Source: Cyanobium usitatum str. Tous
Lineage (GTDB): Bacteria; Cyanobacteriota; Cyanobacteriia; PCC-6307; Cyanobiaceae
Direction: 5' to 3'
NCBI RefSeq assembly: GCF_003011885.1
Contig: NZ_PXXO01000013.1
Location: 1-64,000 of the forward strand
DNA: 64,000 nucleotides
The position numbers and the translations under genes are program-made. The notes under the pieces were generated by a model. The model made no database searches. It had not been told where the DNA came from and worked only from the letters and a program-made list of their open reading frames with translations. Numbering within the stretch: position 1 is the stretch's first letter; each line of letters opens with the position of its first letter. Of this stretch, positions 1-64,000 are shown one piece after another.

Positions 1-288
1 CTGCTGGCAGGAGATGCGGAGCTGCCGGAGGAGCGGGTGGATGGAGAGTGCCTAAAGGGCGACCTGCGAGCGCTGCTTGAGCAACTGCCGGAGCTGCAGG
101 GGCGGGTGCTGAAGATGCGTTACGGGATTGAGGCTGGGGAGCCGCAAGAGAGCTCGGAGCCGATGAGCCTCAGTGCCATTGCTAAGCAATTGGGCATGAG
201 CCGCGACAAAACTCGCAATCTGGAGCGCAAAGCCCTCGAAGGCGTACGGGCCCAGTCAGGCATGCTTGAGGGTTATCTGGTGGCTTGA
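1..288 (+). CDS. RNA polymerase sigma-70 family factor, C-terminal part (5' end outside window)
   Basis: The frame is open from base 1, so the gene begins before the window. The visible 95 residues are sigma region 4: LEQLPELQGRVLKMRYGIE corresponds to region 4.1, and MSLSAIAKQLGMSRDKTRNL is the helix-turn-helix of region 4.2 that reads the -35 element, followed by a basic helix (ERKALEGVRAQ). It would direct RNA polymerase to promoters. The group (housekeeping, group 2 or 3) cannot be decided from this fragment. The stop lies 6 bp from the convergent stop of the next gene. Confidence 0.85.
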   Translation: MLAGDAELPEERVDGECLKGDLRALLEQLPELQGRVLKMRYGIEAGEPQESSEPMSLSAIAKQLGMSRDKTRNLERKALEGVRAQSGMLEGYLVA

Positions 289-294
289 GCTGAC

Positions 295-978
295 TCAGCC
301 GGTGGAGCTGACGCTGCGAGCAATCAGTACTGTCAACATCACGATGGCAAGAAGAACCTGAAGAGCCATAACGAGCTTGGCTCTCCGTGACATAACGGCT
401 TCAGATGTGGGTCCGTAGGTGGAATTGACGTTCATCGAGATAAACAGGTAGTCGATGATGTGGGGTTCTGGTGGTTCTTCTCCCTGTCGGCTGGGCCAAA
501 TAAATGCACCGCCTGGAGTGCTGACATCAAGAAAGATATAGACAAACATAAATACGAGTACGCTTTCCATATAGACGGCTGCCACATCCCACAATCCTGC
601 CAGTCCACCGCCTTGATGGCTGCCAGCAGTTGCAACCATGGACAGCACGTTGGCTATCACCTGAAGCATTGAAAACAGCAGATAGGCCAGGGCCCAGCGG
701 AACAGATGGCGGTTTTTGCCGCGAAATAGGCTGACCGTTAGCCCGATTGTTACGGCGATGAAGGCAATTGTGGCAATGATGTCGATGCGGTGTACCAAAT
801 CGCTGAGATTTGGAGCAATCAAGCTGCGATGCCGCAGATGATTAACCAGCAGAAGATCCATTCCCCAGACGCCTGTCGTAGCAGCAATTACCGCTAGTCG
901 CCCCCTGCCGCTAGTTAGACGCTCGCGCAGCATATCGGCGGGTCCAGCGCTTGTCTGGTTTGAAGGCTCACTTGCCAT
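295..978 (-). CDS. Pore-loop (two-TM K+ channel-like) membrane protein
   Basis: A 227-residue protein with four hydrophobic segments (about 28-48, 65-85, 93-116, 130-151), then GGAFIWP, a re-entrant-looking stretch IIDYLFISMNVNSTYGPT (about 174-191) and a last helix after SRRAK (about 199-222). This order matches the pore-loop/inner-helix arrangement of Ion_trans_2-like proteins, with NSTYG where K+ channels have TVGYG. Being an ion channel is inference; selectivity cannot be predicted. Its stop converges on the sigma gene. About 165 bp of AT-rich sequence separates its start from the next membrane gene on the same strand. Confidence 0.6.
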   Translation of the reverse strand: MASEPSNQTSAGPADMLRERLTSGRGRLAVIAATTGVWGMDLLLVNHLRHRSLIAPNLSDLVHRIDIIATIAFIAVTIGLTVSLFRGKNRHLFRWALAYLLFSMLQVIANVLSMVATAGSHQGGGLAGLWDVAAVYMESVLVFMFVYIFLDVSTPGGAFIWPSRQGEEPPEPHIIDYLFISMNVNSTYGPTSEAVMSRRAKLVMALQVLLAIVMLTVLIARSVSSTG

Positions 979-1142
979 AATTTTGCTCCGGCTGATGGTG
1001 GGATGAAATATTTAGGTTTAATTGGGGAATTTTTGAACCAATTCAAGCGATGATATGGCAGCTATGTATATATTCTTTTGGTGATTATCTTGATTTTGCC
1101 GCTTATTTCAGGGGCAAGCCGATGTCTTTTTAAGTAGTAAAA

Positions 1143-1610
1143 TTAGAAAAACTGATCGAAGTTGTCGAAGTCGACTGCGCTGAAGGTGCCTGCTTCTACC
1201 TGAGCCATAAGCCTTTCCAGCTGCACCCACAGGGCGCCAGCTGTGGCAATCGACAACACAAAAGAAACCAGCAGGGCAACCCCCGCCGAGAAACCGAATA
1301 CCTGCAGGCTGCCGCCAATAAACAGGGTGATGCCGATCACCACGCCGAAGTAAGGCAGGGTGACCGCAAAACTGCCAAGCGGTAGCAGGGGCAGGCGATC
1401 CTGTTTCCAGCCCTCCAGCTTGTTTTCTACCAATTTGGCGAAGGTGAGCCCGCAGAGCACGCCGATGGCCAGACCCACACCAGCTACTAGGTAGGGGGGC
1501 TGGATGATCTGGGCATATTCCAGCAGGATGTCACTCGCATCGAGGTCGGCATACATCCAGCCGTCCGGCAGGGCGCTGCTGTCCATGGCGTCGAGGGGCA
1601 GGCTGGCCAT
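1143..1610 (-). CDS. Small membrane protein downstream of a periplasmic binding protein
   Basis: A 155-residue protein that I do not assign to a named family. The first 35 residues are acidic and soluble. Three hydrophobic segments follow: about 38-60, 76-101 and 104-128. The C-terminus is acidic (FSAVDFDNFDQFF). It lies 38 bp downstream of the amino-acid-binding-type gene on the same strand, so the two are probably co-transcribed. That suggests a membrane partner for the binding protein, but it has no ABC-permease signature such as an EAA loop, so it is not an obvious transport component. Confidence 0.6.
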   Translation of the reverse strand: MASLPLDAMDSSALPDGWMYADLDASDILLEYAQIIQPPYLVAGVGLAIGVLCGLTFAKLVENKLEGWKQDRLPLLPLGSFAVTLPYFGVVIGITLFIGGSLQVFGFSAGVALLVSFVLSIATAGALWVQLERLMAQVEAGTFSAVDFDNFDQFF

Positions 1611-1648
1611 CTGCTGAGACTGGTCTGGGTGGCCGAGACCCTAGGCCC

Positions 1649-2809
1649 TCACGGTTCCCAGCGCTGGGAACCCAGGAAGGTGAGTTCGACGAAGCTGCTG
1701 CCGTTGTGGTCCTGGGGACCCAGTTGCACCCGGTAGCCGCCAAGGTCTAAATCGCGCATCGTTTCAAGCGCGGTCACAAAGCGTTGGCGGGTTGGCGCCG
1801 GCCCGGCCCGACGCAGGCCTTCCACCGTCATCTTGGCGGCAAGGAAGCCCTCGAGGCTGATGAAGCCGAATTGGGGTTTGGCCTGCTGGCGGCGCATTAA
1901 TTTCTGGTATTCCTTCACCACTGGCACCCTTTCGTTCCAAGGGAAAGGCACCACCTGGGCCACGCCAATGCCACTGGCCTCATGGCTTTGCAGCGAGGCC
2001 CGCAGGGCGCTGGTACCTACAAACGACACGTTCATCAGCTGGGCTGTGCTGCCGCGCCGCCGCATCTCGCGGCTTAAGGAGGCCGAGCTCGGGTAGGCCG
2101 CTATCACCAAAACCGCGTTGGCATTGGCGTTTTGCACCATGCTGGCTGCCCCGCCGGTTTGGTTTGAGTTGCGCTCAACGCTGGCAGTGGCCACTGGCTT
2201 GAGGCCATGGCGTCTCAAGGCCTTGAGAGATCCCTTGAGGCCGTCTTTACCAAAGGCATCGTTTTGATAGACAACCGCAACGCGATGGCGGCCGCTGCGC
2301 ACCAGGTAGTCGACCATCCGGTCAATTTCCATGTGGTAGCTGGTACGTAGGTTGAACACCATGGGGCGATGGGGCTGGCGTAGCAGCTGGGCGCCGGTGA
2401 GTGGAGCTATTAGTGGAATTTTCTGTGTCTCAACCAAGGGCAACACCGCCTTGACGGTGGGGGTGCCCACGTAACCAAATAAAGCAAACACCTTGTCGCG
2501 TTCAACCAGCTGCTTGGTGTTGCGCAGGGTGAGAGGTGGGTCGTAGCGGTCGTCGAGGCTCAGCAGCTTCAGTCGCTTGCCATGGACGCCACCTTGGCGA
2601 TTCACTTCGGCGAAATAGGCCAGAGCCCCTTCCCGGTATTCGCTGCCGAGCATGCCGGAGGGGCCGCTGAGGGCCGCCGACTGCCCCAGCACCATTTCTG
2701 TTGATGCCAGGGCAGGCAGGCTCAGCGTCAAGGCCAAAGCCGCTGCGGTGCCCACTCGCCCCCAACCGGCTTTCGGACTTAACTTCAGCAAACTGCAGCG
2801 GTTGGGCAT
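1649..2809 (-). CDS. Periplasmic amino-acid-binding-type protein (PBP type I, LivK-like)
   Basis: A 386-residue exported protein. A basic start followed by GTAAALALTLSLPALAST is a signal peptide. The mature part has the Leu/Ile/Val-binding fold signature: VLGQSAALSGPSGMLGSEY at the N-terminus, LLSLDDRYDPPLTLRNTKQL, and FALFGYVGTPTVKAVLPL. It would bind a small ligand, probably an amino acid or related molecule, in the periplasm. No ABC permease or ATPase gene is nearby; instead a ligand-gated channel homologue starts head-to-head and a small membrane protein follows. That favours a sensing or delivery role over transport, which is inference. The start at 2809 shares its CATG with the opposing gene; a TTG at 2791 is an alternative. 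Confidence 0.85.
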   Translation of the reverse strand: MPNRCSLLKLSPKAGWGRVGTAAALALTLSLPALASTEMVLGQSAALSGPSGMLGSEYREGALAYFAEVNRQGGVHGKRLKLLSLDDRYDPPLTLRNTKQLVERDKVFALFGYVGTPTVKAVLPLVETQKIPLIAPLTGAQLLRQPHRPMVFNLRTSYHMEIDRMVDYLVRSGRHRVAVVYQNDAFGKDGLKGSLKALRRHGLKPVATASVERNSNQTGGAASMVQNANANAVLVIAAYPSSASLSREMRRRGSTAQLMNVSFVGTSALRASLQSHEASGIGVAQVVPFPWNERVPVVKEYQKLMRRQQAKPQFGFISLEGFLAAKMTVEGLRRAGPAPTRQRFVTALETMRDLDLGGYRVQLGPQDHNGSSFVELTFLGSQRWEP

Positions 2810-2810
2810 G
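2807..2810. promoter_or_regulatory. Shared CATG: overlapping start codons of two divergent genes
   Basis: CATG at 2807-2810 contains the ATG of the plus-strand channel gene (2808) and, on the other strand, the ATG of the binding-protein gene (2809). If both starts are used, there is no intergenic promoter and each 5' control region lies inside the other gene. Alternatives are an ATG at 2847 for the channel and a TTG at 2791 for the binding protein. Those would open a gap of at most about 55 bp. No strong ribosome-binding site precedes any of these starts. Confidence 0.5.
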
Positions 2811-4043
2811 GGTAAGCGCAGGCAAAGGCCTTGGAACGTGCTGGCGATGGTTGCCGTTGTTCTGGCGGCCATCCTGGCAATTTTGGGGATCGGGCGCATT
2901 GATGTGAGCCCAGTGCTAAGCCGCGACTCTTTGCGTCTCTCTTCCGCGTCCCGTGCTCTCACCACCTTGCCCTTCGGCGAAAAGCCTGCCCTTGGTGTGT
3001 GGAGCGCCATGCGGGGAGACCAGCTCAGCGCCGGGGAGGAACGGGTGGATCGGGCTGAGTTTGAGAGAGCCCAATACAAGGTAGAAGTAGGAGTGTATTC
3101 AACTAGCAATTATGAGCTTGATCTAACGGTGCCAACCTATTCGAGTAATGGCTATGTTTGGCTGCGCTGGGAGGAGCCTATGCAGCGCTATGTGGAGGCT
3201 CGCGGTGGAGATATTTCGAGTATGTTTATTGTTCTTAACACCCTGCTTTCTGACAAGGATTCAAGCCTTAGGCCGGTGGGCAATGTTCCCGCGCGGCTTG
3301 CAGATGGTAGTTACTATCAATTGTTTACCTATGTGGGTCGTTATTATGTAGACAAGGCTAGTTTTCGGCACTATCCTTTCATGAGCATAAGTCTGCCACT
3401 TGTGATTGAGGCTAACGATATAGACGGCCAGCTTAGCTATCAAAATCTCCGTTTAATTCCAGAGATACGCAACAGCGGCATGGGTCTCTATGCACGCATT
3501 ATTGGCTGGCTAAATACCGGCTGGTCGATTGCGGAATACAGGCACCACTACGCTACGAATTTTGGGCTTGGTGGCGAAGAAAACGACTACAGCCAAATCC
3601 TCTTTGAGATTTCCTATGGCACCTCTTCGTGGTCGTCTTTCTGGAGATTGTTGTTGCCCCTCTCCGTGTTGATGGCCATGGTATTGTTGGTATTTAAGGT
3701 GCGCCCTGATGAGCAGGATGCTCGTGCCAGTATCCCGGTCACTGTGCTCCTTACCCTGGTTTTTCTACAGCAAACCTATCGTGACAAGTTGCCTGATTTG
3801 CCCTTTCTTACCTTCCTTGATCAAGTGTACGTCGTTGCTTACGTAGTTACTCTGACGGCATTTGTGTTGGTTCTATGGATTGGACGACGCTATGCCGTGA
3901 TGGAATCGATTGAAGATCCCGCCGAGAAACAAGCGTTATTGCTGCATCTAAATCGCCTTGATGATACCTGGCCCCTAGTGGTGGTTCTGTTGGGTGGTAC
4001 TGCAATTACCTTCTGCTGGATGACGATCCCTCAGGTTGGTTGA
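2808..4043 (+). CDS. Pentameric ligand-gated ion channel homologue (prokaryotic Cys-loop receptor family)
   Basis: A 411-residue protein. Residues 11-29 form a signal/anchor helix. Residues about 90-270 resemble the beta-sandwich ligand-binding domain: YVWLRWEEPMQ at 116-126 parallels the W-x-D-P strand, and FRHYPFMSISLPL at 186-198 parallels the YPF motif of the Cys-loop. No cysteine pair is present, as is usual in bacteria. The membrane part fits the family: M1 279-297, M2 about 303-322, an M2-M3 loop with LPDLPFLTFLDQ, M3 about 338-359 and M4 about 387-405. Such proteins form ligand-gated ion channels in the inner membrane. It opens head-to-head against a periplasmic binding-protein gene. 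Family assignment is from pattern, not alignment; gating ligand and ion selectivity are unknown. Confidence 0.75.
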   Translation: MGKRRQRPWNVLAMVAVVLAAILAILGIGRIDVSPVLSRDSLRLSSASRALTTLPFGEKPALGVWSAMRGDQLSAGEERVDRAEFERAQYKVEVGVYSTSNYELDLTVPTYSSNGYVWLRWEEPMQRYVEARGGDISSMFIVLNTLLSDKDSSLRPVGNVPARLADGSYYQLFTYVGRYYVDKASFRHYPFMSISLPLVIEANDIDGQLSYQNLRLIPEIRNSGMGLYARIIGWLNTGWSIAEYRHHYATNFGLGGEENDYSQILFEISYGTSSWSSFWRLLLPLSVLMAMVLLVFKVRPDEQDARASIPVTVLLTLVFLQQTYRDKLPDLPFLTFLDQVYVVAYVVTLTAFVLVLWIGRRYAVMESIEDPAEKQALLLHLNRLDDTWPLVVVLLGGTAITFCWMTIPQVG

Positions 4044-4098
4044 AATATCTATTGTTTAAGCCTAATATTTAAGAACATTGTTTAAGTATGTCTATGGT

Positions 4099-5802
4099 TT
4101 AAGCGGGTTGCAGTGTGAGTTTCGCCAGCATGCCACTCACCAACTTGCGAGGTGAAAAAGTACGTCCCATCAGGCCCATCAGGGCTCGCAAATCGTCTGT
4201 GTGCAGGCGATCGCCCTGAACCAGAGTAAGTAGGAGCCGTTGCCTCAGGCTGCTGCCCTCTGGACCCAGAAGCAGCTTCAGGCCAGCCCCCGCAACTGGA
4301 AGCAAGTCGGGACTAGTGGAATCGTTCTCCACAACCGCCAATAGATTTTCTAGTCGTTCAAGCTGCAGGCGTCCTTCTCGATCAAAGAGCACCTCAAGTA
4401 GTTTTTCGCGCATCTCACTGGTGTCGCCTGCCAGCAGGCGGCGGGCTACGTATGGATAGGCAACCCTGATGATCTTGAAGCTGGGATCAAGCCGCAGGGC
4501 CAGGCCCTCCTGGCTCACCACCGCCCTGATGATCAGGGCGAAGCGAGCCGGCACACGAAAGGGATAGGCATACATCAGCTCCGAAAAACGATCGGTGATG
4601 GCTTTGAAGTTGAAGGAGCCCACGTTGTCGCCTAGGGCGCCACCAAGCACCTCCTCAAGGGCAGGAATGATTGGCTCGAGATCGGCCCGGGGATTGAGGA
4701 AACCCAGGCTGACGAAATCAGCCGCGAGGGCGGTGAAATCCCTATTGATCAGGTGAACAACGGCACCTGTGAGGGTGAGGCGATCGCTGTCGCTGATCGA
4801 ATCCATCATGCCGAAATCCACATAGGCCACATGGCCCAGGGGGCCGGTTTTGCCGGAGAGCGCAAACAGGTTTCCGGGGTGGGGATCAGCGTGGAAGTAG
4901 CCAAATTCGAGCAGTTGCTGCAGCCCGGCGATCACGCCAGTGCGGATCAGGGCCGAGGGGTCCAGGTTGCGAGCCTCCAGCGCCTGGCGTTCCTGCAACT
5001 TGGTTCCATTGATCCACTGGGTGGTGAGCACCCGCTGGCTGGATAGCAGTCGCTCCACCCGCGGCACGGTCACTTCTGGTTGGCGGGCGAACAGATCGGC
5101 AAATCGTTCGGCGTTATTGGCCTCGAGCCGGTAATCAATCTCCTCAAACAAAGTTGAGCCGAATTCATCGATGATGTCGCCGAGGCCAAAGCCCAGGTTG
5201 AGTGGCAGCAGCGGCGCACTCAGCACAGCCAACAGGCGGATGATCACTAGATCCCGCCGCAGAATGGTGGGCAGATTGGGGCGTTGCACCTTGACGGCCA
5301 CCCAGTGGCCATCAGCGAGCTGCGCTTTGTAGACCTGGCCCAGGCTGGCTGCTGCTACGGGGTAGTCGGGGAATACTTCAAATAGCTGGTCGGCCGGGGC
5401 GCCCAATTCCTGCTCAATGGTTGCCAGCGCAATCCCATGGGGATAGGCGGGCAGGTTGTCCTGCAGCTGGGTGAGCTGTTCGAGCCAGTCGCGCCGCACC
5501 AGATCGGGCCGGGTGGAAAGGGCTTGGCCCACCTTGATGAAGCAGGGGCCCAGGTCCGTGAGCGTGGTGAGAATGCGCCTTCCCAGCCGTTGCTGCACCT
5601 GGGCATTGCTGCTGTTCCCCTGCACCACCAACACCAGGGCCAGGCTGGACAGTTGCCAGATCACCACGAGCAGCCGGGCTATCAGCACCCAGGGGCGCAA
5701 CAGCAACCAGCGCAGGTCTCTGCCTGGGTCGTAACCCAGCTCGCTGGCAGCTTCGGCGTTGGTCAAGTCACGGCAGCGGCTAGTTGAGCAGACTCTATTA
5801 AC
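4099..5802 (-). CDS. ABC1/AarF/UbiB-family atypical kinase
   Basis: About 567 residues. Family motifs occur in order: CFIKVGQALSTRPDLV (the KxGQ signature), AAASLGQVYKAQL (Ala-rich nucleotide loop), VAVKVQRP (ATP-binding Lys), an EEIDYRLEANN segment, HADPHPGN (catalytic loop) and YVDFGMM (metal-binding DFG). Hydrophobic stretches lie near residues 35-60 (before the kinase motifs) and near the C-terminus. Cyanobacterial and plastid members are linked to prenylquinone metabolism and thylakoid lipids; the substrate here is not known. The frame extends to an ATG at 5847, but that would overlap the divergent neighbour, so I prefer the GTG at 5802. A TTG at 5766 is also possible. Confidence 0.88.
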   Translation of the reverse strand, partial: VNRVCSTSRCRDLTNAEAASELGYDPGRDLRWLLLRPWVLIARLLVVIWQLSSLALVLVVQGNSSNAQVQQRLGRRILTTLTDLGPCFIKVGQALSTRPDLVRRDWLEQLTQLQDNLPAYPHGIALATIEQELGAPADQLFEVFPDYPVAAASLGQVYKAQLADGHWVAVKVQRPNLPTILRRDLVIIRLLAVLSAPLLPLNLGFGLGDIIDEFGSTLFEEIDYRLEANNAERFADLFARQPEVTVPRVERLLSSQRVLTTQWINGTKLQERQALEARNLDPSALIRTGVIAGLQQLLEFGYFHADPHPGNLFALSGKTGPLGHVAYVDFGMMDSISDSDRLTLTGAVVHLINRDFTALAADFVSLGFLNPRADLEPIIPALEEVLGGALGDNVGSFNFKAITDRFSELMYAYPFRVPARFALIIRAVVSQEGLALRLDPSFKIIRVAYPYVARRLLAGDTSEMREKLLEVLFDREGRLQLERLENLLAVVENDSTSPDLLPVAGAGLKLLLGPEGSSLRQRLLLTLVQGDRLHTDDLRALMGLMGRTFSPRKLVSGMLAKLTLQPA

Positions 5803-5817
5803 GCCATCCCTCTTTCC

Positions 5818-7149
5818 ATGGGCCTGCCGCTGCATCTGCCGGCCCACGGCCGTGGTCGGGGTCTGTCTCCTGCCCTGCGGCGCCTGCTGCGCCAGCGGCC
5901 GGGCAGCTGGGATCTGCCGGAGCTGCCGGAGCAGGGTGGTCCCCTGATCGATACCGGCGCCGTCGCTGATGCTCAGCGGCGTTGTGCCTCCCAGCTTGGA
6001 GCGGGGGCGCTCTGGTTTGGTGTTAATGGTGCCAGTGGCCTGCTGCAGGCAGCCCTGCTAGCCCTCGCTCCCCCTGGCAGCCGGGTGCTGCTGCCCCGCA
6101 ACCTGCACCGCTCCCTGCTGCACGGCTGCGTGCTGGGCCAGCTGCGGCCCGTGCTGTTTGACCTGCCCTTCGATCCGGCCAGCGGCCTGTGGCTGCCACC
6201 GGGTCCAGCCCATCTCGAGGTGGTGCTTGCAGCAGCCGAGCAGGACGGTCCCCTGGCGGCCCTGGTGCTGGTGTCGCCGAGCTACCAGGGCCAGCGCGCC
6301 GAGCTGCCGGCCCTGGTGGCATTGGCCCACGGCCGTGGGCTACCCGTGCTGGTCGATCAAGCCCACGGCCGCGGCGAGGCCTTGGCGGCCGGGGCCGACC
6401 TGGTGGTGCTCTCGGGCCAGAAGGCTGGCGGCGGTTTGGCACAGAGCGCCGCCCTGCTGCTGCAGGGCGGCAGGGCTGATCGCGATGCCGTGGTCCGGGC
6501 CCTGCTGTGGCTGCAGACCTCCAGCCCCAGCGGCCTGCTGCTGGCCTCCGCAGCAGCTGCCCTCGATGACCTCACCAGCTCGGCGGGCCGGCGCCGCTGG
6601 CAAGCGGCATGGCGCTGCGGCGAGCGCCTGCAGCGCCGCTGCCGTGCGCTGGGCTTGCCCCTGGTTGCAAATGACGACCCGCTGCGGTTGGTGCTGCACA
6701 CCGCTGCCATGGGAATCAATGGGCTGGAGGCCGATGAATGGTTGCTGCAGCGGGGTGTGATCGCCGAGTTGCCTGAACCTGGGGCGCTCACTTTTTGCTT
6801 GGGTATGGCGCCGCCCCCTGGGCTGCTTTGGCGCCTGCCCCACCAGCTGCTGCGCCTGCGGCGTGCCCTGGGGGGACCACCCCTGCCACCCTTCAGCGCG
6901 CCACCGCTGCCGCTGGTAGCGGAGCCGGAGCTGCCCCTGGCCGAGGCCTGGCGCGCTCCGGCCGAAGTCGTGGCTTTGGCGGCGGCAGCTGGACGGATCG
7001 CCGCCGAACCCCTGTGTCCCTATCCGCCCGGTATTCCCCTGCTGGTGCCCGGCGAGCGGATCGATCTGGCTAGGGCTACCTGGCTGCGGCAGCAGCAGCA
7101 CCTTTGGCCAGGCCAGATCGCTGATACGGTGAAGGTTGTGGCCGGATAG
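5818..7149 (+). CDS. Orn/Lys/Arg decarboxylase-family PLP enzyme
   Basis: 443 residues of fold-type I PLP protein. The N-terminus (LPLHLPAHGRGRGLSPAL) is that of the family. FGVNGASGLLQA replaces the usual N-G-S/T-S phosphate-binding loop, PRNLHRSLL carries the stacking His, LVDQAHGRG has the cofactor Asp-x-x-His, and LVVLSGQKAGGGLAQ contains the Schiff-base Lys. The C-terminal LCPYPPGIPLLVPGERI is typical of the small domain. It would decarboxylate a basic amino acid, feeding polyamine synthesis. The exact substrate cannot be read from the sequence. The next gene starts 7 bp after the stop. Confidence 0.85.
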   Translation: MGLPLHLPAHGRGRGLSPALRRLLRQRPGSWDLPELPEQGGPLIDTGAVADAQRRCASQLGAGALWFGVNGASGLLQAALLALAPPGSRVLLPRNLHRSLLHGCVLGQLRPVLFDLPFDPASGLWLPPGPAHLEVVLAAAEQDGPLAALVLVSPSYQGQRAELPALVALAHGRGLPVLVDQAHGRGEALAAGADLVVLSGQKAGGGLAQSAALLLQGGRADRDAVVRALLWLQTSSPSGLLLASAAAALDDLTSSAGRRRWQAAWRCGERLQRRCRALGLPLVANDDPLRLVLHTAAMGINGLEADEWLLQRGVIAELPEPGALTFCLGMAPPPGLLWRLPHQLLRLRRALGGPPLPPFSAPPLPLVAEPELPLAEAWRAPAEVVALAAAAGRIAAEPLCPYPPGIPLLVPGERIDLARATWLRQQQHLWPGQIADTVKVVAG

Positions 7150-7156
7150 GAGGCCG

Positions 7157-7816
7157 ATGGATTCCAGTGCCGCGGCCGACCTAGGCCAAGCCTCCCAGCA
7201 GCCGACCTACCAGTGGGATTTCGTCACCCCTGGGCTGCCGGATAGTGCCTTTGAAGACGCTCCGGGCTTCAGCCCCACCCCCATGGAGCTGAGGGTGATG
7301 CTGCTGGCCCATCTGCGCCCCCGAGCCGATTCCCTGGTGTGGGATGTGGGCGGCGGCACCGGTGCCCTGGCCCTTGAAATCGCCCGGCTGATGCCCAGGG
7401 GTGCGGTGCATACCCTCGAGCGCGACCCCGATGCCATCGAGTTGTTGGAGCAAAACCGACACCGCTTTGGCATCACCAACCTGCACATTCACGCTGGCGC
7501 TGCGCCCGATGATCTGGACCAGCTGCCCGCCCACCCAGATCGGGTGCTGCTGGAGGTGGGACGGCCCTTGGGTGATGTGCTGCTGGCGGTATGGGAAGCG
7601 CTGGTGCCCCGCGGGCGCTTGGTGATCAGCACCGCCAGCCTGGAGGGCTTGGTGGATGCCACCGATACCCTGGGCCAGCTGGAGGCCCGCGATGTGCAGG
7701 TGGTGCAGGCCACCGTGCACCGCATGCAACGGCGCGGCAGCCAGGCCAAATTGGCTGCGGCTGAACCACTGTTTTTGATTGCTGCCGAGCGCTCAGCTAG
7801 CTCTGAGCCCTCCTGA
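7157..7816 (+). CDS. cbiT: Cobalt-precorrin-6B (C15) methyltransferase, decarboxylating
   Basis: A 219-residue SAM-dependent methyltransferase. VWDVGGGTGALALEIARL is motif I (SAM binding) and VHTLERDPDAIELLEQN is motif II. The N-terminal GLPDSAFE is characteristic of CbiT, which methylates C15 and decarboxylates the C12 acetate side chain in corrin synthesis. No CbiE domain is attached and no other cobalamin gene is adjacent. I chose the ATG at 7157, preceded by AGGAGG at 7148-7153; an upstream GTG at 7136 would overlap the decarboxylase gene. Confidence 0.85.
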   Translation: MDSSAAADLGQASQQPTYQWDFVTPGLPDSAFEDAPGFSPTPMELRVMLLAHLRPRADSLVWDVGGGTGALALEIARLMPRGAVHTLERDPDAIELLEQNRHRFGITNLHIHAGAAPDDLDQLPAHPDRVLLEVGRPLGDVLLAVWEALVPRGRLVISTASLEGLVDATDTLGQLEARDVQVVQATVHRMQRRGSQAKLAAAEPLFLIAAERSASSEPS

Positions 7817-7823
7817 TCGCCGC

Positions 7824-8747
7824 GTGTTGATACCCCCTACCCAGCCAGCTAAACCCCGCACCGCCACCTCCCTGCCCCGGCTGCTTAGCGGCTGGCTGGC
7901 TGGGGGCTTTGGCTTCGTGGTGGTGATGCTTGGCGGCTGGTGGTTCACGGTGGCCGTAGGGGTGATCGTGCACTTGGGGCTGCTGGAGTTCTTCCGGATG
8001 GCCCAGTTCAAGGGGATCCGGCCCGCCACCAAAACCACCCTGGTGGCGGTGCAGCTGCTGCTGGTCACCACCCAGCTGGCCAGTGGCAGTGGCTTAGTGG
8101 GTGGCGGTTGGTTTGCCGGCGATGTGGCCGCAGCAGTGCTGCCGGCCTCTGGGGCGGTGATCTGCGGCTGGCTGCTGTTGCAGCCGGTCACCGGCACCAT
8201 CGCAGACATCGCCGCTTCAATTTTCGGGCTGTTTTATCTGGGTTTTCTGCCCAGCTACTGGATACGTCTGCGCGACCTGGCAGGCGACGCTCTGGCGCCC
8301 AACCTGGCGGGCCAGCCCTGGCCCGCCAGCGCCGGGCTCGCCCTCACCCTGCTGGCCTGCTTCCTGATCGTTGCCACCGACATCGGCTCCTACGTGATCG
8401 GCCGCCGGCTGGGGCGCCATCCGCTTTCGCCAATCTCCCCTGGCAAAACGGTGGAGGGTGCCCTGGGCGGGGTGGCCTGTGCTGTGGCGGTGGGTGCTTT
8501 CGGCGGCACCTTGATCGGCTGGAGCTGGGGCTGGCTGATCGGTGGGGTGCTCGGGGCGGTGGTGGCCCTGTTTGCCCTGGTGGGTGATCTCACCGAATCG
8601 ATGATGAAGCGCGATGCAGGCCTAAAGGATTCCGGTGATGCCATCCCTGGCCATGGCGGGATCCTGGATCGAATAGACAGCTATCTGTTTGTGCCGGCGG
8701 TGGTTTACTCGCTGGTAACCCTGGTGTTGCCGCTTTTGCAGGGCTAG
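7824..8747 (+). CDS. cdsA: Phosphatidate cytidylyltransferase (CDP-diacylglycerol synthase)
   Basis: About 307 residues with eight or so membrane helices. The C-terminal signature is complete: SPGKTVEGALGG, then SMMKRDAGLKDSGDAIPGHG and GILDRIDSYLF, matching the S-x-x-K-R-D-x4-KD ... H-G-G-x-x-D-R-x-D pattern of CTP:phosphatidate cytidylyltransferases. It makes CDP-diacylglycerol from CTP and phosphatidate for phospholipid synthesis. The start is uncertain: GTG at 7824 follows the cbiT stop by 7 bp, while earlier in-frame starts from 7779 would overlap cbiT. Confidence 0.92.
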   Translation: MLIPPTQPAKPRTATSLPRLLSGWLAGGFGFVVVMLGGWWFTVAVGVIVHLGLLEFFRMAQFKGIRPATKTTLVAVQLLLVTTQLASGSGLVGGGWFAGDVAAAVLPASGAVICGWLLLQPVTGTIADIAASIFGLFYLGFLPSYWIRLRDLAGDALAPNLAGQPWPASAGLALTLLACFLIVATDIGSYVIGRRLGRHPLSPISPGKTVEGALGGVACAVAVGAFGGTLIGWSWGWLIGGVLGAVVALFALVGDLTESMMKRDAGLKDSGDAIPGHGGILDRIDSYLFVPAVVYSLVTLVLPLLQG

Positions 8748-8754
8748 TGCAGGG

Positions 8755-9393
8755 CTAAGGGCTCACCTGGGCTGTGCCAATTAGCTGCACCATGCCTGCT
8801 TCTATGCGGGCATCACTGATGTGGATGCTGGGATCCATCGGCAGCCTGCTGCTGACGTTGCCGACTACGGAGCTGATTTCGATGCTGCCCCTGGCTGCCA
8901 CAACGGTGGTGGCCAGCTCGACCAGGTCTGGAGTGCCGAGGGCCCGGGCTGCAAACACCAGGTTGTCGCGGCACATGCGCAGTTCCACCAGGGGCACGAT
9001 GCCAAGTAGGGCTTCGCCTAGGCCATCGCCTAAGGCGCGCCACTGGGGGGCGCTGAGGGAGCGGGTGAGGCCGTCGGCGGTGAGGCTCACCTGGCCCTGG
9101 ATCTCGAAGGCCCGCTCCAGCTGCAGCGGTTTGCCCTTGAGCAGGTTGCCGCTGTGCACTTGGATGGGGCCACTACTTAGCTCCACCAGCTCGAAGTGGA
9201 GGTCTTTGTAAATCACCCGGCGGGCCAGCAGTTGCACGCCGGCCAGGCGACCGCGCAGTAGTTGCAGGCCAGTGCCTTGCAGCTGGATATCGAGACTGCC
9301 GATGGACTGGGACTGTTGGCGCACCCAGAGCTGCAGGCCGCTGGCCAGCAGCTGCATCACCGGGCCGCCTGGTTTGTCGTCGCTGCTGCTCAT
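8755..9393 (-). CDS. DUF2993 (LmeA-like) protein
   Basis: 212 residues of alternating beta-rich sequence with no signal peptide or membrane helix. ISSVVGNVSSRLPMDPSIHI and LQLQGTGLQLLRGRLAGVQL resemble cyanobacterial DUF2993 proteins, related to the LmeA lipid-binding family. A role at membranes or in lipid handling is inferred from the family only. Its start overlaps the hydrolase stop by 4 bp (ATGA at 9390-9393), so the two are probably translated together. Confidence 0.7.
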   Translation of the reverse strand: MSSSDDKPGGPVMQLLASGLQLWVRQQSQSIGSLDIQLQGTGLQLLRGRLAGVQLLARRVIYKDLHFELVELSSGPIQVHSGNLLKGKPLQLERAFEIQGQVSLTADGLTRSLSAPQWRALGDGLGEALLGIVPLVELRMCRDNLVFAARALGTPDLVELATTVVAARGSIEISSVVGNVSSRLPMDPSIHISDARIEAGMVQLIGTAQVSP

Positions 9394-10283
9394 TGCTGGG
9401 AAGGGGCGCCGAGCCAGGTGGCCGCGACGGTGGCGGTCTGGTCGAGGTGCGGTAAGTGGCCGCAGGCATCCAGCTCACGCACCCGCTCTCCTAACAGGGC
9501 CAGGGCCGCCCGCTTCTGGGGTGCCCGCAGGATGCGGTCATTGGCGCCCCACAGCACCGTGATTGGTTGGTTGGGCAGGGGGGCGCCGACGCCGGCGAAG
9601 CCACCGGAGCGGGCAAAGCGCCGCAGGGCATCAGCCCAGCCAGGGCTTTGCAGGTGCAGCGAGGCGATCTCCAGTTCGGCAGCTCCCACGGCGGCGTCCG
9701 GATCGGAGAAGGCGGTGCGGCAAAGGCCCCGGCGCACCCCTGGCAGGGACAGAAAGCGCACGCCCAGGCCATCGAGCAGGGGCGGCAGGGGCATGGGACG
9801 GCCAGTTAGGCCGGCGGGAGCAAGCAGCAGTAGGCGATTCACCTGCTCGGGCAGGCGTCGGGCCAGCTCCACCGCCACCGAGCCACCCATCGAGGCGCCG
9901 ATCAGGCCGAGGGGGGCGGGATTGCGGTTGCTAATTTCCCGCGCCAAAACCTCCAGGTGGCGCAGCACGCCACTGGGGCTGTAATCGCCGCCGGTGGGTC
10001 TTGGGCAGAAGCCAAAGCCGTAAAGGTCGGGAATGAATAGCTGCACGCCGCTGGCCAGCAGGGGGGCCAGACGCCGGAATTCCAGGAAGGAACTATCAAA
10101 GCCATGCAGCAGCAACACCGGTGGCCCTTCGCCCAGCACGGCCACAGGCCAGGGCCCCTCCTCGCCGAGTTCAGGCAGGGGCCACCACTGCACCTGCGCT
10201 GCCAAGGCCCTGCCCTGGGGATCCAGCAGGCTGCGGGCCGCTGCCGCCACCAGGGCTTGCTGGGCTGTGGGCTCGCTGTTCAC
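9390..10283 (-). CDS. Alpha/beta hydrolase
   Basis: 297 residues of the alpha/beta-hydrolase fold. VLLLHGFDSSFLEFRRLAPL is the oxyanion-loop strand. IGASMGGSVAVELARRLPE holds the nucleophile elbow G-x-S-x-G. ITVLWGANDRIL carries the acid Asp and DACGHLPHLDQ the catalytic His. The substrate is unknown; soluble and probably cytoplasmic. It sits in a chain of 4-bp overlaps with the iron-dehydrogenase gene upstream and the DUF2993 gene downstream, suggesting one transcript. Confidence 0.85.
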   Translation of the reverse strand: MNSEPTAQQALVAAAARSLLDPQGRALAAQVQWWPLPELGEEGPWPVAVLGEGPPVLLLHGFDSSFLEFRRLAPLLASGVQLFIPDLYGFGFCPRPTGGDYSPSGVLRHLEVLAREISNRNPAPLGLIGASMGGSVAVELARRLPEQVNRLLLLAPAGLTGRPMPLPPLLDGLGVRFLSLPGVRRGLCRTAFSDPDAAVGAAELEIASLHLQSPGWADALRRFARSGGFAGVGAPLPNQPITVLWGANDRILRAPQKRAALALLGERVRELDACGHLPHLDQTATVAATWLGAPSQQ

Positions 10284-11386
10284 GCGGGCTGGCGCTCGCT
10301 GCTGCAGGTGCTCACCAGGGCTGCCAGTAGGTCGTTGGGCCCTACGGCAAAGGGCAGGTGGTGCAGATCGGAATCATCGCTGCAGGCAAAGGCGCAGGCC
10401 TGCTGCAGCTGGTGCAGGCCTGCCTCAGCCAGACCAAGCTCCTCCAGGCTCACCGGCAGGCCGAGCTTGCGGAACAGGGGCAGCAGCTGGCGCCGGGATT
10501 GGCCGGCGAGCTGGTTGCCGCCGAGCACCTCCTCCAGCCGCAGCTGCACCAGGATCCCGAAGCCCACCTTCTCGCCATGTAGGCGGCCATGGCTGGCCTC
10601 CAGTTGGGTGAGGCCGTTGTGAACGGCATGGGCAGCCACGGTGCGGCAGCGGGCTCCCCCAATACCGCCGATCAAGCCAGCGCTGAGCCCGCAGGCTTCA
10701 GCTACCCGCTCCCAGGCGGCGCCGTGGGGATCCTGGAGGGCAAATTCAGCTTCCAGCATGAGTTGGTCGCGCAGCACCCGGGCCATCTGAACCGCTTGCT
10801 GCACCAGGCCATCGCCGCTGGCGCCACTACTCACCGACGACTCGTACCACTTGGCCATGGCGTCGGCGATGCCGCTTGCCAAGGTGCGGGCTGGGGCTTG
10901 GCGGACTAGGTCGTGGTCAAAGATCAACAGATCTGGGCAGCGGGCCAGGGCCACATCGCCCAGAAAGGCACCTTCAACTGAATAGATGTTTGCCAGGGCA
11001 GTCCAGCCCGCGCAGGTGGCCGCACTGGTGGGCACGGTGATGCAGGCCAGACTCAGCCGGTGGGCCAGCAACTTGCCGGCATCGAGCACCTTGCCGCCAC
11101 CAATGGCCACAACTGCATCGCAGCCTTGGTTTTGACAAATGGCAGAGACCTTTTTCAGGTCTTCTTCGCAGCAGTCGAACTGCAACTCGGCGCAGTGGGG
11201 CTGGAGCCCAGCCTGGTGTAGGTCGGCAACCAGTTGCTGCCTCAGCTGGGCTGTTACGGCGCTGCGACCTAGCACCAGTGGGCGCTGGCCCAAGGCAGCT
11301 AGCCGCGGGATGCCCTGGAGCCACGCTCCAGGGCCCCTCAACACCTCTGCAGGTGCGATGGCGTGTTGGCTCAGGGAGTTGCTCAT
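10280..11386 (-). CDS. Iron-containing alcohol / glycerol dehydrogenase family protein
   Basis: About 368 residues. VVAIGGGKVLDAGKLLAH is the NAD(P)-binding glycine motif. The metal ligands are visible as an Asp in SGIADAMAKWYE and histidines in AAHAVHNGL and SHGRLHGEKVGFG. ITVPTSAATCAGWTAL is a typical active-site segment. The closest functional class is the glycerol dehydrogenase branch, but the substrate is not certain. I placed the start at the ATG at 11386; the frame runs back into clpC without a convincing start. It ends in a 4-bp overlap with the hydrolase gene. Confidence 0.85.
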   Translation of the reverse strand: MSNSLSQHAIAPAEVLRGPGAWLQGIPRLAALGQRPLVLGRSAVTAQLRQQLVADLHQAGLQPHCAELQFDCCEEDLKKVSAICQNQGCDAVVAIGGGKVLDAGKLLAHRLSLACITVPTSAATCAGWTALANIYSVEGAFLGDVALARCPDLLIFDHDLVRQAPARTLASGIADAMAKWYESSVSSGASGDGLVQQAVQMARVLRDQLMLEAEFALQDPHGAAWERVAEACGLSAGLIGGIGGARCRTVAAHAVHNGLTQLEASHGRLHGEKVGFGILVQLRLEEVLGGNQLAGQSRRQLLPLFRKLGLPVSLEELGLAEAGLHQLQQACAFACSDDSDLHHLPFAVGPNDLLAALVSTCSSERQPA

Positions 11387-11438
11387 CCCGCTGCTTCTTT
11401 CATCCCCAAGTGATGGTACGGGGTAGACCCGAATCCCC

Positions 11439-13991
11439 TCAAACTCCAGCCGCAGCCAATTCCGGCTCGGCCGGCAGGGCTGCCTGCTTGCGGATAAATA
11501 CCTGCTTGTCCTCATTGACATCCACCAGGGCGGAGTCGCCATCGCCAATCCGTCCGGTGAGGAATTCCTCAGCCAGCGAATCTTCGAGCAGCCGCATCAC
11601 TGCTCGGCGTAGGGGACGGGCGCCGTAGGAGGGGTTGTAGCCCTCCTCGACCAGCCGTTCCTTAAAGGCTTCAGTAACGGATAGGGAAATACCCTTCTCC
11701 AACATCCTGCCGAACACTTCTTTGAGCATGATCTCGGCAATGTCTTTGACTTCCTCGCGGTTGAGCTGACGGAAGACAATGATTTCGTCGAGGCGGTTGA
11801 GGAATTCGGGGCGGAAGTATTGCTTCAGCTCCTCATTGACTAGCGAGCGAATGCGGTTGTAGTTGGTTTCATCCGCGTCACCACCGCCGAACTCAAAGCC
11901 AAGGCCGCCGCCGCCCTTTTCAATCACCTTCGAACCAATGTTCGAGGTCATGATTATGAGGGTGTTCTTAAAGTCCACCGTGCGGCCCTTGGAATCGGTC
12001 AGGCGACCGTCTTCGAGCAACTGCAGCAGCAGGTTGAACACATCAGGGTGAGCTTTTTCGATCTCGTCGAATAGCACCACGGTGTAGGGACGACGGCGCA
12101 CAGCCTCGGTGAGCTGGCCACCTTCATTGAAGCCCACGTAGCCGGGAGGGGAGCCGATCAGCTTGCTGACCGTGTGGCGCTCCATGAATTCGGACATGTC
12201 AAGCCGGATCATGGCTTCTTCGCTGCCGAAGAAGTAAGCCGCCAACGACTTGGTGAGCTCGGTCTTACCAACACCGGTGGGGCCGGAGAAGATGAAGCTG
12301 GCAATCGGGCGGTTGGGATTTTTCAGCCCCACTCGGGCCCGGCGGATGGCACGGGACACGGCCTTAACGGCTTCGTCTTGGCCAATCAAACGCTGGTGGA
12401 GGGTCTCCTCCATGTTCAGCAGCTTGGCTGTCTCGCTTTCAGTGAGCTTTTGAACAGGCACACCAGTCCAGGAGGCAACGATGTGGGCGATGTCCTCCTC
12501 CGTAACCATGGGCGTGCGATCGCCTTCGGCGGCGCCTTCAAAAACCGCTACGGGTGCACTACTACCGGCCTTAGCGGCCACGGCCTCGGATGCTGGCTCT
12601 TCATCTTTGCGGGTCTGCAGGATCGAGCGAATCTGCTCGCGCAGCTCTACTTCCTTATCGCGCAACTCACCAGCCTTGGTGAAGTCTTGCTCGCGCACGG
12701 CCTGTTCCTTGTCTTTCTGGACAGCGCGCAGCTGCTTATCGACTTCCTTGGCCGCCGGCGGCAACTTGGAATTCATCAGCCGCACTCGGCTGCCGGCCTC
12801 ATCAACCAGGTCGATTGCCTTGTCTGGAAGGAAGCGATCAGAGATGTAGCGGTCGCCCAGGGTGGCTGCCGCAATCAGGGCCTCATCGGCGATCTTGAGG
12901 CGATGGTGAGCTTCGTAGCGATCCTTGAGACCGCGCAGAATTTCGATCGTGTCGATAACGGAAGGCTCGCCCACCATGACCGGCTGGAAGCGACGCTCCA
13001 AGGCCGCGTCGCGCTCGATGTGTTTCCGGTACTCATCAAGGGTAGTGGCACCGATGCACTGAAGTTCGCCCCGGGCGAGGGCAGGCTTGAGAATGTTTGC
13101 GGCATCGATTGCACCTTCTGCTGCACCTGCGCCGATCAAGGTATGAACCTCATCGATCACGAGGATCACGTTGCCGGCGCTGCGAATCTCCTCCATGATT
13201 TTTTTGAGGCGTTCCTCAAATTCACCCCGATATTTGGTGCCTGCCACCAGCAGACCGATGTCCAGGGTGAGGACTCGCTTGTCTTCGAGGATGTCTGGAA
13301 TATCACCAGAATTAATCCGCTGAGCCAAGCCCTCTGCGATGGCTGTTTTTCCTACGCCTGGTTCGCCAATTAGGACCGGATTATTCTTAGTGCGACGACC
13401 AAGTATTTGAATTACCCGCTCAATTTCGTTCTGACGACCCACCACCGGATCGAGCTTGCCATCGGCGGCCTGCTGGGTGAGGTTGCTGCCGAACTCATCG
13501 AGAGTTGGTGTTTTTGTGGAGCCCTTGCCGCTGCCGCCACCGGCGGCGACTTCGGCTGTTTCGCCCAGCATGCGGATCACCTGGGTGCGCACCTTGGCTA
13601 GGTCAACGCCAAGGTTTTCCAGGACCCGAGCAGCTACACCCTCACCCTCACGGATCAAGCCAAGCAGCAGGTGCTCGGTGCCGATGTAGTTGTGACCAAG
13701 CTGGCGAGCTTCTTCTAGGGAGAGTTCAAGCACTCGCTTGGCGCGAGGAGTGAAAGGGATCTCCACGGCGACGAAGCCGGAGCCTCTGCCGATGATTTTT
13801 TCAACTTCAACGCGGGCATCTTTGAGGTTTACCCCCATCGACTTGAGCACCTTGGCGGCAACGCCAGTGCCCTCACCGATCAGGCCAAGCAAGATCTGTT
13901 CGGTGCCCACAAAGTTGTGGCCAAGGCGGCGGGCCTCCTCTTGGGCCAGCATGATCACCTTGATGGCTTTCTCGGTAAACCGCTCGAACAT
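11439..13991 (-). CDS. clpC: Clp protease ATP-binding subunit ClpC (Hsp100)
   Basis: 850 residues. Two Clp-N repeats (residues 1-150), AAA-1 with Walker [14 protein letters not shown] near 210 and [19 protein letters not shown], a UVR-like coiled middle region (about 425-475, [20 protein letters not shown]), AAA-2 with [12 protein letters not shown] near 570 and a C-terminal D2-small domain. It unfolds substrates and feeds them to ClpP-type peptidases in cytoplasm or stroma-like space. Length and domain order are standard. The 5' flank (13992-14170) has an AT-rich stretch but no clear promoter that I can call. Confidence 0.97.
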
Positions 13992-14170
13992 GGGCCTAGG
14001 CCTGGTGCAAGTGCTTCCAAGCTACCAGGGTTAACAGGTGAGGTGTGGTTTACGCCGCATCAAAGGCAGATCCCCTGCGGTGGCTGGCTCTAAGGCGTTC
14101 GAAGGCAACAATGCAAATTGCTGAATTGCCGGTCATTAGCAATAAGAAAAGCCGGTTATCCACACCATGG

Positions 14171-14647
14171 CTACGCATCATTCATGTCAGATAACCGCAG
14201 CCATTGGATCAGGGCGTCTTCGCCATTGCGGTAGTAACCGCGACGCACTCCTGCATCACGGAAGCCCAGTCGTCGGTATAGGGCCACTGCCGCAGTGTTT
14301 GCCGGGCTTACTTCCAGGGTGGCGTGCAGGGCTCCCTGCTGCCCGGCCTCCAGTAGCAGGGCCTTCAGCACCTGCTGGCCTAAGCCCCGGCGCCGCTGCT
14401 CGGGATCCACTGCCACCACGGTGATGTGCAGTTCATCTACCACCAGCCAACCGCTAGCCAAGGCCAGTAGCTGCTGCCCTTGCCAAAGACCCACCCCGGG
14501 GCGCCGCTGCTCCGCCAGCTCGCTCTGCCACTGGGCGCGGTTCCACAGGCCGCCGAGGCTGGCCTGGTCGAGGTTTAAGCAGGCCTCCAGGTGCTCAGGA
14601 GCCAGGGCTGTCAGGTGCAGCGCCGCCAAGTAGTTCCTTACATTCAT
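14171..14647 (-). CDS. rimI: GNAT acetyltransferase, RimI type
   Basis: 158 residues forming a single GNAT domain. VVAVDPEQRRRGLGQQVLKA is the acetyl-CoA-binding motif A (R-x-x-G-x-G), and NTAAVALYRRLGFRDAGVRR is motif B with the usual ALYxxxGF. This is the RimI type, which acetylates the N-terminal Ala of ribosomal protein S18, though other protein substrates are possible. I chose the ATG at 14647; a longer frame to 14737 would overlap the divergent lysA start. Confidence 0.8.
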   Translation of the reverse strand: MNVRNYLAALHLTALAPEHLEACLNLDQASLGGLWNRAQWQSELAEQRRPGVGLWQGQQLLALASGWLVVDELHITVVAVDPEQRRRGLGQQVLKALLLEAGQQGALHATLEVSPANTAAVALYRRLGFRDAGVRRGYYRNGEDALIQWLRLSDMNDA

Positions 14648-14674
14648 GCTCACTTGACCCGCGCGGCCACAGTC

Positions 14675-16063
14675 ATGCTGACCTCCCATGAGCCCGTTGC
14701 GCTGCTGAATCCCTTTGAACGCGATAGGGATCCCCATAGTCCTAATCGCAATCTCACCCCCCTCACCACTGCCCTCGACAGTGAGGGGCGCCTGGTGGTT
14801 GGTGGCTGCCTGCTGAGCGACCTGGCCCGCGATTACGGCACACCTTTATATGTGCTCGATGAAGCCACCCTGCGGGGCACCTGCCGGGCCTACCGGGAAG
14901 CCCTCGCCGAGCACTACCCAGGGCATGCCCTAGCCATCTACGCCTCCAAGGCGAATAGCTCCTTGGCCATAACTGCCCTGGTGGCATCCGAAGGCCTGGG
15001 GCTTGATGCGGTTTCTGCTGGCGAGTTGCTCACCGCCCTGCAGGGGGGCATGCCGGCGGAACGCATCGTGCTGCACGGCAACAACAAGAGCCGCGAAGAG
15101 CTGGCCCTCGCAGCTGAGCAGGGCGTCACGGTGGTGGCTGACAACTGGCGCGATCTTGAGCTGCTGGCTGCCCTGGCCCCTGACTTGCAGCGACCGGTGC
15201 AGCTGATGCTGCGGTTTACGCCGGGTATTGAGTGCCACACCCATGAGTACATCCGCACCGGCCACCTCGACAGCAAGTTTGGTTTCGATCCCGACCAGCT
15301 AGCAGCGGTGCTGAAGCACCTGGCGACCTGTTCCTGGGCCCAGCTCACCGGACTGCACGCCCATATTGGCTCCCAGATTTTCGAGCTCCAGCCCCATCGC
15401 GACCTAGCTGGCGTGATGGCCGATGCCCTGGCCTTGGCCCGCTCCCTGGGTCACCCGGTGGTTGATCTCAACGTGGGCGGTGGCCTGGGTATTCGCTACA
15501 CCACCAGCGACGATCCGCCGAGCATCAGTGAGTGGGTGCGCACCGTGGCCGAGGCGGTGGCGGCGGCCTGTCAGGAGCGGGGGCTGGAGCTGCCCCGTCT
15601 GCTTTGTGAACCGGGGCGTTCCCTGGTGGCCAGCGGCGGGGTCACCCTCTACGAGGTGGGCAGCCGCAAGGACATCCCCGGCATCCGCACCTACCTCTCG
15701 GTGGACGGCGGCATGAGCGACAACCCCCGGCCGATCACCTACCAGTCTCAATACACGGCGGTGTTGGCCGATCGCCCCACGGCCGAGGCCACCGAAACCG
15801 TCACCGTTGCTGGTAAGCACTGCGAATCTGGCGACGTGCTGCTCAAGGATCTGGCCCTGCCGCCAGCTGGCAGTGGCGATGTGTTGGCGGTGTTTGCCAC
15901 CGGCGCATACAACGCCTCGATGAGCTCAAACTACAACCGCATCCCACGGCCAGCGGCGGTGCTGGTCCACGACGGAGTCGCTGATTTGGTGCAGCGCCGC
16001 GAGCAGCCGGAAGACCTACTGCGCTACGACGTTTTGCCAACTCGGTTGAGATCGGTAAAGTGA
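14675..16063 (+). CDS. lysA: Diaminopimelate decarboxylase
   Basis: 462 residues of fold-type III PLP enzyme. IYASKANSSLAI contains the PLP Lys; LHAHIGSQIFE and LNVGGGLGIRY are barrel strands; LLCEPGRSLVASGG precedes the phosphate site; HCESGDVLLKD carries the active-site Cys from the partner subunit, and FATGAYNASMSSNYN the Tyr. It converts meso-diaminopimelate to lysine, the last step of lysine synthesis. Length and motifs are typical. It heads a plus-strand series lysA-cdaA-uppS-bioB with gaps of 20 bp or overlaps. Confidence 0.95.
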   Translation: MLTSHEPVALLNPFERDRDPHSPNRNLTPLTTALDSEGRLVVGGCLLSDLARDYGTPLYVLDEATLRGTCRAYREALAEHYPGHALAIYASKANSSLAITALVASEGLGLDAVSAGELLTALQGGMPAERIVLHGNNKSREELALAAEQGVTVVADNWRDLELLAALAPDLQRPVQLMLRFTPGIECHTHEYIRTGHLDSKFGFDPDQLAAVLKHLATCSWAQLTGLHAHIGSQIFELQPHRDLAGVMADALALARSLGHPVVDLNVGGGLGIRYTTSDDPPSISEWVRTVAEAVAAACQERGLELPRLLCEPGRSLVASGGVTLYEVGSRKDIPGIRTYLSVDGGMSDNPRPITYQSQYTAVLADRPTAEATETVTVAGKHCESGDVLLKDLALPPAGSGDVLAVFATGAYNASMSSNYNRIPRPAAVLVHDGVADLVQRREQPEDLLRYDVLPTRLRSVK

Positions 16064-16083
16064 GTTAACCAACTGGAGTACGC

Positions 16084-16914
16084 GTGATCGGGCCGCAACT
16101 GGGTGAGTTGCTACGGCTGATCGATTTGCGCTTGCTCCTTGATCTGCTGTTTGCCTTCGGCCTGGGCGTGCTTGTGCTCGGCCGGGTCACCGAAGCCCGC
16201 ACCCTCTGGCTGCTACGGGGTTACTTGTTGCTGGTGGCCCTGGCCTGGGTGGTGCAGCGCTACGCCAACCTGCCGCTCACCAGCAAGCTTGTTGATGCCC
16301 TGGTGCTGGCCTGCAGCCTCGCCCTGGCGATTCTCTGGCAGGGGGAGCTGCGCAGGCTGATGGAGCTGCTTGGCACCGGCCGCATCGGAGTTTTGTTTGG
16401 CAGCCGCAGCCAAGATCAACTGGGATCGGGATCGGTGGCGGTTCTGAGTGAGGCTGCCGGCCGTCTTTCCCAGGCCCGCCGCGGCGGCTTGATCGTGGTG
16501 GATCTGGGCAGCGACCTGCGCCCCGAAGACTTCTTGAATCCCGGCATTGGCCTCGACGCCAAGCTGTCGGTGGATTTGCTGCTCAACCTTTTCGCCGCTG
16601 ACACGCCACTACACGACGGTGCCGTGCTGGTGAAGGCCAACCGCATCGTCGCTGCAGGTGTGATCCTGCCCTTATCCCGTCAGGGCATAAACCGCTATGG
16701 CACCCGCCATCTGGCGGCTCTAGGGCTGACCGAGCGCTTCGATCAGTGCCTGGCGATCGTTGTGTCGGAGGAAACCGGCACCCTGTCGCTGGCGAGTCAG
16801 GGCCGCCTGGAGCGGCCAATTACCAGTAGCCGTCTGCACGACCTGCTAAGCCAGGCCCTGGCCTTGCCTGTTGGGCGTAGCGTGGCAAAGGACACGCCGG
16901 AATCACGCGGATGA
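16084..16914 (+). CDS. cdaA: Diadenylate cyclase CdaA (c-di-AMP synthase)
   Basis: 276 residues. Three hydrophobic helices lie within the first 80 residues, followed by a DisA_N (DAC) domain. [20 protein letters not shown] holds the catalytic DGA motif, and the ATP-contacting loop reads [14 protein letters not shown]. The usual loop is RHR; here the second Arg is Leu. [19 protein letters not shown] is the conserved end. It joins two ATP into the second messenger c-di-AMP at the membrane. The stop overlaps the uppS start by 4 bp. Confidence 0.9.
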
Positions 16915-17684
16915 GTCGCGCCCTGGCGACCACTACTGCGAAAGCCTCCCAGCCCGTTCCGGTTGGCCTAGATCCCGCGCGCCTGCCGGTCCATGTGGCC
17001 GTGATCATGGACGGCAATGGCCGCTGGGCAAAGCAGCGCAACCTGCCCCGGGTGATGGGCCACCGGGAGGGGGTTGAGGCCCTTAAGCGCACCTTGCGGC
17101 TCTGCAGCGACTGGGGCATCGGCGCCCTCACCGCCTACGCCTTTTCCACCGAAAACTGGAGCCGACCTGGCGAGGAGGTGAGCTTTCTGATGGCCCTGTT
17201 TGAGCGGGTGCTGGCCCGCGAGCTTCAATCCCTGGAGCAGGAGCAGGTGCGGATTCGCTTTCTTGGCGATCTTGAGCCCCTGCCGGAGGGTCTGCGGCGC
17301 CTGATTGCCGATGCCACCGAGCGCACGGCAGTTAATACGGGCATTCACTTCAACGTTTGCACCAACTACGGCGGCCGAGCCGAGTTGGTGCGGGCTGCCC
17401 AGCGGCTGGCGCGGCGCTGCGTGGTTGGGGAACTAGATCCTGCCGCAATCGATGAGCAGCAGCTCGCCGCCGAGCTGCACACCGCTGGAGAGTGCGATCC
17501 GGATCTGTTGATCCGCACCAGTGGCGAGAGGCGCATCAGCAATTTCCTGCTTTGGCAGCTCGCCTACGCCGAAATCCACATCACCGATGTGCTCTGGCCC
17601 GATTTCAATCAGGCGGCCCTGCTGGATGCCCTGCTCGACTACCAGGGCCGCCAGCGCCGCTTTGGTGGTGTCGAACCCTGCTGA
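16911..17684 (+). CDS. uppS: Isoprenyl (undecaprenyl) diphosphate synthase, cis-type
   Basis: 257 residues. [18 protein letters not shown] carries the catalytic Asp and substrate Arg, followed by [24 protein letters not shown] is the second conserved region, and [19 protein letters not shown] with [14 protein letters not shown] completes the family pattern. It elongates farnesyl diphosphate to the C55 lipid carrier for cell-wall sugars. It overlaps cdaA by 4 bp and probably bioB by about 17 bp, so the three are likely co-translated. Confidence 0.95.
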
Positions 17685-18639
17685 ACTCGCCTTGATCACG
17701 CGTCACGACTGGTCCCGTTCTGAAATCCAGGCGCTGCTGGAGCAGCCGCTGATGGAGTTGCTTTGGCAGGCCCAGCAGGTGCACCGCGCCGCCAACCCCG
17801 GCTACCACGTGCAGCTGGCATCCCTACTCAGCGTCAAGACCGGCGGCTGCGAAGAGGACTGCGCCTACTGCCCCCAGTCGCTGCACAACAGCAGCGATGT
17901 GGCGGGCCGGCCCGAGCTGGAGGTGGAGCCGGTGCTGGAGCGGGCCCGGGCCGCCAAGCAAGCCGGGGCCCATCGCTTCTGCATGGGCTGGGCCTGGCGT
18001 GAAATCCGCGACGGCGCTCCCTTTGAGGCAATGCTGCAGATGGTTCGCGGCGTGCGTGAGCTGGGCCTGGAGGCCTGTGTGACCGCCGGCATGCTGAGCG
18101 ATTCCCAGGCCGAGCGCCTAGCTGAAGCCGGCCTCACCGCCTACAACCACAACCTCGATACCAGCCCCGAGCACTACGACCGGATCATCACCACCCGCAC
18201 TTACCAGGAGCGGCTGGAGACCCTGGCCCGGGTGCGGCGCTCCGGCATCACCCTCTGTTGTGGCGGCATCATCGGCATGGGCGAAACCGACGCCGACCGG
18301 GCCGGGCTGCTGCAGGTGCTGGCCAACCTGGATCCCCACCCGGAGAGCGTGCCGATCAATGCCCTGGTGGCGGTGGAGGGCACCCCCTTAGAAGACCTGC
18401 CGCCGGTCGACCCCCTAGAGCTGGTGCGGATGGTGGCCACGGCCCGGATCCTGATGCCCCAGGCGCGCGTGAGGCTCAGTGCAGGCCGCGAGCAGCTGGG
18501 TCGGGAGTCCCAGATTCTTTGCCTGCTCGCTGGTGCTGATTCAATTTTTTATGGCGACACCCTGCTCACCACCTCCAATCCAGCCGTCGATGCCGACCGG
18601 GAGCTCCTGGCCGCCGCCGGCGTGCAGGTGGGCGGATGA
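17668..18639 (+). CDS. bioB: Biotin synthase
   Basis: About 323 residues of radical-SAM barrel. [11 protein letters not shown] contains the CX3CX2C cluster ligands. [33 protein letters not shown] and [15 protein letters not shown] are BioB signatures, including residues around the auxiliary [2Fe-2S] cluster. The enzyme inserts sulfur into dethiobiotin. The start is uncertain: GTG at 17668 gives a short leader before TRHDWSRSE, and a TTG at 17692 falls just after the uppS stop. The stop overlaps the trhO start by 4 bp. Confidence 0.93.
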
Positions 18640-19571
18640 GTGTGCTGGTGGCGGCGTTTTATCGCTTCGCCGCCCTTGAGGGCCTGCCAGACCTGCAGCG
18701 TGAGCTGGGCGACCTGGCGGCAGCCGAGGGGGTAAGCGGCACGATCCTGCTGGCGGCTGAGGGGGTAAACGGCACGATTGCCGGAGCAGATGCTGGCGTG
18801 CAGGCGCTGCTGGCTCGGCTGCGGCAGGTGGCAGGCCTGGAGCGGTTGGAAGCCAAGTTCAGCCGCTCGGAAATTCAGGCTTTCCACCGGCTCAAAGTGC
18901 GGCTCAAGCGCGAGATCGTGACCATGGGTGAGCCCCAGGTGAGTCCCTATCTGGCCTCGGAGGTAGGCACCCACGTGCCCCCAGGGCAGTGGGATGCCTT
19001 GATAGCCGACCCCGACACCCTGGTGATCGATACCCGCAACTCCTACGAGGTGGCGATCGGCAGCTTTGAGGGTGCGATTGATCCAGGCACCGCAACTTTT
19101 CGCGATTTTCCCCAGTGGGTGGAGCGGGAGCTCAGGCCGCTGGTTGAGCAGCGCCAGCCCCGGGCGATTGCGATGTTCTGCACTGGTGGCATCCGCTGTG
19201 AGAAGGCCACGGCCTACCTGCAGCAGCAGGGTTTTGCCGGGGTGCACCACCTTGAGGGGGGCATCCTGCGCTACCTCGAGGAGATCCCCGAGCCGCTAAG
19301 TAGCTGGCGCGGCGAGTGCTTTGTGTTTGATAAGCGAGTAGCCGTCAACCACCAGCTCGAGCCCGGTGAGCACAGCGTTTGCCATGCCTGCGGCCTGCCG
19401 CTTTCACCTGCCGATCGTGCGCTGGCCAGCTACGTGGCCGGGGTGAGCTGCCGCCACTGCATCGAGCGCTTCAGCGACGCTGATCGGCAGCGTTTCGCCG
19501 AGCGTCAGCGCCAGATGGAGCGGGCCCGCCAGCGGGGTGAGTACCACCTTGGTGGGCGCCCCGTTGGCTGA
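18636..19571 (+). CDS. trhO: tRNA U34 hydroxylase, rhodanese family (TrhO/YceA)
   Basis: 311 residues. The N-terminal domain contains [19 protein letters not shown], a YceA hallmark. The rhodanese domain spans about 125-225, with [15 protein letters not shown] and catalytic loop [16 protein letters not shown] zinc-finger-like tail follows ([12 protein letters not shown] ... GVSCRHCIE). TrhO makes 5-hydroxyuridine at the wobble position of some tRNAs with O2. The start overlaps bioB by 4 bp. Confidence 0.9.
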
Positions 19572-20544
19572 CTACCAGCCAATTTTGTTCAGCTTTCGCC
19601 GCTGTCCCTACGCGATCCGGGCGCGGCTGGCTTTAGCTGCCGCGGGCCTGCAGCCTGGCCAGGACTTGGAGCTGCGCGAGGTGAGCCTCAAGGCCAAGCC
19701 CCCAGAGCTGCTGGAGGCCTCCGCCAAGGGCACGGTGCCAGTGCTGGTGCAGGGGGCTCAGGTGCTGGATGAAAGCCTGGCAATCATGCGCTGGGCCCTG
19801 GAGCGCCGCGACCCCCTCGGCTGGTTGGCGGGCTGGAGCCCTGCCCAGCTGGCCGATATGGATTCACTGCTCGCCGCCAACGACGGCCCCTTCAAGCAGT
19901 ATCTCGATCGCTTCAAATACCCAGATCGCTATCCAGGGGAGCCAGCCAGCACCAACCGGCTTGCTGGCCTCACGATCCTGCGCCGCTGGAACGAGCAACT
20001 TGGGGCAGGAGGCTGGCTGCTCGGCGATCGCCCTTGCCTGGCCGATTGGGCCCTGCTGCCCTTCGTGCGCCAGTTCCGCCTGGTGGATCCGGCGGGCTTT
20101 GACGCCGAGCCGCAGTTGGCGGCGCTCCAGGCCTGGCTGGGTCGGTTTTTGGCTTCTACGGAGCTGGCGGCCGTGCAGGCGTTTCCCTGGGCGGCGCGGA
20201 CCCCTTGGCGCTCACCTGGCTTGCTGTATCACCTGGCGCTGCGGCAGGAGTGGCAGGAGGCCCGGGCGGTTGGCGCCTATTGCCGCTCCACCCGGGGGCG
20301 CTCCCTGGAGGAGGTGGGCTTCATCCACCTGAGCAACGCCCACCAAGTGGAGGCCACCGCGGCCCACTTTTATGGCGACCTGCCTGCCGGGGCGTTGCTG
20401 CTCCTGACGATTGATCCCCAGCGCCTGGCCGCCGCCGCTCTGGAGGTGCGTTTTGAACAGGCCGGCGGCGGGGAGTCCTTTCCCCACCTGTATGGGCCCT
20501 TGCCCCTGGGGGCCGTGCTGCGAGCCGAGCCCTGGCTGCGGTGA
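19537..20544 (+). CDS. Glutathione S-transferase-like protein fused to DUF952
   Basis: 335 residues with two parts. Residues 14-215 are GST-like: ILFSFRRCPYAIRARLAL is the thioredoxin-fold start with a CPY active site, KGTVPVLVQ has the cis-Pro, and VLDESLAIMRWA has the glutathione Glu-Ser pair. Residues 225-335 (LLYHLALRQEWQEA ... GFIHLSNAHQVEATAAHFY) match DUF952. The GTG start at 19537 overlaps trhO by 35 bp; a TTG at 19564 is an alternative. Activity on glutathione or a small thiol is inferred. The C-terminal domain's role is unknown. Confidence 0.8.
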   Translation: MSTTLVGAPLADYQPILFSFRRCPYAIRARLALAAAGLQPGQDLELREVSLKAKPPELLEASAKGTVPVLVQGAQVLDESLAIMRWALERRDPLGWLAGWSPAQLADMDSLLAANDGPFKQYLDRFKYPDRYPGEPASTNRLAGLTILRRWNEQLGAGGWLLGDRPCLADWALLPFVRQFRLVDPAGFDAEPQLAALQAWLGRFLASTELAAVQAFPWAARTPWRSPGLLYHLALRQEWQEARAVGAYCRSTRGRSLEEVGFIHLSNAHQVEATAAHFYGDLPAGALLLLTIDPQRLAAAALEVRFEQAGGGESFPHLYGPLPLGAVLRAEPWLR

Positions 20545-20559
20545 CTTTGGGCGCCTGCG

Positions 20560-20985
20560 TCACTGGATCACCCCTAGCTGCAGGAGTTTGGCGGCCTGGT
20601 TGAGGCGTCGGTCGAAACAGGCGAAGGTCAGCGGAAGGGCAAAATGCACATGCAGCTGATGGGCTGCAGCCAGTTGCACGCTGTCGTAGCCGCGCAGGGC
20701 GAACGCTTCTGCGTACATTCCGGCTTTTTCAACCAGCGGCTGGGTGACATCAGCGATCACAAAGTCAGGCCAAGCCTTCTCAAACATGGATCGAGCCTGG
20801 TCTAATCCAGACTCGCTAGCACCCTTGAAGCGAGTGCGCCGAGCAAAGGCAGCCATCGACTCAGCCCAGGTGATTCTGCAGACCGCGATTCCTTCTGATG
20901 AAGAGCTTGCCTCGATCATGCTGTCGCTGCCCTGCTCGTCGATGAACAGCTTGAGAAGGGCAGATGTATCACAAAAAAGGATCAC
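20560..20985 (-). CDS. vapC: VapC-type toxin (PIN domain ribonuclease)
   Basis: 141 residues. The first acidic residue is in MILFCDTSALLKLF. A mid-domain Glu follows in CRITWAESMAAFARR, and the last Asp is in ALRGYDSVQLAAAHQL, so the PIN metal site appears intact. Such toxins cleave tRNA or rRNA when the antitoxin is lost. It follows the antitoxin gene by 5 bp on the same strand, the standard order, and its 3' end faces the GST-fusion stop 15 bp away. Confidence 0.85.
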   Translation of the reverse strand: MILFCDTSALLKLFIDEQGSDSMIEASSSSEGIAVCRITWAESMAAFARRTRFKGASESGLDQARSMFEKAWPDFVIADVTQPLVEKAGMYAEAFALRGYDSVQLAAAHQLHVHFALPLTFACFDRRLNQAAKLLQLGVIQ

Positions 20986-20990
20986 GGTGT

Positions 20991-21293
20991 CTAACTGCGA
21001 TCTTCGATCACGATGTCACTCATCAGTGGCCCGCCATCATTCAGCTTTACGGGTGGAGGAATCACAGGATTCTTGCCATTCCAGCTGATCACGCCGGCAT
21101 CAATCGCCTTCTGCAGCGGATTGGTTGAGGCTGAAGCCGCTATGTCCAGAGCCGTGATGCGAGCGATGGGCTTGCGATGGGAGGTGACTTCCACCACCTC
21201 GCCAGATTGAGCGCGGGCCAGCCATTCGGAGAGATGGGTCTTGAGATCCCGCACCGAAACCCGGCTTGCGACTACTTCTGACACGCTTAGCAC
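20991..21293 (-). CDS. Phd/YefM-type antitoxin
   Basis: 100 residues. VSVRDLKTHLSEWLARAQSG and VVEVTSHRKPIARITALD are the Phd/YefM DNA-binding half, typically an N-terminal dimer that represses its own operon. The C-terminal half would bind and block the PIN toxin encoded 5 bp downstream. The start may be GTG at 21293 or GTG at 21284. Two copies of TGCGACTAC (21267-21275 and 21300-21308) flank the start and could be the operator. Confidence 0.82.
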   Translation of the reverse strand: MLSVSEVVASRVSVRDLKTHLSEWLARAQSGEVVEVTSHRKPIARITALDIAASASTNPLQKAIDAGVISWNGKNPVIPPPVKLNDGGPLMSDIVIEDRS

Positions 21294-21308
21294 TGTATAT
21301 GCGACTAC
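21267..21308. promoter_or_regulatory. Candidate antitoxin operator: two TGCGACTAC direct repeats
   Basis: TGCGACTAC occurs at 21267-21275 and again at 21300-21308. The copies start 33 bp apart, about three helical turns. On the minus strand, which encodes the toxin-antitoxin pair, they flank the probable antitoxin start, and a -10-like TATACA lies between them. Repeats on one DNA face near a Phd-type start suggest autorepression. This is inference from spacing; the 9-mer could recur by chance. Confidence 0.35.
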
Positions 21309-21378
21309 ATTAGCCGCCTCCCGCTACGGAGGGCCGTTGGGCAACGGTTGAGACTGGCCCAGGCCGTGGCGGTTGTGG

Positions 21379-21930
21379 ATGTCCAGCTCTTCCCCCGGGG
21401 TACTTACCTGCCCCAACCCCAGCCCTCTGCCAGCACCGAGTCTGGAGCAGCTGGAGCAGGAGGCCCGGAGGCGCGGTCTGTTGCTGCGCCTGCAGGTGGG
21501 CCGGCCAGCTGGGTTGGCCTGGAGCCTGCGGCTGGGGGTGGCGCGCAGGGATGGGGAGAGGTTGGTGCTGCTGGGTGAGATCAAAGGCTGGGCCCTGCCA
21601 CGCCCCGCAGGCCTGCGCCTCGACACCATGCGGGTGCAGGGGGAGAACACGGCCGCCGTAGGCCCCCTGATCTGGGCGGCCACCTTTGCCTGGGCCCTGG
21701 AGGCAACCCCCTGCCGCCAGGCCACGATCCTGGCCATCCGCGACAGCGAGGCTCAGCACCGCCGCCTGGTGCGCTACTTCCGCCAGCTCGGCTTCAGCCC
21801 CCTGCGGGAGCTCGATGCCGGTGTTGCCGATCTGGCCCCCCGGCTGATCTGGGGTGGCGCGGGTCTGCTCATGCGCGCGGACTGCGTCGACGGTCTGCGC
21901 CGCAGTGGACGGCGGCTGGGCTTGGGCTGA
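21379..21930 (+). CDS. Conserved hypothetical protein, possible degenerate GNAT fold
   Basis: 183 residues with no signal peptide or membrane segment. ATILAIRDSEAQHRRLVRYF followed by RQLGFSPLREL resembles the end of an acetyltransferase domain (ALYxxLGF-like). The central part, ENTAAVGPLIWAATFAWALE, does not show a clear acetyl-CoA loop. I do not assign a function. The start is the ATG at 21379, with a TTG two codons earlier. The gene ends 35 bp from the convergent porin stop, with a long palindrome between. Confidence 0.65.
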   Translation: MSSSSPGVLTCPNPSPLPAPSLEQLEQEARRRGLLLRLQVGRPAGLAWSLRLGVARRDGERLVLLGEIKGWALPRPAGLRLDTMRVQGENTAAVGPLIWAATFAWALEATPCRQATILAIRDSEAQHRRLVRYFRQLGFSPLRELDAGVADLAPRLIWGGAGLLMRADCVDGLRRSGRRLGLG

Positions 21931-21941
21931 TCAACTTCCAA

Positions 21942-21994
21942 GCCGGCATCGGCTTGCAGCTGCTTCAAAACTGCAGCTGCAAGCCGATGCCGGC
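21942..21994. terminator. Perfect 22-bp inverted repeat between convergent genes
   Basis: The arms 21942-21963 and 21973-21994 are perfect reverse complements of 22 bp, separated by the 9-nt loop TTCAAAACT. The right arm encodes the last codons of the porin, whose stop lies at the inner end of the loop. The left arm lies just past the stop of the plus-strand gene. It would act as a bidirectional hairpin terminator, although neither side has a strong T-run. The length and perfection exceed what termination requires. Confidence 0.6.
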
Positions 21995-23194
21995 CGCCAG
22001 GATCGGCTCGGCGTTGCTGCCATCGGGGTTGAGGATCAGCTGCAGCACAGGCTGAAGGCTGAGGTTGGCGTTCACCAGCCAGCTGTAGTTGAGCTCGAGC
22101 ACGGTTTCACTGCTTTGGCCAGGCGAGAGGGTGGGGCTGAAGCGGCTGCTGCCGATCCCTAGGGCCAGTACATCGAGGGGGCGGCCTGGCACTAGCCCCT
22201 GGCTAAGCCAGCCCCCACCGAGAAACAGGGGTACTCGATTGGTTTCCCACTCGAAGCCGGCGTTTACGCCCAGCCAGAAGCGGTTGTCGAGCCCCAGTGG
22301 CAGCTGCGCCGCCATGGTGAGGGTGGCCATGGCGGCGCCATCCAGGTTGCCAGTGCTGCGGTTGTCGACGTAGCCGCTGGCGATTTGTAGTAGGGGCGGC
22401 GGCAGCTGGCGGGTGATTTGCTTGTCGCCGGCGCGGATTGGCTTTTGCATCGCCGCCGCTCCCGGTAAGCGTTCATAGCTCCACTGCACAATCTGGAGGT
22501 GGCCGTTTAGGCGCTGCTGGTCGGGGTTGACGCCGAATAGGGAGGCCAGGCTGTATTCGGGATCCAGCAGAAAGGCGCCGTAGTGCCATTCGCCCCAGCG
22601 GCCGGCAGGCTCCGGTCGCCAACTCAGCTGTAGGCCAGGGGCGGTGTAGGGGTTGATTGGCAGCCCATCAACACTGAGGTTGAGGGTGTCGTTGAGGGCT
22701 GAGTGCACGTAGGCATCAAGCACCGGTGCACTGACGAAACCGGGATTGAGCGAGAACACCCCGGCCTTGACGCCGATACCGCCCTGGCCTGGCTGGCGCT
22801 CCACGCTGGCTTCGGTGAGCCAGAGGCCGGTGGGGTGGGCCGTGCTCTGCAAGGGGAAGGCGGCGCCGAGGCTCTCTGCGTAGTTGGCATCACCGCTGAA
22901 CAGCATCAGCTGCAGGTTGGTGCGCCAGTGGTCGGCCTCTTGCCACTGCTGCGGCTCCTTGGCCAGCCCGCTGCCGAGTGTTGCCCCCAAGGTGAGTTGC
23001 TGCATCCAGCTGGCGCCTTGACGGTCGCCACCGCTGGGGTTGGCCAGGGGCTGGGCCTGCAGGTTGAAGTCGAGGTCGAGCCAGCTGGCTGTTGGCGCTG
23101 GCTCGGCCAAAACTGAATACGGCAGCAGCCCATGGCTTGCCAGCAGCAGTAGGGGTGCCAGCAGGCGCTTGGGGAATCGTGCCGCGCCGCGCAA
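21965..23194 (-). CDS. OprB-type carbohydrate-selective outer-membrane porin
   Basis: About 409 residues. A signal peptide (KRLLAPLLLLASHGLLPYSV, ending LA-EP) precedes beta-strand-rich sequence with family features: GVFSLNPGFVSAPVLDAY, WHYGAFLLDPEYS, VLELNYSWLVNANLSLQPVL, and a terminal Phe (LQLQF) recognised by the Bam machinery. No SLH domain is present, unlike many cyanobacterial porins. The start is uncertain: I chose the TTG at 23194 for a compact signal peptide. The frame stays open to 23335, but that overlaps the divergent gene. The 3' end lies in the 22-bp palindrome. Confidence 0.75.
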   Translation of the reverse strand: MRGAARFPKRLLAPLLLLASHGLLPYSVLAEPAPTASWLDLDFNLQAQPLANPSGGDRQGASWMQQLTLGATLGSGLAKEPQQWQEADHWRTNLQLMLFSGDANYAESLGAAFPLQSTAHPTGLWLTEASVERQPGQGGIGVKAGVFSLNPGFVSAPVLDAYVHSALNDTLNLSVDGLPINPYTAPGLQLSWRPEPAGRWGEWHYGAFLLDPEYSLASLFGVNPDQQRLNGHLQIVQWSYERLPGAAAMQKPIRAGDKQITRQLPPPLLQIASGYVDNRSTGNLDGAAMATLTMAAQLPLGLDNRFWLGVNAGFEWETNRVPLFLGGGWLSQGLVPGRPLDVLALGIGSSRFSPTLSPGQSSETVLELNYSWLVNANLSLQPVLQLILNPDGSNAEPILAAGIGLQLQF

Positions 23195-23314
23195 ACCCTT
23201 ACAGGCTCCAGATGGGGCTTGCAACTGGCTTGGAGCGGCATCGGGGCAAGTATGCCGCTGCTGGCATCTCCGTGCTCCGCAAGAATGGCGGCCTGGGTTG
23301 AGGTAGGCGGTTGG

Positions 23315-24046
23315 ATGGGTTTTGATCCCCGCCACTGGCGCCCCTCTGCCACCTCACCTCCGGTTACGGCCAATCTGGAGGAGCTACTGGCCGAAAACGA
23401 GAGCCTGCGCCGGGAGGTGCGGGCTCTGAGGCAGCAGTTGGACCAGCACGCTTGGTCGCAGCAGCAAGCCTGGTCACCCAATCGGGTCCGCAGCCGCGTC
23501 ACCTCCGCTGCTTCCCACGGGATCACCGCGGCGCGGCTGGAGCGCTGGGGAGCCGCCATGGCATCCCATCCCCGCTGGCAGGAGCTGCGCCTGGGGCCGC
23601 CCGCTGGTTTGCGGGGTTTGGTGGAGGAGTTGCGCAGCCAGTGGTGGGATCCGCGACTCGAGCTGGAACAGGAGCTAAACCGCCGCTGCCCCGGCCTGGG
23701 CTCTGAGCTGGTTGAGGCCTTGCGGGGACCTCACTGCCGCTGGCGTTGGGCTGTGCGGGCGGCCTTTGCGCTCTATGGTCCGCGCGCTCCGGAGTGGCTG
23801 GAGGAGGCCCCAATGCGGGTGGTGGAGGAGTTGCTGCGACGCAGCCCAGACAGCTCTGGCACAACCGCCAGCGCAGCTGATCCTCGCCAGCAAGCCCTAG
23901 CACTACTGGGCTTGGCGCCCGGTGCCAGCCCTGCCGAGATCCGGCGGGCTTACCGGCGACTGGCTAAAAATCACCACCCCGATCTAGGGGGAGAGGTGAC
24001 GGCCTTCCATCGCCTTGATGCCGCCTATCGATTGCTGGTCGGTTGA
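23315..24046 (+). CDS. DnaJ-domain protein with N-terminal coiled coil
   Basis: 243 residues. A coiled-coil stretch ([20 protein letters not shown]) near the N-terminus is followed by an alpha-helical middle region and a C-terminal J domain (about 188-243): [20 protein letters not shown], then [10 protein letters not shown], in which the essential HPD is intact. It probably recruits an Hsp70 (DnaK) to a client bound by the N-terminal part; clients are unknown. The start is the ATG at 23315, with an ATG at 23285 as alternative. Its 3' end overlaps the convergent lipA by 22 bp. Confidence 0.78.
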
Positions 24047-24942
24047 GGGGCTGCGTGATAGCTGCTACGCACCAGCGGGCCGCTGCGCACCTGCTCAAAC
24101 CCCAGCTCCCTGGCCCTGGCTCCCAGCTGATCAAATTCTTCTGGAGTCCAGTAGCGAGCCACCGGAATGTGGGCAAGGGATGGGCGCAGGTATTGGCCCA
24201 GGGTTAGGCGCTGGCAATCGACTGATCGCAGGTCGCCCATCGTCTGCAGCACCTCGGCTTCGGTTTCGCCCAGCCCCAGCATCAGCCCACTCTTGGTGGG
24301 GATGGCGGGCGCCAGTTCGCGGGCAGCGGCCAACAAGGCCAGGGAGCGGCGGTAGGTGGCGCCCCGTCGTACCTCCCCCTGAAGGCGCTCCACGGTTTCG
24401 AGGTTGTGGTTGAAGCAGGCGGGTTGCGCCGCCAGCACTGCGGCCAGCCGTTGGCGTTGGGCCGCCAACCCCTCCTGTTCGTCGCGATGGCCGCCCCAGA
24501 AGTCGGGGGTGAGCACTTCAATGCCCACTCCGGGTGTCCGCTGGCGGATCGCAGCCATGGCGGTGGTGAATAGGTGGGCGCCGTGGTCGGCCAGGTCGTC
24601 GCGGGCCACGGCCGTGAGCACCACATAGGAGAGATGGAGCGCGGCAACTGCCTCGGCCACCCGCTCGGCCTCGCCTGCGTCTAGGGGCTGGGGTGCCTGG
24701 CCCTTCTCCACCTGGCAGAAGGCGCAGCTGCGGGTGCAGATCGGGCCTCCCAGCAAAAAGGTGGCGGTGCCAGCGGCATAGCACTCGGCTCGGTTGGGAC
24801 AGCGGCCCTCCTCGCAGATGGTGTGAAGCCGTTGCTGCTTCACCAATCCCTGCACGTTTTCCAGGGCTGAAGCATTGCCCACCGGACGTCGCAGCCACTC
24901 AGGTAGCCGTTCCGATGGGTGGATGGCGCTGTAGCGCGTCAT
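24025..24942 (-). CDS. lipA: Lipoyl synthase
   Basis: 305 residues of radical-SAM enzyme. [12 protein letters not shown] supplies the CX4CX5C auxiliary cluster and [13 protein letters not shown] the CX3CX2C SAM cluster. [20 protein letters not shown] and [11 protein letters not shown] are LipA signatures, and the C-terminal serine that ligates the auxiliary cluster is probably in [10 protein letters not shown]. It inserts two sulfurs into protein-bound octanoate. It is 5 bp downstream of recR, an arrangement I recall from picocyanobacteria. Confidence 0.95.
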
Positions 24943-24947
24943 GGGCG

Positions 24948-25547
24948 CTACTCCACCTGGCGGCGACCTTCAAAGGCCCGGGCCAGGGTGACTTCGTCGG
25001 CGTATTCCAGCTCGCTGCCGACGGGTAAGCCGTAGGCAATGCGGCTCACGGTGGTGAATGGTTTGAGCAGCCGGGCTAAATAAAGGCTGGTGGTATCCCC
25101 TTCGACGCTTGGTGTCAGGGCCAGGATCACCTCAGTGATGGACTCCTTGTCGACCCGGTTCACTAGGGGCTGGATCTGCAGCAGCTCGGGGCCGATGCCA
25201 TCCATTGGTGAGATCAAGCCGCAGAGCACGTGGTAGTGCCCCTTGAACTCCCGGGTGCGCTCCATCGCCAGCAGGTCGCGGGAATCGGCCACAACACAAA
25301 GCTGGCCGTTGCCGCGCTCTTCGTTGCGGCAGATCTCACAGATCGGCTCGGCCGAGAGGTGGAAGCAGCACTTGCACTGGCCCACCTGGCTGCGGGCCGC
25401 CAGCAGGGCGTCGGCGAAGTTGCGAACCTGCTCCTCAGGCTGGCGCAAAAGGTGCAGAGCAAGCCGCTGGGCCGTGCGGGGGCCAATGCCAGGTAAGCGC
25501 TCGAACTGGTCGATCAGCCTGGCCAGGGGGCGGGTAAAGCCGCTCAG
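24948..25547 (-). CDS. recR: Recombination protein RecR, with no ATG/GTG/TTG start for the full domain
   Basis: About 199 residues. The HhH part ([20 protein letters not shown]) is followed by a zinc finger ([16 protein letters not shown]) and a Toprim domain ([16 protein letters not shown] ... [11 protein letters not shown]). RecR loads recombination proteins at gaps with RecO/RecF. The first ATG/GTG/TTG in frame is the TTG at 25448, which would delete the HhH motif. Upstream of it, to the TAA at 25574, only CTG candidates exist (25547, 25550, 25568). I annotate the CTG at 25547; a non-standard start or a sequence error is implied. Confidence 0.85.
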
Positions 25548-25588
25548 CAGTCCGCCGCAATTGCTCAGAACTTAGGCAGCCAGCTCGA

Positions 25589-26284
25589 TCAGCTGGGATT
25601 GGGGGCACCGCTATCGAGGCTGGCCCTATCAAGTTGTGCTCCATCAAGTTCTGCCCCATCAAGTTGGGCCCCCTCCAGCAGGGCACCCTCAAGATCTGCG
25701 CCAACCAGGATCGAGCCGCGCAGGTCGGCATCGCGCAGATCAGCACCGCGCAGGTTGGATCCGCTCAGATCGGTGCCGGCCAGGTTGGCTCGGCGCAGCA
25801 CGCTCCCTTCCAGGTTGACGTTGTGCCAGTGGCCGTTGGCAGCCTGCAGATTGCGTAGGTCAAAGCCCGCTAGCTGCTGGCCGTCGATTGGGAGCCCGGC
25901 GCTGTTAAGGATTTCCAGAGCAGAAATACGCCCCACCAGCCATTTGACGCCGGAGGCATTGCAGTTCATCAGCAGCTCGTAGGCCTCGATGTTGTCGCGT
26001 TGGCGCCGTTTTTGAGCCTCCAGTACGTAGAGGAAGGCGGCCGTCACGATGCTCAGCGATTCCACATTGCCGACGCTGATCAGGGCCTCCGCATCCCGCC
26101 AAAGGCACCCCGGTGACCAGCGGTTGTTGCGGCAGGTGGCGTAGCTGTTCACCAGCAGCAGCAGCGCCATTGCTGCTGCACCCGATAGGGCCAGGCGGAA
26201 CAGAAAGGAGCCGTCCAGCAGGCGGAAGAAGCGGGAGTCGTGACGACGCTGCTGCCGGTCCACCCAGGTGGATTGGCGTGGCAT
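25589..26284 (-). CDS. Membrane-anchored pentapeptide-repeat protein
   Basis: About 231 residues. An N-terminal helix (residues about 30-46, LALSGAAAMALLLLVNS) and a possible second hydrophobic stretch (SLSIVTAAFLYVL) precede a C-terminal right-handed beta-helix. That helix has about 14 pentapeptide repeats of the A(D/N)LxG type (ANLAGTDLSGSNLRGADLRD). This family mediates protein contacts and has no catalytic motif; the partner is unknown. The start is the ATG at 26284; an upstream ATG at 26386 would overlap the divergent gene. The recR candidate start lies about 40 bp downstream of its stop. Confidence 0.8.
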   Translation of the reverse strand: MPRQSTWVDRQQRRHDSRFFRLLDGSFLFRLALSGAAAMALLLLVNSYATCRNNRWSPGCLWRDAEALISVGNVESLSIVTAAFLYVLEAQKRRQRDNIEAYELLMNCNASGVKWLVGRISALEILNSAGLPIDGQQLAGFDLRNLQAANGHWHNVNLEGSVLRRANLAGTDLSGSNLRGADLRDADLRGSILVGADLEGALLEGAQLDGAELDGAQLDRASLDSGAPNPS

Positions 26285-26371
26285 GGGGAGAGTGGAGATA
26301 AGGAGCCCATGCTGACCCCTGGGGGCTCGGCTGCCCAGCAGAATGGCGCCACGCAACGCGCCTTGAGCCAT

Positions 26372-26404
26372 GGCTGTTTTTTGCAATCAGGCTGTTTTTT
26401 GCAA
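26372..26404 (+). repeat. Tandem GGCTGTTTTTTGCAA repeat upstream of cyanoP
   Basis: GGCTGTTTTTTGCAA is at 26372-26386 and 26390-26404. The two copies are 15 bp each with an 18-bp period, so the reading frame is preserved. They lie just before the preferred CyanoP start and would encode AVFCNQ/AVFCNR if translation began at 26370. Each copy has a six-T tract, which could slip in replication or transcription. Confidence 0.6.
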
Positions 26405-26426
26405 CCGGGCTCGCCTACGCGCCTTT

Positions 26427-26957
26427 ATGCCGCGTCTGGTTGCCTTGGTGCTGGCGGGGCTGCTGGTTGCTTGCAGTGCTGCGGCAGCCGGGCTCAATGG
26501 TTTCCAGAGCCCCGATGGCCGCTATGCATTCCTCTATCCCACCGGTTGGACGCGGGTGCAGGTGAGTGGCGGCCCCCAGGTGGTGTTCCACGACCTGATC
26601 AACAGCGATGAAACCCTCAGCCTGGTGATCTCGGAGGTGAATCCCACCAATGACTTGGAAAAGCTGGGCAGCGCCGTGGCGGTCGGCGAGCAGCTGCGCC
26701 GCACGGTGATTGCCCCTGAGGGCAGTGGCCGCCAGGCTGAGCTGGTGGAGGCGTCGGAGCGTCAGGAAGGTCCCCGCACCTTCTACGACCTTGAATATGC
26801 CGTGCACCTCGAAGACCGCGACCGCCACGAGTTGGCCACCGTGGTGCTTGATCGCGGCCGGCTGTACACGTTTGCGGCCAGCACCAACGAGATTCGTTGG
26901 GCCAAGGTGAAGGACATGTTCCATGAGGTAGTCACCTCCTTCACCCTGCTGGTGTGA
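26427..26957 (+). CDS. CyanoP, PsbP-like photosystem II lipoprotein
   Basis: 176 residues from the chosen ATG. LVALVLAGLLVACSAA is a lipoprotein signal with lipobox LVAC, so the mature protein is a lumenal lipid-anchored form. The body shows the PsbP fold: GFQSPDGRYAFLYPTGWTRV, VVFHDLINSDETLSLVIS and a C-terminal DMFHEVVTSF. CyanoP assists PSII assembly at the lumenal face. An in-frame ATG at 26370 would add 19 residues encoded by an 18-bp repeat (26372-26404), so I prefer 26427. The stop overlaps the oxidoreductase start by 4 bp. Confidence 0.88.
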   Translation: MPRLVALVLAGLLVACSAAAAGLNGFQSPDGRYAFLYPTGWTRVQVSGGPQVVFHDLINSDETLSLVISEVNPTNDLEKLGSAVAVGEQLRRTVIAPEGSGRQAELVEASERQEGPRTFYDLEYAVHLEDRDRHELATVVLDRGRLYTFAASTNEIRWAKVKDMFHEVVTSFTLLV

Positions 26958-28039
26958 CGGTTTCGGCTCCCGCCGATGTGGTGATCGTTGGCGCTGGGTT
27001 GGCTGGTGGTCTTTTGGCCTTGGCGTTGCGGGAGCTGGGGGCGTCGGTGACGGTCGTCGATGCCCCCGCCAGCAATGGGCTTTGCTCCGCTTCAGAGCTC
27101 AGTTATGGCGCTCTGCCGGGATGGCCCCTGGCTCCAACCCCCTTAGCTCGTTTGGCGGCAGGAGCCTCAAAGCGCTGGCGGCTCCTGCAAGAACGCCATG
27201 GTGACCTGGGCTGGCGGCCCTGCCGCTTGCGTTTGCACGGGGCTGCCGCCGGTTGGCGCCCCCTTAGTGCCTGGTGGCCGCTGCCCTTCGCCCAGGTGGA
27301 TTCCGCCGTGCTGACGGCGCGCTTGCCGCTAGCGCTGGCGGCGGCTGGAGTGAGGTGCAAAACGGGCCGGGTGGAGCGCTTGGAGCCGCAGGCTGGGGCA
27401 GGCTGGGAATTGACCCTCAGTGACGGCTCCAGCCTGCCGGCTGCCCAGCTGGTGCTGGCGGCAGGTGCTCACTGCCGCCAGCTCTGGCCGGCCCTGCCCC
27501 AGCGCTTGCGCAGCAGCTGGGCGGCGGCGCTGCAGCTGGCCTCCTTCCCGGCGCCACTGGGCCGAGCGGCTGCCTGGCTGCCGCTCAGCTTTGGGCGGGT
27601 CGCTCTGGAGCGGCGCGCCGCTGGCCTGAGCCAGCCGGAGTGGCTGGTGGATGGCGGTTTGGTGCCCCGGGCAGAAGGGGCCTTGCTAGGCCAGCACACC
27701 CTGGTGCGACCGGGCCTGGAGCTCGGCCCAGCGCCGACGCCTTTGGAGGTGGAAAGGCAACTGCGCCAAGAACTAGCGGCGCAAGCCTGGGGGGCGCCGC
27801 TAGCGGCGTTGCCTGGTTATTTGCGCCAAGCGGCCGTGGCCTTCTGCACTGAGGGCTTGCCCCTGGTGGGTCCGCTGGCAGATGCGCCGGATTTGTGGAT
27901 GTTCACCGGCTTCAGTGCGGGGTTCAGCCAGGTGCCGGTGTTGGCACCCCTGCTGGCCCAGGTTTTGGTGTCGGGGGGAGCTCGATCGGAAGCGGCGATG
28001 CGGCGTCTGCAGCAGCTGGGCCTGACAAGTGCCTTTTAA
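26954..28039 (+). CDS. FAD-dependent oxidoreductase (glycine oxidase/DAO family)
   Basis: 361 residues. VVIVGAGLAGGLLALALREL is the N-terminal dinucleotide motif GxGxxG, followed by an acidic strand end (VVDA). SLPAAQLVLAAGAHCRQLWP is the second FAD segment and LWMFTGFSAGFSQVPVLAPL the C-terminal flavin-contacting segment. It would oxidise an amine or similar group; the substrate is not identifiable. It starts at GTG 26954, overlapping cyanoP by 4 bp, so both come from one message. Confidence 0.8.
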   Translation: MTVSAPADVVIVGAGLAGGLLALALRELGASVTVVDAPASNGLCSASELSYGALPGWPLAPTPLARLAAGASKRWRLLQERHGDLGWRPCRLRLHGAAAGWRPLSAWWPLPFAQVDSAVLTARLPLALAAAGVRCKTGRVERLEPQAGAGWELTLSDGSSLPAAQLVLAAGAHCRQLWPALPQRLRSSWAAALQLASFPAPLGRAAAWLPLSFGRVALERRAAGLSQPEWLVDGGLVPRAEGALLGQHTLVRPGLELGPAPTPLEVERQLRQELAAQAWGAPLAALPGYLRQAAVAFCTEGLPLVGPLADAPDLWMFTGFSAGFSQVPVLAPLLAQVLVSGGARSEAAMRRLQQLGLTSAF

Positions 28040-28057
28040 TCCTGCAAACTGGGTGCC

Positions 28058-29398
28058 ATGACTCAGGCCACCCCTACCGCCGCGGAGCCCAGCCATCGCG
28101 GCCCATTTCAGCGCTTGCAGTCCCGCTGGCAGGGGCTGAGCGATCACAACCAGGTGGGCGTGAGCCTGGCTGGGGTTGGCGGTGTGTTGGTGCTCTGGGC
28201 CCTGTTCTGGCCAGTGCCCACCGAGGTGGAAGGTATGGGCGTGTTGATCTACCCCGACAACGCCGGCATCCTCAACGCCCGGGCCGGCGGCCAGGTGCGG
28301 GAGGTGTTCGTCAAGGAGGGGCAGCCGGTGGCGAGCGGCCAGGTGCTTATGCAGCTGTATCTGCCGGTGCTGGAGCGCCAGCTCGACCAGCAGCGCGGCA
28401 ACCTGCGTCAGTTGGAGCGGCACAACGCCCAGCTCGATGAGCGCGATGCCTTGCGTCTGCTCACCGAGAAGCGGGCCCTGGATACGTCTCTGGCCAAGTT
28501 TTCCGACGATCGCCGTCGCTACGGCGAACTGCAGTCGACCTACGCCAGCAAACTGCGCAATCTCGACTTCCTGGCCCAGCGCGAGGTGGTGGCGCCGCTG
28601 TCTTCTGAGGTGGTGTCGGCGGAGCAGGGGCTCACCAGCACCAGCGTGAATCTCGATGACGTGAAGATCAACGAGAAGAACGTGGTGACCAACTACCAGC
28701 AGGTGAAGCTCACGATCGAAACCCAGGCCCTGCAGCGCCGCTATCAGATCGACAATCTCAAGCGTCAGATCCAGGTCACCGAAGCCAAGATCGCCTACGA
28801 CGGCAAGGTGCATGCCGACCGGAACGGCACGGTGCTCGATCTGCAGGTGATCGCCGGCCAGACCGTGGGCACCGGCCAGCGGCTGGGCACGATCGGCCGG
28901 CCTGAACAACCCAGCGCTAAAGACCGCCCGCTGCGGGTGGTGTCCTACTTTGCGCCCGCCGATGCCCGCCGCCTGCCGCTGGGGCTGCCCGTGGAGGTGG
29001 TGCCGCAGTGGAACCAGCGCGGCCGCTTCGGCGGCATCGTGGGCAAGGTGACGCAGGTGCTCACCCTGCCCGCCACCGAAGACGACATCTCCACCACCAC
29101 CGGCAACGCGCAGCTGGCCCAGGCGCTCACGAAGAACGGTCCGGTGATGCGCAGTGAAATCGAGCTGGAGCGGGATACCTCCAGCGTGGACGGCTACCGC
29201 TGGACCCTCTCGGGGGGGAGTGGCGTGTTCCCGATCCGCGACGGACTCACGGTGTCGACCCATGCCTACGTGGAGTGGCGCTCGCCGATCAGCTATGTGA
29301 TTCCGGGCCTCCGCTCCCTCACCGGCGGCTTCCGCACCCCTTGGATCGATCTGCGCTGGAACCAGCCCTCCCTGCGCCAGCCCAACACCGTTCCATGA
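28058..29398 (+). CDS. HlyD-family periplasmic adaptor (membrane fusion protein)
   Basis: 446 residues. One N-terminal membrane helix (VGVSLAGVGGVLVLWALFW, about 35-53), a lipoyl-like half (ILNARAGGQVREVFVKEGQP), a long coiled-coil hairpin (about 105-245, rich in Leu/Gln/Arg) and the second lipoyl half (KVHADRNGTVLDLQVIAGQT). The C-terminal beta-barrel resembles adaptors of the NHLP-type secretion family. It would bridge an inner-membrane pump to a TolC tunnel. Genes for a TolC protein and FUSC pumps lie just downstream on the opposite strand. A 68-residue gene overlaps its stop. Confidence 0.85.
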   Translation: MTQATPTAAEPSHRGPFQRLQSRWQGLSDHNQVGVSLAGVGGVLVLWALFWPVPTEVEGMGVLIYPDNAGILNARAGGQVREVFVKEGQPVASGQVLMQLYLPVLERQLDQQRGNLRQLERHNAQLDERDALRLLTEKRALDTSLAKFSDDRRRYGELQSTYASKLRNLDFLAQREVVAPLSSEVVSAEQGLTSTSVNLDDVKINEKNVVTNYQQVKLTIETQALQRRYQIDNLKRQIQVTEAKIAYDGKVHADRNGTVLDLQVIAGQTVGTGQRLGTIGRPEQPSAKDRPLRVVSYFAPADARRLPLGLPVEVVPQWNQRGRFGGIVGKVTQVLTLPATEDDISTTTGNAQLAQALTKNGPVMRSEIELERDTSSVDGYRWTLSGGSGVFPIRDGLTVSTHAYVEWRSPISYVIPGLRSLTGGFRTPWIDLRWNQPSLRQPNTVP

Positions 29399-29601
29399 GC
29401 TCCCCTGTGAAGTCGCCGTCCCTCCCCCGGATCCGCAATCCCCTGCTGCGCCAGGAGTTCCCCTGGCTGGTGAGCGAGGTGGTGCTGCTGTTGATCCTGT
29501 TCAACGCCAACCCGCCGGAGCTGTGGTTCTGGCTGGTGGTGCTGCTTGTGGTGCTGCTCTATCGCGTCGAGCGCTGGTGGTCGTCGCGGCCAAACGCCTG
29601 A
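29395..29601 (+). CDS. Small two-helix membrane protein in export locus (AaeX-like position)
   Basis: 68 residues with start ATG at 29395, overlapping the adaptor stop by 4 bp (ATGA). Hydrophobic helices are about 24-37 (LVSEVVLLLILFNA) and 42-58 (LWFWLVVLLVVLLYRVE), with a basic C-terminus. In the E. coli aae locus a similarly small membrane protein (AaeX) lies next to adaptor AaeA and FUSC pump AaeB. The size and setting match here, but the sequence is not clearly similar, so the analogy is inference. It ends 4 bp from the convergent FUSC gene. Confidence 0.6.
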   Translation: MSSPVKSPSLPRIRNPLLRQEFPWLVSEVVLLLILFNANPPELWFWLVVLLVVLLYRVERWWSSRPNA

Positions 29602-29605
29602 GTGC

Positions 29606-30664
29606 TCAGCTCACAAGCTCTCGCCATTGGCGTTCGGTGCTCTCCATGGTGTGATCCATGCGGTTGAGCACCATTAACTGAGCGGCCACCCTTTGCAGTT
29701 GCTCGGGGCTTAGCCGCCTGTATGCAGCCTTGGATTCGGGCGACTGCAGGGCCTCCAAGGACAGCGTCGAACGCGGTTGGCTTGGCGGTGGCTGTAGTTG
29801 GGTTGAATCGCTCAGTTGCTGTTGCCAGCTGAGCAACCGCTCCACAACCCCCTGCACAAAAGCCAGGCCTGCGTCGTAGTCGACCTGAAGACCCCAGCCC
29901 AGCCAATCGGCATTCGGTAGGCGCCGCAGCTCGTCAAGATCCAGGATCAGGGCCTCGCTGGCCTGGTCCAGCAGTGCCCACATCCGTGCCACAGGATGCT
30001 CGCTCGCCAGTGTTCCCAGTTCCAGCAGGGCGCCCTGGCGTTGGTCGCGCAGGCCCTGCAGGCTGGTGCGCAGGCTACGGATCTGCTGCCCTAGCTGGCG
30101 GCGCCGTTGCGCCTGGGATTGGATCGCTTCGGGCGGGTGCTGCACCACCTGCAGCAGGGTGTGTCCCAGATCCACCAGCAGCTGCAGCAGTCCCTCCCGC
30201 TGCTGGATCCGGGCCCGAGAGGGCCAGAAAAGGCGCAGGCTCAGCAGGGCCATCAAGATGCCGAAGGCGGTCCAGAGCAAGCGCAGTGGGATCCAGCTGT
30301 CGAGCTGCTGCTCATGGGTGAGCCAGCCCATCACCACCACAAAGCAGCAGACCCCATAGCCCACGGTTAGCCGCAACGAGCCGGCGATCAGCCGGGCCAG
30401 CAGCAAGGCCAGCGGCAGCGCCACCACCAGCGGCAGCTGCCCCCAGGCCCGGTAGCCGAAGAACACCACGATGCCGCCAATGGCGGTGCCAACCAAGCGC
30501 TGACGGCCGAGTTCGAGGGTGTTGCCGTAGTTGCCCACGGTGACGCTCAGCACCGCTAGGGAGGCGTAAAGCGCAAAGGGCAGGCCAGTGAGATTGGCGA
30601 AGCCGTTCACCACCGTCACAGTGGCAGCGAGGCGCAGGGTGTCCCGCAGGGCTGGGCTGGTCAT
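29606..30664 (-). CDS. FUSC-family membrane protein, type B (copy 2)
   Basis: 352 residues. The first half holds several membrane helices: LYASLAVLSVTVGNYGNTLE, LVGTAIGGIVVFFGYRA, and GYGVCCFVVVMGWLTHEQ, ending in RLLWTAFGILMALLSLRLFW. The second half is a soluble helical domain with LL-Q-rich heptads. It is clearly paralogous to the gene at 34437 (shared GWLxHE, IPLRxxWTxFG, LRLFWP). FUSC proteins are putative aromatic-acid exporters. It overlaps its type A partner by 4 bp, suggesting a hetero-oligomer. Confidence 0.82.
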   Translation of the reverse strand: MTSPALRDTLRLAATVTVVNGFANLTGLPFALYASLAVLSVTVGNYGNTLELGRQRLVGTAIGGIVVFFGYRAWGQLPLVVALPLALLLARLIAGSLRLTVGYGVCCFVVVMGWLTHEQQLDSWIPLRLLWTAFGILMALLSLRLFWPSRARIQQREGLLQLLVDLGHTLLQVVQHPPEAIQSQAQRRRQLGQQIRSLRTSLQGLRDQRQGALLELGTLASEHPVARMWALLDQASEALILDLDELRRLPNADWLGWGLQVDYDAGLAFVQGVVERLLSWQQQLSDSTQLQPPPSQPRSTLSLEALQSPESKAAYRRLSPEQLQRVAAQLMVLNRMDHTMESTERQWRELVS

Positions 30665-31704
30665 CCCTGCGAGGCCGAGAGCTGGGCCAGGCCCGCGCTG
30701 AGCAGTGCCCGGCTATGGAGCAGTTGTTCCAACACATGGGACTGCTGGCCGATGGCCAGCAGCAGGGGCTGGGGGGCGCCCAGACGCCCGGCTTCTTCCA
30801 GCCAATCTTGAGCTGGGCTTGAGAGGATTGGCGCTGGAGCGGCGGTGGGCTGGGTTTGCAAGGTCCGGGCGAGGCTGGCGAGCGCGCTGCGGAGCAGGGG
30901 CTTGGAGCTGCTTGCCGGCAGGGGGGTGTCCAGCTGCCGTAGCAGGGGCTCCAGCAGCAGCCACTGGCTTAACACCTGTCGCCAGATGCTGCCGGCCTGG
31001 GCCCAGCGCGACAGCTGGTGTTGGGTGTGGGCGGGCATGGGAAGGCCCTGGTTTTGGTCGCGGAGCTGTTGCAACAGCTGAATGCTGGGCAGCAGATCCT
31101 GGGAGCGCAGCGCAGCTGGGGGCTCACCGCCCCTATCCAGCCACTGCTGCATTGCCAGGATTTGGGCCTCGAGCTGGCTGGCGATCCGGGCTTCCAGGGC
31201 AGGGAGCTGTTGCAGGGGGCGGCGCGGCCAGAGGGCCCAGGTGGCGATCTGCGCCATCAAGATGCCCACCACCGCCGCGAAGGCCAGGTCAAAAATCGTC
31301 GCCCAGTTGAACTGGTTGCCGCGGTGCATCAGTTCCACGGCCCAGCAGCTCAAATACCCCGTACTCAGGCCTTTGAGCAGCCCCAGGCTGCGCACCAGCA
31401 CACCGGTAATCAGGATTGCCAGGCCCAGCACCACCCAGCTGGTGGATATCTCGTGCAGCACGATGGCTGTGAGGATGCCGATCAAGGCGCCGGCCACCAG
31501 CTGGCCAATGCTGCGGGCGGGGGTGAGGTCGTTCTCATTCACGAACAACACAGCCATCACAAGAGCCAGCCCCAGCAGGTGGTTGCGCCCAGACCAAAAC
31601 AGGATCCCGATCGTCAGGGTGCTGGCCAGCCAGATCCGCAGACTGTTGCGCCAAATAGGGCTCAGGGAGGGCAGGGCGGCAGCCATGGGGTGTCGCCCGT
31701 TCAA
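30661..31704 (-). CDS. FUSC-family membrane protein, type A (copy 2)
   Basis: 347 residues. Helices occur at about 22-40, 42-56, 65-85, 90-110 and 140-160 (LAFAAVVGILMAQIATWALWP). The conserved loop LALVMAVLFVNENDLTPARS parallels the type A paralogue at 35492 (LLAVVMVVDDNDDHTLQAAS). A soluble helical tail follows. It is read from the same message as TolC (4-bp overlap at 31701-31704) and overlaps the type B gene by 4 bp. Export of an aromatic or amphipathic compound is the family-level expectation only. Confidence 0.8.
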   Translation of the reverse strand: MNGRHPMAAALPSLSPIWRNSLRIWLASTLTIGILFWSGRNHLLGLALVMAVLFVNENDLTPARSIGQLVAGALIGILTAIVLHEISTSWVVLGLAILITGVLVRSLGLLKGLSTGYLSCWAVELMHRGNQFNWATIFDLAFAAVVGILMAQIATWALWPRRPLQQLPALEARIASQLEAQILAMQQWLDRGGEPPAALRSQDLLPSIQLLQQLRDQNQGLPMPAHTQHQLSRWAQAGSIWRQVLSQWLLLEPLLRQLDTPLPASSSKPLLRSALASLARTLQTQPTAAPAPILSSPAQDWLEEAGRLGAPQPLLLAIGQQSHVLEQLLHSRALLSAGLAQLSASQG

Positions 31705-33509
31705 GGTTGGGTGGCGGGGCTGCTACTGAGTTGCAGCTGCAGCTGGGGCTGGATCGGCAGATTGGGATCCCGGGGCATCGGCAGCAGCTCCTTCAGCAAC
31801 TTCGCGTAGGTGATGTTCACGTTCACCGTGGCGTTGAGCCGCTGCACCTGGCTGTTGATCAGGCGGTCCTGGGTGTTGGAGAGATTGAGCTCACTGTCGA
31901 GGCCTGTGAGAAAGCGCAGGCGTACGTCGCGGAAGGCTTCGAGGGCCGCGGATACGCCGCGGCGGGCTGAACTGAGCTTGGCGAGGCTGGCCTCGTGGTT
32001 GAAGAAGGCCTGCTCGATCCGCAGGCGGATGTCGTTGCGCGTGGCGGCGTACTGCTGGGCGGTGGCAGCCTCCCGTTTGGCCAGGGCCCGCGCCTGCCCT
32101 GCGGTGGTGCCGGCATCAAACAGCAGCCAGGTGAGGGTGAGTCCCGCCGACCAGTCCCAGCCGTTGGTGGTGCTCAGGGGCAGGGCGGTGGAGCCGCAGC
32201 AGCCCCCTCCGCCAAACTCGAAGTTGCCCAGGCTGGTTTGAGAGCTGCTGCCGCCGCCGCTGGCAAAGAGGGAGAGTTTCGGCAGCAGTCCGGCGGCTGT
32301 GGCCTGGCTCTGCTGAGCCAGGGCCGTGCGGGTGGCCAGGATCGCTTCCAGTTCGGGATTGCCCCGGTAGGCCGCTAGCAGGCTGGCTTCCAGATCGAGC
32401 GGCCAGCGGGGTTGCACCACGATCGGGTCGCTGGGGCTGGGGGTCACGCCGGCCGGCAGGTTGAGCAGCACCGCCAGTTGCCGGCGCGCCACCGCCCGAT
32501 CCGCCAGGGCCTGGATCAGGGTTTCTTCATCGGAGGCCTGGATGGCCCGGCGCCGCAGCACATCGAGCCTGGGCACCAGGCCCGCCTGCTTGAGTTCGAG
32601 GGTGTCCTGCAGGATCACCAGATCGTTGCGCAGGTTGGCGTCGTAGACGCGCACCAGTTGCTCGTCCTGCTGGAGCTTGTAGTAAGCCTCACTCACCTGC
32701 AGCTGCAGGGAGCGCAGCTGGTTGGCATAGGTGTTGCGCTGCTGCTCCAGACTGGCGCGGGCCGCTTTCACCGTGGGCGTGCGGGCGAAGTCGAGCAGGG
32801 CGTAGTTGAGTTGCAGCCCCGCCTCAACGCCCCATTCCCCGGAGGTGTCCGCCGCGGATCCGCCGTTGGGCACGTAGAAGGGGCCGGCGGTGGGTTTTCC
32901 GGCGGAGTCGAGCAGCCCTGCAGGGTCAAACAACGGGCCAAAGCCCAGGTTGTCGTTCGGCTTGTTGGAGGTGGTGGTGCTGCGAGCGCCCTCGTAGCCG
33001 CCGTTGGCAAAGGCGCTGATGGTGGGCCAGTAGCTGCCCATGGCGGCCTGGAGGCTGGCCAGGGCGGCGGCCACCTGCTCGCGCTGGGCCTGCAGGGTGG
33101 CGCTGTTGGCGAAGGCGATCGCCAGAGCCTGCTCCAGGCTGAGGCTGGCGACGCCGCTGGCCTGAAGCTGCTGGGGGGTGGGCAGATCCAGGGGCGGACC
33201 GGCCACCGTGTCGGCGGGTTGGATCGGGCCGGTGGCGGGTTGGTTGGCCCGGATCAGGTTGGCGGGCAGCTCCGGTGTGCTGAGCACGTCGCCTACCGGG
33301 GGCTCGGGTTCGCCGGGCAGCAGCTGATCCAGGGCCCGCAGCTCCGAATCCAGCCGCTGCCAGCTGCGCTCGATCAGCTCGGTGCTTTGGGCTTGCCGCG
33401 GCTGGCCTGGAAGTGATGCAGGCCGTGGGGCGGACAGCGCAGCCGGGGCGAGCTGGGCCGGGATCAGCCCCAGCCACAACAGTGCCAGAACGCGTTTGCG
33501 CATTGCCAC
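31701..33509 (-). CDS. TolC-family outer-membrane efflux protein
   Basis: 602 residues, longer than E. coli TolC because of an extended Pro/Ala-rich N-terminal region after the signal peptide (RVLALLWLGLIPAQLAPAAL). Two OEP repeats are seen: LSLEQALAIAFANSATLQAQ, and a second starting at LDLEASLLAAYRGNPELEA with SYWPTISAFANGGYEG and LPKLSLFASGGGSS as paired strands. A cysteine pair occurs in FGGGGCCGST. It would form the outer-membrane tunnel for the FUSC pumps on either side of it and the adaptor at 28058. Confidence 0.9.
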   Translation of the reverse strand: MAMRKRVLALLWLGLIPAQLAPAALSAPRPASLPGQPRQAQSTELIERSWQRLDSELRALDQLLPGEPEPPVGDVLSTPELPANLIRANQPATGPIQPADTVAGPPLDLPTPQQLQASGVASLSLEQALAIAFANSATLQAQREQVAAALASLQAAMGSYWPTISAFANGGYEGARSTTTSNKPNDNLGFGPLFDPAGLLDSAGKPTAGPFYVPNGGSAADTSGEWGVEAGLQLNYALLDFARTPTVKAARASLEQQRNTYANQLRSLQLQVSEAYYKLQQDEQLVRVYDANLRNDLVILQDTLELKQAGLVPRLDVLRRRAIQASDEETLIQALADRAVARRQLAVLLNLPAGVTPSPSDPIVVQPRWPLDLEASLLAAYRGNPELEAILATRTALAQQSQATAAGLLPKLSLFASGGGSSSQTSLGNFEFGGGGCCGSTALPLSTTNGWDWSAGLTLTWLLFDAGTTAGQARALAKREAATAQQYAATRNDIRLRIEQAFFNHEASLAKLSSARRGVSAALEAFRDVRLRFLTGLDSELNLSNTQDRLINSQVQRLNATVNVNITYAKLLKELLPMPRDPNLPIQPQLQLQLSSSPATQP

Positions 33510-33520
33510 GGTGATGTAGA

Positions 33521-34393
33521 TCAGCGCCTTGATCGCCGCATTCTGATTTGTCCAGCGGCTCTGCTGACCTGGGGATGTTCGGCTTCAGGGGCGGCAGCGG
33601 GTTTACTCGGCGTGTCCACCGCCTTCGGATTGCCCAGCACCCTGGGTTTTCCAAGCACCCCGGCAATCAGGATGGCCACATAGAGCTGGCCCACGATCGT
33701 GATCCACACGCTGGCGGTAAGGCTGGTGAGACTGCCGCTTTTCAGCACCGGGCTGTCGATGGTGGTGAGGCTGGCGAAGGCGGCACCCAGCATGGCGGGT
33801 GCGTGGCCGATGCCATCTGGTAAGGCATGCCCATGGGCCGGCAGGTTGAAAGCTGCTGGGTCGAGCACCAGCAGCGAATTGAGCACGATGCCGCCGGTGA
33901 AGCCCACCAGTAGATACCCGGCCGCGGCTCCCATCAGCAGGTCGCCGTTGAAAACCGGTTCTTCGGCCAGGGCCTTCACCAGGCTCCAGAGAACCACCAG
34001 CATCAAGCTGAGCCAAACCACTAGGTGGAGCACGCTTAACTGCAGGGCCAGCCTGGTGTTGAACTCCAGTGCGGCTTGCCAGAGCAGTTCTACAGCCAGT
34101 GCCACGATCCAGAAGCTCACCAGGCGCTGCCGGCGCAGCAGCACCAGCTGCACCCGGCGTCCGAGGGCGCTGGGCATCGCCTGCGTGGCCGAGGGATCCA
34201 GGCGGTTCTTGCGAAGCAGCGGAGAGTCCGTCAGCACGGCCACAGCGGAGATCACCAGGTACACCACGCTCACCAGCCGTGGTGCCTGCTGGAGACCGCG
34301 CAGGCCCACCAGGGCCAACACCTCCACCGCCAGCAGCCCGCGGTAGAGGGCATGCCGCTGTTGCAGCAGGCGGCTAACAAGGTCCATCGTCAT
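33521..34393 (-). CDS. Channel-like membrane protein with degenerate filter, inside efflux operon
   Basis: 290 residues. Hydrophobic segments lie at about 18-33, 41-55, 90-108, 116-138 and 152-172. They are followed by a re-entrant-like AMLGAAFASLTTIDSPVLKS (about 200-219) and a final helix SVWITIVGQLYVAILIAGVL (about 228-247). The pattern TLTT(V/I)GYG...GQLYLAVLIA of Ion_trans_2 channels is recognisable, but the filter GYG is replaced by DSP. K+ selectivity is therefore unlikely; another permeation path or a structural role are both possible. It lies 11 bp upstream of tolC and 43 bp after a FUSC gene. Confidence 0.6.
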   Translation of the reverse strand: MTMDLVSRLLQQRHALYRGLLAVEVLALVGLRGLQQAPRLVSVVYLVISAVAVLTDSPLLRKNRLDPSATQAMPSALGRRVQLVLLRRQRLVSFWIVALAVELLWQAALEFNTRLALQLSVLHLVVWLSLMLVVLWSLVKALAEEPVFNGDLLMGAAAGYLLVGFTGGIVLNSLLVLDPAAFNLPAHGHALPDGIGHAPAMLGAAFASLTTIDSPVLKSGSLTSLTASVWITIVGQLYVAILIAGVLGKPRVLGNPKAVDTPSKPAAAPEAEHPQVSRAAGQIRMRRSRR

Positions 34394-34436
34394 GTGCGTG
34401 ATGCGGCCATCTGGGTGATGCGGTGATTGGCGTGAT

Positions 34437-35495
34437 TCAGGCCCTGCCCAGGATTACCGCCCAGTTTGCTTCGCCATCGCTGATGGCCTGCTCGGCCTGG
34501 CGGCAGAGCATCAGCCGGCTGGCGATCCGCTCGAGCCGCTCCAGGGAAGCCGAGTTGGCGGTGGGATCGTTGAGCTCCTGGCCCAACTGCTGCCAGCTGC
34601 GCGGCAGCTGCAGCCCGGTGTCGGGTGGTTTTGGCAACCCATGGCGCCCACGGATCTGCCGTTCCCATTGGCCCAGTTGGCCAGCCATGGCCTGTAGCAA
34701 CTCCGCTTCGGCCCGGTGCAACTGCACCACCAGCTGGGGATCTTGTAGGGAGGGCGGCTCGCGCACCAGGCCCCCCACCAGGGTGATCAGGCGTGAGGCG
34801 GTGGCCTCGAAGTTGGCCATCAGCAGCGTCGCCGGATGGCGCTCGGGCAGCGAACCCAGCTCCTGCAGCAGTGCTGGCCGTTGCCGCCGAATGGCAACGA
34901 GCTGGTTGCGCAGGGCCCGGTAGCGGCCGATCCGGTGGGGATCGGCCGCTACCGGGCCCGACCTGGTGGGATCCACCCGCGCCGCTAGGTCGCGGAAGCA
35001 GGACTGCAACTGAACAAGCAGCGTGGCGACCTGGCCCAGGCTGCTGTCGAGTCCGCGGGCGGGCCAGAACAGCCGCAGGGCCAGCAGCGTGATCAGCACG
35101 CCGAAACAGGTCCAGAAAAAGCGAAGCGGAATCCAGGCGGCCAGGCCGCCCTCGTGCACTAGCCAGCCCATCACGATGACGATGCCGCCCACCTTGTAAC
35201 CCACCTGCAGCTTCAGCAGGCCGCCCAGCAGGCGCAGGGCGCCGAGGGTGAGCGCGAGCGCCAGCGGCATCGGCAGACCCCGCAACCCCTCGTAGCCGAT
35301 CAGCAACAGCACCGACCCGAGGGCGGTGCCCAGCAGGCGCTGGCTGCCCAGGGCCAGCGCGCCGCCGTAGGTGCCGGTGGACACCGCCAACACCGCCAGG
35401 GACACGTATTGGCTGTCCCCCACCCCCGACAAGCTGGCGAAAGCGTTGCCGAGCCCTGCGGTGAAGGCGGTGCGCAGGCCGTTGCGGTTGATCAC
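34437..35495 (-). CDS. FUSC-family membrane protein, type B (copy 1)
   Basis: 352 residues, the same length as its paralogue at 29606. QYVSLAVLAVSTGTYGGALA, LLGTALGSVLLLIGYEG, IVIVMGWLVHEGGLAAW and LRFFWTCFGVLITLLALRLF are shared membrane segments. The second half is soluble, helical and rich in Leu/Gln/Arg. The start is the GTG at 35495, overlapping the type A stop by 4 bp; an open frame runs further upstream but is a shadow of the type A gene. Confidence 0.82.
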   Translation of the reverse strand: MINRNGLRTAFTAGLGNAFASLSGVGDSQYVSLAVLAVSTGTYGGALALGSQRLLGTALGSVLLLIGYEGLRGLPMPLALALTLGALRLLGGLLKLQVGYKVGGIVIVMGWLVHEGGLAAWIPLRFFWTCFGVLITLLALRLFWPARGLDSSLGQVATLLVQLQSCFRDLAARVDPTRSGPVAADPHRIGRYRALRNQLVAIRRQRPALLQELGSLPERHPATLLMANFEATASRLITLVGGLVREPPSLQDPQLVVQLHRAEAELLQAMAGQLGQWERQIRGRHGLPKPPDTGLQLPRSWQQLGQELNDPTANSASLERLERIASRLMLCRQAEQAISDGEANWAVILGRA

Positions 35496-36460
35496 AGCGG
35501 AGCCATCCGGTTCAGCCCGCCCAGGCAGGCATGCAGCGGGCGCCCCTCCTCCGCGAGGGCCAGCAGCGGCAGCAGTGGGAGCTGGTGCTGCTGGGCCAGC
35601 TGCTGCCAACGCTGGGGCTCACGCCCTGGGGTCGGCCCGGGCTCTCCGCTGAGCTGCCGTTGCAGCTCCTCCACCGCTTGCCGCAGCAGATCGGCCTGCA
35701 GGGTCTGCTTCTCGGGCAGGCCTGCCATCAGCCTCTCCCAGGCGATCCAGTGAAAGTGGGCGAGCTGCCACAGCCTCAGCCGCTGCTCCCAGCCGCTGCG
35801 CTTCAGGGCCTGATGGCGAGGGCCTTTGCGTTCCTGAGCTACCAGTTGTTCGATCCGTTGCAGGTCGTTGGTGAGCGGGGCGGTATTCAGTGGATTGGGC
35901 TTGGATCGCTGTTGGGCCAGCCAGTCGCTGTAGGACTGCAGCTGATTTTGCAGAGAGCGACGCAGGCGGCCATCGGCGGCATTGAGTTCGCTGGTGCTGT
36001 TTTGGGGCCAGAACAGCAGGCCCACCAGGATCGCCACGATGCAACCCACCACCGTGTCGAGGGCGCGGTTGAACACGTAGTCCCAGCCCAGCGCCGTATG
36101 GCCGGGAAGCATCAGAAACATCACAGCGACCAGTGAGGCCGTGTTGAGGGCGCTCTGCCAGCCCAACAGCTGTAATACAGGAATCATCACCAGCATCGAC
36201 ACCAGGACGCCGATCCAACCGCCAAGGATTGTGTGCACCAAGAAGGTGATCAAGCCCCCCGCCACGGTGCCCAGGATGCGGCCGCTGGCGGCCTGCAGCG
36301 TGTGGTCGTCGTTATCGTCGACAACCATCACCACTGCTAACAGTGGGTACCAGGCAAATTGGATTCGTTCGGTCCAGACAGCAATGGCGGCTGTAATGAG
36401 CACAGCTGCAAAGAGCTTCAGGCTGTTGCGCAGCAGCTGGTTTTGCACTGTCTGCGGCAA
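35492..36460 (-). CDS. FUSC-family membrane protein, type A (copy 1), first gene of the operon
   Basis: 322 residues. Helices occur at about 14-28, 35-50, 60-80, 82-104, 107-120 and 128-150 (VVGCIVAILVGLLFWPQ), then a soluble helical tail. The start is TTG at 36460 (LPQTVQNQLLRNSLK); an upstream in-frame TAA leaves no ATG or GTG. The first 80 residues and the 5' flank to about 36500 are duplicated as a decayed copy at 43821-44070. The operon promoter probably lies in 36461-36700, but I could not identify boxes. Confidence 0.82.
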   Translation of the reverse strand: MPQTVQNQLLRNSLKLFAAVLITAAIAVWTERIQFAWYPLLAVVMVVDDNDDHTLQAASGRILGTVAGGLITFLVHTILGGWIGVLVSMLVMIPVLQLLGWQSALNTASLVAVMFLMLPGHTALGWDYVFNRALDTVVGCIVAILVGLLFWPQNSTSELNAADGRLRRSLQNQLQSYSDWLAQQRSKPNPLNTAPLTNDLQRIEQLVAQERKGPRHQALKRSGWEQRLRLWQLAHFHWIAWERLMAGLPEKQTLQADLLRQAVEELQRQLSGEPGPTPGREPQRWQQLAQQHQLPLLPLLALAEEGRPLHACLGGLNRMAPL

Positions 36461-37602
36461 CGCTGAGCTGCGTAGAGCTTATGGGCACCAGCCCCCTTGC
36501 GCTTGGCTGGCTTGAGAGGCCGGCCAACGACACCTTGATCAACGACCCGTAGATGGTCTCGATAACTGCATGCCGCTAAACCCCTTCATGGTGGGGACAG
36601 GAGTCTCAGCACCAGCTATCAGGATTTTGCTGAGCTTTCCAGATCCTCTCTCAGGGCGATCTGCCTTGAATGCCCCGACCTAGAGCTGGCTTCTGCACAC
36701 AAAACAATAAGTAACGTCAAACAACCACTTTCTTGGCATTTATCGGCCTTGGCAGTTATCGGTATCCGTCGCTAGTTTCAAGTTGGTTCTTAGCGCCATG
36801 CACCGTTAGAAATGTCCATAATTGCGGATGTAATCGTTGGCGTGCTGCTCCTGCGGTAGTTGCGATGAGAACTGCCATTCCGCCAAGCGCTGTCGGCGAG
36901 AACGACGCTGGCCTTCTTTGGGGTAGGCCACGGCAGACTGCTGAAGCTCATCTTCCCAATCCGCTGCCTTGCGCTTATCGCTGTGTAGCTAGGATTTGGC
37001 TCTCACCTTTTTCTACAAAGGGATACAAGGCAACTTTCCTCTGTTGATCAAGTGCCATTTGATTGCCAACTTGGCCAGTCAGGGAGCTGGGGGGTGATCC
37101 ACTCGGAGTAGTGCTGGATTAAGCGGCTATGGCAAGGGCGGAGATCAGCACATCCTGCGGTCTCCTGCTGAAGGGTCTTTGCATTGCTATCTCGCCGTGG
37201 CTGCCCAGTCATTGAGCTCAGGGCATTGGCCTGAACCTCTATGGGTTTACGAAGAGCGCTTGAGATGGTTGATTTTTATTATTTTGCGCTTAGTGTATTA
37301 GGCATAGTATTAAAATTAGTGAGCAAGTGCCTGGTGCTTCAAGCTATTTAGAAATGTACCGTTCGCTTTTGCTGTGTCTGTGATTGCGGATCGTCCTTTG
37401 CTCTCCCTTTAGGGGTGGGCGATGGTTTAGGCGGGAGAAATGGGTGTCGCCGTTCTGCCCTCATTGCTTGCTGTTGTCTTGCTGCTCTTCTGTTCGTGCG
37501 GGTCTTGATCGGAGTTCTTGCATGAGCAGTGCTTGCATGAGCAGTATTTGGGGTGCCTGGTACTAGGGGACGTGCGATTGACGCCTGAGGTATCTTGCTT
37601 TT
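36461..37602. other. 1.1-kb interval without a convincing gene
   Basis: No intact gene is seen. A start-less minus-strand frame at 36806-36988 has protein-like composition (contains AADWEDELQQSAVAYPKEGQ) and could be a gene relic; I cannot name a family. The section 37260-37340 is strongly AT-rich (TTTTTATTATTTTGCGC and similar), unlike most of the window. The left end should hold the promoter of the FUSC operon and the right end that of the HTH gene. No tRNA, IS end or clear hairpin was recognised. Confidence 0.5.
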
Positions 37603-37854
37603 ATGGCAAAACAAGTCCGCCTGCCCTTCGCCAAGGCAATCGTCAAGTCAAATCTGAGGTGTGCGGAGGCTGGGGAGAAACCGATCACGATTAACTCGCT
37701 GGCGGATCAAGCGGGTCTGGCGGTAAGCGCCATCACCCGTCTTGCGAGGAATGACTGCAATGCGGCGTCAGCACCGTTCCTTGACCTAGTTGGGATGATC
37801 GTGACAGTGCTGGAAAGTGGGATTGAGGATCTGTTGGAGGTTGTTGAGGGATGA
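37603..37854 (+). CDS. Small HTH (XRE/Cro-like) regulator
   Basis: 83 residues. The first part is basic (MAKQVRLPFAKAIVKSNLRC). The centre ITINSLADQAGLAVSAITRL reads as a helix-turn-helix of the Cro/CI type, and the end is acidic and hydrophobic. It probably binds DNA as a dimer. Its TGA overlaps the ATG of the membrane protein (ATGA at 37851), so it may regulate the pair. The flanking sequence is AT-rich, which suggests acquisition. Family assignment is by pattern only. Confidence 0.65.
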   Translation: MAKQVRLPFAKAIVKSNLRCAEAGEKPITINSLADQAGLAVSAITRLARNDCNAASAPFLDLVGMIVTVLESGIEDLLEVVEG

Positions 37855-38561
37855 CAACTTCCCAAGAACCACACCACCGGAACGCTACTAATTCCCATTC
37901 CATTGACCGCTCCACTTCGGCATATAGATGGGAAATTGGATTTTTCCTATGCGCCTCTACGCTGCTGGTGATACAGGTGCTTCTCTTCTATCATGATATA
38001 AATTCGCTAGCAAATGGAAGGGTCGCGGTTGCTGTTTATGCTGCCGTTGAGTCGTTTGTTGTTAGGCGCCTAGCCTACCTAACCATGCCCGCCATATATA
38101 TCCCGCTCTTCTGCCTTCTCTTCTGTGCTCGTCCCCCAGCATGGATGCGCCTGTATTTAGATATTGTCGGTGGTTATATAATCTTCAGGATGATTACACA
38201 GTTAATCGGCCTGAATATACTGCTTTTTGACTTCACGACTTCTCGGTTCCTTCTGATAACGCAACTGATATTTTTTCTTCCCTATACTCTTCTCCTGTGG
38301 GGGTGGATTTATTGGCGATTGGATTCTTTTGCAAGATTGAGAGGGCGCCCGCAGTTCCGCCTTGATTGCGACAGGGAAATCCCAAGGCCGGTGGATTATT
38401 TTGGCGCTTCATTTTCGTCTGTCTTTTCTGCTTCAATAAGCGCAATCAAGGGAAATTCAGCGCGGGCAAGAATGCTGATAATTATTCACGGAATCGTGAT
38501 ATACGATGTGATGGTTCTAACTCTTTCTAGGGCGCTGGCACTTGTTCAGAGTCGCCCCTAA
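37851..38561 (+). CDS. Pore-loop-like membrane protein co-translated with an HTH regulator
   Basis: 236 residues. Hydrophobic segments at about 27-47, 74-93, 103-125 and 133-155 are followed by a linker (YWRLDSFARLRGRPQFRLDC), then PVDYFGASFSSVFSASISAI (about 180-199) and a last helix ARMLIIIHGIVIYDVMVLTL (about 206-225). This layout parallels the protein at 295-978 (YIFLD...GGAFIWP...DYLF...SRRAK). The filter position reads SASIS, so no K+ signature. Codon use is AT-richer than neighbours (many ATA, TTT), which suggests horizontal gain. Function unknown; an ion-channel-like role is inference. Confidence 0.65.
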   Translation: MTTSQEPHHRNATNSHSIDRSTSAYRWEIGFFLCASTLLVIQVLLFYHDINSLANGRVAVAVYAAVESFVVRRLAYLTMPAIYIPLFCLLFCARPPAWMRLYLDIVGGYIIFRMITQLIGLNILLFDFTTSRFLLITQLIFFLPYTLLLWGWIYWRLDSFARLRGRPQFRLDCDREIPRPVDYFGASFSSVFSASISAIKGNSARARMLIIIHGIVIYDVMVLTLSRALALVQSRP

Positions 38562-38781
38562 TCTCTCTAATTGCCGCCAGCACCAGCCAGCCAGAAGACT
38601 GACGCGTCCGGTGTCTATCGCCAGAGCCAGATTCATCAGGCGCACTCCGAGTTCCAGTAGCGCCTTGTTCTGCCACAGAAGAGCCGGTGGCTGACCCCCC
38701 TGCTGCACCCAGCCGGAGGACGCTGTCGACGTTCATGTCGGTCGGGACCTGTGGGTGGTTGTGCCAATAGATCCTCGCCAT
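38517..38781 (-). pseudogene. Possible frameshifted small gene (about 88 residues if restored)
   Basis: From the ATG at 38781 the frame reads MARIYWHNHPQVPTDMNVDS and then VLRL. At the GGG complementary to 38708-38710, a one-base shift switches to a second frame (VQQGGQPPALLWQNKALLEL, then GVRLMNLALAIDTGRVSLL). Removing one G joins them into one plausible helical protein. Either a real frameshift or a sequence error would explain this. No family was recognised. Its 3' end overlaps the convergent membrane gene by about 45 bp. The rest of 38562-38884 holds nothing I can identify. Confidence 0.35.
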
Positions 38782-38884
38782 AGCGTTCGATCTTGCTAAT
38801 TGCGAAGAAACGCTTGATCTCCCCTCCCCCCTCGACTGGCCCCAGGTGATTGCATCCTTAGGTGGGTAAAGCGCCTCTTACTGA

Positions 38885-40783
38885 ATGTCGACCCGATCTC
38901 ACCAGCGCCTTGCTGCCAGTTCCCTCGGCCTGGCGCTATCCGGCCTGCTGAGCAGTGGGGTGATACTGCCGGCATCGGCCCAGGTGGACAGAGCCCAACT
39001 GGGCGGCCGGCCGGTGAAGGTGGCAGCCGTGGATTTCATCCCCGCCTGGGGCGACCTTGACGGCAACATTCGCCGCCTCGTGCAGGCGGCCGAACGAGTT
39101 GCGGCCGAGGGGGTTCAATACGCCGTGTTTCCGGAAACGGCGATCAGCGGCTACGACTTCACAGGTCCCGCCCAGTTGGCTCCCTTCGTGGACACCATTC
39201 CGGGTCGGGCCACCGATGCCCTGCTGCCTGTGCTCAAACGCACCGGTATGCACATGAGCGTCGGCATTGCTGAGAAAGATGCCAACACGGGGATCTTTTA
39301 CAACACAGCGGTGTTGCTGGGGCCTGAAGGGATCATCGGCAAATATCGCAAAAACGGCCTCAATGGCCAGGATGTGCAACTGTTCGGCCCGGGCGACACC
39401 GATGTCGGTGTGTTTGACACCCCGATCGGCCGCATTGCCCTGATCATTTGTTACGACGACACCTACTGGCAGTACGACCGGTTGGCCGCCCTGCGCGGTG
39501 CCCAGATCATCGGCTGGCATTCGGTGTCGGATCGGGTGATGCCCGGCACGCCAGCGGCTCAGGCGAAGGGCAATCACTCCACCGTGGCCAGCGTGCAGCA
39601 CATCAGCGCCCTCAACGGTTTGTGGGTGATCGGCGCCACCCGCAGCGGCATAGAGCGCAATCCGATCAACGGCAGCAAGCTCTATTACAACGGCGGCTCC
39701 AGCATCTGGTCGCCCCAGGGCCGCAAGCTGGTGCAGGCGCCGGTGGTGCCACCCGAGGTGCTGCCGCCGGGATTGAACGGCATCTTCGCCACCACGATCA
39801 TTCCGGCGGAAGCCGATGCGGTGCGCGAGCAACGCTTGGCGGCCCGCCGGCCTTCGCTCTACAACCCGCTGTTGGCCCTGCGTCGGGCCCCGGTCGACAC
39901 CACCGCCACCGCGACACCGAGACAGGTGCAGTTGGCCGCCGCCCAGTGGACGGGTGACGCCTCGCGCCTCAGCAGCAGCCAACCCCAGCCCCAGGAGCTG
40001 CTGGTGCTCCCCGAACTATCCGGTTTGCCCAGCGGCCTAAATGCTGCTGATATCAGCCGCCGAGCGGAGCGGCGCGGCGGCGCCTTTGAGCAGCTGTTGG
40101 CCCGGCGCGCCCAGGCCGGTGGCGGCTACCTGGTGGGGAGTTATCCCGAGCGCGATGGCTCCCAGGTGTTTCACACCGTGGCCTTGGCCGGCCCGGCCGG
40201 CACCGTGCTCGGCCGCTACCGCGCCACCCACCTCAGCGCCGCTGAGCAGACCTGGGCGATCCCTGGCGATGCGCCACTGGTGGTGGCCACGCCGCTGGGG
40301 CGCATCGGCCTGGCCACAGCCGCCGACCTCGCCGTAACCGAGGTCACGGGGCTCTACCAGAGCCTGCGTACCGATGTGCTGGCGGTGCCTTCCGGGGATC
40401 CTGCGGCGTTGAAGGTAGAGATCGATCCCAGGCTCTATGCGGTGAGCGATCCCCCCACCGGCCGCGCCGATCTCCATCCCTACCTGGCCGCCAAGCTCGG
40501 TCAGTTTTGGCTGGTGAGTGGTGGCCGGCGGGTTGGAACATCTACGGCCGCAGGAATTTATGGCCCGGAACCCGTGGTGCAAAACCCCACGCTCACCGCC
40601 GCCCCTGGTGCGGATGCGGTGCGCCACCGCACGGTGGTGCCGGCGCCAGGCACCTGGATCAACCAGCAGCAGCTGATTGATGGCCAGCGCAACGACCTGT
40701 TCAAACCCCTGGTGCTCGATCCAGGCAACGTCTGCTTCCAGCGCTGGAAGCGAGCGGGCCATGGCCCGGTGGGCTGCCCGTGA
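38885..40783 (+). CDS. Exported double nitrilase-fold protein with inactive second domain
   Basis: 632 residues. A signal peptide (SSLGLALSGLLSSGVILPAS, cleavage near ASA-QV) is followed by two carbon-nitrogen hydrolase domains. Domain 1 (about 40-300) has an intact Glu-Lys-Cys triad: E84 in FPETAISGYDF, K153 in IIGKYRKNG, C189 in LIICYDDTYW. Domain 2 (about 345-610) keeps E377 (LPELSG) but has R444 where Lys belongs (LGRYRATH) and A479 where Cys belongs (IGLATAADL). It would hydrolyse a nitrile or amide outside the cytoplasm, with domain 2 structural or ligand-binding; that role is inference. The stop overlaps the ClC gene by 4 bp. Confidence 0.85.
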   Translation: MSTRSHQRLAASSLGLALSGLLSSGVILPASAQVDRAQLGGRPVKVAAVDFIPAWGDLDGNIRRLVQAAERVAAEGVQYAVFPETAISGYDFTGPAQLAPFVDTIPGRATDALLPVLKRTGMHMSVGIAEKDANTGIFYNTAVLLGPEGIIGKYRKNGLNGQDVQLFGPGDTDVGVFDTPIGRIALIICYDDTYWQYDRLAALRGAQIIGWHSVSDRVMPGTPAAQAKGNHSTVASVQHISALNGLWVIGATRSGIERNPINGSKLYYNGGSSIWSPQGRKLVQAPVVPPEVLPPGLNGIFATTIIPAEADAVREQRLAARRPSLYNPLLALRRAPVDTTATATPRQVQLAAAQWTGDASRLSSSQPQPQELLVLPELSGLPSGLNAADISRRAERRGGAFEQLLARRAQAGGGYLVGSYPERDGSQVFHTVALAGPAGTVLGRYRATHLSAAEQTWAIPGDAPLVVATPLGRIGLATAADLAVTEVTGLYQSLRTDVLAVPSGDPAALKVEIDPRLYAVSDPPTGRADLHPYLAAKLGQFWLVSGGRRVGTSTAAGIYGPEPVVQNPTLTAAPGADAVRHRTVVPAPGTWINQQQLIDGQRNDLFKPLVLDPGNVCFQRWKRAGHGPVGCP

Positions 40784-42126
40784 CCTCTGTTCGTGCTCCG
40801 GCAGCGGGTGCCCTGGCGTCCCTGGCTGGCTGGTTGCTGCTGGGGCTGCTGTTTGGGCTGCTGATGGGGCCTTATCAGGCCATCTCCGAACTCGGCTTCC
40901 GCTTGCAGCGGGAGCTCTGGCTGGCGGCTCAGCCCCAGCCCGTGCTCGGTTGCGTGGTGGTGTTTGCGGCCACGAGCCTGCTGGTGCTGCTGGCCTGGGG
41001 TCCTCTGGCCACGGGCCGTGGTGGCGGCACGACGGCCCTGCTGGCCCTCGATCGCGCACCCCAGGCTGTGCGCAGCGCCCGGGAGGCGCTCTGGCTGCAG
41101 CAGCTCAGCCTCGCCACCCAGCTGCGGCGGCTGCCCCTGATGCTGCTCACCCACCTGGGTGGCCTGGCGGTGGGGGTGGAGTCGCCCTCGGTGGCGCTGG
41201 GAGCGAGCGTGCTGCTGGCCATCCGCCGGCGCTGGCCCGGTTTTCAGCTGCTGGCGGCCCTCTCCCCCCAACTGGTGGCCGTTATCGGCGGCGCGGCCGG
41301 GCTGGGGGCGGCCTTTCGCTCGCCCCTGCTGGCGGTGGCCTACGGACTTGAAGAGCTGGGGCAGCGCAGCGGCCTGCCGCTGGTGCTGCCGGCCCTGCTG
41401 CTGGCGGGCACTGGCACGCTGGTGGCCACCACCATGGGCCAGCCTGCCCGTCTGCCGGGCCTTGAACTCGGAGCACTGGCACCGGAGCTGTGGGGCTGGG
41501 TGGTGCTTCTCACCCTGGCGGGGGCTGCTGGCGGAAGCCTGTTTGTGCGCCTGCTGCTGCCGGCGGCGACCTGGGTAAAACGCCTGCTGGCTAAGCGGCT
41601 GCTGGTGGGAGCTCTGCTGCTGGCCGCCAGCCTCACGCTGCTGGCGTTCGTGAGTGGCGGCCTCAGCCTCAACGACGGCTCCCTGTCCCTGGCGGCGGCC
41701 CTGAGCGGTGAGTCCGTGGGCTCGCCGCTGCTCTGGCTCTGGCGCCTGCTGGCCAGCGTGCTCAGCATCGCCCTGGGGGCCCCCGGTGGCCTGATGCACG
41801 ACAGCATGAGCCTGGGTGCCCTGCTGATTAGTCCGCTGCAGGGCCTGCCAGGGCTCACCAGCAACGACCTGGCCCAGCTGGCGGCGGTGGCGGCCACGGC
41901 CCTGTTCGCCGCCGCCCATGGCGCGCCGTTGTTTTGCGCCGCCTTTGTGTTCACGCTTCAGGGGGATCCGGCCCTGTTGCCGCTGCTGCTGTTGGTGGCC
42001 GCGATTGCGGCGGCTCTGGGCGAGCGCTGGCGCGGCGAGGACTGGAATGAGCACCAGGCGAAAGCCCTGCTGGCTGCCAAGGCCAGCGCTCCTCAGAACC
42101 CGAGCGCCACCCCATCGAGCCGGTGA
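40780..42126 (+). CDS. ClC-family chloride channel / transporter
   Basis: 448 residues with about ten membrane helices. The motifs are variants of the family: GVESPSVALGASVLLA for G(K/R)E-G-P, with the gating Glu retained; AVIGGAAGLGAAFRSPLLAV with the following EEL; GAPGGLMHDSMSLGAL for GxFxP; and AAAHGAPLFCAAFVFTLQGD near the end. No C-terminal CBS domains. It would move Cl- or another anion across the inner membrane; the exchange mode cannot be predicted. GTG start overlaps the nitrilase stop. The 3' end overlaps the convergent ggt by 34 bp. Confidence 0.82.
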   Translation: MTSVRAPAAGALASLAGWLLLGLLFGLLMGPYQAISELGFRLQRELWLAAQPQPVLGCVVVFAATSLLVLLAWGPLATGRGGGTTALLALDRAPQAVRSAREALWLQQLSLATQLRRLPLMLLTHLGGLAVGVESPSVALGASVLLAIRRRWPGFQLLAALSPQLVAVIGGAAGLGAAFRSPLLAVAYGLEELGQRSGLPLVLPALLLAGTGTLVATTMGQPARLPGLELGALAPELWGWVVLLTLAGAAGGSLFVRLLLPAATWVKRLLAKRLLVGALLLAASLTLLAFVSGGLSLNDGSLSLAAALSGESVGSPLLWLWRLLASVLSIALGAPGGLMHDSMSLGALLISPLQGLPGLTSNDLAQLAAVAATALFAAAHGAPLFCAAFVFTLQGDPALLPLLLLVAAIAAALGERWRGEDWNEHQAKALLAAKASAPQNPSATPSSR

Positions 42127-43709
42127 TCCACGCCGGCCTCCAGGCTGGTGCATTGGCCACTGGCATCGCGATGGATGCGCAGCATCTGGGCCGCCCCCTT
42201 GAAGCTCGCAAAGCCGTAGGAGTCTCCGAGTTGATGGCCGCGGGTCACCAGTTCGTTGCCCACCTCGAGGCTGAACTGCGGATCGATGTGCACCGCCCCG
42301 CTCTGCATGATCAGCTTGAAGCGCGGCGCGTCCACGGCCTGCTGGGGATTCATGCCCCGATCGAGGGCGTTCACCAGGATCTGGGTGAGCCCCTGGGGGT
42401 GGGCATTGCCGCCGATCACGCCCATCAAAAATTCCGGCAGCCCATCGCGCAGCACCATCGCCGGCAGAATCGAGTGGCGCGGCCGATAGCCGGCGGTCAG
42501 GGCATTGGGATGGCCAGGCTGGCTGGAGAATTGGGCGGCTCGATTGTTGAGCACCACCCCTGTGTCGCCTGCCACCAGCCCCGAACCGAACGGACCGCAG
42601 ATGCTGGTCATCAACGACACGGCGTTGCCCTCTGGATCAACGGCGCACACATAGCTGGTGTCGCCAGCATTGGCGCCCTGGGGCCGGGTGGCGAGTCGGG
42701 CTCGGTTGGTGATGCGGCTGCGGGCGGCAGCCAGACCGGCTGAGCTGAGGGCTTGCCGCACCTGCTCCCGCATCTCGGGGGTGGGCTCACCCACCAGGTC
42801 GATCGCCAGCTCGAAGCCCAGGCGGATCGCCTCAATCTGGTGGTGCAATCGCTCCGCCTCATCCATCGAGGCGAGCGGCAGGCCGTCGAGGATGCCGAGA
42901 GCATGGAGAGCGACGATTCCCTGGCAATTGGGCGGCATCCCCAAAACCTCTCGGCCGCGGTAGCCCACGCTGAGGGGCTCCACCCATTCGGCGCGATGCT
43001 GCTCGGCGGCCAGATCGGCAAGGGTGGTGGGCACGCCGCCTGCGCTGATTGTGGTGGCGATCGCCTCCGCTACGGAGCCTTCATAGAAGCCTTGGCGACC
43101 CTCCCGGGCCACTCGCTCAAGCGTGGCCGCCAGTTGCGGCAGCCGCATCAGCTGGCCAGGCTGCGGGGCGCTGCCCTCAGGCAGCATCAGTTCCCCCAGC
43201 TGGATGGGTCCGCTGGGCCCCAGCAATGCGGCGCCAAGCTCCCAGAAGCCGGCGATCGATTCACCCACCGGATAGCCCTCGCGGGCGTAGGCGATCACCG
43301 GCTCCCACCGCTGCTGCAGCGACTGCGTGCCAAAGCGCTCCAGCAGCGCGCACCAGCCATCCACAGCGCCGGGGATCGTGACGGTGGCGGCGCCGTGTTC
43401 CGGCATCACCGGCATGGAGCCAATGCGATCGAGGCTGGCGCCGCTCGGGGCCCGACCGCTGCCATTCAGCCCAAAGACCTTCTGCTCCTTGGCCGACCAC
43501 ACCAGCACCATGGTGTCGCCACCCAGCCCACTCATCATCGGCTCGGCCAGCGCCAGCATGCCGGCCATGGCCACGGCGGCATCAACGGCGTTGCCGCCCT
43601 GCTCCAGCACTCGCAAGCCCACCCGGGTCACCAGCGGCGAGCTGGAGCTGGCCATGGCGCGCCCGGCAAACACGGGCGAGCGGCGATGCAGAAAGGCAGG
43701 GCTTGTCAT
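42093..43709 (-). CDS. ggt: Gamma-glutamyltransferase family protein
   Basis: 538 residues. GGNAVDAAVAMAGMLALAEP and SGLGGDTMVLVW lie in the large subunit. The autoprocessing/nucleophile Thr is in NAGDTSYVCAVDPEGNAVSL, and GVIGGNAHPQGLTQILVNAL lies in the small subunit. No signal peptide is evident, unlike E. coli GGT, so a cytoplasmic location is possible. The protein should self-cleave into two chains and transfer or hydrolyse gamma-glutamyl groups. The neighbours (nitrilase, ClC) are on the opposite strand. Confidence 0.88.
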   Translation of the reverse strand: MTSPAFLHRRSPVFAGRAMASSSSPLVTRVGLRVLEQGGNAVDAAVAMAGMLALAEPMMSGLGGDTMVLVWSAKEQKVFGLNGSGRAPSGASLDRIGSMPVMPEHGAATVTIPGAVDGWCALLERFGTQSLQQRWEPVIAYAREGYPVGESIAGFWELGAALLGPSGPIQLGELMLPEGSAPQPGQLMRLPQLAATLERVAREGRQGFYEGSVAEAIATTISAGGVPTTLADLAAEQHRAEWVEPLSVGYRGREVLGMPPNCQGIVALHALGILDGLPLASMDEAERLHHQIEAIRLGFELAIDLVGEPTPEMREQVRQALSSAGLAAARSRITNRARLATRPQGANAGDTSYVCAVDPEGNAVSLMTSICGPFGSGLVAGDTGVVLNNRAAQFSSQPGHPNALTAGYRPRHSILPAMVLRDGLPEFLMGVIGGNAHPQGLTQILVNALDRGMNPQQAVDAPRFKLIMQSGAVHIDPQFSLEVGNELVTRGHQLGDSYGFASFKGAAQMLRIHRDASGQCTSLEAGVDHRLDGVALGF

Positions 43710-43820
43710 GGTTGTGCAGTTGATGGCGCAAGCATGACTGCATCAAGGCCCTTCCTTCCTGTTGATCGAGCGGGAGGCATGATCTGTTCTTTTAATGCGC
43801 CTAGCTCATCGTTATCAGCG

Positions 43821-44034
43821 GATTGTGTGCACCAGGAAGCTGATCAGGCCTCCCAGCAACGTGCCGGTGATGCGGTCGGTGGGGTGTGATCATCTTTGTT
43901 ATCCACAACTATCACTACCGCCATCAGCGGATACCAGAGAAACTGAATGCGCTCGGTCTAGGAGGCGATCGCCGCGGTGATGAATACGAATTTCAGGCTG
44001 TTGCGCAGCAGCTGGTTCTGCACTGTCTGCGGCA
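43821..44034 (-). pseudogene. Relic of a FUSC type A gene N-terminus
   Basis: The minus strand reads (L)PQTVQNQLLRNSLKFVF, then ITAAIAS-stop-TERIQFLWYP, then LMAVVIVVDNKDDHT, shifts frame, and ends RITGTLLGGLISFLVHTI. This aligns with residues 1-80 of the intact FUSC gene at 36460. It has a 9-base deletion, a Trp codon turned to TAG at about 43958-43960, a further deletion with frameshift, and truncation at 43821. About 35 bp of flank upstream of the start (44035-44070) also matches 36461-36500. It is a decayed partial duplication. Confidence 0.85.
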
Positions 44035-44100
44035 ACGCTGAGCTGGCTAGAGCTTATGGGGATCAGCCACCTTGGGCTGGTCTGTCATGAGGGGGCTGTC

Positions 44101-44583
44101 ATGAGCTGGCTGCCTGCGCTCACTCCCGATCTGGAGGTCCTGCTGCGTCTGGGTCTGGCGGTGCTTTGCGGCCTGGCAGTGGGCATCAACCGCGCCCACC
44201 ACGGCAATACCAGCCATCCCAACCGCCTGCGGGTGCATGTGTTGGTGGGTCTCAGTGCCTGCCTGATGGTCCTGGCGGCAGGTGACGACCCCCAGGCCCG
44301 CAGCCGGGTGATTCAGGGGGTAGCCACCGGAATTGGCTTCCTGGGGGCGGGCGAGATCCTGGTGCCCCCTGCTGCTGATAAGAGGGGCCTGCCCGAGGTG
44401 CGCGGACTCACCAGTGCGGCTTCGATCTGGTTTACGGCTGCCCTCGGGGTGACCGTGGCCGCCTCCACCCCCTTGCTTGCAGGGGTGGCCCTGGTTCTGG
44501 CCCTGATCACCCTGTCTCAGCGGAGCAACGGCGAGTCGCGGCCAGACATTGACCCTGCAGCAGATCAGAAGAGGAAGCGATAG
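44101..44583 (+). CDS. MgtC/SapB-family membrane protein
   Basis: 160 residues. VLLRLGLAVLCGLAVGINRA is the family start, followed by LRVHVLVGLSACLMVLAAG and the signature VIQGVATGIGFLGAGEIL. RGLTSAASIWFTAALGVTVA and a last helix complete the four to five membrane segments; there is no ACT-like C-terminal domain. MgtC-type proteins are tied to Mg2+ stress and membrane potential in some bacteria; the role here is unknown. I chose the ATG at 44101 with GAGGGGG five bases upstream. Its 5' flank abuts the FUSC relic; its 3' end overlaps the convergent LCP gene by 19 bp. Confidence 0.85.
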   Translation: MSWLPALTPDLEVLLRLGLAVLCGLAVGINRAHHGNTSHPNRLRVHVLVGLSACLMVLAAGDDPQARSRVIQGVATGIGFLGAGEILVPPAADKRGLPEVRGLTSAASIWFTAALGVTVAASTPLLAGVALVLALITLSQRSNGESRPDIDPAADQKRKR

Positions 44584-45488
44584 CGGCCATCGCCGCTGCT
44601 TTCAGCTTCCTTGGAGCCATCCAGCACCGGCTGGGGCCACTCCGCTTCCCAATAGCTGATGTCATCGCGATAGAAGGGCCGTCCGCCCAGTCGCTTGGTT
44701 TCAAGCTGGGTCGTGCCCATGGCGGTGATAAGGCCGCCCAGCTCCATGGGGCCCAGATCGGTTTTCAGATCCTTACCTGCTGCAGCAAGCAGGATCGGCA
44801 GGCGCACCAGATGCTCTGGCCTGGTGAGCTTGCGAAAGAGGGCCTGTAGTGCTGTCTGCTGGCGCTCCAGTCGGCCGATGTCGCCCATCTCATCGTGGCG
44901 AAAGCGCAGAAAGCCTTCTAGGTCTTGGCCTTTGAGATTTTGCAGGCCGGGTTGCAAGTCGATGTACAGGCCCTGACTGTTGTCGGTGTAGGCCATGCGT
45001 TTCGGCACGTCCACCTCGATGCCGCCGAGGGCGTCGGCCATGCGCCGGATCGCAGACAAGTTCACCACTAGGTGGTGGGTGATCGGTCGACCCAACTTGC
45101 GGGCCAATTCCCGTTTGAGCAGATCGGTGCCCCCGAGGCTGTAGAGGGAGTTGATTTTGTGGGGACCGTAGCCCTCTGCCTCGATGTAGGTGTCACGAGG
45201 TACCTGGGTGATCCGGGTGATGCCCCCATCCACGCGCAGGCTGGCGATCACATCGGTGTTGCCACCACCCACATCGGTGCCGAGCAGCAGGATGTCTTGG
45301 TTGGTGATGCCGCTCCAGGCCGCGAACGGATTGGTGATGGCGTTATTTGCTCCTGAGGCGGTGTCGCTGAGCAGTTCGGAGAGGGGCCCCGCCAGCAACA
45401 GGCCTCCGCCAAGGCCGACCCCGATCGCGAGGAGCACGGCACCGCGTTTGCTCCGCTTGCGGGGCCGCTTGGCCGCAGGTGTTCTCAT
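44565..45488 (-). CDS. LytR-CpsA-Psr (LCP) family cell-wall glycopolymer transferase
   Basis: 307 residues. A basic N-terminus (RPRKRSKRG) and one membrane helix (LLAIGVGLGGGLLLAG) put the catalytic part outside. The LCP signatures are ILLLGTDVGGGNTDVIASLR, RITQVPRDTYIE with the substrate Arg, GPHKINSLYSLGG and FLRFRHDEMGDIGRLERQ with the Arg pair. LCP enzymes move lipid-linked glycans onto peptidoglycan or similar acceptors. The glycan here is unknown. Confidence 0.88.
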   Translation of the reverse strand: MRTPAAKRPRKRSKRGAVLLAIGVGLGGGLLLAGPLSELLSDTASGANNAITNPFAAWSGITNQDILLLGTDVGGGNTDVIASLRVDGGITRITQVPRDTYIEAEGYGPHKINSLYSLGGTDLLKRELARKLGRPITHHLVVNLSAIRRMADALGGIEVDVPKRMAYTDNSQGLYIDLQPGLQNLKGQDLEGFLRFRHDEMGDIGRLERQQTALQALFRKLTRPEHLVRLPILLAAAGKDLKTDLGPMELGGLITAMGTTQLETKRLGGRPFYRDDISYWEAEWPQPVLDGSKEAESSGDGRYRFLF

Positions 45489-45623
45489 CCCCTCAAAGCT
45501 ATTGCACCAAGCGAACCTTTAACAAATGGGGGCTTGCCGCTGCCCATAGTGGCCAGGCTCGAACGAGTTGATGAAGCTGTTGACGCAGGCCTGGCTTTCA
45601 CCGCTGGACGCTCTGCACAAAAT

Positions 45624-45654
45624 AACCCTGCAGTGGAGCTTCCACGGCAGGGTT
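45624..45654 (-). terminator. Intrinsic terminator after the RNA-binding protein gene
   Basis: On the minus strand the hairpin AACCCTGC-C-GTGGA-AGC-TCCAC-T-GCAGGGTT is followed by ATTTTGTG. The stem is 8 bp plus an inner 5 bp with one mismatch and a 3-nt loop, and it lies about 55 bp past the stop at 45710. Stem strength and the following T-run fit rho-independent termination of the RRM gene. Confidence 0.75.
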
Positions 45655-45709
45655 GGTGTCGCTCAGTGCGGAGCTAGAGAGCTTGCAGTACGTGCTGATG
45701 GGGCTGGCT

Positions 45710-46126
45710 TTACCAGCGGTTGCCGCCACCACCGCCATCGCCGCCATATCCACCGCCACCACCGCCATAACCGCCATCACCACTGCCACCGCCATATCCA
45801 CCACCACCACGATTGCCGCCACCACGATTGCCACCGCCACCGCCGTAGCCCCCACGGCCGCCACCACCACCACCGCCACCACCTTCTCGGGGAGTGGCTT
45901 TGTTGACACGGATCATGCGCCCCATCCATTCGACGTCCTGAAGGTCGTCAATGGCCTTTTGTTCGGCCGCATCGTCGGCTAATTCGACAAAAGCGAAACC
46001 GCGCTTGCGACCGGTTTCTCGGTCGAGGGGCAGGCTGCACTGGCGCACCTCTCCGTATTGGCCGAAGAGATCAAGCAAGTCCTCGCGTTCAGCTTGGAAC
46101 GAAAGATTGCCAACGTAGATAGTCAT
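45710..46126 (-). CDS. Glycine-rich RNA-binding protein with one RRM
   Basis: 138 residues. One RRM (1-80): RNP-2 is IYVGNLSF at residues 3-10, RNP-1 is KRGFAFVEL around 42-50. The tail (about 85-138) is Gly-rich with Arg/Tyr/Asn (GGGNRGGGNRGGGGYGGGSG). Cyanobacterial Rbp proteins of this kind bind single-stranded RNA and are often induced by cold. A terminator hairpin lies downstream. The 5' flank is AT-poor and carries no conserved element I could identify. A DEAD-box helicase gene is nearby on the same strand. Confidence 0.93.
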   Translation of the reverse strand: MTIYVGNLSFQAEREDLLDLFGQYGEVRQCSLPLDRETGRKRGFAFVELADDAAEQKAIDDLQDVEWMGRMIRVNKATPREGGGGGGGGGRGGYGGGGGNRGGGNRGGGGYGGGSGDGGYGGGGGGYGGDGGGGGNRW

Positions 46127-46282
46127 TAATGGAGCAAATCCTGGAACTGATTCGGTCGAAGCTGCGGTTCTTAGTGGTCCTAGTGGGAACTAGGTGTGCC
46201 AAAAGAGAGGCCGTACCCTTTGAATCACGGCAAATGATACCGGGTGGCCTGGCCCCCAGCTAGCACTCGCTGGGCTTCATGG

Positions 46283-46301
46283 AGAACCGTAAAGCGGTTC
46301 T
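46283..46301 (+). other. Perfect 7-bp hairpin upstream of a small gene
   Basis: AGAACCG at 46283-46289 pairs with CGGTTCT at 46295-46301 across the loop TAAAG. It lies 45 bp before the start of the 77-residue hypothetical gene and about 155 bp upstream of the divergent RRM gene. It could be a leader structure or a chance palindrome. No T-run follows, so it is not an obvious terminator. Confidence 0.35.
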
Positions 46302-46345
46302 GAAGAGACTCTGAGGTTCAACCGGTGATCCCGGATGCCGTCCCA

Positions 46346-46579
46346 ATGTCAGCAAACTCTGATCAACGCAAACCCATGATCACAGCACCTGTGCCTTGGA
46401 GCCTCGCCTGGCGTGAGGATGGCGAACTTGCCACCCAGGATCGTTTTGACCTGCTGCAGAGCCTGGTTGCTTGCGAAAGTGCAGAGGTTCAATCGACGTT
46501 GATCGCCGCCGTGGAGCGGTTGTCGATTGCTGATTTGACCAGCCTGAGTGTGGGAGGCGTGACCAGTCTTTGCGCCTGA
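46346..46579 (+). CDS. Small hypothetical protein
   Basis: 77 residues from the ATG at 46346 (MSANSDQRKPMITAP); a GTG at 46325 is possible. The C-terminal half is helical (FDLLQSLVACESAEVQSTLI, then AAVERLSIADL). No membrane helix, signal peptide or known motif. The composition looks protein-like and the gene fits the gap between divergent and convergent neighbours. No function is assigned. Confidence 0.5.
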   Translation: MSANSDQRKPMITAPVPWSLAWREDGELATQDRFDLLQSLVACESAEVQSTLIAAVERLSIADLTSLSVGGVTSLCA

Positions 46580-46611
46580 AGGGCTTTGGCCTGGCGGATC
46601 ATCGCCCGGAG

Positions 46612-46902
46612 CTAGGTGCTGGGCTTGCTCACGGAGCGCTGGTCCAGGGTCCGCCCGCAGGCTTCATGGGCTTCCTCCACGTCGCTGCCCTTTGCAACTC
46701 GCTCACCAACGCAGGCGCAGGTGCGGTCGAGTTGGGCAGCGGGTGCAACTTTGCCCTCCCTTTGCAGGTCCGCCTGGTAAGCCGACAGGCAGAAGGCTTT
46801 CACTACCTCGGCAACGCTGATAGAGCGGCTGGCGGGAACCAGGGACACCAGCCCCAGGCAAAGCAGTCCGATTAGGACCGGGCGCGGGGGGCTGGGGTTC
46901 AT
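46612..46902 (-). CDS. Small exported Cys-containing hypothetical protein
   Basis: 96 residues. A signal peptide (RPVLIGLLCLGLVSLVPASR) precedes about 70 mature residues with cysteines in KAFCLSAY, LDRTCACVGER and HEACGRT, which could form two disulfides in the periplasm or lumen. Positions 60-85 are helical. No family recognised. It lies 28 bp downstream of the helicase gene stop on the same strand in reading order, so it may share its transcript. Confidence 0.6.
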   Translation of the reverse strand: MNPSPPRPVLIGLLCLGLVSLVPASRSISVAEVVKAFCLSAYQADLQREGKVAPAAQLDRTCACVGERVAKGSDVEEAHEACGRTLDQRSVSKPST

Positions 46903-46930
46903 GGAGCAAAAGGGCTGAAGCCCGAGGAGT

Positions 46931-48835
46931 TCACCCCTGGAACCTGGAAAGCTGCAGGGGTTTGTTCATCACCCGAAGTTGGCGCAGACCCTGGAAAACA
47001 TCCTCGGGCATGCCCTTGGGTAGGTCCACGGTGCTGTGGGTGTCGAAAATCTGGATACGGCCGATGGATCGCCCGTTCAGACCGGCCTCATTGGCAATGG
47101 CTCCCACGATGTTGCCGGGCTTGATGCGGTCGCGCCAGCCCAGTTCCACCCGGAAGCGCTCCATGTTGTCCTCTGGCGGACCCACGGGGCGTTCGCCCCT
47201 GGGAGCTCCCCTGCCTACATCACGGCCAACCTCCCGACCCATTTCCCGGCCCCTTCCCCGGTCCCGGCCGAAGTCGCGACCGCCATCCCTACCTCCATCG
47301 CGCCCTCCATCGCGGCCAGGACCGTTCTGACGCACTTGTTGGAAGTTCTCTTCGCCCTGCAAAAGCAGGGGTTTGCCCACCAGGCTCAGCTCTAGGGCCG
47401 CCAGGGCTAGCTGCTCAGGACTGGAGCCCTGCTCCTGAGCAACCCGTTGCAGGATTTCACTGAGTAAGGCCCGTTCCTGCTCGCTGCTGGCTGGGGTTTG
47501 CAAGCAGTTGGTGAGCTTGGTGCGCATCCGGTCGAGCCGGTTTTGATTGATGGTGGCGTTGCTTGGCACCTCCATCTCTTCGATCGGCTTGCCCACGGCC
47601 CGCTCCATGCCGCCCAGGAAACGGCGCTCCCTCGGGGTCAGGAACAGGATGGCGTCGCCGCTGCGGCCAGCTCGACCGGTCCGGCCAATGCGGTGGACAT
47701 AGGCCTCCGAATCGAAGGGGATGTCGTAGTTGATCACCAGGCTGATCCGCTCTACATCGAGCCCGCGGGCAGCCACATCGGTTGCTACCAGTACGTCCAC
47801 CTGGCCGCTCTTAAGCCGCTCGATGGTGCGCTCTCGCTGGGCTTGGGGCACGTCGCCGTTGAGCACGGCAACGTCATAACCGTGCTGTTCAAGCGATTCG
47901 GCCACGGTGAGCGTGATCGCCTTGGTACGGGCAAAAATGATCACACCCTCACTGGTCTCTGCCTCCAGTACCCGCTCCAGGGCTGCTTGCTTGTGGGGCG
48001 CATGCACCATCAAGAAACGCTGACGAATGCGGCTGGCATCGGCGGCCTTTTGCTTGATCGTGATTTCAGCGGGCGCGTTGAGATATTTCTGCGATATGCG
48101 CCGGATTTCGGGCGGCATGGTGGCAGAGAACAGCACTACCTGACGCTGCTCAGGTAGTTGTTCGAGCACCCATTCGACATCATCGATGAAGCCCATGCGC
48201 AGCATTTCATCGGCTTCGTCCAGCACCAGGGCGCGAAGACTGGAGAGATCGAGGGTGCCTTGACGCATGTGGTCCATCACCCGGCCGGGGGTGCCCACCA
48301 CGATTTGAACGCCGCGTTTGAGCTGATGGATCTGGTCCCGGAAATCAGCGCCGCCGTAGATCGCCAGGGTGCGCACACCGGGTAGGTGGCTGGCATAGCT
48401 GTTGAAGGCCTCGGCTACCTGCAGCGCTAATTCCCGGGTAGGGGCGAGCACCAGCACCTGGGGCTTGCGCTGCTCGGGATCGAGGGCCGCCAGCATGGGC
48501 AGGGCGAAGGCAGCGGTTTTGCCGGTGCCTGTCTGGGCCTGTCCCACCAGGTCGCGGCCGAGCATCAGCTCGGGTATGGCGGCCTTCTGAATTGGTGAGG
48601 GCTCCAGATAGCCTATGGCTTCAAGGGCCTTCAGCAGTTCTGGGGCAAAGCCGAAGCGGGCAAAGCCCGAGGCAGTGGTTGCTTCTGTCTTGACTTCAGC
48701 TGAGTTGATCTGAGCCGAGTTGACTTCAGCTGTGTTGTTTTCGGGTGTGTTGATTTCAGTTGTTTTGGCGGTCGCGTCAATGTCGACGGAGCAAGCAAAG
48801 CTGCCGCCGTTGGCGTGTTCGGTCACGGGATGCAA
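46931..48835 (-). CDS. deaD: DEAD-box RNA helicase with DbpA-like RNA-binding domain (DeaD/CsdA type)
   Basis: 634 residues. After a repeat-bearing N-terminal tail (about 1-55), the helicase core shows a Q motif (ARFGFAPELLKALEAIGYLE, then PSPIQ), Walker A AQTGTGKTAAF, PTRELALQ, VLDEADEML, SATMP, ARGLDVERISLVINYD and HRIGRTGRAGR. An Arg/Gly/Asp-rich stretch (about 510-545) and a DbpA-type RRM (VELGWRDRIKPGNIVGAIAN) follow. It remodels structured RNA, typically in cold and ribosome assembly. A 210-bp upstream region (48836-49045) contains no gene. Confidence 0.93.
   Translation of the reverse strand: MHPVTEHANGGSFACSVDIDATAKTTEINTPENNTAEVNSAQINSAEVKTEATTASGFARFGFAPELLKALEAIGYLEPSPIQKAAIPELMLGRDLVGQAQTGTGKTAAFALPMLAALDPEQRKPQVLVLAPTRELALQVAEAFNSYASHLPGVRTLAIYGGADFRDQIHQLKRGVQIVVGTPGRVMDHMRQGTLDLSSLRALVLDEADEMLRMGFIDDVEWVLEQLPEQRQVVLFSATMPPEIRRISQKYLNAPAEITIKQKAADASRIRQRFLMVHAPHKQAALERVLEAETSEGVIIFARTKAITLTVAESLEQHGYDVAVLNGDVPQAQRERTIERLKSGQVDVLVATDVAARGLDVERISLVINYDIPFDSEAYVHRIGRTGRAGRSGDAILFLTPRERRFLGGMERAVGKPIEEMEVPSNATINQNRLDRMRTKLTNCLQTPASSEQERALLSEILQRVAQEQGSSPEQLALAALELSLVGKPLLLQGEENFQQVRQNGPGRDGGRDGGRDGGRDFGRDRGRGREMGREVGRDVGRGAPRGERPVGPPEDNMERFRVELGWRDRIKPGNIVGAIANEAGLNGRSIGRIQIFDTHSTVDLPKGMPEDVFQGLRQLRVMNKPLQLSRFQG
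48690..48764. repeat. 15-bp tandem minisatellite in the helicase N-terminus
   Basis: Five 15-bp units occur at exact spacing: TTGACTTCAGCTGAG, TTGATCTGAGCCGAG, TTGACTTCAGCTGTG, TTGTTTTCGGGTGTG, TTGATTTCAGTTGTT (plus strand). On the coding strand they give pentapeptides of the form E/Q-x-N/K-S/T-A/P (EINTP, ENNTA, EVNSA, QINSA, EVKTE). Units are diverged but in frame. The tract could vary in copy number between strains. Confidence 0.7.
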
Positions 48836-49045
48836 ATGGCCTGGTTAATCAGGGCTTGGTGAAGTCCTTGAACGCAGGCCGGCAGAAACCCAATTGAGCC
48901 TAGAAATACTGAACGGATGGGCCGTTGCGGGGCAACTGAAGCTGCACTGCTTTACCCGAAGTTCAGTTGTTCAGACCCGCAATTAACAAAACTGCCCTGC
49001 CCTTGAAAAAGGCTGAGGACAAATATTATCACCTCCTGCTCCGCT

Positions 49046-49411
49046 TCACTTCCGGCCGAAGTCATCGGAAAGTCGCTCGATGTCGGCTTCGCTCAACCAG
49101 TCACCACGCTGCACCTCCACGATCTCCAGATCCGCCAGACCTCCTTGGGCCCGGTGAATTGCCCCTTGGGGGATGAAGACGCTGGTCCCTGCCGTTGCGG
49201 TGACGGCCTCCTCCCCCACTTGCAGTTCACCGTCGCCGGCCACCACCACCCAGTGCTCACAGCGGTGTTGGTGGCGCTGCAGGCTCAGCCGTTGGCCGCG
49301 GCGGATCAGTAGGCGTTTGACCAGGTATTGATCTCCGCTGGCCAGCTGTTCAAACCAGCCCCAGGGGCGTTGCACCCGGCTGGTGGGACTTAGGGGCTCA
49401 GGGATGTTCAC
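49046..49411 (-). CDS. Cupin domain of mannose-6-phosphate isomerase type II
   Basis: 121 residues. RVQRPWGWFEQLASGDQYLV and KRLLIRRGQRLSLQRHQHRC are the entry strands, with HQHRCEHW holding metal ligands. TSVFIPQGAIHRAQ and LEIVEVQRGDWLSE finish the cupin. Only the isomerase domain is present, with no GDP-mannose pyrophosphorylase half. It would interconvert mannose-6-P and fructose-6-P or a similar sugar phosphate. The GTG at 49411 overlaps the recD stop by 4 bp, so it is translated from the recBCD message. Confidence 0.85.
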   Translation of the reverse strand: MNIPEPLSPTSRVQRPWGWFEQLASGDQYLVKRLLIRRGQRLSLQRHQHRCEHWVVVAGDGELQVGEEAVTATAGTSVFIPQGAIHRAQGGLADLEIVEVQRGDWLSEADIERLSDDFGRK

Positions 49412-50985
49412 GATTTCAGGCTGACAGCCGCCGCCGCGCCGCGCAACGGGGTGATCAGGCAGGCCCGTCCTCTGGCCCTGGTCAGGGCTGTGTAGAGCAG
49501 GCGATGTTGGGGTCTGCCGGTGTCGGGCATCAGCACCCATACCTCTTGGGCCTCACTGCCCTGGGCCTTGTGCACCGTGAGGGCCAAGGCTGGCTCGGCC
49601 TCGGGTAGCTGGGCCGGGTGAATCCAGAGCGGCTCGCTACCGCCCTGGTTTGCAAACAGCAGGCGGCGTTCCCGCCCCCGCTTGGTTTCCCTTTCCACCA
49701 CCAGCCCCACGTCGCCATTGGCGAGCCCCAGTTCGCTGAGGTTGTGGCGGCACAGCACGGGCGTGCCCACTGGCCAAAACTGGGGCGAGCGGGCGGCCGC
49801 CTCCCCCAGCAGGGCCTGGTGGATAGCTTCCACCCCCCAGCGGCCCCGGCGCAGCGGTGTCAGCACGAGATAGTTATCCAGGCCCGCCAGCAGGCTGGCG
49901 GTGACGGCGGGATCGTCCAGATCGCCTGCCAGGCAGCTCTCCTGCAGCTGGTGCTGGTGCTGCCGCAGTCGCTGCAGCAGCTCTGCTGGCAGCTGGCGTG
50001 GGTTGGCCGGCAGCCAGCGCAGATTGTCGTCAGAGTTCAGCGGTGTGAGCAGGGCCTCGAGGGGCTGCTCAGCCTCCCGTAGGGCCGCTGCTACCGCAGC
50101 GATGGCCCCGTTGTTGCGGTAGGTGGTGCGCAGCTCGATGGCGGCTCCGCCCAGGGCCTGGCGGCGTTCGGGTGCCTGCAGCTCCAGCAGCACTGGCCCG
50201 GGGCCTACCGGTGGCAGCTGGGCCGCGTCCCCCACCAGCACCAGCCGGCAGCTGGGGGGCAGGGCCTCCAGCAGGGCCTGCATCAGGGGGAGATCCACCA
50301 TCGACACCTCATCCACCACCAGTAGATCGAGGGCAAGGGGGTGCTGGCGGTTGCGGCCGAAGCGCTCGCCGCGGCTCTCCAGCAGCCGGTGCAGGGTGCT
50401 GCAAGGAAGTTGCAGGCTGCTGCTGGCTAGGGCTGCCCGCAGCCGACTCGCCGCTTTGCCCGTGGGGGCTGCTAGCTGAATGCGGCTGCCTGGTTGCTGG
50501 GCTAACACCGCAGCCAACATGCGAGCCACGGTGCTGGTTTTGCCGGTGCCCGGACCGCCCTCAAGCAGCACCAGGCCGTATTGCAGCACCGCCGTGACGG
50601 CCCGCTGCTGGTCCGGATCCAGCCCTTCGCTGCAGCTTGCATCGGGACTCGCATCGGGGAGCTGAAACTGGGCCCGCTCGATCAGTGCCTGCAGCACCTG
50701 CTGGCGCTGGCGCTGCCAGCGGCGCCACATCAGCCGGTCGCCCTCCAGCACCAGGGGCCCATCCGGCTCGGCGCCCAGGGGTGAAGCCTCCAGGGCGCGG
50801 CGATGTTCGGCGCTGGGCAGGCTGATTTCCAGGCGACCCTCCGCCAGGGCGGCAGCCAGGTTGGTGATCAGTTCCGCCAGCAATGGATCGGGGCTGCTGC
50901 CATGCAGCCGCGGCAGGGCTTCAGCCAGGGCCGCTGCCAGGGTCTGGAGCCAGCGAGGTTGCTCCAGGGGCGTGGGGCTGCTCAT
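49408..50985 (-). CDS. recD: Exodeoxyribonuclease V alpha subunit
   Basis: 525 residues. The SF1B helicase motifs are clear: VLLEGGPGTGKTSTVARMLA (Walker A), LLVVDEVSMVDLPLMQALLE (Walker B), RLVLVGDAAQLPPVGPGPVL and the C-terminal LTVHKAQGSEAQEVWVLMPD and LYTALTRARGRACLI. An N-terminal helical region (1-140) contacts RecC. RecD is the fast 5'-3' motor of RecBCD. It starts at ATG 50985 overlapping recB; the longer open frame upstream is a recB shadow. The length is slightly below the E. coli 608 residues. Confidence 0.93.
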   Translation of the reverse strand: MSSPTPLEQPRWLQTLAAALAEALPRLHGSSPDPLLAELITNLAAALAEGRLEISLPSAEHRRALEASPLGAEPDGPLVLEGDRLMWRRWQRQRQQVLQALIERAQFQLPDASPDASCSEGLDPDQQRAVTAVLQYGLVLLEGGPGTGKTSTVARMLAAVLAQQPGSRIQLAAPTGKAASRLRAALASSSLQLPCSTLHRLLESRGERFGRNRQHPLALDLLVVDEVSMVDLPLMQALLEALPPSCRLVLVGDAAQLPPVGPGPVLLELQAPERRQALGGAAIELRTTYRNNGAIAAVAAALREAEQPLEALLTPLNSDDNLRWLPANPRQLPAELLQRLRQHQHQLQESCLAGDLDDPAVTASLLAGLDNYLVLTPLRRGRWGVEAIHQALLGEAAARSPQFWPVGTPVLCRHNLSELGLANGDVGLVVERETKRGRERRLLFANQGGSEPLWIHPAQLPEAEPALALTVHKAQGSEAQEVWVLMPDTGRPQHRLLYTALTRARGRACLITPLRGAAAAVSLKS

Positions 50986-53900
50986 GGTGTGCCCCCCAGG
51001 GCCTGGTCCAGTTGGAGCAGGCGAGCCAAGGGCGGCTGCTCCACAAACATGCCGGGCACCGCGCTGGCCGTGGTGGGTCCGGGCACCCCGCGTAGGAACA
51101 CGTAGACGTAGCCGCCCAGGTGCTGCTCGGGTCGGTAGCCGGGCAGGCGCCAGCGCAGGTAGCGGTGCAGGGCTACCAGGTACAGGTGGGCCTGTAGGGG
51201 GTAGTGGTTGGCGGCCATCAGCTCTGCCATGGCTGCTGCTCCGTAGTGGCGTGGACCGCAGTGCAGCGGCTGCCCCTGGTCGTCGCGCTGGCCCAGCCAG
51301 TTGCTCTTCCAGTCGGCCACCCACCAGCGCTCGCCCTGTCGAAATACCAGGTCGATCGAGCCGGTGAGAAAGCCCCGGCTTTCCACTTTCAGCTGGGCAA
51401 GCTGCTCGGCGTAGGCGCTGCCAAACCAGCCTTCGGGATGGTCGGCAAAGGGGCGTGCCAGGTCTGGGGTGCGCACCAGGCCCAGGGGCAGATCGAAGTT
51501 CATCTCATTGAGGCGGGCACCGGGCTCAAGCTGGGCCAAGCTGAAGTCGTTGCAGGGGCCGCCCAGGGGCGTGTGCCGCAGCTGCTCCAGCCCAACTAGC
51601 ACCGCTTCGCCGTGCTGCGCAGCGATACCGGCCCGCTGCAGCTCGCGTTCCACCAGCTCGGCTTGGACTGCCAATGGTTGGCAGTAGTCGAGCTGCTCAA
51701 GGATGCGGTGCAGGCAGTCGCCGGCCTGGGCGCCCCGGGGGAAGGGGGCCAGAGGGCTGTCCTGGGAATCGGCGCCGGGTGATGCCAATGCCTCGAGTTC
51801 GGTCACTAGGGCATCGGTTTCGCGGCCCTCCTCCACGGCTGCGGGGGCGGCGCTGTGGCTGCCCTGGGTCCAGCTGGTGTAGCTGCTGCGGCCCCAGCTG
51901 CTGTCGAAGCCATGGCTGGGTACGGGGCCTCGCTGCAGGGATAGGCCAGCAGCTGCCGGGCCTGGTTTCAGCTGGCTGTGCTGGCCGCTGGCGGGGGGCT
52001 GCACCAGGGTGAGGGGCAGCTGGCGGCGGGCGATTGCCTGCTCCAGCCGCTCGCGCCACTCCGCATCACTGCGGCCGATGTAGGGGTCGTGGTCGCTTGC
52101 GGGGGGCTGCTCCTGGTCGAACAGCCAGGGGTGCAGCGGATTGCCCTGCTGGCCCAAGGCCGGGCCCCAGGCCAGCACCAGCAGCAGCTTGGCCCGGGTG
52201 GCAGCGACATAGGCAAGTCGCTCCCGCTCCTGCAGCTCGGCCCCAAGCTGCTGCTGGCTGGCGCCCTGGCCCGGGCCCCAGTTGTTGTTCAGGTGCAGGT
52301 CGAGCACGGCTTCAGGCTGCCCGCCTCCAGGGCCGCCCGGGTGCCAGCGCACGCCGATGGACTGGCCGCTGCGGCTCTCAGCGCCGGCCTGCCACAGGTA
52401 GGGACAGATCACCACTGGATATTCCAGGCCCTTGCTGCGGTGCACCGTCAGCACCGATACGGCCTCATCCACCACGTCGCTGTGGGGCTGGTGGGCGTCG
52501 GGGATGTCCCGGTCGGGATCGAGTCGCAGGCGCCGCAGCCAGTCGGCTGCCGCTGCGGGACCCAGTTGGTCGGCATGGAGCCGCACGGCCACCAATTCAC
52601 CGCACTGCTGCAAATCCGCCAGCAGCCGGCCGCCGAGGGATAGCTGGGCCAGCCCCTTTTGCTCCAGCAGGCTCGCCAGCACCCCAAGCAGGCCCCGGCG
52701 GGGTAGTTCAACGGCCAGCTGGGCTAGGCGCGCAGCCAGGTTGCTCCAGGCTTCGGGGCTGGCGGAGGCGATTTGCTCCGCGCTCCAGCCCAGCAGTGGA
52801 GAGGCGGCCAGCAGCCGCAGGCGCTGGGTCCGGCCGGGTTCGGCCAGGGCATCGAGTAGCCGTTGCAGTGCCGAGGCGCCGGCGCTTTCAAACACATCCC
52901 CCTGGCTCACCAGCTTGCTGGCTATGCCGCAGCGATCTAGGGCGGCGCGCTGCGCTTCAGCCTGACGGTGGGTGCCCACCAGCACGCATAGGTCGTTGGG
53001 GCCCAGGGGTTGGCGCTGCTCGCCCCGCTGTTGCATCAGCCCCTGGTTGAGCAATTCGGCGCTGAAGCAGGCGATCTGGTCGGGAAGTTGCCGCTCCAGG
53101 GCGCTGCGGCTGGGTGGTTTCTCACCAGCCAGGCGGCTGCCGCCGAGCCAGAGCAGCTGCAGGGGGTGCTGGCCGGCGGGTAGGAGCAGTTTGGTGTCGG
53201 TCGCCTGGGGCCGCACCGCTGGTACGGCCAGGTCGCTGCGGCGCAGCCCCGGCCCCATCAGGCCGTTGAGGCCGGCGACCAGGGCCTCGCTGGAGCGGTA
53301 GTTGTCGCGGAGGCTGCTGATGCCGCCGAAGCTGGCGGCGGCCTGACGGGCCAGCAGATAAGTGCGCAGGTCGCCGCCGCGGAAGCGATAGATCGCCTGC
53401 TTGGGATCACCCACCATCACCAGTCGGTGCCGCTCAGGCTGGAAGGCCCGCGACAGGATGCGCCACTGGATCGGATCGGTGTCCTGGAATTCATCAATTA
53501 GGGCAACGGCATAGCGAGCTCCCACCGCCTCTAGCAGGGGGGTACTGGCCTGCTCGCCTGGATCAAGACCCTCCAGCAGTTGGGCGAAACCCAGCCTTCC
53601 GCTCTGGCGCCGCCGCCGGCCCAGTTCGGCCCGGCCCCAGTGGCAGGCGTGCAGTACAAGGGCTTCGGCCGGCCCATCCAAAACCTGGGCGATCGCCTCC
53701 TGCAAGGGGCGTTCGGGCAGGGAGGGGCCGGGGCCTTTCCCATCGCCAGGTTCGAGGCTGCGGGCAACTTTGAGAAAGGCGCCGGGGTGGAAGTAATCGC
53801 GCAGCAGGCCCTGACCTCCGCCCTGGCTGCCCGCCGTGGCGCCGTAGTCGCCGCCGATGGGCTGGGCAGCGATCCAGCCCCGCACTAGAGCGCAGCGGTC

Positions 53901-54764
53901 CTTGGTGGGTTTGGGAACGTAGGGGCTGGTGGTTTTGAAGCCCTGGCCGCGCCACTGGCTGGCGGCGGCACAAAAGCCGGCTTCCAGGGCTTGGCCGTGG
54001 CTGGCCCAGAGCTGCTGGAAGTTGTGCCACGCCTCGTTCCATAGGGCCTCGAGCTGGGGCGCCAAGGGGGCGTCGGTCCGCAGGGTTGCCGGCAGGTAAT
54101 CCAGGCCTAGGGCTGGATCGCCATCTAGCTGGCGCAACAGGCCCTCGAGGGTTTCGGGGCCGCCAACCTGTTGCTGCAGCCCGGCCAGCAGGTGGCTTGG
54201 CAGGGGCAGCACCTGCTGTTGCCAGTAGTCGTGGGCCACCTGGCGCACCAGGGTGCCCTTGTCGGTTTCGAGCTGCAGCTCCGGTGGCAGGCCCGCTTCC
54301 AGGGCGTGGCGCTGCAGGGTGCGGCGGCAGAAACTGTGGATGGTGGTGATGTCAGCGGCGTCTAGTTCCTCTAGGGCCAGCAGCAACCGGGCCCGCAACT
54401 TTTCGGCCCGCGGTCGTTGCTGCTCCAGCCAGGCGGCCAGGGTGGGATCGGGCGGCTCCAGATCTGGATTTTCCAGGCCTGCCAGGGCCCGCTGCAGGCG
54501 CTGGCCGATGCGATCGCGCAGTTCGGCGGCGGCGGCCTCGGTGAAAGTCACCACCAGCAGCTGGCGCAGCCCCAGTTCGGCCTCGGCCACGTAGCGCAGC
54601 ACCAACTGGGCCAGGGCGAAGGTTTTGCCGGTGCCGGCGCTGGCCTCCAGCAGCCGCAGCCCGGGATCCAGGGGAAAGGCATTGGCCTCAAATGGTTGTG
54701 GCAGTGGGAGTGGCAGGGCTTGTTCAGATGCCAAAGCCTGATCGCTGCCGGCAGACAGGTTCAT
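50982..54764 (-). CDS. recB: Exodeoxyribonuclease V beta subunit
   Basis: 1260 residues. UvrD-type helicase motifs: LLEASAGTGKTFALAQLVLR near residue 37, VTFTEAAAAELRDRIGQRL, VALIDEFQDTDPIQWRIL, RLVMVGDPKQAIYRFRGGDL and VLTVHRSKGLEYPVVICPYL. The C-terminal nuclease contains FLTGSIDLVFRQGERWWVAD with the metal Asp and the downstream DWKSNWLG. RecB unwinds 3'-5' and degrades duplex ends for recombination. It overlaps recC and recD by 4 bp each, so the three subunits are translationally coupled. Confidence 0.95.
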   Translation of the reverse strand: MNLSAGSDQALASEQALPLPLPQPFEANAFPLDPGLRLLEASAGTGKTFALAQLVLRYVAEAELGLRQLLVVTFTEAAAAELRDRIGQRLQRALAGLENPDLEPPDPTLAAWLEQQRPRAEKLRARLLLALEELDAADITTIHSFCRRTLQRHALEAGLPPELQLETDKGTLVRQVAHDYWQQQVLPLPSHLLAGLQQQVGGPETLEGLLRQLDGDPALGLDYLPATLRTDAPLAPQLEALWNEAWHNFQQLWASHGQALEAGFCAAASQWRGQGFKTTSPYVPKPTKDRCALVRGWIAAQPIGGDYGATAGSQGGGQGLLRDYFHPGAFLKVARSLEPGDGKGPGPSLPERPLQEAIAQVLDGPAEALVLHACHWGRAELGRRRRQSGRLGFAQLLEGLDPGEQASTPLLEAVGARYAVALIDEFQDTDPIQWRILSRAFQPERHRLVMVGDPKQAIYRFRGGDLRTYLLARQAAASFGGISSLRDNYRSSEALVAGLNGLMGPGLRRSDLAVPAVRPQATDTKLLLPAGQHPLQLLWLGGSRLAGEKPPSRSALERQLPDQIACFSAELLNQGLMQQRGEQRQPLGPNDLCVLVGTHRQAEAQRAALDRCGIASKLVSQGDVFESAGASALQRLLDALAEPGRTQRLRLLAASPLLGWSAEQIASASPEAWSNLAARLAQLAVELPRRGLLGVLASLLEQKGLAQLSLGGRLLADLQQCGELVAVRLHADQLGPAAAADWLRRLRLDPDRDIPDAHQPHSDVVDEAVSVLTVHRSKGLEYPVVICPYLWQAGAESRSGQSIGVRWHPGGPGGGQPEAVLDLHLNNNWGPGQGASQQQLGAELQERERLAYVAATRAKLLLVLAWGPALGQQGNPLHPWLFDQEQPPASDHDPYIGRSDAEWRERLEQAIARRQLPLTLVQPPASGQHSQLKPGPAAAGLSLQRGPVPSHGFDSSWGRSSYTSWTQGSHSAAPAAVEEGRETDALVTELEALASPGADSQDSPLAPFPRGAQAGDCLHRILEQLDYCQPLAVQAELVERELQRAGIAAQHGEAVLVGLEQLRHTPLGGPCNDFSLAQLEPGARLNEMNFDLPLGLVRTPDLARPFADHPEGWFGSAYAEQLAQLKVESRGFLTGSIDLVFRQGERWWVADWKSNWLGQRDDQGQPLHCGPRHYGAAAMAELMAANHYPLQAHLYLVALHRYLRWRLPGYRPEQHLGGYVYVFLRGVPGPTTASAVPGMFVEQPPLARLLQLDQALGGTP

Positions 54765-57700
54765 ATCAACCGCTCCCGCAGGGGACCAAGCAGCTCCTCA
54801 GCCCGGGCGGCTAGCTCACCGCTGGCCAACAGGGCGGCGCCGCTGAGTTCAGATCCGAAACAGAGGGCCTGCTCCGGATCAAGCCGCTCGCCGCGCCGCT
54901 GAAAACCGCCTTCCCAGGTTTCGATCGCCCGGGCTTCACCCTTATCGAGCAAGGCCCAGCCGGTTTCCGGTGGCACCGGCCAGCAGCTCTGGCGCCATTG
55001 CTGGCGCAACTCCAGCAGCCGCATTAGTTCGGCCCGGGCGCTATATACCTGGGGCGCCTGCAGCCGCAACTGCACGCCGAAGTCCTTGGCACCCCGGGCC
55101 ACAAGCACCCCATCCAGCGGCCCTTGGTCGGCGGCGGCGGCCAACAGCAGCGCCAGCCACAGCTCTAGCCGGTGGCGATTGCGTGGCCGGGCGGTGTGCA
55201 GCACCAGCACCGAACTCCCCCGCCACTGCAACTCCTGCTGGCAGTTTTGCCAGAGGGCCAGCTGGCGGCGCTCGGGGCCCAGGGCCTCGAGGCTGGCGTG
55301 CAGGCTGCGCCAGCGCTGACTGAGCCCGCTGGCCTCCAGTTCACCTGCCGCCTGGGGAGGCAGCAAGCCTTGGCCGCGATGGCGAGCCAGCCAGCCGGCG
55401 GGCTCATCGAGGCCTGCGTCTCTGGTGCTTTCGAGGGCCTGGCGCAGCAGCAGCGCCCGCCCGCGCTCATCGAGGCTGAGGGGCTCGAGGTCGTCGAGGC
55501 TGTCGGCCCATTCCCGCGGCCTTAGCCCCAATTCAGCCAGCCAGCTGGCCTGGGGGGCAAGCAGCCAGTCGCGCAGATCCCCGTAGGCATCGCTGGGTTG
55601 GGCCGGGGGCGCGCTAGGGGGTTCGCTGGCCGCCAGGGACCGGGGCGGTTGCGGTGCTCCGCTCTGCTGGCGTGGTTGATCGAGCAGCAGGCGGGCCTTC
55701 AGCAGACGCTCGTCGCAGCTGCCGGGCGGCCGCTCGCCGCTGGTTTGGAAATTGGCCCGGTCGAGGGGGTTGGCGGGGTGACTAATCACCAGTTCGCTAC
55801 CTCCACAAGGCAGCTGCCCCTGCAGCCACTCGAGCCACTGGCGTACCGGTGTGGCCGGTGGCAGCTCTTCGCCGCTGCGGGGGTCGCGGCTGCTCCAGGT
55901 CACCAGCAGATGGTCGCGGGCTGAGAGCAGGGCCTCCAGCAGCACGTAGCGGTCCTGGTCGGCCGGGTTGGGATCGCCGAGGTGGCGCTGCTGTTCCAGC
56001 AGGTGGAAGCCGGGCCGCTTGCTCTGACGGGGATAGGCGTTCGCATCCAGGCCCATCAGCACGATCACCCGATGGGGAATCGCCCGCATCGGCTCGAGGG
56101 CGCTGATGGTGAGGGCGCCGCTGCGGTGGCCAAACCGGCCCGAATCCGCAGCCAGGCGCTCATCGAGCACGGCAGCCACCACGGGTGCGGCCAGCTCCAG
56201 GTTGCAGCCGGCGGCGGCCTGCTGCCAGTCGTCAATGGCGGCTAGCACCAGGGGTAGTTCCCAGTCCTGGCCACTGCCGCCTGCCTGGTCGCCGTCGCCG
56301 AAGAGGTCGCTCAGCAGGGCCCGCAGGCAGGTGTTCCAGGCCAGGCAAGAGCGGGGTCGCCGCAGCTCCACCAGCCAGTGGCGCAGCCGGGTGAGCAGGT
56401 GCAGCCAGCGGCCCAACAGCTCGATGCTCTCGCCACTGGCCAGGGGGGCGGTGGCGGCCGGGGCCAGGCCGGGGTCGCAGGGCAGCACCAGGCCTAGTAG
56501 CAGCCGATCGATCACCCAGCTGAGGCTGCCGCTGCCCAGGCCGCCGCGTTCCTCCCCGTCGAGGCCCCAGTGGAAGCCCCCCTGCTGCAGCAGGGGATGC
56601 AGGGCCGCCATCTCGACACCACTGAGCTGGAAATGCCCCTGCAGCGCCGGACTCTCCAGCAGGGTTTCCAGGGCGGAGGCGGTGAGCCGTTCCCCCGCCA
56701 GCCGCAGCAGCTCCAGCAAGCTGCGGCTGAGGCTGGCTTCGCTTTGCTGGCTGCGGTCGGTGAGGCGCCAATTGAGGGCCACCCCAGTGGCCTCTTGATC
56801 GCCAAATACGGCCGCCACCAAAGGCGCTAGGCCATCCACCTGAGGCGTCATCACCAGCACATCGCGGGGCTGGAGCGTGGGATCGGCGGCCAGCAGCTGC
56901 AGGATGCGGTCCCGCACGACCTGCACCTGGCGCAGGGGGCCGGGACAGCGGTGGAACTCCATGGAGCTGTCTGCCGGTGCCCGCTGCAGCAGGGGTTGGG
57001 CAGCCGGATCCGCCAGTTGTTGCTGCAGCTGATGCAGCAGGGGCGCTGGCCCCTGGCCCCGATGGCTGCTGGCTGGGGCCACAAACAAATCCTTTTCCTG
57101 CCACTGGCCCTGGAGGCTCTCGCCGCTGCCTTCGAGCAACTGCTGAAACTCGCCGCCGAGTCGGCCGAAGCGGGCCTCCAGGCCAGGGGCCTGCAGTAGC
57201 CAGTCACCATCAAGGGGCTGCTGCAGCGCGATCGCATCGCTGAGCAGTTGGCGGCGGCTGGTGCAGCGCTGCCACAGGTCGCGGCAGGGGGTGAGTAGGT
57301 AGAGGTCCACATTTGTGTGCACGCTCAGGGCCTGCAGCAGCTGCACCTGGATCGGCGCCAGGCTGCTGAGCCCAAACAGGCGCAGGGGATCGGGCAGGCT
57401 GCCGGCCGGCGGTGCCTTGATCTGCAGCTGGGCTATGGCCTCTAGCACCTGCAGGCCGAAGGGCTTCACCCCCAGGCGCTCCCGTAGCCGCCCCACCAGC
57501 AGCCGCTGCCACTCCTGCTCCGGCGGCAGGGGTGGGCCGTCCTCCCCACACCACCAGGCTGCCAGCAGCTCAGGGCGATACAGGGCTAGGTCGTCGAGGG
57601 CGTCGGCGATGCTGCGGCCCAGTTGCCATTGGGCCAGCTCAAGGTTGCTGCCGTGCTGCGGGTAGCGGCTTAGCCAGTGCTTAAGCGAGGCAGCTTCTGG

Positions 57701-58018
57701 CTGCTCCACCAGCTGGGGGAGCATTTCCAGCACGGGCCACACCAGCTGGCTGGCACGCCAGGGATCCTGGTCTGCGCCGTTTTCGCCCAGCACCCCATTC
57801 ACGATTTGGCGCAGCTGGCTGCCAGGAAATGGGTAGCGGATGTTGGCGGCGATGCCGCCGAGTCCCACGGCCAGCTGTTCACCAAGCCAGCGGCTGGTGG
57901 GCCAGGTATTCACCACCACCTGCACCGTCTCGAGCGGCCCGGGAGGCGTGAGCAGCAACTGGGCGGCCAGGAGTTCGGCTAGGTGTTCGGCCCGGTTGCC
58001 CCGGAAAACTGTGAGCAC
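54761..58018 (-). CDS. recC: Exodeoxyribonuclease V gamma subunit
   Basis: 1085 residues. The family pattern is seen from the start: VQVVVNTWPTSRWLGEQLAV, RYPFPGSQLRQIVNGVLG, LPDPLRLFGLSSLAPIQVQL, LTPCRDLWQR, FHRCPGPLRQVQVVRDRILQ, PRDVLVMTPQVDGLAPLVAA and RAIPHRVIVLMGLDANAYPR. It is a catalytically dead helicase-like subunit that recognises Chi and holds the complex. It leads the operon; the 5' flank to the phosphatase gene (58019-58041) is only 23 bp on the same strand, so the promoter may lie upstream of that gene. Confidence 0.93.
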   Translation of the reverse strand: MLTVFRGNRAEHLAELLAAQLLLTPPGPLETVQVVVNTWPTSRWLGEQLAVGLGGIAANIRYPFPGSQLRQIVNGVLGENGADQDPWRASQLVWPVLEMLPQLVEQPEAASLKHWLSRYPQHGSNLELAQWQLGRSIADALDDLALYRPELLAAWWCGEDGPPLPPEQEWQRLLVGRLRERLGVKPFGLQVLEAIAQLQIKAPPAGSLPDPLRLFGLSSLAPIQVQLLQALSVHTNVDLYLLTPCRDLWQRCTSRRQLLSDAIALQQPLDGDWLLQAPGLEARFGRLGGEFQQLLEGSGESLQGQWQEKDLFVAPASSHRGQGPAPLLHQLQQQLADPAAQPLLQRAPADSSMEFHRCPGPLRQVQVVRDRILQLLAADPTLQPRDVLVMTPQVDGLAPLVAAVFGDQEATGVALNWRLTDRSQQSEASLSRSLLELLRLAGERLTASALETLLESPALQGHFQLSGVEMAALHPLLQQGGFHWGLDGEERGGLGSGSLSWVIDRLLLGLVLPCDPGLAPAATAPLASGESIELLGRWLHLLTRLRHWLVELRRPRSCLAWNTCLRALLSDLFGDGDQAGGSGQDWELPLVLAAIDDWQQAAAGCNLELAAPVVAAVLDERLAADSGRFGHRSGALTISALEPMRAIPHRVIVLMGLDANAYPRQSKRPGFHLLEQQRHLGDPNPADQDRYVLLEALLSARDHLLVTWSSRDPRSGEELPPATPVRQWLEWLQGQLPCGGSELVISHPANPLDRANFQTSGERPPGSCDERLLKARLLLDQPRQQSGAPQPPRSLAASEPPSAPPAQPSDAYGDLRDWLLAPQASWLAELGLRPREWADSLDDLEPLSLDERGRALLLRQALESTRDAGLDEPAGWLARHRGQGLLPPQAAGELEASGLSQRWRSLHASLEALGPERRQLALWQNCQQELQWRGSSVLVLHTARPRNRHRLELWLALLLAAAADQGPLDGVLVARGAKDFGVQLRLQAPQVYSARAELMRLLELRQQWRQSCWPVPPETGWALLDKGEARAIETWEGGFQRRGERLDPEQALCFGSELSGAALLASGELAARAEELLGPLRERLI

Positions 58019-58041
58019 AAAAGATGCTCAGCTGTGGGTCG

Positions 58042-58701
58042 TCATGGCAGGCAGCCTGCCAGCTCCTGGTTGAAGGAGGAGAGCCGGCGCTCTTGCAAGC
58101 CGTAAACGGCGTGAATAGCTCGGGTTTCGGGGCAGTAGGCCGAAAGCTCGCCGCCGTAGCAGGCGCCCGTATCCACCATCACGATCTGGCCGAGGCGACG
58201 CACTTGGGGCCCGGGGGTGTGGCCGATCACTACCTCACCGAAGCGACCGTCGTAGGCCTGCCAGAAGGGCATGCGGATGCTTAGGTCGGGTTCCCAGGAG
58301 TCGGGATTGAAGCCAGCGTGGGTGGCGAGCCAGCCTTCACCGGCGTAGGTGCGGGGCAGCTGCTCCAGCCGCTCCTGCCAGAGGCGGCAGTGGCGATCGC
58401 CGAGCTGGCGATAGGTGTCGCAGCCGGCCAAGGCCCTTTGAGCGGTCCAGTCTCCTTGCCGCAGGGCGGCCACTAGGTCGGCTTCGTGATTTCCCATCAG
58501 CCAGATGGCCCGGCCGGAGCTCACCAAGCCCCAGGCCAGCTCCATGGTGCGGCGGATCTCGGGGCCGCGGTTGATCACATCACCGCAAAGCACGAGCTTG
58601 TCGCCTGCAGGTAGGCGAGCTACCAGCAGCTCAAGCGCGTCGGCACAGCCGTGGACGTCCCCGATCACCCAGTGGTGGCAGGAACGTGTATGGGACGTCA
58701 T
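58042..58701 (-). CDS. PPP-family metallophosphatase (ApaH/Ser-Thr type)
   Basis: 219 residues. The complete PPP motif set is visible: VIGDVHGCADALELL, VLCGDVINRGPEIRR, LMGNHEADLVAAL, VIGHTPGPQVRRLGQ and VDTGACYGG. The active site would hold two metals. Substrate may be a dinucleoside tetraphosphate or a phosphoprotein; sequence does not decide. Start GTG/ATG near 58701, 23 bp upstream of recC on the same strand, so the two could be co-transcribed. Confidence 0.88.
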   Translation of the reverse strand: MTSHTRSCHHWVIGDVHGCADALELLVARLPAGDKLVLCGDVINRGPEIRRTMELAWGLVSSGRAIWLMGNHEADLVAALRQGDWTAQRALAGCDTYRQLGDRHCRLWQERLEQLPRTYAGEGWLATHAGFNPDSWEPDLSIRMPFWQAYDGRFGEVVIGHTPGPQVRRLGQIVMVDTGACYGGELSAYCPETRAIHAVYGLQERRLSSFNQELAGCLP

Positions 58702-58814
58702 CAGTCCATCGCGTTAGTTCCAGTCTTGCCTGCTTGACGGCCACTTGTCAGCCCCCCAGCGATTCATGTCGACCGGCCAGCGCTGGTACGGTCGCCCCAA
58801 CCAGTGACAGTCAG

Positions 58815-59138
58815 ATGAATCCAGCGTCGTTGTCGGTGGTCCAGCGGGTAAACGCCCTGGTAAAAGCCCTAAATGGCGCTAAGCGCACCAATGAGGCCTT
58901 GGCCCGCTGCGGCAACGGTGAGGAGATGCTCGACGTTCTGCTCGATGCCTCCGCCAAGCTCGGCCTAGGGCTCAGCCGCCAGCAACTGGCGAGCACCCCA
59001 CCAATCCGCGACTGGGTGTGGTGGAAAAACAAGGAGGCCTTACTCACGATTGGTGATAACAAGCCTCGCTACCAGCAGGATGGCGGTCAGGGAGCCTCCG
59101 ATGACGGGCCGCGCAAACGCTTCTTGGGGCTGTTTTAG
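58815..59138 (+). CDS. Conserved hypothetical protein with a Nif11-like helical body
   Basis: 107 residues from the ATG at 58815. A helical body (VQRVNALVKALNGAKRTNEA, then LARCGNGEEMLDVLLD) is followed by LGLSRQQLASTPPIRDWVWW and a polar tail ending RKRFLGLF. The first part weakly recalls Nif11-type domains, but there is no leader-cleavage or modification-enzyme context. No membrane segment. Its stop overlaps the convergent gene by 4 bp. Confidence 0.55.
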   Translation: MNPASLSVVQRVNALVKALNGAKRTNEALARCGNGEEMLDVLLDASAKLGLGLSRQQLASTPPIRDWVWWKNKEALLTIGDNKPRYQQDGGQGASDDGPRKRFLGLF

Positions 59139-59455
59139 GTCGCGCTGGCGAGGGCGTCGGGGATGGAGGTGCTGGGAGCCTCAAAGCGGCCCGTGGCCAC
59201 GAATTCCAGGCGCAGCTTCAGAAAGGTGATGAACTTCTCATCGGTGGATACCACCGCCGCCGCCGGCCTCGGCACGGCGCTGCCGATCGGTTCGAGTTGG
59301 GGTGCATCGAGAAAGGCCGGCCGTTTCACCAGCCAGAAGTCGATTTCCTTGCCCTGTTCTCCGTAATGGCGCACCCTTTCGCGCAGCACCTCCTCAAGGG
59401 GCTCCTCGACGGTGAGGAACGCTTCGCTGGCGGCGATGAAGTGATAAGTGCTCAT
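59135..59455 (-). CDS. MgPME-cyclase complex family protein (DUF2488)
   Basis: 106 residues. [20 protein letters not shown], then [20 protein letters not shown] and KRPAFLDAP match, from memory, the cyanobacterial/plastid DUF2488 family reported with the Mg-protoporphyrin monomethyl-ester cyclase of chlorophyll synthesis. The [20 protein letters not shown] end is typical. No catalytic residues are known; it is likely a scaffold or regulator. It is translated with pdxJ (4-bp overlap at 59452-59455). Confidence 0.78.
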
Positions 59456-60201
59456 AGCTGGCGGCTGCCGAACAGGGGGTCGCGGCGCGGATTCTGTATC
59501 AGCGCCTTCATCTGCCGAACAGCTTCTTCCAGGCCCACCGCCAGGGCCCGGGCCACGATTGTGTGGCCGATGTTGAGCTCCTCCATGCCTTCGATGGCGG
59601 CGATGGGCTCCACGTTTTGGTAGGTGAGGCCATGGCCGGCATTTACCCGCAGCCCGAGGCTGCGGGCGATGAAGCTCCCCTCCGTGAGCCGGGCCAGCTC
59701 GGCTGGCTGCAAACTCCAGCTGGCTTCGGCGTAGGCGCCGGTGTGCAGCTCCACCCAGCGCGCGCCGGTGGCGCGGCAGGCCTCCAGCTGGCTCGCCTCG
59801 GCGTCCACAAACAGGCTCACGCCAATGCCGGCATCTTGCAGCGCACCCACCAGAGCGCTGAGAGCTGGCTGCTGGCCCGCCACATCGAGGCCGCCCTCGG
59901 TGGTTACCTCCTGACGCTTCTCCGGCACCAGGGTCACCATGTCGGGCCGGATGTGCAGGGCGATCGCCTCCATCTCAGCTGTGGCGGCCATCTCCAGATT
60001 GAGCCGGCTGCGCACGGTTTGACGCAGCAGCTCCACATCGCGGTCCTGAATGTGGCGCCGGTCTTCCCGTAGGTGCACGGTGATGCCGTCAGCCCCCCCC
60101 AGCTCGGCCAGCAGGGCATAGCTCACCGGATCAGGCTCCACCGCGCGGCGGGCCTGGCGCACATTGGCGATGTGGTCGATGTTGACGCCGAGGCTGGCCA
60201 T
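59452..60201 (-). CDS. pdxJ: Pyridoxine 5'-phosphate synthase
   Basis: 249 residues of TIM barrel. [20 protein letters not shown] is the N-terminal signature, [20 protein letters not shown] follows, then the Glu in [14 protein letters not shown] and the C-terminal phosphate loop [15 protein letters not shown] and [13 protein letters not shown]. PdxJ joins aminohydroxyacetone phosphate and deoxyxylulose phosphate to form vitamin B6. Its presence with the DXP-dependent route agrees with a picocyanobacterium. Start at ATG 60201. Confidence 0.95.
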
Positions 60202-60326
60202 GGCTGGGGAGTGGTTGGCAGGCGGTGATACCGCTCAAATCCTATGGATACCGCAACCTGCGCCGGCTCAGGACGCCAGTTCAACTGCCCGCGCTCGAGC
60301 CGAGCTCCATTGCCTAGCCCCTAGCT

Positions 60327-61073
60327 TTGAGCTTGGTCGCATTTAACGGGTTGTTGGCGGTTCAATCCGGCCCATTGGCGTTGTCCACCCAGGCCCCCTC
60401 CTCCCGGGAAAAGGGGCTCTGCAATGGCATCAGCCCCTGGCTGGCACCGCTCGCCATGGTGGCTAGCCAGGACATTGGTCTGCGCTTTTTTTTCCGCAGC
60501 GTCCAGGTGCTTGGCAGCAAAAATCTGCCGCTCAGCGGGCCGCTGCTGCTAGCTCCGACCCACCGGGCCCGCTGGGATGCCCTGCTGTTGACCCATGCCG
60601 CAGGCCGCCGAATTACGGGGCGGGATTGCCGCTTCATGGTCACGGTTGATGAGATGCGTGGGCTGCAGGGCTGGTTTTTGCACCGCTTGGGCTGCTTTCC
60701 TGTGAGTCAGGGGCGTCCCTCCCTGGCCAGCCTGCGCTACACCGTGGACCTACTTGCTGCCGGTGAGCAGCTAGTGGTTTTTCCAGAGGGACGCATCGTG
60801 CGGGAAGAGATTCCCTTGCGGCTGCACCAAGGCCTCGCCCGCCTGGCCATGCTGGCAGCGGGCCAGGGCGTGGCGGTACCGGTGGTGCCCGTGGGCATCG
60901 CCTATGGTAATCGCCCCCCCCGCCGCGGGGATGGGGCCGTGCTCTGTTTTGGACCACCTCTCAGCTTGGAGGGCCAGGGAAGGCAGGCGGCGAGTGCTTT
61001 CACCGCCAACCTCGCCGCCGCCATGGCCGTGGTTGAAGACCAGGCCCAGGGAGCCCTGGGTCTAGCCCCCTAA
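60327..61073 (+). CDS. plsC: 1-acylglycerol-3-phosphate acyltransferase-like protein
   Basis: Up to 248 residues. The acyltransferase motifs are present: LLLAPTHRARWDALLLTHAA carries the H-x4-D catalytic pair, GWFLHRLGCFPVSQGRPSLA the arm that holds glycerol phosphate, VFPEGRIVREEIPLRLHQGL the substrate motif and VPVVPVGIAYG the last. It would acylate lysophosphatidate at the membrane. The start is unclear: only TTG candidates (60327, 60333, 60381) are found before the domain, no ATG. Confidence 0.85.
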   Translation: MSLVAFNGLLAVQSGPLALSTQAPSSREKGLCNGISPWLAPLAMVASQDIGLRFFFRSVQVLGSKNLPLSGPLLLAPTHRARWDALLLTHAAGRRITGRDCRFMVTVDEMRGLQGWFLHRLGCFPVSQGRPSLASLRYTVDLLAAGEQLVVFPEGRIVREEIPLRLHQGLARLAMLAAGQGVAVPVVPVGIAYGNRPPRRGDGAVLCFGPPLSLEGQGRQAASAFTANLAAAMAVVEDQAQGALGLAP

Positions 61074-61078
61074 AGTTG

Positions 61079-61642
61079 ATGCATATTTGTTTGCTGGTTG
61101 TGCGTAGGCCATCCCGCTTGATTTGTGGCTCCGCTTTGGCCTTGATGGCCCTCGCAGCGCCCCTAGCTCCGGCCAAGGTGCAAGCTCAGCAGGACCCCCA
61201 AAAGGCCCTGGAGTCCACCGGCAGCCCGTTCAATCTTGAGGGTGTGCGCGCCCTGTTGGTGCGCGGTGACGCCGCCGTTGCTAAGGGCAATCTGGTCGAA
61301 GCTCGCAAGCTCTACGACCAGGCTCGCGATGCCTGTCGCCGCCTGCTCGGCTTTTATCGCGACTTGAGCGGCTCCTTCCGCGGACTCGATGCCCGCATCC
61401 CCCGCGAAATGGACCAGAAGGGGCGGGAAGCTTTGGAAACCATGGCTCAGGCGAACCTGCGCTTGGCGGCCTTGTTCCGTCGCCAGAACCAGCCTGAGGT
61501 GGCGGTGCCCCTGCTGGTCGAGGTGGTCAAGGTGATGACCCCGACCAGCCCAGAGGGTCGCAAGGCTTTCCAGAGCCTGGTTGAGATTGGCTTCGCCGCC
61601 ACTCCCTACACAGCCGGGGCCGCGGCAACCCCTGGCAGCTGA
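61079..61642 (+). CDS. Exported hypothetical protein with TPR-like helices
   Basis: 187 residues. A signal peptide (LICGSALALMALAAPLAPA, cleavage near VQA-QQ) is followed by two or three helical pairs: ALLVRGDAAVAKGNLVEARK, ALETMAQANLRLAALFRRQN and VPLLVEVVKVMTPTSPEGRK. These resemble TPR-like repeats. Probably periplasmic or lumenal; a protein-binding scaffold is a guess from the repeats. No family name assigned. It follows the acyltransferase stop by 5 bp. Confidence 0.65.
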   Translation: MHICLLVVRRPSRLICGSALALMALAAPLAPAKVQAQQDPQKALESTGSPFNLEGVRALLVRGDAAVAKGNLVEARKLYDQARDACRRLLGFYRDLSGSFRGLDARIPREMDQKGREALETMAQANLRLAALFRRQNQPEVAVPLLVEVVKVMTPTSPEGRKAFQSLVEIGFAATPYTAGAAATPGS

Positions 61643-61679
61643 CCACTAGATTTCCCCAGTTCGTTGGCTCGTCGCTTCG

Positions 61680-61913
61680 ATGGTGCATCCAGACCAGGTG
61701 AAGGCCGCAATCACCTTGGCCATGCCCGATGCCCAGGTGGAGGTTGAAGACCTCACCGGTGGCGGCGACCATCTGCAGGTCACGGTGATCTCCGCAGCGT
61801 TCGACGGCCTGACCAAGGTCAGGCAGCACCAGCTCGTGTATGGCGCCCTACGCCAGGAATTGGCCAGTGAGGCAATCCACGCCCTAGCCCTGCAAACATC
61901 CACTCCCGCCTGA
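61680..61913 (+). CDS. BolA-family protein
   Basis: 77 residues, ATG at 61680. [20 protein letters not shown] and [20 protein letters not shown] match the BolA class II fold, with the conserved HQLVYGAL segment; the His in GGDHLQV is the likely cluster ligand. BolA proteins form [2Fe-2S] heterodimers with CGFS glutaredoxins. A CGFS glutaredoxin gene follows 4 bp downstream, which supports this. Confidence 0.9.
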
Positions 61914-61917
61914 GTCC

Positions 61918-62241
61918 ATGGACGCCACTACCCGCCAACGCATCGAAGAACTCCTGGCCACCAGCCCGGTATTCGTTTTTATGAAGGGCAACAAGCTGAT
62001 GCCTCAGTGCGGTTTCTCCAACAACGTGGTGCAGATACTGCACTCAGTTGGGGTTCCATTTGAAACCTTCGACGTGCTCTCGGATGCTGAGATCCGTAAT
62101 GGCATCAAGTCATTTTCCGACTGGCCCACGATTCCCCAGGTGTACGTGAAAGGGGAATTCATCGGTGGCTCCGACATCCTGATCGAGATGTACAACTCCG
62201 GTGAGTTGCGCGAGAAGCTGGAAGTGGCTCTGGCTAGCTGA
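61918..62241 (+). CDS. grxD: Monothiol CGFS glutaredoxin
   Basis: 107 residues. FVFMKGNKLMPQCGFSNNVV has the active-site CGFS. The glutathione-binding TIPQVYVKGEFIGGSDIL loop is at the C-terminal end of the thioredoxin fold, and VPFETFDVLSDAEIRNGIKS precedes it. These proteins transfer [2Fe-2S] clusters and, with BolA, sense iron status. The gene is cotranscribed with the BolA gene 4 bp upstream. Its stop lies in a 10-bp hairpin (62231-62257). Confidence 0.95.
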   Translation: MDATTRQRIEELLATSPVFVFMKGNKLMPQCGFSNNVVQILHSVGVPFETFDVLSDAEIRNGIKSFSDWPTIPQVYVKGEFIGGSDILIEMYNSGELREKLEVALAS

Positions 62242-62257
62242 AAGGGGCAGCTAGCCA
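62231..62257. terminator. Bidirectional hairpin between grxD and the convergent gene
   Basis: TGGCTAGCTG at 62231-62240 pairs perfectly with CAGCTAGCCA at 62248-62257 across the 7-nt loop AAAGGGG. It contains the grxD stop and lies 9 bp from the stop of the convergent DUF6761-type gene. No long T-run follows, so termination is likely but not certain. Confidence 0.6.
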
Positions 62258-62266
62258 TTCAGCGAG

Positions 62267-62533
62267 TCAGTAGCGCGCGCTTTCGTAAAGGCTGCGGGGG
62301 TCACCATCGGGACCCACAAAGCTGGAGGGATCTCGAATCCAGCGGTCGGTGAGCTCCTCAAGTCGCCGCTGGGAGATCGGATCAAGCACCGCAGTGCGGC
62401 GCAGGGCGTGGATGTAGCCATCGGCGTAGAGCCGCAATTCAGCAGGGCTGTGGAAGCGATGGGCCAGTTCCTGGCAGGCATCGCACAGCGACTGGAAGTG
62501 GCGGATGGCGTCTGGGTGTTGAAGCGAAGTCAT
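62267..62533 (-). CDS. Small conserved cyanobacterial protein (DUF6761-like)
   Basis: 88 residues. DAIRHFQSLCDACQELAHRF, AELRLYADGYIHALRRTAVL and LEELTDRWIRDPSSFVGPDG are helical with conserved aromatic residues. From memory it resembles the short cyanobacterial DUF6761 family; no function is known. It has no signal peptide or membrane segment. The start at ATG 62533 is about 150 bp from the divergent response-regulator gene. Confidence 0.65.
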   Translation of the reverse strand: MTSLQHPDAIRHFQSLCDACQELAHRFHSPAELRLYADGYIHALRRTAVLDPISQRRLEELTDRWIRDPSSFVGPDGDPRSLYESARY

Positions 62534-62680
62534 GGGGTCGTGGGACCTTCATCTATTTTGCCCCTTGGAGGCAGAAGCCGCGATTGGGTGGTCTCCGCAT
62601 AGTTGGTGGTGTCCACACAAACGCATCGACTGATACGCGGATCCCCTGGCGGCTGCCGTTAAGGTGAATTCAACACAGTT

Positions 62681-63472
62681 GTGGACTCCATCAACTCCTC
62701 TAACCCGCCACTGCCGGCCTCTGGGGCCGCCAATCAGGCCGGAAGCCAACCCCAGCGGGTTTTGGTGGTTGATCCCCACGCGACCCTGCGCACGGTGCTG
62801 GCCCAGCGCCTGCGGCAGGACGGCCATCTTGCGGCGGCGGTTGCTACGGCTCGTGAAGCTCTGGACGTGTGCCAGGACCAGTCTCCCGATCTGCTGATCA
62901 GCGCAGAACTACTCGATGAGAGTTCCGCCCTGCGCCTGGCGGCCCAGCTGCGCTGCTCCGTGATGGTGCTCACGGCCCGCACCGGTTCGGAGCCCGTGGT
63001 GAGCCTGCTTGATGCGGGTGCAGATGACGTGCTGCGCAAACCTTTTGGCCTGGAAGAACTGGCCGCCCGCTGCCGCACCCTGCTGCGCCGTGGCGGCACC
63101 GGTCTGCAGGAGCGGGTCTGCGTTGGACCGCTTGAAGTTCACGTATTGCTCCGCCAGGTAACCCTGCGCGACCAGCCAGTCGAGCTGAGTCCCCGGGAAT
63201 TTGCCCTGCTTTGTGCCCTGCTAATGCCCCCTGGGGTTGTGCGCAGCCGCCAGGAGCTACTGCGTATGGCCTGGCCTCCCTTCAGCGGCGGTCCCCGCTC
63301 GGTTGACACCCAAGTGCTCACCTTGCGTCGCAAGTTAGAGCAGGCTGGCTTGGGTGAAGGAGGTGGCATCGAAACGATGCGCCAGCAGGGCTATCGCTTC
63401 AGCCTTGAAACCCTGCCCGAAGCTGCTGCCGTGGAAGAGCCGGCGCGTCAGCAGCTCAACTCATTGGTTTAA
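62681..63472 (+). CDS. OmpR-type response regulator lacking the phospho-acceptor Asp
   Basis: 263 residues. The receiver domain spans about 26-135: RVLVVDPHATLRTVLAQRLR has only one of the two usual acidic residues (D31), PDLLISAELLDESSA has A75 where the phosphorylated Asp should be, but the switch Thr (VLTART, T98) and Lys (LRKPFG, K120) remain. The DNA-binding winged helix is intact (LSPREFALLCALLMPPGVVR, then PRSVDTQVLTLRRKLEQ). It is likely phosphorylation-independent, like some cyanobacterial orphan regulators. No histidine kinase is adjacent. Start GTG at 62681. Confidence 0.85.
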   Translation: MDSINSSNPPLPASGAANQAGSQPQRVLVVDPHATLRTVLAQRLRQDGHLAAAVATAREALDVCQDQSPDLLISAELLDESSALRLAAQLRCSVMVLTARTGSEPVVSLLDAGADDVLRKPFGLEELAARCRTLLRRGGTGLQERVCVGPLEVHVLLRQVTLRDQPVELSPREFALLCALLMPPGVVRSRQELLRMAWPPFSGGPRSVDTQVLTLRRKLEQAGLGEGGGIETMRQQGYRFSLETLPEAAAVEEPARQQLNSLV

Positions 63473-63992
63473 GAGCCCAAACCAACTCTCCAAGCAACAT
63501 GGCGGCACTCAGGCCGGCCAAGAGTTGGTAGGTCCACGGTGGGCTGATCCGGCCGATTGAGCTGGTGTTGATGCCCGTTTCCTGGCTGAAGCGGCCCAGA
63601 AACTGCTCGAAGGCTGCAACCCTTTGCGGCAGCAGGTATGCCGATCCGTCTTCTCCCCTCACGTAAAAGACCCGGCCCCCCTGGCTTGTGTCTACTGGTG
63701 TGAGCCCGCTGATCGATTTCCAAGGCAGGCTCCAGCCGCGGCGCAGCAGCCAGGCACACCAGCTGGGATGGCCAACCCGAATGCCATCGGCATTTAGCTC
63801 AACGGCTTCACTGGTGGCTGCCACCACCAAACCCAGCCCCAGGGGTAGGGCCAGCCAAAGCAGCAATTTGAGCTCTGCTGGTGCCAGTAGGGGCAGGGGC
63901 GCCACCATTGCCAAGTAGAGCGCGATCAGGGTGAAGCGGATCAGCGCGGCCATCGGGTAGCGGTCGCTGCTGATGGCCAAGGTGCCGCTCAT
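63456..63992 (-). CDS. Conserved hypothetical membrane protein
   Basis: 178 residues. Two helices near the N-terminus (FTLIALYLAMVAPLPLL and LLLWLALPLGLGLVVAA, about 20-58), a beta-rich PH-like centre (VELNADGIRVGHPSW and SLPWKSISGLTPVDTSQGG), and a C-terminal helix (LLAGLSAAMLLGELVWAL). The layout resembles cyanobacterial two-helix/PH-type membrane proteins of unknown role. It overlaps the convergent response-regulator gene by 17 bp and begins 8 bp from the window end. Confidence 0.7.
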   Translation of the reverse strand: MSGTLAISSDRYPMAALIRFTLIALYLAMVAPLPLLAPAELKLLLWLALPLGLGLVVAATSEAVELNADGIRVGHPSWCAWLLRRGWSLPWKSISGLTPVDTSQGGRVFYVRGEDGSAYLLPQRVAAFEQFLGRFSQETGINTSSIGRISPPWTYQLLAGLSAAMLLGELVWALKPMS

Positions 63993-64000
63993 CGATCTTC

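Follow-up and report, generated by a model that had tools for sequence, protein, structure and literature searches.

Genes and Features of the Locus

The 64,000-nucleotide stretch analyzed here (the window) carries near its left end two divergent genes, one encoding a homologue of the pentameric ligand-gated ion channels (pLGICs) and the other a type-1 periplasmic solute-binding protein (SBP; Table 1). The coordinates and the head-to-head layout given in a preliminary description of this DNA proved to be right, and the putative start codons of the two genes overlap: the SBP ATG (2809-2807, minus strand) and the channel ATG (2808-2810, plus strand) lie in a common CATG. Matched segments overlap by two bases in five genomes, including that of the window (G000, G001, G005, G006, G014). 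A promoter and terminator scan of positions 900-4300 gave six sigma-70-like sites against 1.7 expected, none of them between 1111 and 3228 and hence none at the shared start, and a tRNA scan of positions 1-12000 found no tRNA.

Table 1. Features at the channel/SBP locus (positions in the window)
Feature	Position	Strand	Basis
155-aa membrane protein, judged to lie outside the pair	1143..1610	-	Spread across genomes, ABC1 adjacency
Type-1 periplasmic SBP (LivK-like, Peripla_BP_6), 386 aa	1649..2809	-	Pfam, fold
CATG, overlap of two putative divergent start codons	2807..2810	.	Sequence
pLGIC (Pro-loop receptor) homologue, 411 aa	2808..4043	+	ORF, homology, fold
Extra N-terminal membrane helix TM0, residues 6-29	2823..2894	+	Helix in AlphaFold2 model
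Periplasmic beta-sandwich ligand-binding domain, residues 86-270	3063..3617	+	Model, fold alignment
M2 pore helix, residues 303-325	3714..3782	+	Model, profile alignment
ABC1-type kinase, no transporter	4099-5847		Domain match

The small membrane protein encoded 38 bp downstream of the SBP gene had been proposed as a further partner, and we reject it as a third component. Its gene is present in 49 of 60 genomes, that of the window among them, and it groups with the ABC1-kinase gene also where the pair is missing, with gaps of 41 bp (L069) and 47 bp (L075) in pair-free genomes. Two genomes (G001 and G014) possess second cassettes in which the ABC1 gene, and not the gene for the 155-residue protein, follows the SBP gene. 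The similarity of this protein to TctB is weak (17.2 bits against a cut-off of 29.1).

The 411-Residue Protein Is a Homologue of ELIC and GLIC

When searched against the PDB with phmmer, the window channel finds its closest solved relatives in ELIC (9.9e-8) and wild-type GLIC (4.4e-4), and a profile of 28 aligned channel rows recovers chains of GLIC and ELIC with E values between 1.7e-20 and 5e-17, among the matches listed. The AlphaFold2 model (mean pLDDT 75.4; pTM 0.67) aligns with GLIC over 285 residues with a Z score of 22.9 and an rmsd of 2.7, and it displays the extracellular beta-sandwich and the four-helix pore characteristic of the pLGIC (Pro-loop receptor) superfamily. The protein scores below the cut-offs of Pfam Neur_chan_memb (18.7 against 28.1 bits) and of the NCBIfam models LIC (27.2 against 280 bits) and LGIC_1 (27.7 against 500), which reflects library thresholds and not a biological feature. 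P190 and F191 of the YPF motif in the beta6-beta7 loop are invariant in the 28 rows; the loop proline is described in the available text of PMC4795631 as the single most conserved position of the superfamily. Homology and the predicted fold together confirm that the protein belongs to the pLGIC superfamily, and its pentameric assembly and ligand-gated ion conduction are predicted from this membership. The comparison with ELIC and GLIC thus came out in favor of the preliminary description, whose Cys-loop-type layout stood as far as the fold is concerned. The name did not: the 411 residues contain a single cysteine, sited in M4, and no disulphide pair, so that the protein is strictly a Pro-loop receptor.

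TM0, which probably stays uncleaved, is followed by a juxtamembrane motif, V..RD.LRL....R.L; the WN motif and this motif are kept in at least 90% of those rows that have a residue there (38 rows; L087 is without the stretch). Among the six ELIC residues that we take to form the ligand box, four have a similar counterpart in the channel (Y97 for F19, Y116 for Y38, E201 for E131 and Y261 for F188) and two are changed (N203 for F133 and H246 for Y175), the equivalents of ELIC 175 and 188 having been read off the alignment since the computed ELIC numbering is off by one past approximately residue 164. The M2 helix, whose conservation amounts to 0.96 across 38 pairs, carries D304 (-2'), R306 (0'), S308 (2'), T312 (6') and L315 (9'), with the prime numbers set by eye via the GLIC alignment; judging from the acidic -2' ring, the pore would be cation-selective. 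As a separate observation, some relatives possess a decarboxylase-sensor-exporter operon that ends in a paralogous channel.

A Type-1 Solute-Binding Protein without Adjacent Importer Genes

The protein encoded on the opposite strand matches Peripla_BP_6 at 8.6e-59 (200.3 bits; cut-off 31.7) and adopts the type-1 fold, with a Z score of 33.8 over 343 residues and 32% identity to 3lop (Ralstonia), which together with 4kv7 (Rhodopirellula) is its nearest solved relative. It likely has a signal peptide, as judged by eye. The five LivJ residues presumed here to anchor the ligand (S79, A100, T102, Y202 and E226) correspond to T, L, G, A and S, and the LivJ/LivK anchor set is therefore not found in the window SBP; a threonine lies one position ahead of LivJ Thr102, and at the A100 position E. 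coli LivK itself has Gly. Because Thr102, Tyr202 and Glu226 are replaced by Gly, Ala and Ser, a standard alpha-amino-acid ligand is doubtful, and the earlier designation as an amino-acid-binding protein is not supported.

That the SBP has no ABC partners nearby was seen correctly at the outset. UrtB/C/D/E-like and LivH-like query proteins, picked by eye among those of this genome, had no match in the 64-kb window or in L034-L045 (E 1e-3), and none of them matched next to the SBP gene in channel-paired loci, where the co-encoded permease or ATPase expected of a HAAT importer is thus not found. Of two further Peripla_BP_6 proteins of the same genome, one is encoded beside UrtBCDE-like genes and the other beside a LivH-like gene (L073, L074; by eye).

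Conservation of the Channel/SBP Pair

We followed the pair through 60 genomes, 300 Cyanobiaceae genomes, 291 genomes of the class and a collection of contigs; these sets overlap and their counts are not additive, and the genomes of the family and of the class were sampled from larger groups, with at most six (family) or three (class) candidates scored per genome. Of the 68 channel matches in the 300 genomes, 48 lie within 256 bp of an SBP gene (measured between matched segments, with putative start codons), 43 of them head-to-head and five tail-to-tail, a pairing far beyond chance. The divergent pair is hence conserved in Cyanobium and its relatives, one of the two points on which the preliminary description had staked its case. 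Because five pairs are convergent, a shared divergent promoter alone is insufficient as an explanation, and mere co-regulation through a common upstream region is weakened.

Viewed from the SBP, among 59 close matches (E <= 1e-60) in the 300 genomes, 49 lie beside a channel gene and ten beside a gene for a Bestrophin-like protein, and no close match with neither neighbor was found among the up to six candidates scored per genome. Channel matches of at least 48% identity are without SBP in six of 49 cases, two at contig ends (G253, G111) and four in the stretches read (G084, G287, G201, G189); at 37-45% identity, 14 of 19 have no such SBP alongside. The pair resides at the locus of the ABC1 and 155-residue protein genes and also elsewhere, and therefore at more than one genomic site. 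In one genome (G012), there is no channel match and the SBP is reduced to a 79-residue remnant with a stop.

A contig scan of the best 80 of 396 relatives yielded 78 SBP loci, 31 with a channel gene, two with a Bestrophin-like gene and 45 with neither, the latter nearly all titled proteobacterial, mostly beta. At these 45 loci, the Urt/Liv queries gave scattered ATPase-type matches only (L113, L116, L135, L151, L154), and no partner emerged among the conserved neighbors, which look like housekeeping genes: some resemble DnaK/DnaJ by eye, and a Pfam scan of five loci gave NUDIX and molybdopterin domains. Several of the loci end near the SBP gene, so that neighbors may have been lost from view there.

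The sequence distances of SBP and channel correlate at 0.846 across 38 non-identical pairs (ten of the 48 were left out as duplicates), with 0.237 as the best of 2000 shuffles; when four fragmentary pairs (L045, L082, L085, L087) were left out as well, the correlation for the 34 full-length pairs was 0.891 and the best shuffle 0.264. In genomes with two cassettes the partners are of matching type, a type I SBP beside a type I channel and a type II SBP beside a type II channel. The SBP and channel trees disagree in part of their deep branching, and gene linkage by itself produces correlated divergence.

Fused Relatives and an Alternative Partner

Proteins in which a Peripla_BP_6 domain is fused to a pLGIC are encoded at L197, L198 (two) and L200 (764 residues), and fusion matches occur in 26 of 291 cyanobacterial genomes, representing seven of 130 genera, with 20 of the 26 belonging to one genus; some are damaged (the G511 match is divided between two reading frames, and a stop interrupts those of G458, G539 and one of the G547 copies). 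In hhalign comparisons with the fusion, the channel half gave an E value of 1.1e-18 and the SBP half one of 2.5e-9, against 0.43 for a mismatched control. Another type of fusion joins a pLGIC to SBP_bac_5 (L199).

The SBP subfamily appears to swap one channel-like partner for another, the Bestrophin-like protein (Pfam PF14023). A nine-row profile of the latter found no solved bestrophin relative, with one match at chance level, and its channel nature therefore rests on the name of PF14023. Stops or frame changes disrupt two of the ten SBP genes that neighbor a Bestrophin-like gene (G301, G232).

A Candidate Chemical-Sensing Module and Its Alternatives

The pair is kept in two orientations and at more than one site, and its counterparts are fused elsewhere, which argues for the functional link between SBP and channel that the preliminary description had supposed. 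Our data suggest that an SBP of the nutrient-import type was recruited in picocyanobacteria to operate an ion channel. In the reading that we favor, with a probability of about 60%, the two genes form a chemical-sensing module, an SBP-coupled cation channel: the SBP, presumably exported to the periplasm, would close on a small solute and act on the extracellular domain of the channel, either by docking or by handing over its ligand. It would thereby control a cation-permeable pore, in a direction that may be opening or closing, and the presence of the solute would be translated into ion flux or a shift in membrane potential in place of nutrient import.

The alternative that fares best dispenses with contact: the SBP would feed an ABC permease encoded elsewhere, while the channel would sense the same compound on its own. 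Permeases exist, as judged from the surroundings of the two other Peripla_BP_6 proteins, and the channel is found SBP-free in the four genomes named above. The ligand box of ELIC is recognizable at four of six positions, and free small amines gate ELIC, at high micro- to millimolar levels, without any SBP; GLIC is gated by protons, and both precedents count against SBP coupling. Against this alternative stand the fused relatives, the exchange of the channel for a Bestrophin-like partner, and the proteobacterial SBP relatives, which are also mostly without adjacent Urt/Liv matches, and we regard it as unlikely.

Less probable again is a role of the SBP as a ligand buffer that sequesters or releases a periplasmic agonist and tunes the sensitivity of the channel without docking. 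It would fit both linked and separate genes and the largely kept agonist site, and the available text of Tasneem et al. (PMC549065) considers linked PBP domains as devices for preliminary concentration or sensing, but the covalent fusion in relatives speaks for contact. A tripartite importer composed of SBP, channel and a TctB-like 155-residue protein, for which the 38-bp spacing and the TctB similarity might be cited, is already strongly weakened by the presence of the third gene next to ABC1 in pair-free genomes and by its displacement in the second cassettes, leaving it very little credence. That the two genes are unrelated hitchhikers, carried by chance or by a mobile element, would agree with a cassette that moves between sites but hardly with two kept orientations, fused homologues, the missing channel and decayed SBP of G012, and a channel-type or Bestrophin-like neighbor beside every close SBP match found in the 300 genomes; we give this reading as little credence as the importer.

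Relation to Known Systems and Implications

The window channel shares with ELIC and GLIC the beta-sandwich, the four-helix pore, the PF of the YPF loop and an LPxLPxxTxxD-type M2-M3 loop, and with GLIC the acidic residue at -2'. It differs from both by approximately 85 extra N-terminal residues (the ELIC and GLIC chains in the PDB begin past any signal peptide) that include TM0 and the conserved juxtamembrane motif, by the stand-alone SBP gene next door, and by N and H in place of ELIC F133 and Y175. The SBP has the type-1 fold of the HAAT-type proteins LivJ, LivK and UrtA but, unlike these, neither adjacent Urt/Liv permease or ATPase genes nor the LivJ anchors for alpha-amino acids. A precedent for sensing by a type-1 SBP is AmiC (fold Z score 29 to 1pea), which serves as a receptor and not in import; it acts on the regulator AmiR (compare PDB entry 1qo0), not on a channel.

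Links between solute-binding domains and pLGICs, which the preliminary description had mentioned, are on record: SBP-linked channels have been known since 2004, and the window pair is a variant of them, with the binding protein adjacent and conserved (48 of 68 channel matches) and, in related pairs, fused. Tasneem et al. (2004/2005; PMC549065) described prokaryotic LGICs with a fused PBP-I or an adjacent PBP-II, in which a pLGIC likewise goes with a periplasmic binding protein, and already proposed that the two cooperate functionally. In the available text of that study, PBP-I appears in alphaproteobacterial fusions, stand-alone neighbors are PBP-II or Cache proteins, and cyanobacterial members are of simple architecture, whereas here PBP-I is a stand-alone, co-conserved protein and cyanobacterial PBP-I fusions exist. 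DeCLIC also bears a periplasmic accessory module, which according to the accessible text (PMC12664993) is N-terminal, fused and calcium-linked, whereas the window system has a separate SBP. Among the papers listed in a literature search, judged by title and abstract opening and with most subscription papers outside its range, those by Tasneem et al. and Jaiteh et al. and those on DeCLIC treat domains joined or added to prokaryotic pLGICs, and none names the pair in cyanobacteria.

More tentatively, and with the odds against it, an importer's SBP may have been made into a plug-in sensor for two kinds of pore, pLGIC or Bestrophin-like, and, together with an operon that in some relatives lies nearby and would serve amine synthesis, export and a second pLGIC, might constitute a self-made transmitter-receptor circuit in bacteria.

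A co-conserved SBP would provide a handle on the natural role of the bacterial relatives of neurotransmitter receptors, since the ligand could be sought by ordinary SBP screening, and the presence of fused and separate versions within one phylum makes the contact testable. The pairing likewise points to a partner for the orphan SBPs of picocyanobacteria; for orphan urtA genes, the available text of a review lists both role and partners as unresolved (PMC8786288). The module would be a bacterial parallel to those animal receptors that combine type-1 binding domains with channels.

The Channel and Its Solute-Binding Protein

The channel, a homologue of pentameric ligand-gated ion channels (pLGICs), and the LivK-like solute-binding protein (SBP) are encoded by genes whose ATG codons overlap within one CATG. 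In domain scans, the channel scored below the curated Pfam and NCBIfam cut-offs. It had been described as a channel of the Cys-loop type; with its one cysteine, it counts as a Pro-loop receptor and not as a strictly defined Cys-loop receptor. Ahead of its binding domain lie an additional N-terminal helix (TM0), which carries a WN motif, and the juxtamembrane motif V..RD.LRL....R.L, both kept through 38 aligned pairs save for one row (L087) from which this stretch is missing. The solved bacterial pLGICs ELIC and GLIC lack a counterpart of this region in the alignments, their PDB chains beginning after any signal peptide. M2 is the best-conserved region (0.96 among the aligned pairs), and the residues that the GLIC alignment places in it (D304 at -2', S308 at 2', T312 at 6' and L315 at 9') lead us to predict a cation pore. 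At the six ELIC positions that we take to be the ligand box, the channel retains a similar residue at four (Y97, Y116, E201, Y261) and is dissimilar at two (N203, H246). Primary amines, GABA among them, are described as activators of ELIC (PMC3119659).

The domain scan identified the SBP as a type-1 solute-binding protein (Peripla_BP_6, 8.6e-59), and its fold matches 3lop (Z 33.8). As the preliminary description had stated, it is without ABC partners: Urt/Liv-type permease and ATPase queries from the same genome matched nothing in the 64-kb window. Its designation as amino-acid-binding was not upheld. LivJ residues S79, A100, T102, Y202 and E226, presumably the ligand anchors, are replaced by T, L, G, A and S (with a threonine one position ahead of T102), so that a standard alpha-amino acid is an unlikely ligand. 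Five SBPs from type II, one of two classes of channel/SBP cassette, carry Arg at the A100 position; together with the anchor replacements, this suggests that the two types may not share a ligand.

Features of the window and of loci (L-numbers) fetched from relatives
Feature	Location	Strand	Remark
Channel, 411 residues	2808-4043	+	ORF
SBP, 386 residues	1649-2809	-	exported-looking; head-to-head with channel
227-aa membrane protein	295-978	-	weak DUF1345, 19.5 bits (cut-off 31.8)
443-aa protein	5818-7149	+	weak similarity to C-terminal part of ornithine/lysine/arginine decarboxylase
SBP + Bestrophin-like loci	L065:5229-7240, L066:5579-7590, L067:3527-5469, L177-L182, L218		
UrtA-like SBP/pLGIC paralogue locus	L055:4563-5861, 5851-7023	+, -	genome G001
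883-aa pLGIC/SBP_bac_5 protein	L199:3966-6614	+	
Four-gene decarboxylase runs	L159:1182-6238, L160:1548-6604, L161, L162, L203, L175:7537-13092, L082:2257-7818		

Conservation of the Pair

Among 60 genomes, the window genome counted, 22 possess the channel, and an SBP stands head-to-head beside all 15 channels with at least 55% identity, a count that excludes one 63-residue channel fragment ending contig G008:C65. The proposed conservation of the pair in relatives was borne out in 300 Cyanobiaceae genomes, which yielded 68 channel matches in 56 genomes (E <= 1e-60) and 59 SBP matches in 46: an SBP lies no more than 256 bp from 48 of the 68 channels (43 divergent, 5 convergent). The convergent pairs belong to G270, G264, G233, G249 and G112, and the SBP follows hrcA in all four such loci fetched. 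At 48% identity or more, 43/49 channels are paired. Of the six exceptions (G253, G111, G084, G287, G201, G189), the first two sit at contig ends, the G111 fragment resembles decarboxylase-linked paralogues more closely, and G084 retains the channel at the same site without the SBP. Twenty channels in all are unpaired, and the 14 beyond these six are paralogues at 37-45% identity.

Viewed from the SBP side, 48/59 matches are paired with a channel, one (G253:C285) adjoins a channel truncated at the contig end, and the other ten adjoin a Bestrophin-like gene. The genome_contigs scan found, in the best 80 of 396 relatives, 78 SBP loci accompanied by a channel (31), a Bestrophin-like gene (2) or neither (45), the last nearly all titled proteobacterial, mostly beta. 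SBP relatives in Proteobacteria also form tandem arrays of at least two (L113, L114, L115, L123, L129, L133, L139, L149), mostly without adjacent Urt/Liv matches. The cyanobacterial pair also turned up under the titles Bifidobacterium breve and Phycisphaerae (L084, L101), in MAG records that are probably misbinned contigs.

Site and Orientation Changes

Channel and SBP distance matrices correlate at 0.846 over 38 non-identical pairs (best of 2000 shuffles, 0.237) and at 0.891 over 34 full-length pairs (best shuffle, 0.264). Because genetic linkage by itself could suffice for this correlation, and because certain deep branches of the two trees disagree, we rest the weight on changes of site and orientation. 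The window pair lies between an ABC1-kinase gene and a gene for a 155-aa membrane protein; among the fetched loci, duplicates counted, 38 have the pair at this site and 24 have it in a stretch that contains neither of these flanking genes. Where the pair is lacking, the two flanking genes are adjacent (gaps of 41 bp in L069, 47 bp in L075 and 165 bp in L076) or more widely spaced (745 bp in L070, 3102 bp in L071), and the 288-bp gap of L068 contains an SBP remnant. G012 has no channel match and an SBP reduced to a 79-residue 3' remnant with a stop. Two cassettes are present in G001, G014 and G008; in the first two they are ~4 kb apart, type I SBP with type I channel and type II with type II. 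The 227-aa gene adjoins the pair in some relatives only, and the 443-aa gene remains beside the ABC1 gene without the pair (e.g., L069, L070).

Other Partners, Fusions and a Decarboxylase Operon

The Bestrophin-like partner exceeded the PF14023 cut-off in 9/9 proteins scanned, the tenth (L218) being recognized by a home-made HMM only. The linked SBPs belong to the subfamily of the window SBP, with identities of 39-54% and one fragment at 60%; after the SBP comes the PF14023 membrane protein, frequently accompanied by a gene for a PstS-like lipoprotein. In L055, a pLGIC paralogue and an UrtA-like orphan SBP (Peripla_BP_5, 6.4e-147) stand tail-to-tail with overlapping ends; this genome, G001, encodes a further strong Peripla_BP_6 match at C65. 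Downstream of a pLGIC paralogue of ~30% identity, L047, L048, L049 and L051 have a short ORF resembling RidA by eye; in L047, a glyoxalase-II-like gene lies upstream of the paralogue.

An N-terminal Peripla_BP_6 domain and a pLGIC are joined in single proteins in L197, L198 (two genes) and L200, the channel part of the last matching solved pLGICs at best at 1.7e-8. Profile comparison linked the channel half of the fusions to the window channel family (1.1e-18) and the SBP half to the window SBP family (2.5e-9); the control, SBP half against channel family, gave 0.43. The L200 protein was matched in 26/291 genomes of the cyanobacterial class and 7/130 genera (one genus contributing 20 of the 26), with both domains covered in nearly all; one match is split over two frames and three further rows have an internal stop. 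In the L199 protein the order is reversed: the pLGIC comes first, and an SBP_bac_5 domain (1.2e-38) forms the C-terminal part.

A decarboxylase was found in 7/300 genomes (E <= 1e-30); at that threshold the window genome has none of this kind. Six genomes have it as the first gene of a same-strand run continued by a membrane protein (weak dCache_1 in 3/4 scanned; best 2.6e-5, 24.3 vs. 45 bits), an MFS transporter (assigned from one scanned member) and a pLGIC paralogue. The seventh genome, G141, has the run divided between two contig ends. Two decarboxylases scanned exceed the NCBIfam histidine decarboxylase cut-off (358.7 and 345.9 vs. 305 bits), and for one of them serine decarboxylases are the closest relatives of solved structure (4e-73), so that histamine and ethanolamine are both possible products. 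The run directly adjoins the SBP/channel pair on one side in G284 (L175) and on the other in the record from which L082 was taken; it looks like a make-export-sense logic.

Discussion

Tasneem et al. (PMC549065) describe PBP-I domains fused to prokaryotic pLGICs in alphaproteobacteria, PBP-II or Cache proteins as stand-alone neighbours, and simple architectures for cyanobacterial pLGICs, and propose that linked domains or neighbours cooperate with the channel. Whereas PBP-I occurs as a fusion in the systems presented there, it stands alone in the window pair. Among the papers listed by our literature searches, we found in print neither a stand-alone PBP-I/pLGIC pair and its two orientations nor the Bestrophin-like alternative and cyanobacterial PBP-I/pLGIC fusions. 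With SBP-linked channels already published, we therefore regard the pair as a variant on a known theme; Jaiteh et al. (PMC4795631) remark that more study of pLGIC architectures might bring insight.

Homology and fold identify the channel and the SBP, which are associated in these genomes. The main rival explanation is that both serve a common response without contacting each other. In the most likely mechanism, the SBP would signal a periplasmic solute to the channel, which would thereby be gated and permit a cation flux; contact, ligand, selectivity and output are what we infer for this proposed signalling unit of the Cyanobiaceae.
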